From positions 1 to 39,600 of the forward strand of contig JAHHIL010000053.1 in the NCBI GenBank assembly GCA_019358975.1: a DNA stretch of 39,600 bases. The letters are read 5' to 3'. The notes under the pieces were generated by a model. It was not told where the DNA came from, did no database searches, and saw only the letters and a program-made list of their open reading frames with translations. This document shows, piece after piece, positions 1 to 39,600 of this stretch (the stretch's first letter is position 1; every line of letters starts with the position of its first letter). The DNA is from Trichocoleus desertorum ATA4-8-CV12. Lineage in GTDB: Bacteria > Cyanobacteriota > Cyanobacteriia > FACHB-46. A program made the position numbers and the translations under genes.

Positions 1-2
1 TA

Positions 3-1466
3 GTCTACCAGGCATTTTTTGACCTCAAAACCATGCTAGAGTTCCTCTCTCACGCCGTTGAGCGACATTTCCCGGTCGTCACAGCAGTCTACCTCCCTAC
101 TTCAAGATGAATTTGCGATCTACTGAAGCTAGAAGATCTGACTGGCATCAGAGATGCAGATGCTATAAGCAAAGATGCAACTGGGATTCCAGAAATTAAA
201 AACAGAATTTTCAACTATGTTAATATTGAGCGTGTATCCGTCTTAAAGAAACGATGCGAAGCTTCTATTACTAAAATTCTTGTCAGTTCTGAAGAGATTC
301 ATCGCCTCGTCAGCCAACGTTACTCTGAAAACCCTGAAGAGGCCAAGCAACTCGAAGAAGAGAGACAGCGAATTCTCTTTACTGAGTGGTGGCACCACAA
401 ATGGGAACAGATCAAAGCTGACCTGCAAATTTTCTACGACTCCTCTGTTGTCAATAAAGATTCAAAGTCATCTGATAATTCCTCAAACAGTATCAATAAA
501 TTCAGGAAAAGATACTTACAAGTTGTTGCCAGTGAAATGCAAAGGCTCAGAGAAGAAGCATTTCGCAAGAAAGACACAATATTTGCCGCCAATTCAAACC
601 CTGTCTTTGATCGCGCTAATGCCAACTTTCGGTGGCGAGAAGATTTGTATATCGATGTCAGTAAGGCTTTGTCAGCGATCGCGAGTCAACTTGCAATAGA
701 GTTACAAGACGAAGCGTTAAAACTGGTTGAATACATGACGAGTTTGCTATGGGGTAGCAGACAAGTTAAAGAACGCTTAATTGGAAATTCCAACGACCAA
801 TTTTTAAATAGGCTAGAAAATAGTCTAAGTGTATTGTTTTTACGGTTTGCTCGCCCAGTTGCAGAAGCCTTAATCCGTGGGCCACTCCATAGTGACACGC
901 GCAATGAAATTATCAGAAATCTTGGTGTAGACATTGAAATAGTTGACAACTACTACAGTGGCGAAGAAGCTGCATTTACAGTCCTCAAACGGTATGTCAA
1001 ATATGGGCCTGATCTACTGTTTAGCCCTGAAGTGCGGCAACAAGTCCTAGGGCTCACAAAAGGTTTAGGAGCCATCGGAGTAGCAACACAGGTTGCAGGA
1101 GCCGTAGCACAAACCGTCATGGATACTGTTGATAATTTGAGATCTCCTCAAGAATCTGTAGTTTTTGAGGTTGAGAATGATATCAACGCCTTTGAAGAAT
1201 ACTTACGCTCTGCAATCTTTGATGCGGCTGGCTTTGAATCCTACTGTATCCAAGAGCTTAAAGGCTTAGTTGACAGCTTCAGAGACAAAGAAGGAACTTG
1301 GGCAGGGGTCGCTCTCAATGAATGGCTGCAAGGAAATTCATCTCTACTGTCTGAAGTGCCAGGTAATCTGAAGTCTCAGGAGTCAGATTTAGAAGTCAGC
1401 GAACGCTTGCGTCAGCTATCAGTTGCCTTAAAGAAATTCCGTACAGGCAAGACTGAAGAGCAGTAG
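3..1466 (+). pseudogene. 5'-damaged gene, possible dynamin-like GTPase C-terminal region
   Basis: One frame is open from the window edge to 1466 except for a single TGA at 108-110. Downstream of that stop no ATG, GTG or TTG occurs in frame until the ATG at 537, although codons 111-536 look coding (charged helical sequence with many Glu, Lys and Arg). An intact product starting at 537 would be 309 residues and would discard this section. The segment around 150-250 (a Gly-Ile-Pro-Glu stretch, then a helix with paired Lys and Arg) resembles the end of a G domain passing into a helical stalk, as in bacterial dynamin-like proteins. The remainder is alpha-helical with a Gly/Ala-rich hydrophobic stretch near 1060-1120. 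The family is inferred from overall look only. The 5' part lies outside the window, so whether this is a pseudogene, a recent nonsense mutation or a two-part gene cannot be settled here. Confidence 0.45.
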
Positions 1467-1661
1467 AGCAGACAAGATACCTACTAACAAGTCGGATGTT
1501 TATGCTACCGATGTTTCTGGTTATTTGCTCTACCTACCTAATGCTCGAAGAGCGCTTGCATTAACTAGGCTATTGTTTCAGGAGCAGTGTACAACCGCTA
1601 TTACTTAATGGACGCTAAATTGTAGCTGTATCCTGACGAAAGCCTCAAAGAAGTGGAAGTA

Positions 1662-1901
1662 ATGCTAGAAATAGAGATTTTAGCCACGCTTGACAAATTG
1701 CCTGACTCTCTCAAGCAGGAAGTTCTACATTATGCAGAGTTTCTTGCGGAGAAGTACACGAATAAAACTATAGAAAATACCTCTGAAATTCAGCCTTCTG
1801 AGAAAAAAAGACGAGCAGGAATAATGAAAGGTACGTTTGTCTTGCCGTTAGCAGATGACTTTGATGAGCCGCTAGAAGATTTTCAGGAATATATGGAATG
1901 A
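1662..1901 (+). CDS. antitoxin, DUF2281/VapB-like
   Basis: A 79-residue protein placed directly before a PIN-domain toxin. The N-terminal 35 residues (Leu-Pro-Asp-Ser-Leu-Lys, then a helix ending Ala-Glu-Phe-Leu-Ala-Glu) match the DUF2281 type of VapB-like antitoxin. The acidic C-terminus (Phe-Asp-Glu-Pro-Leu-Glu-Asp-Phe) is typical of the segment that wraps the toxin. An in-frame GTG at 1653 would add three residues. The ATG at 1662 is preferred, although the nearest purine tracts (AAAGAAG and GGAAG) do not decide it cleanly. The stop overlaps the toxin start as ATGA, which indicates translational coupling. By analogy with VapBC systems the complex probably represses its own promoter. No operator was identified in the upstream 190 bases. 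Confidence 0.8.
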   Translation: MLEIEILATLDKLPDSLKQEVLHYAEFLAEKYTNKTIENTSEIQPSEKKRRAGIMKGTFVLPLADDFDEPLEDFQEYME

Positions 1902-2284
1902 GTTCTTTGCTTCTGGATACTCATGCATTTATCTGGCTAACTGAAGATAATGCTAATTTGCCAGACACGCTCAAGGATGGGATTGAAGCGGCTGATGTTG
2001 TGTATGTGAGTATTGCAACTCTTTGGGAGATCGCAATCAAACTGAACATTGGCAAATTATCGCTTCAACGTAGCTACGAAGCGATTGGGTCAGTAATAGA
2101 AGCTTCAGATATCACCCTGCTCCCTATTTCTTTTGCTGATACTGCTCAAGTTCGCAATCTTCCGCTCCATCACCGAGATCCCTTCGATCGCATTCTGGTA
2201 GCTCAAGCTATCAATCATTCCCTAGTTTTAATTAGTCGTGACTCAGCTTTTGATGCCTACTCGATTCAGCGACTATGGGCATAA
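1898..2284 (+). CDS. vapC: VapC-type PIN-domain toxin
   Basis: A 128-residue PIN-domain protein, the usual size for a type II toxin ribonuclease. The acidic residues that coordinate metal are present: Asp7 in LLLDTHAF, Glu in the TLWEIAIK motif, Asp in HRDPFDRILVAQA and the final SRDSAF aspartate. The motif pattern belongs to the subgroup annotated as type II toxin-antitoxin VapC that partners DUF2281 antitoxins. Members of the family cleave RNA, often tRNA, when the antitoxin is degraded. The target here is unknown. The ATG overlaps the antitoxin stop by four bases, so the two genes form one operon. All catalytic positions look intact, so the toxin is presumed active. Confidence 0.87.
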   Translation: MSSLLLDTHAFIWLTEDNANLPDTLKDGIEAADVVYVSIATLWEIAIKLNIGKLSLQRSYEAIGSVIEASDITLLPISFADTAQVRNLPLHHRDPFDRILVAQAINHSLVLISRDSAFDAYSIQRLWA

Positions 2285-2475
2285 GCGTGAGCAAACGTCA
2301 CAAACCAAAGCCAATTAATTAGCGAAATGTGGAGCGCGATCGCCCCCGTGACGAAAACATCCAGCAACGGGTCGGGTTGACGACTATAATCAGATTTTGC
2401 CCTTTACCTGTTGAGCTAGCTATGGCAAACAGGGGCACCTAACCGATCGTTAGCTTGGCTGTTAATCATTAACCT

Positions 2476-4194
2476 ATGTCTTCTGAGCAGTCCCGACCCG
2501 AAACTCAATCGAACTCAACCCTAGAAGAAATTCGTGCGACCCGCCTGCAAAAGGTGGAGCAACTGAAACAAGCGGGACTGACTCCCTATGCCTACCGTTG
2601 GGAAGTTACCCATCACGCTGCCGACTTGCAAGCTAAATTTGCCGATTTGCCCGATGGTGCGGAAGACCCACTAGAAGTCGCGATCGCTGGACGCATCATG
2701 GCGCGACGGGTATTTGGTAAGCTGGCCTTCTTCGCTTTGCAAGACGAAACTGGCACCATTCAGCTTTACCTAGATAAAAAGAAAATTCAGGAAAGCATGG
2801 TAGAGCCGCCAGATGCTTTCAACTTGCTGAAACAGCTCACAGATGTGGGCGACATTATTGGCGTGCGCGGCAACATCAAGCGGACAGAAAAAGGTGAGCT
2901 GTCTGTCTACGTAAGTGAATACGCCATTCTCACCAAGTCGCTGTTACCGTTGCCTGACAAGTGGCATGGCTTAACCGATATTGCTAAGCGCTACCGCCAG
3001 CGTTATGTCGATATGATTGTTAACCCAGAGGTGCGCGAAACCTTTCGACGGCGGGCACTGATTACCGCAGCCATTCGACGCTATTTAGACCAACAAGGCT
3101 TTATCGAAATCGAAACTCCAGTGCTTCAGAGTGAGGCGGGGGGCGCAGAGGCACGACCGTTCATCACCTACCACAACACTTTGGAGATGGATCTGTATCT
3201 CCGGATCGCTACCGAACTGCACTTAAAGCGGCTGATTGTAGGTGGCTTTGAGAAAGTGTTTGAGCTGGGGCGCGTATTCCGCAATGAAGGGATCTCAACC
3301 AGACATAACCCCGAATTCACCACAATCGAGGTTTACCAGGCTTACGTTGACTACAACGACATGATGGCGTTGACCGAGGCGTTGATTACCTACGCGGCTC
3401 AGGAAGTGTTGGGTACGCTTGAGATTACCTATCAAGGGGAAGCGATCGCCCTAACTCTACCTTGGCGACGAGCCACCATGCATGAGCTAGTGCAAGAGAA
3501 AACAGGCATCGACTTTAGCCAGTTTCAAAGCTTAGACGATGCCAAAGCTGCGGCGCGTCAAGCCAGGATTGAGGGTGCTGATGAGTGTGAATCCATCGGG
3601 CATATTCTCAACGAAGCCTTTGAGCAAAAAGTGGAAGCAACGTTGATTCAACCGACGTTTGTAATTGATTACCCCGTTGAAATTTCTCCGCTAGCCAAGC
3701 CCCACCGCTCCGAGCCTGGACTGGTCGAGCGGTTTGAGTTGTTCATTGTCGGTCGCGAAACTGCAAATAGTTTCTCGGAGTTAACCGACCCGATCGATCA
3801 ACGCCAACGCTTAGAAGCGCAAGCGGCTCGTAAAGAGGCAGGTGATCTCGAAGCGAATGATGTGGATGAAGACTTCTTAACAGCTCTGGAATATGGCATG
3901 CCACCCACCGGGGGATTGGGAATTGGCATCGATCGCCTAGTGATGTTGTTAACGAATAGCCCCAGCATTCGAGACGCGATCGCTTTTCCACTCCTCAAGC
4001 CTGAAACCAGCTTGATTGAAGCACACAAGTATGATCCCAAAACTCAGACGCTAGAGATTGTACTGCGTGGTCTTGCCTATAAGTATCACGATGTCCCCGA
4101 AGTGGTGTATCAAGGCTTAGAAACTGCCACCTCTAAAGGCCAATACTTTAACGAGCACATCAAGCCCAAATACACCTGTGAGAAGGTAGGTTAA
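2476..4194 (+). CDS. lysS: lysyl-tRNA synthetase (class II) with C-terminal KTSC domain
   Basis: This enzyme charges tRNA-Lys with lysine using ATP in the cytoplasm. An N-terminal OB-fold anticodon-binding domain occupies roughly residues 65-165. The class II core follows, with motif 2 ([20 protein letters not shown]) and motif 3 ([13 protein letters not shown]). The protein is 572 residues, longer than the roughly 500 usual for bacterial LysRS. The last 55 residues form a KTSC domain, the domain named after the lysyl-tRNA synthetase C-terminus. It carries the central Tyr-X-Tyr (YKY), a DVP motif, SKGQYFN and a final lysine/tyrosine-rich end. The KTSC function is unknown, and RNA binding has been suggested for the family. 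The ATG follows a 190-base gap after the toxin gene, has no strong Shine-Dalgarno and presumably uses its own promoter. A strong hairpin lies just downstream. Confidence 0.96.
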
Positions 4195-4214
4195 GCTACC
4201 TTAGATCTACAATT

Positions 4215-4265
4215 GAGAGTTGGATAGGTGCGCTTAGGAGCGATCGTCGTACCTATTCAATTCTC
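4215..4265. terminator. long hairpin between convergent lysS and mrp
   Basis: An 18-base-pair stem (4215-4232 with 4248-4265, a few G-U pairs, 15-base loop) sits in the 107-base gap where lysS and mrp converge. There is no U-tract on either side, so a classical intrinsic terminator is not certain. Position and stability suggest a bidirectional transcription stop or an mRNA 3'-end stabiliser. Confidence 0.6.
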
Positions 4266-4301
4266 CGCAAGACTACCTCGGTGACTAGGTTTTGGCACAG
4301 C

Positions 4302-5381
4302 CTAGATCATGGGGTTGAAAGTTTGGTGAATACTACTCGCAATTTGCTGAAACACTTGACTAGCTAGGGCATTGGGGTCTGCGATCGCGATCGGCTGACC
4401 TGCATCTCCGCCTTGACAAATGGGAGCCACGATCGGCACTTCTCCGAGTAAGGGAGCTTGTAACTCGGTGGCTAACTGCTGACCTCCACCACTGCCGAAG
4501 ATGGGGGTGCGATCGCCACATTGACCACAAACCAGATAGCTCATATTTTCGATAATGCCGAGCACCGGAACCCCCACCCGCCGGAACATATGGATACTCC
4601 GGCGCACATCGGCAACTGCGACCTGCTGGGGAGTCGTGACCAACAGAACACCCCGGATCGGACTCTCTTGAATAATTGTGATTTGAGCGTCTCCGGTTCC
4701 AGGGGGTAGATCGATCAAGAGATAATCTAATTCACCCCACTCTACTTCTTGAATGAACTGCGTAATAATTTTGTGGAGCACAGGCCCCCGCCACGCTAAG
4801 GGATGGTCGGGTTCGGCCAATAATCCTACTGACATCACTTTGATGCCATGAGCTTCCAAAGGGATAAATCGCTGTCCTGCTGGAGTCTCCACAATTTGCA
4901 CTTCTGTTTGGCTGAGACCCAACATCTGCGGAATATTGGGGCCATAGACATCGGCATCCAAGATCCCAACCTTCGCTCCCTGTTGGGCTAGAGCTGCTGC
5001 TAAATTCACCGATACGGTTGACTTGCCCACCCCTCCTTTGCCGCTAGAGATCGCTAGTGTGGTCTTGACACCTGGAATCGTGCAGAGCTGAACATAGACC
5101 TTTTTGCACCAGGTTAAATCAGACAAGCGCGATCGCACTTGGGCTTCTAGCTCCTGTTGATGGGTACCAACATAAAGCCGCAGGTAAACATAATCCTCTA
5201 CAAGTCGGAGATTACGCACCATACCTAAGCTGACAATGTCACTCTTTAGAATGGGGTCTACTGCTTGCTTCAGACGAGCCACCACTTCTGATTGACGCGC
5301 TAGCAAGGACGGATCAGGAGCCGCTTCAGGAGATGCTTCAGCTAGACTAGTGGATCGAAAAGGAGAAGAATGGCTAGGCAT
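4302..5381 (-). CDS. mrp: Mrp/NBP35-family iron-sulfur cluster carrier ATPase
   Basis: A P-loop ATPase of the Mrp/ApbC family, which transfers 4Fe-4S clusters to apo-proteins in the cytosol. The N-terminal third is the MIP18/DUF59 domain, about residues 20-105. The deviant Walker A motif SGKGGVGKST follows at about 112-122, then the switch segment LLIDLPPGTGDAQ and the cluster-binding CxxC (VCGQCGD) near residue 318. The length of 359 residues is normal. The ATG at 5381 overlaps the HEAT-protein stop by eight bases. The frame continues upstream to 5459, but that extension lies inside the HEAT gene and does not belong to the family fold. This gene is last of four closely packed minus-strand genes that include a two-cluster ferredoxin, so it may help mature that protein. 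This is inferred from position only. Confidence 0.93.
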   Translation of the reverse strand: MPSHSSPFRSTSLAEASPEAAPDPSLLARQSEVVARLKQAVDPILKSDIVSLGMVRNLRLVEDYVYLRLYVGTHQQELEAQVRSRLSDLTWCKKVYVQLCTIPGVKTTLAISSGKGGVGKSTVSVNLAAALAQQGAKVGILDADVYGPNIPQMLGLSQTEVQIVETPAGQRFIPLEAHGIKVMSVGLLAEPDHPLAWRGPVLHKIITQFIQEVEWGELDYLLIDLPPGTGDAQITIIQESPIRGVLLVTTPQQVAVADVRRSIHMFRRVGVPVLGIIENMSYLVCGQCGDRTPIFGSGGGQQLATELQAPLLGEVPIVAPICQGGDAGQPIAIADPNALASQVFQQIASSIHQTFNPMI

Positions 5382-6348
5382 TAGGAGTCGCGTTGAGGGA
5401 GTTCTGAATTTTTTGGATGGCTCGTTGGGCGTAGATGCACACATCTCTATCCGGATCATCTAGTGCCTGTTGCAAGGGGTGAACAGCAGCAGGATGAGCC
5501 AAGTTGCCCAAGGCGATCGCGGCCTCTCGTCGGACATCAGAATATTCGTCTGCCAACGCTCTGACTAAGGCAGGCATTACCTGTTTGTCAGGGGTTTTCT
5601 GAAGCGCTTGAGCCACAGCTTTCCGTACCTGCCAATGCTCATCGGTTAGAGCTTGCTGAAGGGTGGGGATTGCGGCTGACACTGCATGAATGGCGAGAGA
5701 CTTAGCCGCATTCCGGCGTACCTGCCAATCAGCATCGATTGTTAGAGCTTGGCTCAACAGAGGCACCACTTCTGCGTCGCTCAAATGTCCCAAGGTCAAA
5801 GCAGCGGCCCGTCGCACCGTTTCTAATGGATCTTGTAGCAGTGCCAAGGCAGGCTGACAGCGATCGACTTGATTTAAATAACGCAAAGTAGTGATTGCGG
5901 CTTCACGAAGGTCTGGTGATTCAGCAGCAAAAAATGGCAATACATAAGGTAGAGACTGCACATCATGAATCTTACGCAGCAGCACCAGCGCATGGAACTG
6001 TAAGTTAGTATCCTCTTGCTGTAAGGCATCGAGCAACAACAGCAAGTGATCGGGAGAGATTAGCTCCCCTAAAGCGGATTGTGCTTCCTCTCGGATTTCC
6101 TGCTCAGGAGAGGCTAAACAGCCGATCAATGCTGGCACTGCGGCTGGATTTGCCAACTCCCAAAGCGCTGTTACCGCTAGCTTTTGTACCACAGTACTTT
6201 CATCTTGCAATGCTGTCACTAGTGGCGTCAGAGCTGCCTCATCACCCAAATGCTGTAGGGTTTTGACAGCGACCAAGCGATCGCTCACCTCAGGCGATCG
6301 CAACATCTCCAACCACGGTTCTAGTTCTTGATTTGTCTCCACAGACAT
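5374..6348 (-). CDS. HEAT-repeat protein (PBS-lyase-like repeats)
   Basis: A 324-residue protein built almost entirely of HEAT/PBS-lyase repeats of about 31 residues. At least eight are recognisable by their helical Ala/Leu pattern, for example VRREAAIALGNL, VRRNAAKSLAIH and VRKAVAQALQKT. There is no signal peptide or membrane segment. Such repeats form scaffolds for protein binding. In cyanobacteria they occur in phycobilin lyases (CpcE/F type) and in many uncharacterised partners of redox enzymes. A phycobilin lyase role is not supported, since no phycobiliprotein genes are nearby. It starts 10 bases after the ferredoxin ends, with a clear AAGGA ribosome-binding site, and its stop overlaps the mrp start. 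It is therefore probably translated from one message with them, perhaps as an assembly factor for the ferredoxin-flavoprotein pair. Confidence 0.85.
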   Translation of the reverse strand: MSVETNQELEPWLEMLRSPEVSDRLVAVKTLQHLGDEAALTPLVTALQDESTVVQKLAVTALWELANPAAVPALIGCLASPEQEIREEAQSALGELISPDHLLLLLDALQQEDTNLQFHALVLLRKIHDVQSLPYVLPFFAAESPDLREAAITTLRYLNQVDRCQPALALLQDPLETVRRAAALTLGHLSDAEVVPLLSQALTIDADWQVRRNAAKSLAIHAVSAAIPTLQQALTDEHWQVRKAVAQALQKTPDKQVMPALVRALADEYSDVRREAAIALGNLAHPAAVHPLQQALDDPDRDVCIYAQRAIQKIQNSLNATPNA

Positions 6349-6358
6349 CTCTCTTTCC

Positions 6359-6586
6359 TTACCTTAACAAGAATGGAATTTTCACTGTGATCGCATTGGT
6401 CGGGCATTCCTTTTCACAGGGTAAGCAGAACCAACACTCGTCATATTTCATGTAAGCTTTCCCTGTCTCAGGGTTCTTCGCCAACACATCCAGCGGACAA
6501 ACTTCAATACAAGCCGTGCACTTTTCCAAACACTTCGACTCATCCACGATTACAGGCACATCTACTCGTTGCGTCGTTAATGCCAT
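6359..6586 (-). CDS. AprB-like 2[4Fe-4S] ferredoxin
   Basis: A 75-residue ferredoxin with eight cysteines. The second set is a canonical CxxCxxCxxxCP (Cys51, 54, 57, 61). The first set is spaced C-x3-C-x2-C-x3-CP (Cys19, 23, 26, 30), one residue longer than usual. The pattern VDESKC, TACIEVCP, DECWFC and NAITVK closely resembles the ferredoxin core of AprB, the electron-transfer subunit of adenylylsulfate reductase, but without AprB's C-terminal tail. It lies 70 bases downstream of an AprA/FrdA-type flavoprotein gene on the same strand, so the two probably form an enzyme with the ferredoxin passing electrons to or from FAD. A GGAG lies about 11 bases before the ATG. The function beyond electron transfer is unknown. 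Confidence 0.9.
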   Translation of the reverse strand: MALTTQRVDVPVIVDESKCLEKCTACIEVCPLDVLAKNPETGKAYMKYDECWFCLPCEKECPTNAITVKIPFLLR

Positions 6587-6656
6587 GCTTAAATATTCTC
6601 CAAACTCATGTTCACCATCTCAATTGCGAGGAATTAAAGCAGCCCAAGGTTCAGCC

Positions 6657-8360
6657 TTAGCGAACTGCAACATCATAAACTTCTCGTCCCAAATCCACCT
6701 GCACCACATAAGGTTCTACAGGACGCTTAAACAGGCTCATCTCTCCCGACTGATCCTGCTTCACAATCACATGGCAGAACCATTCCTCATTGTTCTTATC
6801 TGGGCAGTCTACGCGATAGTGATATAGACCCCAGCGGCTCTCACGGCGGTATAGAGACGCTCTTGCAGCCATCTCGGCACAGTCGCGAATAAAATGCACT
6901 TCCATACAACGCATCAGCTCATGAGGATCGCGGGCTCCCATTTGGTCTAAGGCTTCGTGATAGCAGACAAAATGTCTGAGACCGATCTCCATTTTGTGAT
7001 CAACTTTGGGAGGTTGCAGGTAATCATTGACCAAGCGCCGCAACTTGTATTCCACTTGCGTGTGAGGGATACCATCGGGACGGCTTAAGGGGCCATAAAT
7101 CCGTTGTTTCTCTGCTTCTAAAAAGTCTGGATCAGGATCAACATGTTCCAAATCTTCGCTGTATTCCACTGCGTGGGTGCCTGCCAAACGCCCAAAGACA
7201 AAAGCTCCGATCATATAGTTGTGCGGCACACTCGCCATGTCTCCCGCAGCATAAAGTCCAGGGACTGTGGTTTCAGCTTTTTCATTGACTCGGACACCAG
7301 AAGCACTATGACCACTGCACAGACCAATTTCGGAGATATTCATTTCGACTCCGTGGGTACGGTAGTTTTCTCCCCGTCCCTCATGAAATCTCCCTCGGCT
7401 AGGCCGCTCATTGGCCCAGAGCACCGATTCAATCTCAGAAATTGTATCCTCATCTAAGTGCGTCATCTTTAATTGCACAGGGCCTTTGCCAGAGTTCAAC
7501 TCTTTCCAGACCTCTAGCATCATTTGGCCGCTCCAGTAGTCGCAACTAATGAAACGATGTCCCTCGGCATTGGCGGTGTAGGCACCAAACGGACTGGCGA
7601 CATAAGCGCAGGCAGGCCCGTTGTAATCCTTCATCAAAGGGTTGATCTGGAAACATTCGATGTTGGATAGCTCGGCACCTGCTTGGTAGGCCATCGAGTA
7701 ACCATCTCCAGCATTGGTGGGGTTCTCATAGGTGCCGTAGAGATATCCGGAAGCAGGTAAGCCCAAGCGTCCGCAAGCCCCAGTGCAAAGGATTACAGCC
7801 TTGGCTTGAATCACGACAAAGTCACCACTACGGACATCAAACCCAACTGCCCCGATCGCCCGACCGTCTTTGACTAAGATTCGAGTAGCCATGACGCGAT
7901 TGGTAACTCTGGCTTTGTGGCGCTTTACTTGACGAGCCAAAATCGTCTTTAAATCTTTCCCTTCGGGCATCGGTAGCACATATTTGCCGACCCGATGCAC
8001 TTGCTTCAAGTCATAGTTGCCTTGGGCATCCTTTTGGAACTTCACGCCCCAGCTTTCTAGCTCTTGAATCGTTTCGTAGCCCAGCTTACCAGTTTGGTAG
8101 ACTGCCTTCTGATCAAGAATGCCATCATTCGCGATCGTCACTTCTCGCACATACTGCTCAGGTGTAGAGTGACCGGGAATCACAGCGGTATTCACCCCGT
8201 CCATCCCCATCGCGATCGCTCCACTGCGACGGATATTAGCCTTCTCCAGGACTAACACGTCTCCTTCGGGGTTAGCTTGCTTGGCCTTAATCGCAGCCAT
8301 TGTCCCAGCCGTACCGCCGCCAATCACTAGAACATCCGTCTTCAGCCATTGAGTATCCAC
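6657..8360 (-). CDS. AprA/FrdA-family FAD-dependent oxidoreductase subunit
   Basis: A 567-residue flavoprotein of the fumarate reductase/succinate dehydrogenase/adenylylsulfate reductase superfamily. The N-terminal dinucleotide motif is VLVIGGGTAGTMAA. It is followed by the FAD-contacting ANIRRSGAIAMGMDGVN segment, the second FAD motif VPGLYAAGDMASVPH, and a C-terminal helical domain with a basic RASLYRRESRWGLYHYR stretch that this superfamily shares. The partner gene is an AprB-like ferredoxin. Cyanobacteria have no dissimilatory sulfate reduction, no sat-apr-dsr set is present, and the ferredoxin is short, so this is an AprA-like enzyme of unknown substrate. It starts with GTG at 8360 behind GAGGGATAGG, the start being chosen from family alignment of the first residues. 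It is divergent from a LysR regulator, a classic regulator-target layout. Confidence 0.88.
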   Translation of the reverse strand: MDTQWLKTDVLVIGGGTAGTMAAIKAKQANPEGDVLVLEKANIRRSGAIAMGMDGVNTAVIPGHSTPEQYVREVTIANDGILDQKAVYQTGKLGYETIQELESWGVKFQKDAQGNYDLKQVHRVGKYVLPMPEGKDLKTILARQVKRHKARVTNRVMATRILVKDGRAIGAVGFDVRSGDFVVIQAKAVILCTGACGRLGLPASGYLYGTYENPTNAGDGYSMAYQAGAELSNIECFQINPLMKDYNGPACAYVASPFGAYTANAEGHRFISCDYWSGQMMLEVWKELNSGKGPVQLKMTHLDEDTISEIESVLWANERPSRGRFHEGRGENYRTHGVEMNISEIGLCSGHSASGVRVNEKAETTVPGLYAAGDMASVPHNYMIGAFVFGRLAGTHAVEYSEDLEHVDPDPDFLEAEKQRIYGPLSRPDGIPHTQVEYKLRRLVNDYLQPPKVDHKMEIGLRHFVCYHEALDQMGARDPHELMRCMEVHFIRDCAEMAARASLYRRESRWGLYHYRVDCPDKNNEEWFCHVIVKQDQSGEMSLFKRPVEPYVVQVDLGREVYDVAVR

Positions 8361-8692
8361 TCAACCTATCCCTCTAGTAGCGATCATTTATTTCTGTAGC
8401 CGCAAGAAACTCATAGCAATCCTTTTTGATTCTTGAACGGGGTGCAGGGGTTTTATCCCTTCGTGGGACAGTGCCCCCATGCCCTTTGTTCACAAAACAT
8501 TTGTGATCGCTATATCAGCCAGAACCAAGCTGAAAATTAAAACCTACGACTCTTCTGGAGTTGCGAAAAACTAAAGCTTACTAAGTTTATTTTGAAGCAA
8601 GAATTGCCATTCCTCTATCCACATCTTTTATGGACTGATAGAATGTTTTGATACAAAAAATCAAGAAAGTTTCAAATAAGGGTTGTGGGGCT
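8361..8692. promoter_or_regulatory. divergent intergenic region between flavoprotein and LysR genes
   Basis: About 330 bases separate the two divergent starts and must hold both promoters and probably the LysR operator. A G/C-tract segment at about 8440-8485 resembles the dispersed intergenic repeats of cyanobacteria. The rest is A/T-rich, especially 8560-8650. I could not pick out one convincing T-N11-A LysR box or a -10 element by eye. Confidence 0.5.
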
Positions 8693-10699
8693 GTGGAGGT
8701 TTATCAAATTCGGGTTTTTCTGGAAGTTGCGCGACATTTAAGCTTTACTGAGGCGGCAGATATCCTGAATTTGACCCAGCCTGCGGTGAGTGCCAAAATT
8801 AAAGCCTTGGAGTCAGAAATTGGCACTTCCCTTTTCTATCGTCTAGGTCGCAAGATTCAGCTCACAGAAGTCGGTCGATTTCTATTGGCTGAAGGTCAAA
8901 AGATGATTGATTTAGAAAATAATTTACTCAAAACGATTGAAGAAATTAAACAGGGGAAATTGGGTCAATTGAAGGTAGGCTGCACGACTGCGATCGCTGA
9001 AGACTGGCTACCTGAGGTGCTTTTTCGCTATCGTCAACAGCACCCTGATATTCAAACTCAGTGTGTTGTATTTGAATCAGCCGAAAGTTTGCATCGAGCT
9101 TTGACCAGCAACCAAATTGATTTAGGTATTTCAGAAATTAATTTGGGTGAGTTTGCCGAAATATCAGCTACAGCGATCGCCCCTATTCACTATGCTTTGA
9201 TTGTGGCAACCAACCATCCTTTAACCAAACAGAAATGGTTAAGCTTAAAGGAGCTGCAAAAACAAAATTGGGTGATGCTTCCTGCTAGTTCTACCAATCG
9301 CCTCATCTTGGAATCTCGATTAACCGAATTAGGGCTATCAATCGCTGATTTTTCTCAGATTGAAACTGTTGATACTTTAAGCTTGGTACGAACTTATTTG
9401 ACTCAAGGAAATTATGTAGGATTTGCCTCAGATCTTGAATTCAAAGCTGAGCGGCAATCCCGTATTTTGACGAGCATTCCACTCCAAGAATTTCCTTTGC
9501 CAGGGAATGTGTTTTTGTTGTTGCCCCAGCGCTTAAGTCAGTCAGCTGCACTGCCCAGCGATCGCTCCAGTCGTAAAGCTTTGAGCTTAAACCCAATCCA
9601 AAAATTTGTGGCTCTGGTGCAACCTGCTCCAGCTTCTCCCGCTGCTGACTCTCCGGCAAGAGAAACCTCTGTGCGACTGCGATCGCCTAGTTTAATTACG
9701 CGATCTCATCAAACTCATCACCCTGAAACGATCACCATTCGGATTGGTATGCAAAATGCTACGATTCCTACGGTGACAGGAGGTTTGGTAATTCAGCGCT
9801 TAGGCTTGCTAGAACATTTCTTGCCTAGAAACGGTCGCTACAGTTCCACTCAATATCAGATTCAGTGGCAAGATTTCTCGCTGGGTGCTCCCATTATTCA
9901 AGGGTTACAGTCAGGGCAACTAGATATTGGCTTACTAGGCGACTATCCTTCCCTACTCAGCGCCGTTCCTCCTTCAGGTTCTCCCCATCCAGTGACTAAA
10001 ACTCGCTTGGTCAGTTTTGTCTCTGCCAATCCAGATGGTTCCTGTAATGCCGTGATTGTGCCCCACGAATCCAAATTAAATAGCTTGGAAGACTTGCGGG
10101 GTCGAGTGATTGCGGTTCCCTTCAGTTCTTCCGCCCACGGTATGGTGATGCGATCGCTACAAGCAGCCAATCTCTTGTCAGACGTGACCATTGCCGCACT
10201 GGATCAAGCGAATCTCAACCGTCCCTTCCAGCACCCAAACAAATTGGCAGACGGATATGCCCACTTTGCACCCTTCCACGCGATCGCCTGTCGGCAAGGC
10301 AAGTTTCGTTATCTGCTGGACGATGACTTAAGCGGTCTCCCGGCATTTCATGCGGTGGTAGTGAGTGAAGTTCTAGCAGAACAACATCCAGAGATCGTAA
10401 TTGCTTACTTAAAAGCTTTGCAAGCGGCTCAATATTGGTGTGCCAATACATCCTCCGCATTACCGTTGATTAGCCGTTGGACTCAGCTTGATGCCGAAAT
10501 CATTGTACAACTCCTTAGCAGCACCTTCCAGAAGCAACAACCAGACCGTTTCTTCTCTGAAATGACTATTCGGCCTGATTGGATCGCCCAACATATCGCT
10601 CAACTCAGCCTCATCCCAGGCAATGAGAACCTAAAAGCGATCGACCTCAACCAATGGATTCAATCTGATCTCCTGCAAACCGCCAAATCCCAAATCTAA
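8693..10699 (+). CDS. LysR-type regulator fused to an ABC-type substrate-binding domain
   Basis: The first 300 residues are a normal LysR regulator: a winged HTH (MEVYQIRVFLEVARHLSFTE, then ILNLTQPAVSAKI) and a LysR effector domain. After a Pro/Ala/Ser-rich linker (about 310-343) comes a second domain of about 320 residues that is not part of LysR proteins. It matches the receptor encoded at 12667-14160 block by block: TVTGG, LDIGLLGDYPS against IDIGMMADFPS, NAVIVP against NAVVVP, SSAHGMV in both, HPEIVIAYLKAL against NPEIVVAYLKAV. There is no signal peptide, so this domain should act in the cytoplasm. GTG 8693 is preferred over the in-frame TTG at 8648, because LysR proteins begin at the MEVYQIR position and a GGGG tract precedes it. 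It probably controls the divergent flavoprotein operon and the convergent ABC operon. It is unusually large, 668 residues against about 300. Confidence 0.92.
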   Translation: MEVYQIRVFLEVARHLSFTEAADILNLTQPAVSAKIKALESEIGTSLFYRLGRKIQLTEVGRFLLAEGQKMIDLENNLLKTIEEIKQGKLGQLKVGCTTAIAEDWLPEVLFRYRQQHPDIQTQCVVFESAESLHRALTSNQIDLGISEINLGEFAEISATAIAPIHYALIVATNHPLTKQKWLSLKELQKQNWVMLPASSTNRLILESRLTELGLSIADFSQIETVDTLSLVRTYLTQGNYVGFASDLEFKAERQSRILTSIPLQEFPLPGNVFLLLPQRLSQSAALPSDRSSRKALSLNPIQKFVALVQPAPASPAADSPARETSVRLRSPSLITRSHQTHHPETITIRIGMQNATIPTVTGGLVIQRLGLLEHFLPRNGRYSSTQYQIQWQDFSLGAPIIQGLQSGQLDIGLLGDYPSLLSAVPPSGSPHPVTKTRLVSFVSANPDGSCNAVIVPHESKLNSLEDLRGRVIAVPFSSSAHGMVMRSLQAANLLSDVTIAALDQANLNRPFQHPNKLADGYAHFAPFHAIACRQGKFRYLLDDDLSGLPAFHAVVVSEVLAEQHPEIVIAYLKALQAAQYWCANTSSALPLISRWTQLDAEIIVQLLSSTFQKQQPDRFFSEMTIRPDWIAQHIAQLSLIPGNENLKAIDLNQWIQSDLLQTAKSQI

Positions 10700-10724
10700 A
10701 CTACCTTACATAACATCCCTTTTC

Positions 10725-10793
10725 TCCCCTCATCTTACCTTCTAACTCTCTCCTTCTAACTCCTCACTCCTCACTCCTCACCGCTCTCCTTTC
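10725..10793. repeat. pyrimidine-rich tandem repeat
   Basis: The 96-base gap between two convergent genes is dominated by C/T-only sequence with repeats of CTCCTCA and CTTCTAACT. Similar tracts recur at 23430-23540 and 32830-32940, a common kind of cyanobacterial intergenic repeat. No terminator hairpin was seen. Confidence 0.6.
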
Positions 10794-10795
10794 CT

Positions 10796-11611
10796 CTAAA
10801 CATCCATACTCTTCAGCGTTTCTTCCCGAATCAACTCAAAGATCTGGCGATTGAGTTGCACAAACTCAGGAGATAAGATGTCGTCGGTGTGGCGGGGACG
10901 AGGCAGTGGCACTGTCAAAGTAGTTTTGATACGGCCTGGATTCACACCCATGACAAAAATGCGATCGCTGAGAAAAATTGCTTCCTCAATGTCATGAGTT
11001 ACGAAGATAACTGTGGTTTTCAAGTCGCTCCAAATCCTGAGCAACAGCTCCTGCATCATATGTCGAGTTTGGGCATCCAGTGCCGCAAAAGGCTCGTCCA
11101 TCAGCAATACAGAAGGAGAATTGATTAAGGCCCGCACAATACTGGCTCTTTGTTGCATTCCCCCTGACAACTGATGGGGGTAGGAATGGCGATGTTTATA
11201 AAGCCCGACTCGATTGAGATATTCATGTACCAGTTCTTCGCGTTCCGTCTTAGATAACCCGCGAATCTTCAAGCCAAACTCAATATTTTGAAAGGTCGTC
11301 TTCCAGGGTAATAGCGAATATTGCTGAAAGACGAATCCTCGGTCAGCTCCAGGGCGATCGACTAAGCGTTGATCAACCGAAATATAACCTCGGCTGGGTC
11401 GAATAAAACCAGCGATCGAATTCAAGATAGTAGATTTGCCACAGCCGGAGGGTCCGAGCAGACAGACGAACTCACCAGGAGGAATCTTTAAGTCAATTGA
11501 CTCTAGAACAGAAACATAACGGCCTTGGCTCTTGAAGGAGACCGACAACTGTTCAACTTCTACCAATCCTTTGGCTGGGAGCTTGATCTTTGTTTCTACT
11601 AACTTTGTCAT
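10796..11611 (-). CDS. ABC importer ATPase, nitrate/sulfonate/taurine type
   Basis: An ATP-binding subunit of the NrtD/SsuB/TauB group, which powers uptake of small anions. It has Walker A (GPSGCGKST), a Q-loop (FVFQQYSLLPW), the signature LSGGMQQR, Walker B (VLLMDEPFAALD), the D-loop and the switch His in FVTHDIEEA. The ATG at 11611 gives 271 residues, a normal size. A TTG 21 bases upstream is possible but less likely. It follows the permease gene after 67 bases and is the last gene of the three-gene import operon. It is converged on by the LysR-fusion gene, whose extra domain parallels this transporter's receptor. Substrate class cannot be told from the ATPase. Confidence 0.93.
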   Translation of the reverse strand: MTKLVETKIKLPAKGLVEVEQLSVSFKSQGRYVSVLESIDLKIPPGEFVCLLGPSGCGKSTILNSIAGFIRPSRGYISVDQRLVDRPGADRGFVFQQYSLLPWKTTFQNIEFGLKIRGLSKTEREELVHEYLNRVGLYKHRHSYPHQLSGGMQQRASIVRALINSPSVLLMDEPFAALDAQTRHMMQELLLRIWSDLKTTVIFVTHDIEEAIFLSDRIFVMGVNPGRIKTTLTVPLPRPRHTDDILSPEFVQLNRQIFELIREETLKSMDV

Positions 11612-11678
11612 AGTTCTGCAATCTCTCAACACTCACGAATTCGTTAGCCATTCCTGAAGCTAGCAAGGATCTGTCAAT

Positions 11679-12572
11679 CTAAGCTCGTTGTTTCTGAGTG
11701 CTCCGCCAAGGCATGAGTAAACAAGTCAAGCGATCGACTAAGTAAGTACTAAACAATCCCATCAAACCAATCAACAACATACCCATGACAATGGGAGGAT
11801 AGTTGGAAGTGACATAAGACTCCCAAGTGATGTATCCCACACCATAGCGACCTGCCAAGATTTCAGCCGTCACCAAACAAAACCAAGAATTTCCCATGCC
11901 AATCACCAGACCGCTAGCAATACAAGGCATGGCACCAGGGACCACAATATCCTTAAAGATATGCCACTGCTTAGCTCCTAGACATTGCCCCACTCTGAGC
12001 AAAATCACATCTGTTCCCTCAACCCCCCGGATAGTACTAATGAGGATAGGAAAGAAGGCCCCCAAAAAGGTGATGTAGATCATCCCTGCTTCGGAGGTGG
12101 GAAACATCAAAATTGCTAAGGGAATCCAAGCCACGGCTGGGATAGGCCGCAGAATTTCTAGAGGCAGAAAGATTAAGTCTTCAATTTTTTGAAACCAACC
12201 GATTAAGATCCCTAAGCTCACTCCCAATAAAGTGGCGACGCTAAAGCCAACTAGCACTCGAATGGCGCTGGCTTTAATATGTATCATCGCGTTGCCCGTG
12301 AAGAATTCCACAGTCGCGTAAAAAACTTCTAACGGAGATGGCAAAAACTCAAAGCTGACAAAGAAATTAAACCTTGCCATACAGAGCAATTGCCAAATCC
12401 CAAAAAAGAGAACCAAAGAAAGGGATTGCCTGAGTACTTTACCTGTGGGAAAGGGCAAACGAGCAGACGGCTGCCTACGTTGAGGTTGGTTTCGCAGTTG
12501 ACTCACAAAGCCACCCAAGCTGCTGAACCAAGTAGTTTTGCTAGAACGCTTTGAAGAAGAGGAGCTAGACAT
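11679..12572 (-). CDS. ABC importer permease, SsuC/TauC/NrtB type
   Basis: A 297-residue inner-membrane permease. After a basic, Ser-rich cytoplasmic N-terminus of about 45 residues there are six or so hydrophobic segments. The EAA loop that contacts the ATPase reads RVGQCLGAKQWHIFKDIVVPGAMPCIASG, of which the central EAA-equivalent is LGAKQWHIFKDIVVPGA. The family is the nitrate/sulfonate/taurine permeases (BPD_transp_1). It lies 94 bases downstream of the receptor gene and 67 bases upstream of the ATPase gene, so the three are co-transcribed. The N-terminal extension is longer than in SsuC but unremarkable. Confidence 0.92.
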   Translation of the reverse strand: MSSSSSSKRSSKTTWFSSLGGFVSQLRNQPQRRQPSARLPFPTGKVLRQSLSLVLFFGIWQLLCMARFNFFVSFEFLPSPLEVFYATVEFFTGNAMIHIKASAIRVLVGFSVATLLGVSLGILIGWFQKIEDLIFLPLEILRPIPAVAWIPLAILMFPTSEAGMIYITFLGAFFPILISTIRGVEGTDVILLRVGQCLGAKQWHIFKDIVVPGAMPCIASGLVIGMGNSWFCLVTAEILAGRYGVGYITWESYVTSNYPPIVMGMLLIGLMGLFSTYLVDRLTCLLMPWRSTQKQRA

Positions 12573-12666
12573 GCGATATCTTTCCCTGAAAGAAACTCAG
12601 GCGATAACCAAAACAATGGGTGAAGGAGATGGGGTAGAAGGTTGTGCTTAGAATTAGCCCTGATCT

Positions 12667-14160
12667 CTACTTGGCAGCGATCGCGGCGGGTTGAGCGCTT
12701 TGAGCGTAGAGTGTCTGTAGGCCGTTAAAGTCAGCAACCTTAGCGCCTGCTTTCTCCGCAAACGCTTGAGCATCGGGTTCTAGCAAGAAGGCTGCGACTT
12801 CATCACCGTTTTGCACATAGAAGGACTTTTCGGCGAACAATTTCCAGCCATTGGCGCGATCGTGGACAAATATCACACTGGGGGCTTTGCCCTCTTTTTT
12901 GAGCTTGTCTAGCGCCGTCACCATATTTTTGATCGAGGCGAAGTTAGTCACTTTATCCTCACCTTCAACCCAAACTTGAGCAGCTAACTTAGGCTCAGTG
13001 ATCGGCTCTTGGGTCAGCGCATCTTTACCGCTGATCACATTTTGGTCGGCTATAGTGCCAAGCTCAGCTTCACTCACGCCCAACTCTTGAACCGCTTGTT
13101 TGAGATAGCTATCATCTGCCCAAGTTGCCACATCATCGGGGTTGACGCTGGCATCTAATTTGCCGATTTGCTTGAGGGTGATGACGCTATTTTTGAGCGC
13201 TGTCAACTGATAAGACTGGATTCTGGGATCAAGTTTTTGAATGCCAGAAGGCCCCAAGAACATATAAACCACTTCTTTTTCAATCCCAGACCATTTTTGA
13301 ATGTTGCTAGCGACAACTTCTGGTTGCTCGCGAAAGAGTTTGTTCGCTTCCAGCACCGCTTTGAGATAAGCCACTACAATTTCTGGGTTGGCTTCAGCAA
13401 AGTCTGAACGCACCACTACCCCATGAAAAGTGGGTGTGCCTGCTTGGGCTCCATCCAAAATCTTGCGGGCGAAACCTCGAAACGGAAATAGCTCGCCGTA
13501 GGGCACAAAGTCAGCGTGGGCATCAATCTGGCTTTTCTGTAAACTGCTGCCCCCCACTTCCGGAGATTGACTGACTAAGGTGACATCCTTTTTCGGGTCG
13601 AGTCCTGCATCTTGGAGAGACTTTAGAACCATGCCGTGGGCCGAAGAACCGAAGGGCACAGAAATGGTTTTGCCTTTCAGGTCTAGCAGCGTTTTATAAG
13701 GGCTGTCTTTAGGAACGACGACTGCATTACCTGCTCCATTGGGACTATAAGCCAGAGTCGCAATATATTTAGTTTTGACTCCACTGCCCTTCTTTTGAAA
13801 TGTAGTGATGTTGATGGTAGAGGGGAAGTCTGCCATCATCCCAATATCAATTTGGTTCGCCAACATTTTGTTAGTGAGGGGTGGGGCAGAGGTATAGCTA
13901 GACCACTCAATCTTGTACTCAGTATTGGCGTATTTTCCAGTTTTAGGTAAGTATTTCTCTAGCAGTTTTTCCTCGCGAATGACCGAACCACCCGTTACTG
14001 TATTGATGGTTTGATCTTGCGTCCCAATAGAAATACGAACCACTTTTTTTTCTAAAGCAGCCCCCGAACTGTTAGTAGCTTCCTTGGAGCAACCACTACT
14101 AAAAAGTAAGGACACTGTAATCAAGCAGGAAACCGCACTTCTCCGAACAACTAAGTTCAT
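12667..14160 (-). CDS. ABC substrate-binding lipoprotein with extra C-terminal domain
   Basis: A 497-residue receptor of the nitrate/sulfonate/taurine SBP family. It has a lipoprotein signal: positive N-terminus, hydrophobic core and FSSGC with the lipidated Cys at 24. The binding domain spans about residues 40-340 and is strikingly similar to the C-terminal domain of the LysR fusion (shared TVTGG, DIG, SSAHGMV and PEIVVAYLKAV). From about residue 380 there is a further domain (VIFVHDRANGWKLFAEKSF, then EPDAQAFAEKAGAKVADFNG) that ordinary SBPs of about 330 residues lack. Its pattern recalls the NosL metallochaperone-like fold, a weak resemblance. First gene of the operon, behind a 680-base regulatory gap. 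The ligand is not determinable; an organosulfur or similar anion is plausible from the neighbours. Confidence 0.9.
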   Translation of the reverse strand: MNLVVRRSAVSCLITVSLLFSSGCSKEATNSSGAALEKKVVRISIGTQDQTINTVTGGSVIREEKLLEKYLPKTGKYANTEYKIEWSSYTSAPPLTNKMLANQIDIGMMADFPSTINITTFQKKGSGVKTKYIATLAYSPNGAGNAVVVPKDSPYKTLLDLKGKTISVPFGSSAHGMVLKSLQDAGLDPKKDVTLVSQSPEVGGSSLQKSQIDAHADFVPYGELFPFRGFARKILDGAQAGTPTFHGVVVRSDFAEANPEIVVAYLKAVLEANKLFREQPEVVASNIQKWSGIEKEVVYMFLGPSGIQKLDPRIQSYQLTALKNSVITLKQIGKLDASVNPDDVATWADDSYLKQAVQELGVSEAELGTIADQNVISGKDALTQEPITEPKLAAQVWVEGEDKVTNFASIKNMVTALDKLKKEGKAPSVIFVHDRANGWKLFAEKSFYVQNGDEVAAFLLEPDAQAFAEKAGAKVADFNGLQTLYAQSAQPAAIAAK

Positions 14161-14838
14161 AATTCACAGCAAGAACTAAATTTTGGGCAATGATTCAGTA
14201 GCTCTAGAAGCACAGGAGCTTAGCCGCTGCAATTGATTGCCGCCTAAGCCAGAGCGATGAATACCAGCATCAACTTTAAGCCTCTCCCGCAGATTCATCG
14301 GTAGTATACCTTGAAACTACGGTTAATCGATAGACTTTTTGTAGTTGATACTCAAGTAAGACAATGCCACAGACAAAACTAAAGTTCAAGTCTGTAATTC
14401 AAGCGATAAATTTGGCTGAAATTACTTACAGAAAAACCGCAAATGTATAGCTTTCAGGCGATTCCGCTGATGAGCCAATTCAAACAAGCTTTGTATCAAT
14501 AAACAAATTGATTGAGTCAATATATTTCTTCTATGGAAAGGCTCTATCTAGCTGAATGCTGTGTCGCTAACTACAAACTTTAAACAGCATTTGGAGTTTT
14601 TTATCCCAAGGGCGATCGCGGTTTCCAGCCACGGTTACTAAGCAGAAAGGTAAGGGCGATCGCTATCAGCAATCACTGATTCTGAAACCCACCTCGCTCC
14701 ACAACGCCACGAGGCATGATACTATGCCATTGATCTAAAGTACTATAACCTGATTGAGTTACCGTATATTTTTTAGAATTTAACTAAATCACCAGTCTCC
14801 CCACTGGCATCCCCTAAGATTTGAGAGGTCGGGCAACG
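14161..14838. promoter_or_regulatory. divergent intergenic region, receptor operon and cysE
   Basis: Nearly 680 bases without a gene. It must contain promoters for the importer operon (leftward) and cysE (rightward). It is A/T-rich with two HIP1 sites near 14610 and 14655. An interrupted inverted repeat (CTTGAAACTAC at 14310-14320 against GTAGTT and TCAAG within 14341-14356) and a GGTAnnnTACC element at 14300-14310 lie about 150 bases upstream of the receptor gene. They are candidate regulator sites, unproven. No RNA gene was recognised. Confidence 0.45.
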
Positions 14839-15573
14839 ATGGTGTTAGCAGATTTTCGGACCATTTACGAGCGAGATCCAGCAGCCCGGAATTGGCTGGA
14901 GATCTTATTTTGCTATCCGGGACTGCAAGCCTTACAGTTCCATCGCTTGGCCCACTGGCTATATGGTCTGAGAATTCCTTTGGTGCCCCGATTAGTGTCT
15001 CAACTCAGCCGTTTTCTAACTGGCATTGAAATCCATCCGGGAGCCCAGATTGGCAAGGGTGTCTTTATCGACCACGGCATGGGAGTGGTGATTGGGGAAA
15101 CCGCCATAGTGGGTGACTATGCTTTGATTTACCAAGGAGTGACCTTGGGTGGAACGGGCAAAGAAACGGGCAAGCGGCACCCCACACTAGGAGAGCATGT
15201 CACCGTTGGCGTAGGCGCGAAGGTGTTAGGAAATATCCAAATTGGCAATTATACCCGGATTGGTGCAGGCTCAGTGGTGCTACGAAATGTCCCTAGCGAC
15301 AGTACTGTTGTGGGCATTCCAGGACGAGTCATCCCTCAAGATCGCACCAGTGCTGGAACAGGCGCCAATAGCAGCTTACGAGATGTGGAAGCAGAAGTAA
15401 TCCAGCTATTGTTTGAGCGAGTTAAATTCTTGGAGCAGCAGATCAACCAGTTGCAATCACAAACTTCTTTGCCTCATGCCTCTAACCCAGCGTCTGACCC
15501 AGCATTTGTGCCGCCTGTAAAAACTAACTCCGACTTGATGATTGAAGAATTTCTCAACGGCGCGGGAATCTAA
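14839..15573 (+). CDS. cysE: serine O-acetyltransferase
   Basis: This enzyme transfers acetyl from acetyl-CoA to serine, the first committed step of cysteine synthesis. The N-terminal helical part ([25 protein letters not shown]) is characteristic of the short bacterial CysE type. The left-handed beta-helix follows, with hexapeptide repeats, the catalytic HGMGVVIGE and the CoA-site [20 protein letters not shown]-terminal tail of about 70 residues after GIPGRV is probably disordered and ends in a short conserved-looking peptide ([12 protein letters not shown]), as in cysteine synthase-interacting CysE. ATG 14839 is preferred over a TTG at 14821 since it gives the normal N-terminus. Next to the importer and a Crp-type regulator gene, it supports a sulfur theme. 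Confidence 0.94.
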
Positions 15574-15664
15574 TTTCCGCTGCTGTTAATTGAGAGTTGG
15601 CCTCAAAAATTGACATTTGCCTAAACTCCGGTTAGTCTATCGGAATACAGTATTATTGCTGCGT

Positions 15665-16252
15665 ATGTCCATCTCCTTGCTATCTCGAACTCAGTCTGCA
15701 TCAACGAATCCACGGCAGTTTGCGCCGCGATCGCTGTTGCCATTGGAAGCGGAAAGCCTTTGGAAAATTGAGACGGGAGTAGTTCGAGCCCTGAGCTGGC
15801 TAGAGGACGGCACTGTCGTGACGCTGGGCTTGTGGGGAGCAGGAGAAATTGTCGGCAAAGCGTTGGCACAGATTGACCCCTATCAATTGGAGTGCCTGAC
15901 TAAAGTAGAAGCAACGCGGCTGCACATCGAGAATTGGCAGGAAACTCAAGCTGCTTTGCTCGCTCATATTCAACAAGCGGGAGAGCTAACGCTGATTCGT
16001 AGCCATCGTCGGGTGGATATGATGCTACTGAAGCTGTTGAATTGGTTAGGTAAAAAGTTTGGTCGTCAAGTTGAGCAAGGACAACTGATCGATCTCCGCC
16101 TCACCCATCAGGACATCGCTGATATTCTCGGCTCTACTCGCGTCACCATTACCCGCACGCTCAATCAGCTAGAGCAACAGGGACTGATTCGTCGCCTATC
16201 CCTCCAGCGTATTGTGCTGCAAGAAGAAGAAGTTTGGCACTATGAAATTTAG
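15665..16252 (+). CDS. Crp/Fnr-family transcriptional regulator
   Basis: A 195-residue regulator with an abbreviated cyclic-nucleotide-type beta-barrel (IETGVVRALSWLEDGTVVTLGLWGAGEIVG) and a C-terminal winged HTH (LTHQDIADILGSTRVTITRTLNQLEQQGLI), the Crp signature. It is shorter at the N-terminus than Crp or NtcA, and the phosphate-binding cassette for cAMP is not evident, so the effector is unknown. Start ATG 15665 is used. A TTG at 15617 would extend it by 16 residues with little support. The gene begins 91 bases after cysE on the same strand and may be co-transcribed. Cyanobacterial CysR is a Crp-family sulfur regulator, so a related role is conceivable, but nothing in the sequence proves it. 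Confidence 0.85.
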   Translation: MSISLLSRTQSASTNPRQFAPRSLLPLEAESLWKIETGVVRALSWLEDGTVVTLGLWGAGEIVGKALAQIDPYQLECLTKVEATRLHIENWQETQAALLAHIQQAGELTLIRSHRRVDMMLLKLLNWLGKKFGRQVEQGQLIDLRLTHQDIADILGSTRVTITRTLNQLEQQGLIRRLSLQRIVLQEEEVWHYEI

Positions 16253-16343
16253 AAACTGAATCTTTAGGCTGATGCGGATGGGGTTAATTGGTGGCGAGAC
16301 TGTAGGATAGTTGCCCCCACTACTGCGATCGCGCCAGTTTTTC

Positions 16344-16619
16344 ATGTCAACCAAATTTTTTGTATCAGTTGAGGAAAAAACACGGCTATTCCATGCAGAG
16401 CTAGTTAAAGCAGGGGTAGACTATCACCAAGCTGGACGAGTCGCCAAAGTTTTAGCTCAGAATCAGCCTGAAGAATCCTTGCCTCCTGAAGAAGCACATT
16501 TGACCGAAGAAGCTTGCCGCGTTTGGTTGCAGCACCGCCAGCGCTTAACGTTTATTGAACGAACTCTCGCTTCTTTTTCTGCCCAGCCTAGTCCCAAACT
16601 ACCTTCTAGCATTCACTAG
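16344..16619 (+). CDS. small conserved-looking hypothetical protein
   Basis: A 91-residue soluble protein of unknown function. It is helical and charged, with a Pro/Glu-rich middle (QPEESLPPEEAH) and no Cys pairs, signal peptide or membrane segment. The ATG at 16344 is preferred to a TTG at 16311. It follows the Crp-type regulator by 91 bases on the same strand. I do not recognise a family. Confidence 0.6.
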   Translation: MSTKFFVSVEEKTRLFHAELVKAGVDYHQAGRVAKVLAQNQPEESLPPEEAHLTEEACRVWLQHRQRLTFIERTLASFSAQPSPKLPSSIH

Positions 16620-16824
16620 ATACCTACCAGAGGGGCACCTACCAGAGACGCGATCGCAAGCTAGCATAAATGAGTTAGGACTTGGTTGGGTTTTAGCCAG
16701 TTGTACTCGTTGGCACAAAAATACAAGTTTTTAACCAACGTCATTTATTAGGCAGCAAAACCCTTAAATTAGATGTTTAATTTAGAGCTGCAAGCATACA
16801 GGGCATCTGGCAGGAGTTAAAACG

Positions 16825-17430
16825 ATGGCGAGCAAGCAAATTTTGATGCTGGTCGGTGACTACGTCGAAGATTATGAAGTGATGGTGCCCTTCCAAGCGT
16901 TACAAATGGTTGGGCATACGGTTCACGCGATTTGTCCCCACAAAGAAGCAGGCGACAAAATCCGCACGGCAATTCATGACTTCGAAGGCGACCAAACTTA
17001 TAGCGAGAAACCTGGGCACAATTTTGAACTCAATGCCACCTTCGACTACATTGACGAAGCCACCTACGATGCTTTGGTAATCCCTGGTGGACGCGCCCCT
17101 GAGTATATTCGCCTCAACTCACGGGTGATTGAGATCGTGCGCCATTTTGCGGGCCACAACAAACCGATCGCTACCATTTGTCATGGACCCCAAGTATTGG
17201 TAGCAGCTGGAGTTTTGGCAGGTAAGCGTTGTGCGGCTTATCCGACCTGCGCTCCTGATGTAAATCGAGCTGGAGGAGAATATGTAGAAATTGCTGTGCA
17301 TGACGCAATTACAGATGGCAACTTGATTTCAGCCCCCGCTTGGCCCGCTCATCCACGCTGGCTAGCTGAGTTTCTCAAAGCCCTTGGTACCAAGATTGAG
17401 CACGAGCAGGAAGAGATGGCAGCTGTTTAA
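16825..17430 (+). CDS. DJ-1/PfpI family protein
   Basis: A 201-residue protein of the DJ-1/PfpI class I glutamine amidotransferase-like superfamily. It has the nucleophile elbow ATICHGPQ (Cys119 followed by His120) and an upstream acidic residue in GDYVEDYE (Glu15). Members act as deglycases, glyoxalases, proteases or chaperones, and the activity cannot be assigned further. Residues 40-66 form an insertion with charged residues ([16 protein letters not shown]) as in several plant and bacterial DJ-1 homologues. AGGAG stands eight bases before the ATG. The ferritin-like gene follows after 13 bases, so the two form an operon, consistent with a stress role. Confidence 0.9.
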
Positions 17431-17443
17431 GGTGAGTTCCAGA

Positions 17444-18202
17444 ATGAATATCTTCACTTACGCCCTCCATTTAGTCGGTTCTGCGGCTACGGCTTATGTC
17501 TATGCCCGTCAAATTCGTGATCCCCTCACTCGACCTAATATCGTCGCGGGATTCCAATTAGCTGAGTCTGGCTCAGTACCGTTTCTAGAAGCATTACGCG
17601 ATCGCGCCGCTGCCGAAGGAGATGCTTGGCTGGCGGAGAAACTCGGTCGCCATGCAGCGGATGAACGGCGACATGGGCAAATCTTTGCTCAAGCATTGAA
17701 GCAACTCAACAAACAAGTGATTGACTTCAAACAACTAGCGAAGCAAGCCGAGGAACGCAAACCTGAAGAGCGTCGTAGTCCTTTCTTTGCTGCTTATTTT
17801 GATGGTTATTCTCAGGCTGATCTAAAGCCAGAAAACATAGACTGGATCGTGTTTATGGCCAGCACATACATCCTGGAACTCGATGCCAGCAGAGACTTTG
17901 CTCAGATGGCGCAAGTTCTCCCTGATGATGACCTGCGGAGTGCCAGCCTGAAAAAAGGCATGTTTAGTATCGCCAAGGATGAAACTGGACATGCCGCTTA
18001 TCTGTACGAAGCTCTAGAGCGTCGCTTGTCTGCTGCTCAAGTGGTTGAGTTGGTAGATGAATGGCGATCGCGCAAAGTCAATGCTTTATTAGCCATGGTC
18101 GGAAATCTGGTGCAGAAAAACGGTCAGATGCCTTCCTTAGTGCAAGATGGCGCTCCCACAGAAGCTCATCCTGAACCATCAGAACTTCAGGCAGCAGCCT
18201 AA
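17444..18202 (+). CDS. ferritin-like diiron-type protein
   Basis: A 252-residue helical protein with two diiron-type motifs, DERRHG (Glu74, His77) and DETGHA further on, and a preceding Glu41 in QLAESGSVPFLEAL. This is the arrangement of a ferritin-like four-helix bundle binding two metals. Members store iron or act as oxidases; no specific reaction can be assigned. The last 30 residues are acidic and Ala/Pro-rich. The ATG at 17444 is chosen because AAGGTGAG precedes it by seven bases. An open upstream extension reads into the DJ-1 gene and is spurious. It is in an operon with the DJ-1 gene and converges on fahA with a 12-base gap. Confidence 0.87.
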   Translation: MNIFTYALHLVGSAATAYVYARQIRDPLTRPNIVAGFQLAESGSVPFLEALRDRAAAEGDAWLAEKLGRHAADERRHGQIFAQALKQLNKQVIDFKQLAKQAEERKPEERRSPFFAAYFDGYSQADLKPENIDWIVFMASTYILELDASRDFAQMAQVLPDDDLRSASLKKGMFSIAKDETGHAAYLYEALERRLSAAQVVELVDEWRSRKVNALLAMVGNLVQKNGQMPSLVQDGAPTEAHPEPSELQAAA

Positions 18203-18213
18203 CTTATCTCCAA

Positions 18214-19527
18214 TCATCCGGTTACGATTCCCTGGCAAGTGCCCAAACCAATCCGGGCATAGCCAGGTTTTTCGCAGTAGCCTCGTAAAATCACCTCATC
18301 CCCATCAACTAGAAACGATCGCACTTCTCCGGTCGGTAGTTCGATAGGGTGGGCACCGCGTTGGGTGATTTCTAACAAACATCCTTGGGACCCTGGCTCT
18401 GGTCCAGAAATGGTGCCACTAGCGATCAGGTCAGCAGGACGAAGATTACAACCGTTACTGGCGTGGTGGGTGAGCATCTGCGCCAGGGTCCAATACATCT
18501 GCTGCAATGACCCTCGGCTGACCTGTATAGGTTCCATACCTGCTGCTCGCATTTGAGCGGAGCACAACAGCACTTCTACCGTGAGATCAATCCCTCCTTG
18601 CTGGCGATCGCGCTCAGAAGATAGATAAGGTAGAGGTTCTGGATCTCCCTCAGCTCGCGGAAAGGCAGAACCACGAAAAGGAGCCAGAGCTTCTAAAGTC
18701 ACTACCCAAGGAGAAATACTAGTGGCGAAGTTTTTGGCAAGAAATGGGCCTAAAGGCTGGTATTCCCAAGCTTGAATATCCCTGGCAGACCAATCGTTGA
18801 CTAAACACAGTCCAAACAGATAATCCTCAGCCTGGTCAATGGCGATCGCCTCTCCCAACTCATTACCAACCCCAATCAAAGCGCCAACTTCCATCTCATA
18901 GTCGAGCATTTGACTGGGGCCAAAGCTCGGTACTGTTGCATCCGGTGGTTTGCGCTGACCATTGGGACGCTTGATTGGTGTGCCACTCACTACGATTGAA
19001 GAAGCTCGCCCATGATAAGCGATCGGCACATATTTGTAGTTAGGCAGCAAGGGATTGTCGGGGCGGAACAACTTGCCGACATTAGTGGCATGAAAAACAG
19101 AAGCATAAAAGTCTGTATAGTCCGCGATCGCCGCAGGTAGCAGCATCTCCGCATCCGACATCGGCAAGAGAAGATCGGGAGTAACAGATTCATTCTGCTG
19201 AGGCGATCGCAATAGTTGACTCAAGCGCTGCCGTAACGCCGATGCAGATTGATTTCCCAGAGCCATTAGAGCATTGAGATTAGAATCCACACATGCTGCT
19301 TGCAAGTCCCCAGGGAGTCCTTCTAGTAATCCCCGCTCATGACACTGTAAGAGATCTAAAATCTGATCGCCGATCGCTACGCCTAGCCGAGGATACTCGG
19401 TGCTATTACGCCTACGAAAGACACCCAAGGGCAAGTTTTGAATCGGAAAGTCTGTGTCCGGTTGGTTGGCAGATTCCACCCAACTCCGCAAGTTTGGGTC
19501 ATGCGTGGCATTGATGGCAGAAGACAT
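18214..19527 (-). CDS. fahA: fumarylacetoacetase
   Basis: This enzyme hydrolyses fumarylacetoacetate to fumarate and acetoacetate, the last step of tyrosine/homogentisate breakdown (EC 3.7.1.2). The N-terminal SH3-like domain (LGVAIGDQILDLLQ) precedes the FAH core with DYTDFYASVFHATNVG, YHGRASS, DYEMEVGALIG (metal-binding acidic residues) and DWSARDIQAWEYQPLGPFLAKNF (the last Lys being catalytic). It is 437 residues from ATG 19527. A TTG two codons earlier has a better-spaced GGAGG, so either may be used. It follows fadE on the same strand after 115 bases that include a hairpin. No homogentisate dioxygenase is in the window. Acetoacetate produced here could enter the neighbouring thiolase pathway (inference). 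Confidence 0.95.
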   Translation of the reverse strand: MSSAINATHDPNLRSWVESANQPDTDFPIQNLPLGVFRRRNSTEYPRLGVAIGDQILDLLQCHERGLLEGLPGDLQAACVDSNLNALMALGNQSASALRQRLSQLLRSPQQNESVTPDLLLPMSDAEMLLPAAIADYTDFYASVFHATNVGKLFRPDNPLLPNYKYVPIAYHGRASSIVVSGTPIKRPNGQRKPPDATVPSFGPSQMLDYEMEVGALIGVGNELGEAIAIDQAEDYLFGLCLVNDWSARDIQAWEYQPLGPFLAKNFATSISPWVVTLEALAPFRGSAFPRAEGDPEPLPYLSSERDRQQGGIDLTVEVLLCSAQMRAAGMEPIQVSRGSLQQMYWTLAQMLTHHASNGCNLRPADLIASGTISGPEPGSQGCLLEITQRGAHPIELPTGEVRSFLVDGDEVILRGYCEKPGYARIGLGTCQGIVTG

Positions 19528-19586
19528 AGGCAACTGAACCTCCCTTGTAGGGTCTTTGGTGTACGCACAAATGACCTAACCCCCAG

Positions 19587-19609
19587 CCCCTTCCCTACTA
19601 GGGAAGGGG
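19587..19609. repeat. G/C-tract hairpin between fadE and fahA
   Basis: A perfect 10-base-pair stem (CCCCTTCCCT against AGGGAAGGGG) with a three-base loop. It resembles the dispersed cyanobacterial hairpin repeats, and the same style occurs at 22144-22219. There is no U-tract, so it could be a processing or attenuation element rather than a terminator. Confidence 0.65.
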
Positions 19610-19641
19610 AGCCAGATCTACAAGTTTACAGGAGATACAGA

Positions 19642-22095
19642 TTACGCATGTTGCATTAGTTCGTGGGTGGGCCAAGTGGTGATTTGTGCGCCTTGTTGGT
19701 ACTCTTCTAGCGAGAATGCATCTACCTGAATGGCTTCATTACGTGCAGCTTCGGCTTCTCGGATTAGAGCCGCTGCTGCTGCCGTAATCACACCCGTTGC
19801 TAAAGCTGCATCAATCAGTTGTTCTGGTTTGGCGGGTGCTAATTTGCCCTCACGAATAGCAGTTTTAATTGTTTGCAGGATGCCTTCGGCTTGAATCGAG
19901 AGATGGAAGGCTTGCTCCAATCGTCCTAATGCTTCATCAGGATGGGAAGGAACGTAGATATTGGTAGTGAGGCGATCGCGCACCGCTCCAAGTATCTCTA
20001 CACTTTGAGCCAATTTACCACCGAGTTCATCGGTTGGCATCGTACCAATAGGATTAAGCCGCCACCACCAGAGGACTGGACCCTGGAAGGCTTGACCCAA
20101 AACTGGAATCGATAGGTTCGCAAACAGCCCTTCAAATGCCAGTTGAATCTGAGCAAAGGCATATTGCATCGACCAATGTACCAAAGGGAGATCTTCTGGG
20201 TTGCGTCCTTCTGCTTCGTAGCGGCGCAGGGTTGCCATGCCTAGATACATCCAGGAGAGAACATCGGCAAAACGTCCGGTTAGTTTCTCCCGCCGCTTCA
20301 AGGAACCGCCAAAAGCAATTAAGGCTATGTCTGTGAGAGTGGCGAAGGTAGCGGATGCCCAAGCAAGTTTGCGGTAATACTGCGCCGTGGGGCCAGAGAC
20401 AGGAGACTGAGCGATCGCCCCACGAGAGAGGCTGAGCAAAATCGCTCGGATGCTGTTGCGGACTAGCAAGCCGATGTGATGCCAGAGCGCATGGTCAAAA
20501 GCGATCGCATTTCCCTCCTTGAGAGCTATCACTTCTTGATAAACATAAGGATGACAACGAATCGCGCCCTGACCAAAGATCATCAGGGTACGGGTGAGAA
20601 TATTTGCGCCTTCCACTGTGATTGGGATGGGCATGGCCGTGTAAACATTAGCCAACAAGTTACGCGGGCCTTTGCAAATCCCCGAACCACCAAGGATATC
20701 CATGCCATCATTCACTAACTTGCGCGATAGCTCAGTGAATTGATATTTGGCGATCGCGGAGACAACTGCTGGCTTTTCCCCATTGTCTACGGCGGCACAG
20801 GTGCAGATGCGAGCGGCTTCCATCAGGTAGGTGAGTCCAGCAATCCGAGCCAACGGTTCCTCTACGCCTTCAAAGCGCCCAATCGATAGCCCAAACTGTC
20901 GTCGTACCACTGCGTGGGCACTGGCAACTCGCGTCACCAATTTGGCGATTCCGGTACAAGAGGCTGGGAAACTGATGCCACGGCCTGCTGCCAAGCTTTG
21001 CATCAACATCTTCCAGCCTTGGCCTGCCTGCTCGCTACCGCCAATAATCTGGTCAATGGAAACGACGACATTATGACCTTCAACCGGAGAGTTGTAAAAT
21101 GGCACTCCCATTGGATCGTGGCGTTTGCCCAACACTAGACCCGGTGTATCTGCTGGAATTAAGGCGCAGGTAATACCAACGTGTTCTCCTTTGCCTAAAA
21201 GATTTTCGGGGTCGCGGAGTTTGAAGGCCAAGCCGATTAGGGTAGCGATCGCGCCTAAAGTGATATAGCGCTTGCGGAAGTTCAACAGCAGATATAGTTT
21301 CTCATCCTCACCCCGGAACACAATCCCCTCTGAGGTGATACTGGCAGCATCAGAACCAGCAGTGGGTTCAGTGAGAGCAAAACAAGGCATCTCCTCTCCG
21401 CGCGACAACCGAGGGAGATAATAATCTTTTTGCGCTTGAGTACCGTAGTGCAACAGCAGTTTGGCGGGGCCAAGGGAATTCGTCACCCCAACCGTAGCGG
21501 TGTGGATAAACGATCGCGATGCTAATTTCACCATCACCGCACTGTATGTCAGATTGGAGAAACCTAACCCGCCATACTCCTGCGGAATCATCATGCCAAA
21601 GAAACGCTCTCGCTTCAGGTAGCTCCACACCTCCGGCGGCAAGTCTTTACGGCGATTGATTTCCCAATCCGTCGCCATACGGCAAACCTGCTCTACAGGC
21701 CCATCAATGAATGCTTGAGCCTTGGCTGACAGGTTTGGATAGGGTTCATTGCTCATCCGTTTCAAGTTAGGTGCGCCAGAGAAAAACTCTCCATCGACCC
21801 AAACCGTTCCTGCCTCGATCGCCGCTTTCTCGGTGTCAGAGATACTAGGCAACAACTTCAAGGCCTGAATCGCTTGCATCAAGGGAGATGTCAGGAGCGA
21901 TCGCCGTAGCAAAGGGAGATTTAGCACCAGAGCTATAATCCCGAATCCGATCCATAACCAGACAGGTGCTTGAAAAACGGCTAAAACACTCGCTGTATAA
22001 AGTGACCAAGCCAAGAGCGGCACTCCTAAATAACCCAAAATCAGGAAGAGAACCAGGGAAAAAGAGAGGGCGATCGCGAAGGGAATAGGAAACAT
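19642..22095 (-). CDS. fadE: membrane-associated acyl-CoA dehydrogenase, FadE type
   Basis: It catalyses the first oxidation of acyl-CoA to trans-2-enoyl-CoA with FAD. The 817-residue length matches E. coli FadE (814) rather than the roughly 390 residues of soluble acyl-CoA dehydrogenases. The N-terminal 60 residues hold two membrane helices. The core has CFALTEPTAGSDAAS, YITLGAIATLIG, RRQFGLSIGRFEG and the catalytic Glu in ITVEGANILTRTL. The C-terminal part is the FadE-specific helical extension (DUF1974). It is third in gene position from thiolase, followed by fahA. Several HIP1 octamers inside the gene indicate long residence in a cyanobacterial genome. FadE is rarely seen in cyanobacteria. 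Confidence 0.93.
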   Translation of the reverse strand: MFPIPFAIALSFSLVLFLILGYLGVPLLAWSLYTASVLAVFQAPVWLWIGFGIIALVLNLPLLRRSLLTSPLMQAIQALKLLPSISDTEKAAIEAGTVWVDGEFFSGAPNLKRMSNEPYPNLSAKAQAFIDGPVEQVCRMATDWEINRRKDLPPEVWSYLKRERFFGMMIPQEYGGLGFSNLTYSAVMVKLASRSFIHTATVGVTNSLGPAKLLLHYGTQAQKDYYLPRLSRGEEMPCFALTEPTAGSDAASITSEGIVFRGEDEKLYLLLNFRKRYITLGAIATLIGLAFKLRDPENLLGKGEHVGITCALIPADTPGLVLGKRHDPMGVPFYNSPVEGHNVVVSIDQIIGGSEQAGQGWKMLMQSLAAGRGISFPASCTGIAKLVTRVASAHAVVRRQFGLSIGRFEGVEEPLARIAGLTYLMEAARICTCAAVDNGEKPAVVSAIAKYQFTELSRKLVNDGMDILGGSGICKGPRNLLANVYTAMPIPITVEGANILTRTLMIFGQGAIRCHPYVYQEVIALKEGNAIAFDHALWHHIGLLVRNSIRAILLSLSRGAIAQSPVSGPTAQYYRKLAWASATFATLTDIALIAFGGSLKRREKLTGRFADVLSWMYLGMATLRRYEAEGRNPEDLPLVHWSMQYAFAQIQLAFEGLFANLSIPVLGQAFQGPVLWWWRLNPIGTMPTDELGGKLAQSVEILGAVRDRLTTNIYVPSHPDEALGRLEQAFHLSIQAEGILQTIKTAIREGKLAPAKPEQLIDAALATGVITAAAAALIREAEAARNEAIQVDAFSLEEYQQGAQITTWPTHELMQHA

Positions 22096-22143
22096 GACTC
22101 ACCAAACCAATTTAAATAAAGATGCGATTCAATTACTCCGAAT

Positions 22144-22219
22144 GACCCCTCCCCGATGCGGAGAGGGGAGTTAATTAATCCGATTCCCTCTCCCCGTGGG
22201 GGAGGGTTAGGGAGGGGTC
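22144..22219. repeat. G/C-tract inverted repeat element
   Basis: A 76-base element bounded by perfect 10-base inverted ends (GACCCCTCCC against GGGAGGGGTC), with two internal C/G-tract hairpins. It has the form of the small interspersed repeats common between cyanobacterial genes. It separates thiolase from fadE and may form a branched RNA hairpin on the fad transcript. Confidence 0.75.
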
Positions 22220-22226
22220 TCCATGA

Positions 22227-23408
22227 CTAAAGCATCAGGTTTTCAATCACGCCCGCAGCGCCCATGCCGCCACCCACGCACATCGTCACTAAGCCGTAGC
22301 GCACACCCCGGCGTTTCATCTCATGCAGGATGGTAGCGGTGAGTTTGGCTCCGGTCATACCAAGTGGATGTCCTAGAGCGATCGCGCCACCATTGACGTT
22401 GATGATCTCCTCGTTGAGACCCAGTTTACGGATTACCGCTAGAGACTGGGCTGCAAAAGCTTCATTGAGTTCAATCAAGCCAATGTCATCTATGCTTAAG
22501 CCGACTTGTTTGAGCACTTTAGGAATCGCTTCGACTGGGCCAATTCCCATCACTTCTGGAGGCACACCAGCCACAGTGAAACCCAACAACCGCCCCATTG
22601 GTTTTACGCCCAATTCATCTATCTTGCGTTGGCTCATGATGATTGTGGCGGCAGCTCCATCCGACATTTGGGAGGAATTTCCCGCCGTCACACTCCCGCC
22701 CATGCGGAACACAGAGGGCAGTTTGGCTAAAGCTTCCAGACTGGTATCCGCGCGTGGACCTTCATCCACTTGGAACATCATGTCTACAGTTTTGAGTTCG
22801 CCATCGACATACAACGTCTCGTGGATAGGGAGCGGAATGGTTTCTTCCTCAAATTTGCCTGCTTGAATGGCTGCTAAAGCTCGCTGGTGCGATCGCAAGG
22901 CAAAGGCATCTTGGTCTTCGCGAGAAACATGATATTGCTGCACCACATTCTCAGCCGTCAATCCCATCGTGCAGTAAACTTGCGGCGTGGAAGTCATCAG
23001 GCCTGGGTTAGGCAGCATGGCATGACCCCCCATCGGGATCAGGCTCATGGTTTCGGCACCCCCCGCCACCATCACGTCGGCTTGTCCGGTCATTACCGCT
23101 TGAGTCGCCATCGCGATCGTCTGCAATCCCGACGCACAGAAGCGGTTTACGGTACAGCCTGCAACCGTGTCAGGTAATCCTGCTCGCTGGGCAATCACTC
23201 GCCCCAAGTTAAATCCTTGCTCCGCTTCAGGGAAGGAGCAACCTACGATGATGTCATCAATCTCCTTTGGTTCTAGCCCTCCGACTTTGGCGATCGCTCC
23301 CTTGACTGCGATCGCGCCCATATCGTCAGGACGCATGTTACGGAGGGTACCACGGGGCGCTTTACCCACTGCCGTCCGAACGCTGCTCACAATATATGCA
23401 TCTTGCAT
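22227..23408 (-). CDS. fadA: acetyl-CoA acyltransferase (thiolase)
   Basis: It cleaves 3-ketoacyl-CoA with CoA to give acetyl-CoA and a shortened acyl-CoA, the last beta-oxidation step. The catalytic set is complete: nucleophile Cys91 in NRFCASGLQ, His347 in [10 protein letters not shown] and Cys377 in CVGGGMG. The 393-residue length is normal. AGGAG lies eight bases before the ATG. A biosynthetic acetoacetyl-CoA thiolase (PhaA type) is the alternative, but the location between fadE and the hydroxyacyl-CoA dehydrogenase/hydratase gene favours beta-oxidation. HIP1 sites are frequent in the gene. Confidence 0.93.
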
Positions 23409-23429
23409 GGTCGTTTCTCCTAAATTCTT

Positions 23430-23540
23430 TGGGGTGAGGAGAGAGGGGCGAGGAGTGAGAAGTCAGAATTCAGAAGTCAGAAGTTGCTAACTCCACTCTC
23501 TTTTCCTCCTTTCCTTCATCCTTCATCCCTCCTCCTTCAT
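23430..23540. repeat. short purine/pyrimidine tandem repeats
   Basis: The gap between the fusion gene and thiolase carries repeated GAGGAG-type purine units, a triplet of GAAGTCAG-like units and CTTCATCC repeats. They match the low-complexity intergenic repeats seen at 10725-10793 and 32835-32940. Confidence 0.6.
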
Positions 23541-23542
23541 CC

Positions 23543-25882
23543 CTAATTTCGCAACGGTTTCTTCGTCTTCAACATATGGGCGATCCGCTCTTGGGTTTTG
23601 GGTTGGCTGAGGAGCGGTAAGAAGTTCTCCCGTTCTAGGCGCAACAGGTAATCTTCGTGCACGAGAGTGGGAGCAGAGAGTTCGCCGCCTGTCATCACAT
23701 AAGCTAACTTTCCTGCCAAGTAGCGATCGTATTCGCTGGCAAACCCACCTTGTTGAAACACATAAGCGATATGTTCCAGCATGGCTCTGGCGGGACGACC
23801 CAAGACCATAATGGCGGTTTGCTCAGGTGGTGCTGCATAGCCTGCGCGATCGAGATGGAGTACTTCGGCTTTGGCCACCTCCAAGCGATTCTCACCGCTG
23901 ATTAAGATGCGGGCATCACAGGGGAGATATCCCATCTGTTGGGCTTCGTAGGCACTGCTAGAAACCTTCGCCATCGCGATTGTTTCAAAGGCAGCTCTTA
24001 GGAACGGTTGGATATCACCGGCTGATTCGCTGGCGGCTCGTTCTGTCACTCGGGCCACGGTTCGCATAATGCCACCCGCGCCTGGAATCAAACCTACACC
24101 TAGCTCAACCAAGCCAATATAGCTTTCAGCGGCAGCAACGACATGAGGACAGGCCATAACTAGCTCACAACCACCCCCCAAGGCTCGTCCTTGCATGGCG
24201 ATCACGATCGGTTTGGGAGCGTAACGGATGCGCTGGAGAATTGATTGAAACTGGACAATCAAGTCGTCCAACGCTTGGAGATTGCCAGATTGGGCGGTCA
24301 TCCCCATTTCAGCCAAATTCGCACCACCGGAGAAGTGATCGCTACCGTTGCCAATCACCATGCCTTTCAAGTCGTCCCGCTCCTCTATGAGATCCAAAAC
24401 TTCCGATAGCCCTTCTACCACTTTGAAGCTGAGGGTATTGCCTTTAGAACGGAATTCATACAGCGCTACACCATCCCCCAAATCTAACAAAGCGGCTTCA
24501 GCATTCTGCCACAGCATCCGTTGTGGATCTGTTTTGATCGCTCCCAAATCAATTTTGTCCACCGTAGGGGCGGATTCAGCCAATACTCCTTGCGATTGAC
24601 TACCATGCCTGCCTCCGAATCCTTCGCCCTGCCGATGCATCGTTTCTACCCAATTGGGCACCGTGATATTAGCTGCCTTCATATCTGCCAATATGGTGTC
24701 AAATCCCAGCATCTCCCAAATTTCAAACGGACCCACATCCCAACCAAAGCCCCAGCATATGGCTCGGTCAATATCAGTAGGGCTATCCGCGATTTCAGGG
24801 ATACGACGGGCGCTATATCCGAGCAAGTCTAGGGTCGTGGTGCGGAAGAACTGACCTGCTCGACCCGAATCTTTGTAGAGTGCTTGCAGGCGATCGCGCA
24901 AACTAGACAACTTCCCTAATTTTTCCACCTCGCCCAAATCTATTGGCTTAGCAGACTCATAGCTCATTGCTTCAGGATTGACGGAGAGAATTTCACCCTT
25001 CTGTTTTTTATAAAATCCCTGTCCTGCTTTGGCACCGATCGCCCCTGCCATGACGAGTTTGTGCAGCACCTCTGGCACCCGGAACATTTCCCGACTTTCA
25101 TCGTGAGGAATGGCGGGATAGAGGTTTTTCGCCACATACATCAGCGTGTCTAAGCCTACGAGGTCAGCGGTGCGGAAGGTGGCTGATTTGGGTCGTCCTA
25201 CGAGGGTTCCTGTCAGCGTGTCGATCTCCTCGATTGTGTATCCTTGCTCTGTCCAAGCTCGTAAGCCTTGCATCGTGGCATACATACCGATGCGGTTGGC
25301 AATAAAGTTGGGGGTGTCTTTGGCAATCACCACGCCTTTCCCTAAACGAGTTTCGCCAAACCAGCGCATGCGGGCCACGACTTCTGGAGCAGTATCAGGC
25401 GTTGGGATAATTTCCAGCAGTTTCAAATAGCGGGGCGGATTAAAGAAATGCGTGCCTAAAAAGCGTTGACGGAAAGCATCTGATCGACCTTCTGCGATCG
25501 CATGAATGGGCAAACCGCTGGTATTAGTAGAGATCACGGCATCATGCCGCAGCACTCCTTCCAGGCGTTGCATCAGTTGTTGCTTGATATCCAAATTCTC
25601 AACCACGGCTTCGATCACCCAATCTACTTTCGCTAGGCGATCGAAGTGTTCTTCAAAATTACCGAGGATGACGCGATGAGCCACTTTGTCAGTAAAAAAG
25701 ATCGGTGGAGATAGCTTGCGGGCTTTCTTAAAGGCTCCTTCCACTAAACCATTTTTATTCCCTGTCTTAGCAGGGAGATCCAATAGATGCACAGTCAGAC
25801 CGATGTTGGCGAGGTGAGCGGCGATCTGGCTCCCCATGACTCCTGCACCCAGGACAGCGGCGGTTCGAAATGGCTTAAACAT
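23543..25882 (-). CDS. 3-hydroxyacyl-CoA dehydrogenase/enoyl-CoA hydratase fusion
   Basis: A bifunctional beta-oxidation enzyme that hydrates enoyl-CoA and oxidises the 3-hydroxyacyl-CoA with NAD. The N-terminal Rossmann domain (VLGAGVMGSQIAAHLANIG) and dehydrogenase motif (GTHFFNPPRYLKLLEIIPTP, catalytic His) come first, then the dehydrogenase C-terminal domains. The crotonase domain lies at about 450-680, with GRALGGGCEL and VELGVGLIPGAGG supplying both catalytic Glu residues. This order, dehydrogenase first, is the FadN type of Gram-positive and many other bacteria, not the E. coli FadB order. The length of 779 residues fits FadN. A GGGAGAG lies eight bases before the ATG. It lies between the thiolase and AMP-ligase genes in the same orientation, with short gaps. 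Confidence 0.93.
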   Translation of the reverse strand: MFKPFRTAAVLGAGVMGSQIAAHLANIGLTVHLLDLPAKTGNKNGLVEGAFKKARKLSPPIFFTDKVAHRVILGNFEEHFDRLAKVDWVIEAVVENLDIKQQLMQRLEGVLRHDAVISTNTSGLPIHAIAEGRSDAFRQRFLGTHFFNPPRYLKLLEIIPTPDTAPEVVARMRWFGETRLGKGVVIAKDTPNFIANRIGMYATMQGLRAWTEQGYTIEEIDTLTGTLVGRPKSATFRTADLVGLDTLMYVAKNLYPAIPHDESREMFRVPEVLHKLVMAGAIGAKAGQGFYKKQKGEILSVNPEAMSYESAKPIDLGEVEKLGKLSSLRDRLQALYKDSGRAGQFFRTTTLDLLGYSARRIPEIADSPTDIDRAICWGFGWDVGPFEIWEMLGFDTILADMKAANITVPNWVETMHRQGEGFGGRHGSQSQGVLAESAPTVDKIDLGAIKTDPQRMLWQNAEAALLDLGDGVALYEFRSKGNTLSFKVVEGLSEVLDLIEERDDLKGMVIGNGSDHFSGGANLAEMGMTAQSGNLQALDDLIVQFQSILQRIRYAPKPIVIAMQGRALGGGCELVMACPHVVAAAESYIGLVELGVGLIPGAGGIMRTVARVTERAASESAGDIQPFLRAAFETIAMAKVSSSAYEAQQMGYLPCDARILISGENRLEVAKAEVLHLDRAGYAAPPEQTAIMVLGRPARAMLEHIAYVFQQGGFASEYDRYLAGKLAYVMTGGELSAPTLVHEDYLLRLERENFLPLLSQPKTQERIAHMLKTKKPLRN

Positions 25883-25929
25883 TTAGAAACTCTCCCTTGC
25901 GTTGAGGCTCTTACGTTGAGGGTTACGAG

Positions 25930-28014
25930 CTAGTAAATCGGCAATCTTGCGAACGGATGAGGCACGGTCAAACTCGTACAAAGAATGAACGTGGTTAAAC
26001 GATTAATCCGAGGTAAGGATTGGGCAAAGGCAGGGCAGGCAGCAGGTGAAACAGACGGGTACACGCTCGATAGGTCAGTTTCAGGAGATTGAGGAGACAT
26101 AGAAGCTGCTTTTTGCTTATCCTTATCCTTATCTTTCCCCCGCCTTGGTTCTGATTCTCCGTACAAAGTGCCAATTTCTTTAGCAAAAGTTTTACTAATC
26201 TGAGTCCGGTTCAGTTGCCCTGTTGGAGTTAGTAAGCCGTTTTCTACGGTAAACGGATTGTTGATCAGTTGAAAGCGTTTGACAATCGCCCAGTAAGGCA
26301 AATGACAATTGGCGGTATCGACCAAAGCTTGGTAAAGCGCTATGACATGAGGATGTGTGAGGAGGGCATCAGGTGGAAGATCAATCCCCACTCCTAAAGC
26401 ATAGCTATGGAGAGCTTGTAAGTCTAGAACGATCAGGGCGGCACAGAACTTTTGGGCCGAGCCAACGGCAATTACCTGAGCTACCAAAGGAGACTGCTGT
26501 AAGCGCTGCTCGATTGGTTGAGGTGCAATATATTTACCTGTGGCGAGTTTGAAGAGAGACTTCTTCAGACCTGTAATTTTTAGGAAGCCGTCTTCTGTAA
26601 ATGTACCCAAATCGCCTGTATGCAGCCAACCTTGCTGATCGACTAGTTCCTGGGTTGCTTTGGGGTCTTTGTAGTAACCGGAAGTGACACAGGGGCCACG
26701 CACCAAAACTTCGTGATCTTCTGCGATCGCCACCTCAATGCCCGCGATCGGCACTCCCACTGTACCTGCGCGGTTAAAAGAGCCACGATTGCAGCACACC
26801 ACAGCACTAGCTTGAGTGAGACCATAACCGTGTAGGATTGGAATTCTAGCCGCTGCAAAGACATTAACTAATTCTGCCTTGAGTGCAGCTCCGCCACAGA
26901 TCACGTATTTAAGGCGACCCCCCAAAAGCGATCGCCATTTTGACAGCACTAACCAATCAGCCACCCTGAGGAACAGGGCATATAAGAGGTTGGGTTGGCA
27001 GCCAATTTCATAGCGCTTGGCTAGACCCAGAGCCCACAGAAGGGTGAACTGAGTGAGCAGAGAACTAGTTGTACTTCCCTTCTCTACAATCTTGCTATAT
27101 ATCTTCTCCAGCACGATCGGCACTGTCACCAAAATTGTTGGCTGCACCTCCTGGAGATGTTTGGTAAGACGACTAGCATTAGAGAAATAAATACTGTGCC
27201 CATAAAGGATATGTCCATAGAGCATTGTCCGAGCTAGCACATGGTTCAACGGAAGAAACGACAATACTGTTTCCTCACTGCCTTTACCCAGCGTAGTAAT
27301 ACCTGAGAAGGCGGCAAAAGCGTTCATAGAGAGGTTTTCATGGGTTAGCATCACCCCTTGCAATTGCCCAGCTTCATCCGGGATATAGATGATTGTGGCT
27401 AAATCATTGGGTTTTGGAATTGCTTGTAGAACTGGCGTTGCCTCGCTTGTCTCTAGGATGGGCTTGCTACTTTGCACCTCATCAAGAGACATCAGTGAAA
27501 CGGGAAACGATTGGAGCCATTGCGATCGTTGCTCTGTCCAGTTCTCAGGCACATCTACCAACACAATATGCTGTAGGTGAAGAGTTTCTCCTAAGTGTGG
27601 CGCGATTTGTGCTAACAGCTCTAGATCGGCAATGACCAAAGCCTTAGCTTCACTATGTTGCAGCACAAAAATAATTTGCTCTAGGGTGTGAGTGAGATCG
27701 ATTGGTACATCCACCAAACCTGCCCAGAGACAACCTATATCAGCCAAACCAAAGCTGACATCGCTATACATCAATAAAGCGACGCGATCGCCGCTCTCCA
27801 AACCCAATTCCTGCAAACCTAACGCACAGGCTGTAGCAGCAGTCCGAAAGGCTTGATTAGATAGTGATTGCCAATTTGTGCCCGTCCATTGATTCAAGGC
27901 TTGAGCATTTGGGGCTTGGGCACAAGCCTCATTGAGCAACGAGGGTATCGTGCGCCCCAGAACGACCCTGCCAGAGTTAGGAGGAGCCTGGTAAGTTTGA
28001 TTCATATGCGACAT
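25930..28014 (-). CDS. AMP-binding acyl-CoA ligase homologue with degenerate catalytic motifs
   Basis: A 694-residue member of the long-chain acyl-CoA synthetase fold, positioned as the first gene of the fad cluster. The overall layout is clear, including GVMLTHENL, CGGAALKAELV, GYGLTQ, GWLHTGDLG and GKYIAPQPIE. Several catalytic positions are changed. The ATP P-loop reads IPDEAGQLQG (residues 211-220) where TSGTTGxPKG is expected, so its Lys is Gln219. The Mg-binding Glu of GYGLTE is Gln401, the ribose-contacting Arg of ITGRKK is Leu483, and the A10 lysine of TGKLxR is Gln600. The Asp of GDLG is kept. Residues from about 630 on form a low-complexity tail (KDKDKDK, then Ser/Pro-rich) beyond the normal end, coded by a tandem hexamer. 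ATG 28014 or 28005 may be the start. It may not activate fatty acids itself. Confidence 0.85.
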   Translation of the reverse strand: MSHMNQTYQAPPNSGRVVLGRTIPSLLNEACAQAPNAQALNQWTGTNWQSLSNQAFRTAATACALGLQELGLESGDRVALLMYSDVSFGLADIGCLWAGLVDVPIDLTHTLEQIIFVLQHSEAKALVIADLELLAQIAPHLGETLHLQHIVLVDVPENWTEQRSQWLQSFPVSLMSLDEVQSSKPILETSEATPVLQAIPKPNDLATIIYIPDEAGQLQGVMLTHENLSMNAFAAFSGITTLGKGSEETVLSFLPLNHVLARTMLYGHILYGHSIYFSNASRLTKHLQEVQPTILVTVPIVLEKIYSKIVEKGSTTSSLLTQFTLLWALGLAKRYEIGCQPNLLYALFLRVADWLVLSKWRSLLGGRLKYVICGGAALKAELVNVFAAARIPILHGYGLTQASAVVCCNRGSFNRAGTVGVPIAGIEVAIAEDHEVLVRGPCVTSGYYKDPKATQELVDQQGWLHTGDLGTFTEDGFLKITGLKKSLFKLATGKYIAPQPIEQRLQQSPLVAQVIAVGSAQKFCAALIVLDLQALHSYALGVGIDLPPDALLTHPHVIALYQALVDTANCHLPYWAIVKRFQLINNPFTVENGLLTPTGQLNRTQISKTFAKEIGTLYGESEPRRGKDKDKDKQKAASMSPQSPETDLSSVYPSVSPAACPAFAQSLPRINRLTTFILCTSLTVPHPFARLPIY

Positions 28015-28914
28015 CTCTCTTAAGAAGAGTGAAAACCCTTCTCCTCACGAACAGTAATTTTTACTTCCCTAAAGCAAAGAGTTCTAGAAGAGAAATTTGG
28101 GAAGCGCAAAGGATGCAACGAGAACAATGCACTACAAATTTCTTTGACTGTCCTAAAAATTAAGCACTTGCTCGATGTTAAATCGGCAAAGATTCGACAA
28201 TGCTTCAGAGAGGCTAGATGCGGACCCGTTGGAAACTTAAAAGCACGAATCCTAATGCCAAAGCTCTAGTCGATTCCCAGTGTCTCCTTTTGACTTGGTA
28301 GTAATTAGCAGTAGTTTCTATACAGCTTCAGTCTGGGTAGTACCATACCTAACAGACTGACAGTAATAGATTTTTAGATAATATTTAGTGTAGCTAAAAG
28401 AGAATCAATTTATTGGTTTTTATACATTTCTTGAACAAAGCCAGAAATAAAGTAACTCTCTATAAAGTCAGGACCAAAAGCTATGTACATCATTTTGGCT
28501 TGATCCCCATTGCTTTCTCATCCAAAAGAGAGATAAGAAACGGTGGACAAGCGTGATTCTTCTAGTCTTTTTGAGCTAGTTAGTAGACAAGCAGCGTGGA
28601 AGTAAATACTTTTTCAGGTAAAGCATCTATTTTGATGGACAAGTTTTCTCTAAACCTTAGCAAGATACGTACATTACTAGGAATACCTCTTTAGAACGCT
28701 ATTAGTTAGCGATCGCAATTTATCCGTAATTAAACTTTAACATTAAGCTTAAAAACACTTCACACAAATGGGTTCAAAAATTAGTCAAGCTAAAGCAATT
28801 ATCTTTTTCATAATTTTTCAGGTGAGGTTGATCGGAGTGAACTTCACCTGAAAAATTATGAGAGTTAGAAATTACCTGAATGATTTTTTGAACTCTAACT
28901 AACCTCTCCTTAGG
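28015..28914. other. 900-base intergenic region upstream of the fad cluster
   Basis: No gene, tRNA or recognisable mobile element was found. It is A/T-rich and should include the fad operon promoter on its left side. The right end carries a long perfect inverted repeat (separate entry). It contains one HIP1-like GCGATCGC near 28710. Confidence 0.5.
28805..28864. terminator. long inverted repeat, possible terminator of the hydrolase gene or mobile-element remnant
   Basis: The perfect arms CATAATTTTTCAGGTGA (28809-28825) and TCACCTGAAAAATTATG (28844-28860) extend with G-U and A-U pairs to about 25 base pairs around a 10-base loop. It lies 50 bases beyond the stop of the leftward hydrolase gene, a suitable place for transcription termination. 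A stem this long and perfect is unusual for a terminator. Confidence 0.55.
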
Positions 28915-29799
28915 TCAGTACCGCACCACACAAAGCCCTAAAGCCTCACAAACTGGGCTTCCTGCCAGATGTCTTTCTAGCCAGTTCTCTAAGTCTGCAA
29001 ACATTTTTTGGTAGTCTACATCTACGTAGAGATCGTGATAACACCCTGGGTATTCATGATGTTCTTTATCGGAGAACATGACTTGCTGAAAGAAAGCCCG
29101 ACTACTCTCTGGATGAATGACCTGATCGGCACTGCCATGAAGCAGCAACAAAGGAATCTGTAAATCAGAGGCATGTTTGTAGATCCAATCCACAGTCATA
29201 AAAAATTCTGTGGCTAATCGGGCACTGCCATACTCATGTCGGAGCGGATCTTGGGTGTAGCTAACCAGTAGGGTGGGATCTCGTGATCCTAAATTAGAAG
29301 GTATGCCCAATCTCAAACTAAAGCGGGGAAAGATACCGGAAAGCAGTTTTCCTACCATGAGCTTGCCACGGGAGACAGAAACTCTGCCCAGAGCAGGGGC
29401 GGAGACAATTAGCCCCTGTAAAGGATCTGGCGATCGCAGGGCATAATCTAGCGCGATCGTGCCGCCCAAACTATGTCCCCACAAGAAATAAGGGCAAGGG
29501 CAACTAGCGCGTTGAGCCTGAATATGTTGGAGAAATGCCCGCAGGTCTTCTCGGAACTCGGCCCATGACCCGATATGACCTCGCTGACCAGGGGAGCGTC
29601 CATGCCCCCGTAAATCAAAGGCATAAACCTCATATTCCTGACCTACTAAATACTGCACCACTTGGACAAACAAGCTGCTATGCGCTCCTAAGCCATGTAC
29701 CATGACTACCACAGCTTGGACCTGTGCGTCTGGATGCCAGCTTTGATAATAGAGATCGAGTCCACCGAGTCCCTTAAACTTCCCTTCAATACGTCTCAT
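28915..29799 (-). CDS. alpha/beta hydrolase, monoacylglycerol-lipase-like
   Basis: A 294-residue serine hydrolase of the Hydrolase_4 (lysophospholipase/monoacylglycerol lipase) type. It has the oxyanion segment MVHGLGAHS, the nucleophile Ser110 in WGHSLGG, the acid Asp in LLHGSADQVIHP and the catalytic His in YPGCYHDLYVD. There is no signal peptide. It probably releases fatty acids from glycerol esters. It lies 900 bases upstream of the fad cluster in the same orientation, so functional linkage to fatty-acid breakdown is plausible but not shown. The ATG at 29799 is preferred. An open extension to 29979 lacks family character. Confidence 0.9.
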   Translation of the reverse strand: MRRIEGKFKGLGGLDLYYQSWHPDAQVQAVVVMVHGLGAHSSLFVQVVQYLVGQEYEVYAFDLRGHGRSPGQRGHIGSWAEFREDLRAFLQHIQAQRASCPCPYFLWGHSLGGTIALDYALRSPDPLQGLIVSAPALGRVSVSRGKLMVGKLLSGIFPRFSLRLGIPSNLGSRDPTLLVSYTQDPLRHEYGSARLATEFFMTVDWIYKHASDLQIPLLLLHGSADQVIHPESSRAFFQQVMFSDKEHHEYPGCYHDLYVDVDYQKMFADLENWLERHLAGSPVCEALGLCVVRY

Positions 29800-30233
29800 C
29801 ACAATGCTCCACAAACGTTTATGACATCGTTGCGGCCTAGGATGCTGTAGCTTGCTGAGAGCTAGGTAGGGTAGAGAGGCATACCAAAAGATGCAAATTC
29901 TTGGCAGAACTGCGTCTCGCTGAATAATAGTTAAATTTCTGTGCTCAACTCTGCTGTGATATGAACAACAGATGTGCAAGAAGTTAATTCAGCACAAATA
30001 ATGCTGCTCCCATCTACTTTTATCTATGAGCGACAGCCTAGACCGCGACTACCTGTTGAGGAGCCTGTTGAATACTAAACTTTGATGATTAGAAGTCGTT
30101 GTGCATCTTTTAGTAGTATATCTAACCAAAATTGGGGTCGCACCCGTATCCTTGGGTAGAAATTTTAGATGTCTCAGGATAACTGTAAGGACGAATAGCC
30201 ATCATTGATTTATTGAGTAGGCTGTTAAGTGAC
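29800..30233. other. intergenic region, nothing recognised
   Basis: About 430 bases without a supported gene or RNA. It includes the promoter region of the leftward hydrolase gene. Short open stretches on both strands do not look coding. Confidence 0.5.
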
Positions 30234-30425
30234 TTATTGAGGTTGAGCGATCGAGAAACCCCGACGGTTAACTTTGGTCTCTGCGACTCCAACTGGAAAA
30301 CGGACCCGTAGCTCTAAAGGCCCATGCCAATAAAACCGACTATCCGCCGCCCAACACGCCACCCCGTCTCTCATCGCCTCATCTTGTAGCGATCGCCAGC
30401 TTTGCAGTTGGCCCTTCTTAGCTTC
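30234..30425 (-). pseudogene. possible 3' fragment of a lost gene
   Basis: On the minus strand, after a TAG at about 30430, an open stretch of some 62 codons ends at TAA 30234. Its translation looks like real protein: a Trp/Arg-rich helix (QLQSWRSLQDEAMRDG), then ACWAADSRFYWHGPLELRVRFPVGVAETKV. A 46-residue product from ATG 30374 is possible but lacks a ribosome-binding site. The upstream side runs straight into G/C-tract repeats, suggesting that the 5' part was lost. The family is not recognised. Confidence 0.4.
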
Positions 30426-30710
30426 CTAATTCTGGATAGCCCCCTAGCCCCCCAAATTCAGGGTGATTTCATACAAGAAAAGAAATTCGAACCAGGCCCC
30501 CCTAGCCCCCCAAATATTCAAGCTTTTTCTTTTGCTACATGAAACCACCCTGCCTAGCCCCCAAATTTGGGGGAACTGGAATTGAAAATTTAGGGTAAAT
30601 GCGTGAGTTCTAAACCCTTCTGGAGGGGGTCTGGGGGACGCAGCCGTCCCTCAGCGGGGGTTTGGGGACAAGTGCCCTCAAGGGCTCGGCTCCCCAATAT
30701 CGAAACACCA
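30426..30710. repeat. cluster of CCCCCTAGCCCCCCAAAT-type repeats and palindromes
   Basis: Three copies of a CCTAGCCCCCCAAAT-like unit occur at 30440, 30499 and 30553. A perfect 16-base palindrome CCCCCAAATTTGGGGG lies at 30558-30573. An imperfect long inverted pair (CAGGGTGATTTCATACAAGA against CTTTTGCTACATGAAACCAC) spans 30460-30550. G-tract hairpins follow up to the VWA gene stop. The composition is typical of proliferating cyanobacterial intergenic repeats. Confidence 0.7.
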
Positions 30711-30715
30711 AAAAA

Positions 30716-31957
30716 CTAAGCCTGCAAAATCGTCTTAGAAACAATCCGAGTCTTCTTGCGATCCGCCTCCGACAACTCCTCCCCCGACTGCAATCGCGTC
30801 GCACTCGTCTGCAAAATTGTCGCCGCCCCCTGATCCCCCATTTGTAGCGCCGTTTTCGCCGCCGTTTGCAACATTGTTGCCGCCCCCGCGCGATCGCCCT
30901 GTTGCAGCTTCGCTTCCGCAATCTGAGTTTGCCGATACTTCGCCAACGCCAAAATGTGGTGCTGCACTTCCGTATCGATCGCAGGCTGGAATACACTCAG
31001 CGCCGCCGCTTCCACTGGAACCATTTCCGAAATCAGCCCCTCTTGACCTTGCATTGGGTCGTCATAGCGCACCTGCACTCGCGCGATCGCATGTTGGCCC
31101 TCAGGCAACGCCCCTACATACAAATTCGCCAAAATGACTCGTGGCACATCCGTCATCAAATCGCCCAAGCGCACCGTACACCAACCCCCCTCCTGCTGCA
31201 CAGGCAACTCCACCGTATCCGGAGCCACCTGCGCGATCGGCTTCAAATCTGCCAACCGCACATTTGGCTCCAGGGACAATTGCAAGTAAGCGTTAGTTAA
31301 CCCCACCGCCTGTGCCCGACTAAACAAGCGACCAAAGACCTCCACCGCTTCGTCGGAATGCTGGATATAAGACAAACTACCCCCGGCGGCATCGGCAATT
31401 TTTTCCAGAATGTCTTGGTTCCAGTGATCCCCAAAGCCCAAGCTATTGAACGTCAGATTGTAGCTAGTCGCCAACTCCGCCAACTTAAGGCAGCGCTGGT
31501 TGTCCCCATGCTCGTTTTCGCCATCAGTCAAGACAAAAGCTTGAGAAACCGTGTCTTTTTTGCCCTTGGCTAACTCCTCAGTCCCCAAGCGCATGCCTTC
31601 ATCGATCGCGGTGCCACCGCCAGCCTTCAGTTGAGCAATTTTGCTCTTAATGCCCACCGGATCGTCAATCACCTGATTTGGCACTAGCACCTTGGCCTTG
31701 TGATCAAACACAACCACCGAAATGCGATCGCCCGGAGACAATTGGTCAATCAACTGCTGCGCCGCCTGCTTCACCGTTTCTAACGGTCGCCCATTCATCG
31801 AGCCGCTGTGATCCAAGATCAAGCACAAATTTAGGGGTACTGTGCGATCGCTAGCCTCCGGAATCGCTGACACCGAAATTGCAAGTTGCCGTTGGCTACT
31901 CGATTGCGTCGCATCTAAGTGGCGATCGTTGAGGGTCGGTTGCAGATTGACTTTCAT
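30716..31957 (-). CDS. von Willebrand factor A domain protein
   Basis: A 413-residue protein whose first half is a VWA domain with an intact metal-ion-dependent adhesion site: LILDHSGSMNG, then the threonine segment GGGTAIDEG and the aspartate segment FVLTDGENEHG. It has no signal peptide or membrane segment, so it is probably a cytosolic protein-binding factor. The second half is beta-rich, followed by Ala/Gln-rich helices (LALAKYRQTQIAEAKL) near the end. Such VWA proteins in cyanobacteria are often linked to stress or signalling complexes; no partner is evident here. ATG 31957 has AGGAG eight bases upstream. A TTG two codons earlier is too close to it. Divergent from clpR with a 213-base gap. 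Confidence 0.88.
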   Translation of the reverse strand: MKVNLQPTLNDRHLDATQSSSQRQLAISVSAIPEASDRTVPLNLCLILDHSGSMNGRPLETVKQAAQQLIDQLSPGDRISVVVFDHKAKVLVPNQVIDDPVGIKSKIAQLKAGGGTAIDEGMRLGTEELAKGKKDTVSQAFVLTDGENEHGDNQRCLKLAELATSYNLTFNSLGFGDHWNQDILEKIADAAGGSLSYIQHSDEAVEVFGRLFSRAQAVGLTNAYLQLSLEPNVRLADLKPIAQVAPDTVELPVQQEGGWCTVRLGDLMTDVPRVILANLYVGALPEGQHAIARVQVRYDDPMQGQEGLISEMVPVEAAALSVFQPAIDTEVQHHILALAKYRQTQIAEAKLQQGDRAGAATMLQTAAKTALQMGDQGAATILQTSATRLQSGEELSEADRKKTRIVSKTILQA

Positions 31958-32170
31958 AACCAAGGCTCCTGGGCAGGCAAATAGAGGAGGGTACTACTAA
32001 CCTCACCATCCATAACAGACGCTACGGAATCAGGAGGCGATTCCTCCGACAAATCGAGCTAAAACCGCGCCATTTCGGCTCGAAAAGCAGCAGTCCGGCG
32101 TTGAAAGTCAAGGGCGCGCTACTATTGTTAAAAATAGCGCCATTATTACAGGCAAAGACACGCACAGGCT

Positions 32171-32830
32171 ATGAACTTACCGATCCAAGCCGTTCAATCT
32201 CCCTACTATGGAGATGCGTTCTCTCGGACCCCCCCTCCAGATTTACCTTCCTTGTTGCTCAAGGAGCGGATCGTTTATCTAGGGATGCCGCTAGTTCCCG
32301 CCGTAACTGAGCTGATCATTGCGGAATTGTTGTACTTACAGTACGAAGACCCAGAAAAACCAATCAAAATCTATATCAACTCCACTGGGACTTCTAGCTA
32401 CAATGGCGAACCCATCGGCTTTGAAACAGAAGCTTTCGCCATCTGCGACACCATGAAGTACATCAAGCCCCCCATTCACACCATTTGCCTAGGCTCAGCG
32501 ATGGGGATGGCGGCCATGCTTTTGTCAGCAGGTACCAAAGGTTGCCGAGCTAGCTTACCCAATGCCACCATTGTGTTGCATCAACCCAAGAGCTATGCTC
32601 GCGGCCAAGCCACCGATATTCAAATTCGGGCGCAAGAGGTGCTAGCTAACAAAAGAACGATGGTCGATATTCTGTCTGAGAATACGGGCCAATCGCACGA
32701 AAAAATCACCAAAGACATGGATCGGATCTTCTATATCACTCCTCAAGAAGCTGTCCCCTACGGCCTGATTGATCGAGTCTTAGAAAAAGAAGACCTTGCA
32801 CATCCCCCTCTGCCCGCAGGAGTGATCTAA
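32171..32830 (+). CDS. clpR: ClpR, inactive Clp protease subunit
   Basis: A ClpP-fold protein of 219 residues that assembles with ClpP into the mixed proteolytic core of the cyanobacterial (and chloroplast) Clp protease. The serine position of the GxAxSMG motif is Gly112 (CLGSAMGMAA), and the aspartate position of DMDRD is Ile186 (DMDRIF). The histidine is kept (His137 in VLHQPK). Loss of Ser and Asp makes it proteolytically inactive, as expected for ClpR. It carries the ClpR N-terminal extension and the loop NSTGTSSYNGEP. It precedes clpP on the same strand, the order known for the clpR-clpP3 operon. It has a weak ribosome-binding site before ATG 32171. Confidence 0.95.
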   Translation: MNLPIQAVQSPYYGDAFSRTPPPDLPSLLLKERIVYLGMPLVPAVTELIIAELLYLQYEDPEKPIKIYINSTGTSSYNGEPIGFETEAFAICDTMKYIKPPIHTICLGSAMGMAAMLLSAGTKGCRASLPNATIVLHQPKSYARGQATDIQIRAQEVLANKRTMVDILSENTGQSHEKITKDMDRIFYITPQEAVPYGLIDRVLEKEDLAHPPLPAGVI

Positions 32831-32834
32831 GGAG

Positions 32835-32940
32835 TTAGGAGAGAGGAGTGGGGTGTTAAGACCTTATTGACCCCTCATCTGCTCATCCGCTCGCCTGCTC
32901 ACTTGCTCACCCCTCACTTGCCCACCCCTCACCTCATTGA
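32835..32940. repeat. C/T-rich tandem repeats between clpR and clpP
   Basis: A purine segment (GAGTTAGGAGAGAGGAGTGG) and then repeated GCTCACTTGCTCACC- and CCCCTCAC-type units fill the 125-base gap. They are the same repeat class as at 10725-10793 and 23430-23540. Confidence 0.65.
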
Positions 32941-32955
32941 TTGACGGAGCATATT

Positions 32956-33552
32956 ATGCCTATTGGCGTTCCTAAGGTTCCCTACCGGATGCCGGGGGAA
33001 CAATTTACCCAGTGGATCGACATCTACAACCGCCTTTACCGGGAACGAATTATCTTCTTGGGGCGAGACGTGGATGATGAGATTGCCAACCAGATCATTG
33101 CGGTGATGCTGTACCTGGATTCAGAAGATCCTGGCAAAGATATTTACCTCTACATCAACTCTCCCGGCGGTATGGTCACCTCTGGCATGGCGATTTACGA
33201 CACCATGCAGCACATTAAATCCGACGTGGTGACCATTTGTGTTGGCTTGGCTGCCTCTATGGGTTCCTTCTTGCTAGCCGCTGGGACGAAAGGGAAGCGC
33301 TTAGCCCTACCCCACTCGCGGATTATGATTCACCAGCCTTCTGGTGGCACCCGTGGTCAGGCTACCGACATTGAGATTGAAGCGCGAGAAATCTTGCGGA
33401 TTCGTCGTCAACTCAACCAAATTTACGCTGACAAGACGGGCCAAACGCTACAGAAGATCGAGAAAGACATGGATCGAGACTTCTTTATGTCAGCCGAAGA
33501 AGCCAAAGAATACGGCTTGGTCGATCGCGTTTTAGACGATCGCGCCTCTTAA
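32956..33552 (+). CDS. clpP: ATP-dependent Clp protease proteolytic subunit
   Basis: An active ClpP subunit of 198 residues with a complete catalytic triad: Ser101 (GLAASMGS), His126 (MIHQPSGG) and Asp175 (DMDRDFF). It forms the heptameric ring with the preceding ClpR and works with a ClpC/ClpX chaperone on tagged or damaged proteins. In cyanobacteria the partner of clpR is usually called clpP3. ATG 32956 is preferred, with GGAG seven bases upstream. A TTG 15 bases earlier is unlikely. A textbook terminator follows. Confidence 0.96.
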
Positions 33553-33632
33553 CTACCCAGTAGGAGTCAAGCATCCATGAAGCCTGGATGGATTTCTTGA
33601 TTCTTGCTCAGATGTCAATCTATCTTTAGTAG

Positions 33633-33662
33633 TGGCAGAATCTAATAATTCTGCCATTTTTT
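33633..33662 (+). terminator. Rho-independent terminator after clpP
   Basis: A perfect nine-base-pair stem (TGGCAGAAT against ATTCTGCCA) with a six-base loop is followed directly by TTTTTT at 33657-33662. It ends the clpR-clpP transcript. The J-domain gene starts only seven bases after the T-tract. Confidence 0.88.
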
Positions 33663-33669
33663 CATTTCG

Positions 33670-34335
33670 ATGAATCTTGCAGATTGCTACCGCCTTTTAG
33701 GGCTGCGCTCAGGTGCTGCCTTTTCCGAGATCAAAGCTTCCTACCGCCGATTAGCGCGGCAGTATCATCCTGATGTCAATCCGGGGGATCAACGCGCTAA
33801 AGAAAAGTTTATTGAGCTGACAGCAGCTTATAAACTCCTCTTGAGCAATGTGAAAACGTCGGAAGGGCAAGCTAGCCAAAGCCAAGGGACAGCTAGCAAT
33901 TCAGCCGCCGCAGCTTCTCCGGTCGCGAAGTCTCCACCTCCCACACCTAAGGTCACAGTCAAGCAGACCAAATCGGAAACCCAAGTTAAGGTAACCAAGA
34001 AGCAACCCGGAGTTGAGTTTAGTCCTCAGCTTTCGGCAGTGGAGCGTCAACTCAAGCAAGCGGTTTACGAACAACTCCAGCAGTTGTTGAGGGATCAGCG
34101 CTTTCCCAAAGCTGTCACGATTGTAGAAGGGTTAGCCCAACGCATCCCTCAAGATCCAGAAGTGCGGCAATGGCAGGCGATCGTCTATCAACGCCTGGGT
34201 CGGCACTTGGTCAGCCAAAAGCAGTTTGATAAAGCGCGAATCTATCTGAAAAAAGCCCTCCGCACCGATCCCCACAACCGATCGCTCTGGGCTGAAGTAG
34301 AACGCGATTTCCGGCGCATTGAGCAAATTCTTTGA
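33670..34335 (+). CDS. J-domain protein with C-terminal TPR-like helices
   Basis: A 221-residue co-chaperone. Residues 1-60 form the J domain with the HPD motif at 33-35 (RQYHPDVNPGD), which stimulates an Hsp70 (DnaK) ATPase. A Ser/Ala/Lys-rich linker (about 65-115) follows, then a helical region with a TPR-like pattern (AKAVTIVEGLAQRIPQDPEV, FDKARIYLKKALRTDPHNR). There is no zinc-finger or G/F region, so it is a class C J protein, probably targeting Hsp70 to particular clients. The ATG lies seven bases behind a terminator T-tract and has no upstream Shine-Dalgarno, so it depends on read-through or on a promoter overlapping the terminator. It converges with a DUF29-like gene. Confidence 0.88.
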   Translation: MNLADCYRLLGLRSGAAFSEIKASYRRLARQYHPDVNPGDQRAKEKFIELTAAYKLLLSNVKTSEGQASQSQGTASNSAAAASPVAKSPPPTPKVTVKQTKSETQVKVTKKQPGVEFSPQLSAVERQLKQAVYEQLQQLLRDQRFPKAVTIVEGLAQRIPQDPEVRQWQAIVYQRLGRHLVSQKQFDKARIYLKKALRTDPHNRSLWAEVERDFRRIEQIL

Positions 34336-34343
34336 AAAGCTGG

Positions 34344-34796
34344 CTATTCCTGCTCCGCTGAAGGTAAAAGCTCTGGGGGTGCAATCAAACCAAAAGCCCG
34401 ATTTAGAGTTCCTGCTCGGTTGACCATTTGCTCTAATTCGTCTGGTTCATAACGCCCCTCGGCAACTTCTAAAGAAGCTTCATCAATGGCTGTGGGGTAA
34501 GCCTCCTCTAGAGCCATCCGCAGTTCTTCTAGCGTTAAGTAATAGCCACCTGCTTTACGGCGTTTGTTTTTGGTTTGGATTTCGCGAACACAATTGCGAA
34601 TTGAAATTTCCCAAGAGCGAGCCGTGCGATTTTCTGCTTGTTGTTTAATCAAATGCAGCAATAACACGACTGCAAATCGCCGAATATTATTAATCTTGTC
34701 GTCGCGGCTCATTTCTTCGAGTTCTTCAACCACCGCTAAAGCGCCTGAAATATCTCCATTGAGCAATAAACTTTTAAGCGTAAAAAGTTCTTCCAT
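34344..34796 (-). CDS. DUF29-like protein
   Basis: A 150-residue helical protein. Its middle (VLLLHLIKQQAENRTARSWE, then ISIRNCVREIQ) matches the DUF29 pattern of a Leu-rich helix followed by SW and a basic stretch. DUF29 is a family frequent in cyanobacteria with unknown function. It starts 24 bases after the end of the NB-ARC gene on the same strand, so the two are probably co-transcribed and may be partners. It converges with the J-domain gene, with an eight-base gap. Confidence 0.75.
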   Translation of the reverse strand: MEELFTLKSLLLNGDISGALAVVEELEEMSRDDKINNIRRFAVVLLLHLIKQQAENRTARSWEISIRNCVREIQTKNKRRKAGGYYLTLEELRMALEEAYPTAIDEASLEVAEGRYEPDELEQMVNRAGTLNRAFGLIAPPELLPSAEQE

Positions 34797-34819
34797 AACT
34801 AGCTGCTCAAGCTCGTAGG

Positions 34820-37243
34820 TTAATTGTGAGCTGTACTGTCTGAACTTGCAAACGCCTGCCGCACCCGTTCAACCTGTCTTGGTGCTTCCATTTCCTCAAA
34901 TAACTGAATAGCCTTATCTCGATACTCTGCCCCTTTCTCAACCTCACCCAGCGCCTGATAAGCCAAGCCTATCTGGAAATAGACTTCAGTTAAATCAGAC
35001 TTGGCTCCGATTTCTCTAAAAATCTGCTCTGCTTTAACAAACCTTTTAATAGCCCGGACTAGTTGATTCCGCTGAAGGCTTATCTCTCCTACAGCACTGA
35101 AGAAGAGACCCATAGCTAAAGGATAGGAGTATGTCCTAGCTGTTTTATATAAAAACAAACAAGTCTCTTTGCTCTCATCTAAGAATTGATGTGTACACAG
35201 AGAGCGTGCAAAATAATAGTTGCCATATAGCTCCCACCAAGAGCCAGACTGTGTTTGCATCCACTCTCTCTGTGAACTGGCCAACTTCAAATAGAATAGG
35301 GATTTTTTGGAATTTTTAGAAAGCCAGTATATAAAAGATAAACATGAATATGCAGAAACTAATATTTTTCTACCTATTCTTTGAAGGGGTAATATATTTT
35401 TTTCCAATGCTTCTGTTTCTAAGTCTTGATGAGAGGCTAAAATTCGCTTGAACAATTCTATTGAGCTTTGAATTTCTCCCGTTTTCAAATTAAGTAGTCC
35501 CAATGCTGCCAAGCAATCATAAAAATGAATTTTATCTTTCAGAATAAGGCCTATTTTAATTGCTTCTTGATAGCAGAGAGCTGCTTCTTTTGATTCACCA
35601 CTGATGGAATGAAGATCAGCCAAAAATCCCGAAATATGTTGTCTTTCTGAATTGGATATATTTGATTGCTGCGACAAAAATCGTAAAATTTCTAGGCACT
35701 TGGAATACATTCCGAATCCACGCAATCTTCCTATTAAGGAGTATCTTTCCCCTTCTGATAAAATCAGCTTGGAAGCACTGTTATAATCCTCAATGTTTAT
35801 GTAATGATAGTAGGCTTCGGCTTGCTTCAGTCCATCCTCTGGCTTGATAATATTTTTGGTTGATTTTTCCCAGTATTCTGCTATTTTCTTGTTAGCAATT
35901 TTCCAGGCATTACTTGTGTGGATTCGCTTAATAGCCTCTGATTTAATAACTGGATGCAAACAGTAACCAGAGTATTTTGATTCTATTAATGCACGATCCT
36001 GTAAAGATTTAACGACTCGTCTTCGCTGTGTTTTTGATACATCTGACATTAAGCAAAATATCCCATTCAATGGAACTACTGGTACATCTTGGTAACGAAA
36101 ACATCCTAAGCGACAAAGTAATTGATAAGCATCTGGATCAATTATTTGTAAACGATCGAACTGTTCAGAGACTAGGTTTTCTAGCGTTGGATTAAGCAGT
36201 AAATCAGCTTGGTTTTCTTGCCAAAAGATTTCTAAATCACTACTGAAGTCAATTTGAACAGCGCGACTGAGGATTTGCATTGCCTTAGCGTTACCGCCAT
36301 AAGCAAAATGCATTTCTTTTAGAGTACGAAAGTTGGCTTGAATTCCATGACCTTTAAAGAACTCCTGCCAAGATACTTCGTCAAGTCCTTCGAGACGGTA
36401 GTCTCTAACTTCTATAGATGGATCATACAAACGCTCTCGGCTGGTGATAAGAGTGAGCGATCGCGCTCCTCGATCACTCAAGACTCGCAGTAGCTCGACG
36501 TAAGCCCGCCGGCTTTCAATAAAGCGGCCATTTTTATCCAGAGCAGGCTCTAAGTTATCAATCAAAACGCCAATGCGTTGATTAGGGTCTCGGAGCTTTT
36601 GCCGTAGTCGCTCTAGGTTGACCCCAAAGTCCCGCCCTGGCTCTTCCCCAAAATCTTGCTGAAGCCAGCGCTCCACCTCGCTTTCAATCGAGTTAATATT
36701 CTGGATTTCCTTTGCCATCCAGATTTCTAAAACCTTATCAAACCCTTGGGTATCTAAGTACTGGCACGCCAACTTAGTTTTGCCTACTCCTCCTGGCGCA
36801 TAGATGGTAATGATTTTTGCGTCTTGGTTAACAAGACAAGTTAGTTGAGCGATCGCCCCTTCCCGCCCCACAAAATTCGGGTCTGTAGAGGTAGTGGTTA
36901 ATGGGGTATGAGGGGCGATCGAGGCGATTTCTAGGCGGTCTTCTACTATTTGCGGGTTTACAGCGATTGACTGGTGTTGGAGCGATCGCTGTTTACGTTC
37001 TAAGGCTGCCCGAAAGTTTTTTTTAGTAACCTTCTCACCTAAAACTTTTGTAAGCAGCTTCCACAATTCGTTCCCGGTTTCTTTAATGTGGCTCTCGCTA
37101 TAACCCAATTGCTCAGCGATCGCCTCGTAAGTTTTACCTGCCCATGCTTGCTTAAATACTTTTCTCTGTAAATCACTAAGGCGATCGCCCGTAATTTGAA
37201 AAATCAGCTCGTCTACAAGCTCTAATGCTTCTTCCGCACCCAT
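34820..37243 (-). CDS. STAND ATPase: HTH, NB-ARC and TPR domains
   Basis: An 807-residue signalling ATPase. Residues 1-85 match the N-terminal helix-turn-helix common in cyanobacterial NB-ARC proteins (the vWA-MoxR-associated type, KTYEAIAEQLGYSESHIKE). An NB-ARC domain follows, with Walker A at 150-156 (PGGVGKT), Walker B (IGVLIDNLE), the sensor TSRE and a winged-helix segment. The C-terminal half (about 480-800) is TPR-like helical repeats, with clear repeats near the end (FVKAEQIFREIGAKSDLTEV, YFQIGLAYQALGEVEKGAEY). STAND proteins oligomerise on sensing a ligand through the repeats, in regulation or phage defence. No nuclease or TIR effector is attached. The repeat half is A/T-rich and lacks HIP1 sites, unlike the ATPase half. 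DUF29-like partner downstream. Divergent from the PEP-CTERM gene. Confidence 0.88.
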   Translation of the reverse strand: MGAEEALELVDELIFQITGDRLSDLQRKVFKQAWAGKTYEAIAEQLGYSESHIKETGNELWKLLTKVLGEKVTKKNFRAALERKQRSLQHQSIAVNPQIVEDRLEIASIAPHTPLTTTSTDPNFVGREGAIAQLTCLVNQDAKIITIYAPGGVGKTKLACQYLDTQGFDKVLEIWMAKEIQNINSIESEVERWLQQDFGEEPGRDFGVNLERLRQKLRDPNQRIGVLIDNLEPALDKNGRFIESRRAYVELLRVLSDRGARSLTLITSRERLYDPSIEVRDYRLEGLDEVSWQEFFKGHGIQANFRTLKEMHFAYGGNAKAMQILSRAVQIDFSSDLEIFWQENQADLLLNPTLENLVSEQFDRLQIIDPDAYQLLCRLGCFRYQDVPVVPLNGIFCLMSDVSKTQRRRVVKSLQDRALIESKYSGYCLHPVIKSEAIKRIHTSNAWKIANKKIAEYWEKSTKNIIKPEDGLKQAEAYYHYINIEDYNSASKLILSEGERYSLIGRLRGFGMYSKCLEILRFLSQQSNISNSERQHISGFLADLHSISGESKEAALCYQEAIKIGLILKDKIHFYDCLAALGLLNLKTGEIQSSIELFKRILASHQDLETEALEKNILPLQRIGRKILVSAYSCLSFIYWLSKNSKKSLFYLKLASSQREWMQTQSGSWWELYGNYYFARSLCTHQFLDESKETCLFLYKTARTYSYPLAMGLFFSAVGEISLQRNQLVRAIKRFVKAEQIFREIGAKSDLTEVYFQIGLAYQALGEVEKGAEYRDKAIQLFEEMEAPRQVERVRQAFASSDSTAHN

Positions 37244-37378
37244 CAGTCAGCTAGGTATCAATTTTGTATAATTTAACCTAATTTTTTGTGCCATCCCTAA
37301 AAATCCTACTTTTTCCTACTAAGGTTTCCACCTATACCTCCAACTTTTTCCACCTGACATTACTTGGCTTAAAGCAGA

Positions 37379-37422
37379 AGATACGGGCATGGCTCAGGAA
37401 GCCTGCATAAAGTGCCATATCT
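37379..37422 (+). promoter_or_regulatory. possible structured leader of the PEP-CTERM gene
   Basis: The outer arms AGATACGGGCA and TGCCATATCT pair with one interruption around an inner GGCT/AGCC hairpin, just before the AGGAG of the PEP-CTERM gene. It may fold in the 5' untranslated region or serve as a regulator site. I cannot link it to a known riboswitch class. Confidence 0.3.
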
Positions 37423-37443
37423 TCGTACCAAGGAGAGTTCACC

Positions 37444-38406
37444 ATGAAAATTGGAAAAGTTGGAAGCTTTTTAAGCTATGTAATAACCTTTCTTCTCGTA
37501 TTCTGCACTGGTGGAGTAGCTCGCGCAGCTTGGCTCTACACCTCTGATCCCAGTTACGACAGTCTCGCTGGCAATGGTCAAGGTGGAGTGGTTGCAGGCG
37601 GAACTCCCTTTGAGATCTTTTTTCTAGGAACTCTATTAGATGAAAACTACTTGTGGATTGGAGTCAATGGCAATCTACCTCTTACAGGTTTAGACACTGG
37701 CCCTTCATATAATGGCTTCTCAATTGGTAATGGCAACATCGGCTGGGGAGATATATTTCTCGACTCATCGGGCTTAGGTAATTTCAAGGCCGCGAGTGAT
37801 GCAGGACGCTTAATTGGTATTCGTGCTATCCCTAACAACGATTCAAAAGCCCCCAAGATAGGAATTTACGATCAAGTAAAAGCAGTCAGTACTGTGCCCC
37901 AAAATGGCGGGTGGTCAAACTTAGGCAACCACAACTTATACGGTGTTCGACCACGTACAGGTCAAGATGCAGCAATGGGTGAGCTTGCCTGGAATGACCC
38001 CTACTATGCCGACTACATTACTCCCGGAGCTTGGAACCGCCCAGAGACATTGATTCCGACTGTCATTGAATCGGGTAACTATCTTGGCGACGTTACACTT
38101 CTCAATGCCTCTGACTTACAGGCAGCTGGCTTTGACCTTAGTGCTTTTTCTTCAACTGGTTCTCAAACTTGGGGAGTAAAGGTCGATCGATCTCTATTCC
38201 CTATTGGGGAGCATATCTTAAGCTGGTGGCTGGAATGCAATAACGATGGAATTGCCACAAAGGTGAACATAACCGAGCGATCGGAAGAACCAACAGACAT
38301 GACATCAGTACCAGAGCCCACATCAGTTTTAGGTCTGATTTTGGCTGGCGTTTTCGGAGCAGGAACTGTTTTGAAGCGCAAGCAATGTCAAAGTATGGAA
38401 GCTTAA
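37444..38406 (+). CDS. PEP-CTERM sorted secreted protein
   Basis: A 320-residue exported protein. The N-terminal signal peptide (basic start, hydrophobic core, ARA cleavage site near residue 29) is followed by a beta-rich, Gly/Asn-rich body. The C-terminal sorting signal has VPEP, a hydrophobic helix (LGLILAGVFGAGTVL) and a basic KRK end. PEP-CTERM proteins are processed by exosortase-type enzymes and often form extracellular matrix. The body has no recognised domain. AGGAG precedes the ATG. It is divergent from the NB-ARC gene. Confidence 0.9.
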   Translation: MKIGKVGSFLSYVITFLLVFCTGGVARAAWLYTSDPSYDSLAGNGQGGVVAGGTPFEIFFLGTLLDENYLWIGVNGNLPLTGLDTGPSYNGFSIGNGNIGWGDIFLDSSGLGNFKAASDAGRLIGIRAIPNNDSKAPKIGIYDQVKAVSTVPQNGGWSNLGNHNLYGVRPRTGQDAAMGELAWNDPYYADYITPGAWNRPETLIPTVIESGNYLGDVTLLNASDLQAAGFDLSAFSSTGSQTWGVKVDRSLFPIGEHILSWWLECNNDGIATKVNITERSEEPTDMTSVPEPTSVLGLILAGVFGAGTVLKRKQCQSMEA

Positions 38407-38505
38407 CTAAGCTTTAGCTCTTTAACAGCAAATTCTGGCGATCGCCCCCTCTAAAAAAGGCGCGATCGCTTCCCAGATTTCACCTCTTACAGCAGGAAAA
38501 AGAGG

Positions 38506-38730
38506 ATGAAGACCGACTATACGCTCTTCTTTAAATGGGCATCCAAATTATTTAGGTTCTTCCTTTGGTTGTGTTACGGATTAGCGATCGCCCTACTTTT
38601 ATCTGCCCTCTTTGGTGGTTTTAATTTAGTGGCTGGATTGTTACCTGCGATCGCACAGACCCTTCTCCGTTTAGCAGCTTTAGTCTTTTTCTTCTTAGCG
38701 ACTGCCATTATTGTCGAGTCTTTGCGGTGA
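38506..38730 (+). CDS. small two-helix membrane protein, unknown
   Basis: A 74-residue protein with two strong hydrophobic segments (about 14-36 and 44-70), a Lys/Arg-containing N-terminus, and a short charged end (ESLR). The family is not recognised. AGGAG-like GGAAAAAGAGG lies just before the ATG. It converges with the tnpB remnant, with only nine bases between the stop and the element's end hairpin. Confidence 0.7.
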   Translation: MKTDYTLFFKWASKLFRFFLWLCYGLAIALLLSALFGGFNLVAGLLPAIAQTLLRLAALVFFFLATAIIVESLR

Positions 38731-38739
38731 ACAACCAAA

Positions 38740-38763
38740 CGCTCATCACTAAGCGATAGAGCG
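38740..38763 (-). mobile_element. IS200/IS605 right-end hairpin candidate
   Basis: An imperfect hairpin (CGCTCATC against GATAGAGCG, with one bulged base) overlaps the last codons and stop of the truncated tnpB. This is where IS200/IS605 elements carry their right-end hairpin and the 3' end of the omega RNA. The left end is not in the window. Confidence 0.5.
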
Positions 38764-39507
38764 CGGGCTTCCCAATTCATCGGCAATCGCCTCTGCGGTC
38801 GTAGACTTACGCCCAAACCGCTTCGGTCTTACCTTGCCTCCAAGGGCAGAAGCGCTGGTTCCCAACGCCAAAATCCGCAAGCCTTCATTTCTGATATTGA
38901 TCGCTGCGTTCACATCTCTGTCGTGATGCACATGGCAGTGCGGACAGAGGAAGGAACGCACCGAGAGATCCATTTTTGCAATCGGCAGCAGTGTGATATT
39001 GCAGAGATGCGATGACGGAAAGAATCGTCCGATTTCGAGGTAAATTTTGCCGTCTTGCTCCGCTTTGTATTTCAGCATGGTCTGAAACATTCCCCATCCA
39101 GCATCACTGATTGACTTGGCTAGGTTGTGATTTTTAACCATGTTTTTGACCGCTAGATCTTCCGCCACAATCACTTGGTTCTCGTTGACTATCTTGCGGG
39201 ATAGCTTGTGGAGGAAGTCTTCTCTCACTCTTGAGATTTTGCTATGCACCCTTGCGAGTGCAACTTTAGCTTTACGTCGCTTGTTTGTGGTTTTATCCTT
39301 CTTGCGGGATAGCTGACGCTGTTTCCGCTTCAGGTTGCGCACGTGCTTCTTGAGGTGTTTCGGATTGCTGAACTTGGAGCCATCAGAAGTGACGGCAAAA
39401 TCCATCAATCCCAAGTCAACCCCAACAGCCTTACCATCATTACTAGATTCAGGTCTTTCGATACCATCATCCATAAGGGGCTTGCAAATAAATAAGATAC
39501 CAGTCAC
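38749..39507 (-). pseudogene. tnpB: truncated TnpB (IS200/IS605 RNA-guided nuclease)
   Basis: The C-terminal 252 residues of a TnpB, which normally has about 400. The RuvC residues are present: Asp31 in GVDLGL, Glu116 in IVAEDLAVKN and the DRD of HDRDVNAAINI at 196-198. The zinc knuckle is damaged, since the first pair CxxC reads CNIT (Cys169, Thr172), while CPHC at 188-191 is intact. Upstream of 39507 the same frame soon meets stops and the translation has no TnpB N-terminal character, so the wedge and recognition domains are missing. TnpB cuts DNA guided by an omega RNA made from the element's right end. This copy is probably inactive. No tnpA lies nearby. It has no HIP1 octamer, consistent with a mobile origin. 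Confidence 0.82.
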
Positions 39508-39600
39508 TCTAGCAAGAATGGAGCCGGGAGTTCCCTCCCTTGCTCAAGCTTGCTAGTGAAGGAAACCCTCCAACGATGTTCAATGACACGATTAAAGCAA

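Follow-up and report, generated by a model that had tools for sequence, protein, structure and literature searches.

The window, meaning the whole stretch of 39,600 nucleotides analysed here (contig JAHHIL010000053.1 of Trichocoleus desertorum ATA4-8-CV12, positions 1 to 39,600), carries on its reverse strand a gene cluster in the order α/β-hydrolase, acyl-CoA ligase homologue, FadB, FadA and FadE. The hydrolase is lipase-like (Hydrolase_4 in the domain search) and occupies an ORF at 28915–29979, inside which its true start probably lies. It is situated 900 bp upstream of the ligase homologue, a putative pseudo acyl-CoA ligase of 694 residues at 25930–28014, referred to in the following as LIG. 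After a gap of 47 bp comes FadB (23543–25882), in which the HADH domain precedes the crotonase domain and the residues His145, Glu157, Asn192, Glu573 and Glu593 are present; its best NCBIfam match, NF052272, reaches 661 bits and stays under the cut-off of 999. FadA (22227–23408) is a thiolase with Cys91 and His347, and FadE (19642–22095) is an acyl-CoA dehydrogenase that shows ACDH_C in the domain search and a hydrophobic N-terminus (windows starting at 1–17 and 35–46). An HADH–crotonase fusion, a thiolase and an acyl-CoA dehydrogenase also stand in a row in the Bacillus fadNAE operon; in the window, by contrast, FadE belongs to the ACDH_C type known from E. coli, and the hydrolase and LIG stand at the head of the row. 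Scans for promoters and terminators returned no more than shuffled sequences did. A fumarylacetoacetase gene (18214–19533) follows FadE in the same orientation, 108 bp further downstream; the stretches fetched from the same genus end within FadE, and whether relatives share this gene is not visible there. Elsewhere in the window, at 8648–10699, a LysR-type regulator is fused to an NMT1-like substrate-binding domain and adjoins ABC-transporter-like genes and an FAD-binding oxidoreductase.

By its sequence, LIG is a long-chain acyl-CoA ligase homologue of the ANL superfamily. Pfam finds AMP-binding (PF00501, 1.3e-55) followed by AMP-binding_C_3 (PF23562, 1.4e-9), and an AlphaFold2 model computed from 33 aligned sequences has a mean pLDDT of 87.5 and a pTM of 0.87. 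According to these data, an N-domain (residues ~20–482) and a C-domain (~483–620) are followed by a low-confidence linker (621–646) and a tail motif (660–667), with pLDDT values below 50 at residues 621–646 and 671–694, such that the two-domain AMP-binding fold that defines the superfamily is satisfied by both Pfam and the model. The nearest solved folds are acyl-CoA ligases (Z about 42–43), with the N-domain of mycobacterial FadD13 on top (3t5c, VIA Z 43.0, rmsd 2.2, 375 aligned; see also 3r44), while the best solved relative by sequence is the A domain of carboxylic acid reductase (5msc, 6.8e-30; see also 6oz1). Both of these are adenylating enzymes; unlike them, LIG has no intact ATP site, and it also lacks the reductase domain. 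A first, sequence-only reading of this DNA had described the fold as well kept and the frame as intact over about 2 kb, and both points hold, given the Pfam domains, the model and a frame that starts with ATG and runs through all 694 residues of the window translation without an internal stop.

The same reading had listed IPDEAGQLQG, GYGLTQ, ITGLKK and TGQLNR in place of the adenylation motifs, and they are indeed present. The phosphate loop A3, canonically TSGTTGxPKG, reads IPDEAGQLQG (residues 211–220; 27355–27384, reverse strand, as are all motifs of LIG); A5 reads GYGLTQ (396–401; 26812–26829), with Tyr397, Gly398 and Thr400 kept; A7 retains TGD with Asp468 (466–468; 26611–26619); A8 reads ITGLKK with Arg483 replaced (480–485; 26560–26577); and A10 reads TPTGQLNR, with Gln in place of the catalytic Lys600 (596–603; 26206–26229). 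That these motifs stem from faulty assembly of the window can be rejected, as two genomes of the same genus (93% and 89% identity) have the same motifs.

To place these changes, we aligned 38 orthologues with a reference set of 18 canonical homologues. The orthologues are those of the window, of the two same-genus genomes, of 31 named loci and of four genomes sampled within the window's class; the reference set combines eight proteins from the phylum's other classes with three Aas-like ones from the window's own genus and seven further sequences. Thirty of the named loci are titled cyanobacteria and one (L049) Candidatus Gracilibacteria. Motif columns were scored only where at least 17 of the 18 canonical homologues agree, and split frames bring the number of rows to 39 at some columns. 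Neither Thr211 nor Ser212 of A3 is kept in any of the 38 orthologues, and Gly213 is retained in 29%. Arg483 of A8 is likewise lost throughout (Leu in 20, Val in 14, Ile and Met in two each), and Lys600 of A10 survives in a single row of 36, that of L046, an interrupted frame, with the position otherwise drifting among Q, E, T, S and R. By contrast, Gly398 is present in all rows, and Tyr397, Thr400 and Asp468 in 97% of 39. The earlier statement that all main adenylation residues are replaced must accordingly be narrowed: it applies to the Thr-Ser of A3, the Arg of A8 and the Lys of A10, but not to the kept positions of A5 and A7. Similarly, the change from GYGLTE to GYGLTQ is true of the window but not of the family, since Glu401 is retained in 59% of rows and Gln is found only in the window's subclade. 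A Fisher's test for a concentration of losses in motif columns (9/19 versus 4/27, p = 0.022) gave a modest result, with motif bounds that we chose ourselves.

For the functional weight of these positions we draw on a mutated enzyme that we take to be 4-chlorobenzoate:CoA ligase, whose mutant positions we mapped onto LIG ourselves. In that study, single substitutions lowered activity 2,000-fold for the A3 Thr, 1,000-fold for the A3 Gly and 100-fold for the A8 Arg, but merely 4-fold for the A3 Lys (PMC8388817). Two sources place the A7 Asp and the A8 Arg next to the ribose, A5 next to the adenine, the A10 Lys next to the α-phosphate and A3 next to the phosphates (PMC8388817, PMC6122825). We infer that LIG, in all probability, does not adenylate fatty acids. 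The retention of A5 and A7 could be purely structural.

Three main motif types can be distinguished within the family: IPDEAGQLQG with GYGLTQ, as in the window, IPGATGKLQG with GYGLTE, and IASETKRPKG with GYGLTE, with intermediates between them. All are without the A3 Thr-Ser, the A8 Arg and, except in L046, the A10 Lys. What is left of the motifs varies from type to type, which is the pattern to be expected from a single loss of catalysis followed by drift at the other positions. In the tree, the 35 LIG rows included form one clade (support 100/100), the stem of which measures 1.45 changes per site; three of the 38 (L042, L049 and L050) were omitted as split frames, and the nearest outgroup is weakly placed. 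The predicted loss of adenylation across the clade is well supported. The sequence-only reading had suggested looking for the same substitutions in orthologues and determining dN/dS among homologues, and it would have been refuted by orthologues with canonical motifs at the same locus. None of the 38 has them, and dN/dS between same-genus copies of LIG is 0.086–0.103, indicating purifying selection. This is somewhat higher than for FadB (0.058–0.072), FadE (0.053–0.071, partial sequences) and FadA (0.027–0.032), with 0.057–0.099 for the hydrolase. Within LIG, the C-domain has values of 0.04–0.06 and residues 621–694, which comprise the linker and the tail, 0.17–0.21, and the A3 stretch shows 0–1 non-synonymous changes. 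By sequence, LIG satisfies that part of the definition of a pseudoenzyme which asks for an orthologue-shared loss of a catalytic motif under purifying selection.

Furthermore, the family has acquired features of its own. At 31 columns, LIG proteins are at least 95% fixed for residues that are rare in canonical ligases, including His268, His273, His286, Cys524 and a block ANCHLPYW (residues 568–575; 26290–26313), of which Cys570, His571, Pro573 and Trp575 are found in 38 of 38; for the last three of these columns, in the tail, merely 1–3 canonical rows reach that far. This tail, CPAFAQSL in the window (residues 660–667; 26014–26037), follows the consensus CPxxAxSL and ends the protein, after a linker of variable length, at 36 of the 37 C-termini that could be assessed; the exception, L121, has CPIFTQSL, and the L047 frame continues past the edge of its contig. 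It is kept even in L044 and L051, where much of the A10 region is missing. A search with the tail peptide in six genomes recovered it in LIG in five, with all other matches at E > 2, although this is a weak test that missed the tail of G207 itself. In the window, LIG continues for 27 residues past the conserved tail (PRINRLTT...; 25933–26013), where several relatives stop at NPRLTT; this has the appearance of a minor frame shift close to the terminus, common to the three same-genus genomes.

The neighbourhood of LIG is conserved as well. FadB follows it at 29 of the 31 named loci; in the two remaining cases, the contig breaks off with LIG or shortly behind it. Carriers of the operon include Chlorogloeopsis fritschii PCC 6912 (L029) and Nodosilinea nodulosa PCC 7104 (L044). 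FadA is found at 27, FadE at 23 and the upstream hydrolase at 20 of these loci, several of which end at contig or fetch limits, although L023, which lacks the hydrolase, does have room for it. In one genome, hydrolase and LIG form a single in-frame fusion of 1,021 residues (G189; C57, L183 11145–14207), and in another (G181) one stop codon alone separates their stop-to-stop frames. A role of LIG as a scaffold or regulator, as proposed in the sequence-only reading, fits the operon, this fusion and the conserved tail, in the absence of interaction data. The catalytic residues of FadB and FadA are intact, although a FadB Ser motif had no match in the window in the form searched: counted by column over the rows that have it at the 34 loci examined, FadB retains His145, Glu157 and Asn192 in 32 of 32 and the crotonase pair Glu573 and Glu593 in 30 of 30, and FadA retains Cys91 in 30 of 30 and His347 in 29 of 29.

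The FadB type of the window (E up to 1e-100) is rare, occurring in six of 291 sampled genomes of the phylum; in G037, the view of the FadB neighbourhood is limited by a contig of 7.7 kb. Five of the six belong to the window's class, and they are exactly those sampled members of the class that have LIG (E up to 1e-90) and FadE. Seven further genomes of the class have other HADH genes, in frames of 286–300 residues, and some other HADH use in them is not excluded. ETF gave no match in any of the 38 genomes with LIG; it is present in nine of nine genomes of other classes, eight of which have canonical ligase homologues and three also FadE. For G003, G009 and G018, ligase and FadE lie on separate fetched stretches. 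The absence of ETF may simply be general in cyanobacteria, and the control genomes with a match to it do not include Synechococcus elongatus.

We also considered that a canonical ligase elsewhere in these genomes performs the activation and found no candidate type that is consistent across the 38, although any of them could serve in some. Of the 38, three pass the cut-off of NF004837, a FadD-type model, and 19 match it at 1e-80; an Acs-like protein of the L021 type is present in 20. The window's own genome has 22 AMP-binding matches, 16 of them in frames of at least 1,125 residues (NRPS-type from length alone); the remainder are Acs, FAAL-like, MenE, Acs-like L021, Aas-like and LIG. For AMP-binding_C_3, 33 of the 38 genomes give exactly two matches and the other five give three; the second protein besides LIG is of Aas type, judged by frame length. 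The corresponding protein of the own genome (L013), which we take to be Aas, the cyanobacterial acyl-ACP synthetase, matched no NCBIfam model at 1e-100. It has the superfamily and C-domain type of LIG, but it carries canonical motifs, lies outside the operon and is 28% identical to LIG. Given the absence of both a consistent FadD-type ligase and ETF, the entry and the electron exit of standard β-oxidation both look changed in genomes with LIG.

Among the closest known proteins, the bacterial long-chain ligases with AMP-binding_C_3 (FadD11-like, NF038343), including the eight from the phylum's other classes (L123–L130), share the domain order of LIG and are homologous over its full length. LIG scores 272.6 bits against NF038343, for which the cut-off is 950, and is 33–37% identical to the eight. 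Unlike LIG, these keep A3 as TSGTTGxPKG, A5 with its Glu as GYG(L/M)TE and A8 with its Arg as DRKK in eight of eight, and the A10 Lys in seven. The A10 motif of the remaining one, the otherwise canonical L123, reads TPKLSLKRR, without the usual Lys. Another, L125 (1483–4290), has an in-frame N-terminal stretch of ~320 residues without a Pfam match.

To account for these observations, we propose that the ancestor of LIG was an ATP-dependent long-chain acyl-CoA ligase. It would have lost adenylation once, on the stem of the cyanobacterial clade, and would then have been retained as a non-catalytic subunit of a module of lipase and β-oxidation enzymes. Unable to make acyl-AMP, as we infer, LIG may still have a binding site for an acyl chain, for an adenine nucleotide or CoA, or for both, and its C-domain and tail may dock it to the hydrolase and to FadB, FadA and FadE, where it would receive or present the fatty acyl group or gate the pathway. 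Activation would then be left to a different protein. The simplest candidate would be the Aas-like acyl-ACP synthetase, besides which 33 of the 38 genomes have no AMP-binding_C_3 protein other than LIG. The clade-wide losses, the kept fold and adenosine side (A5/A7), the purifying selection, the linkage, the newly fixed residues and the tail can be read from the sequences, while the docking is inferred from the operon position, one gene fusion, co-occurrence and the conserved tail. Without data on binding, interaction or expression, we give the explanation as a whole, a non-adenylating acyl-binding and docking subunit between lipase and β-oxidation enzymes, about an even chance of being correct. 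It would also be conceivable, albeit unlikely, that β-oxidation has been rebuilt at both ends, with acyl groups entering without a dedicated ATP-dependent acyl-CoA ligase and being passed on by LIG from the lipase or from acyl-ACP, and with the electrons of FadE leaving without ETF, perhaps straight to membrane quinones.

In published work, cyanobacteria are said to have no complete β-oxidation (PMC7181335, PMC6123915), and a further paper calls the pathway incomplete in them (PMC11546870). A minority nevertheless has a FadE-FadB-FadA set with intact catalytic residues in FadB and FadA, and in every sampled genome of the class with this set, the gene at the ligase position encodes an apparent pseudoenzyme. 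The LIG-Fad cluster offers a set of defined genes with which it can be tested whether cyanobacteria are able to burn fatty acids, and should LIG serve as a carrier or gate, one of the most widespread enzyme folds in biology would here be used without adenylation. We found no publication on the LIG gene in the open-licence literature. Pseudoenzymes as such are already known, while an old pseudoenzyme with a ligase fold that is fixed in a β-oxidation operon is new as far as that literature reaches. The AdoMetDC prozyme of T. brucei (PMC5201418) and a plant indole pseudoenzyme (PMC12727527) are likewise dead relatives beside working enzymes, but they have other folds and belong to other pathways, and for LIG the assisting role is inferred.

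LIG might itself act in the manner of a prozyme, pairing with the Aas-like enzyme, its closest catalytic relative within the cell, and tuning the activity of that enzyme or its acceptor from ACP to CoA. That dead paralogues can activate a live one has precedent (PMC5201418), and the 33 genomes with exactly two AMP-binding_C_3 proteins, LIG and the Aas type, would suit such a pair; the two proteins are, however, distant in sequence and not adjacent, and we consider this quite unlikely. LIG might also have changed its chemistry and act as an ATP-independent acyl transferase that, for instance, loads CoA with acyl groups taken over from the hydrolase or from the acyl-ACP that Aas produces, by means of the GKY loop retained in A8 and the new Cys and His residues. 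Acyl-CoA must have some source in genomes without a consistent canonical ligase, and Cys524, Cys570, His571, His268, His273 and His286 are fixed in the family. On the other hand, these residues may serve structure or binding, none of the positions was inspected in the model, and we know of no ANL fold that acts as an ATP-independent acyl transferase. While different chemistry at the new residues is thus not excluded, we regard the transferase as improbable. We judge it equally improbable that LIG is still an acyl-CoA ligase with an altered and weaker ATP site: the fold, A5 and A7 are kept, PKG or Glu401 survive in some subclades, L046 has its A10 Lys and the locus is one where an activating enzyme is needed, but the complete loss of the A3 Thr-Ser and the A8 Arg, together with that of the A10 Lys in 35 of 36 rows, and the drift at the A10 position, as at an unused site, speak against it.

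Slow decay in a dispensable operon, although the operon is rare (five genomes of the class among the 291 sampled), four of 38 frames are interrupted and L044 and L051 have lost much of A10, is very improbable in view of a dN/dS of about 0.1, 34 frames without an internal break, the new fixed residues and a tail that outlasts A10. Local decay was likewise rejected as the main reading on account of the shared losses, the selection and the single clade, and the earlier preference for a pseudoenzyme over a decaying gene is supported by these and by the intact active sites of FadB and FadA. The interrupted frames (L042, L046, L049 and L050) may reflect errors in drafts or MAGs, or real local loss. 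At L049, the whole cluster lies on the contig titled Candidatus Gracilibacteria, part of a 6.0 Mb record set, though the LIG encoded there is similar to the Hydrococcus protein; this is probably a MAG that is mixed or wrongly labelled.
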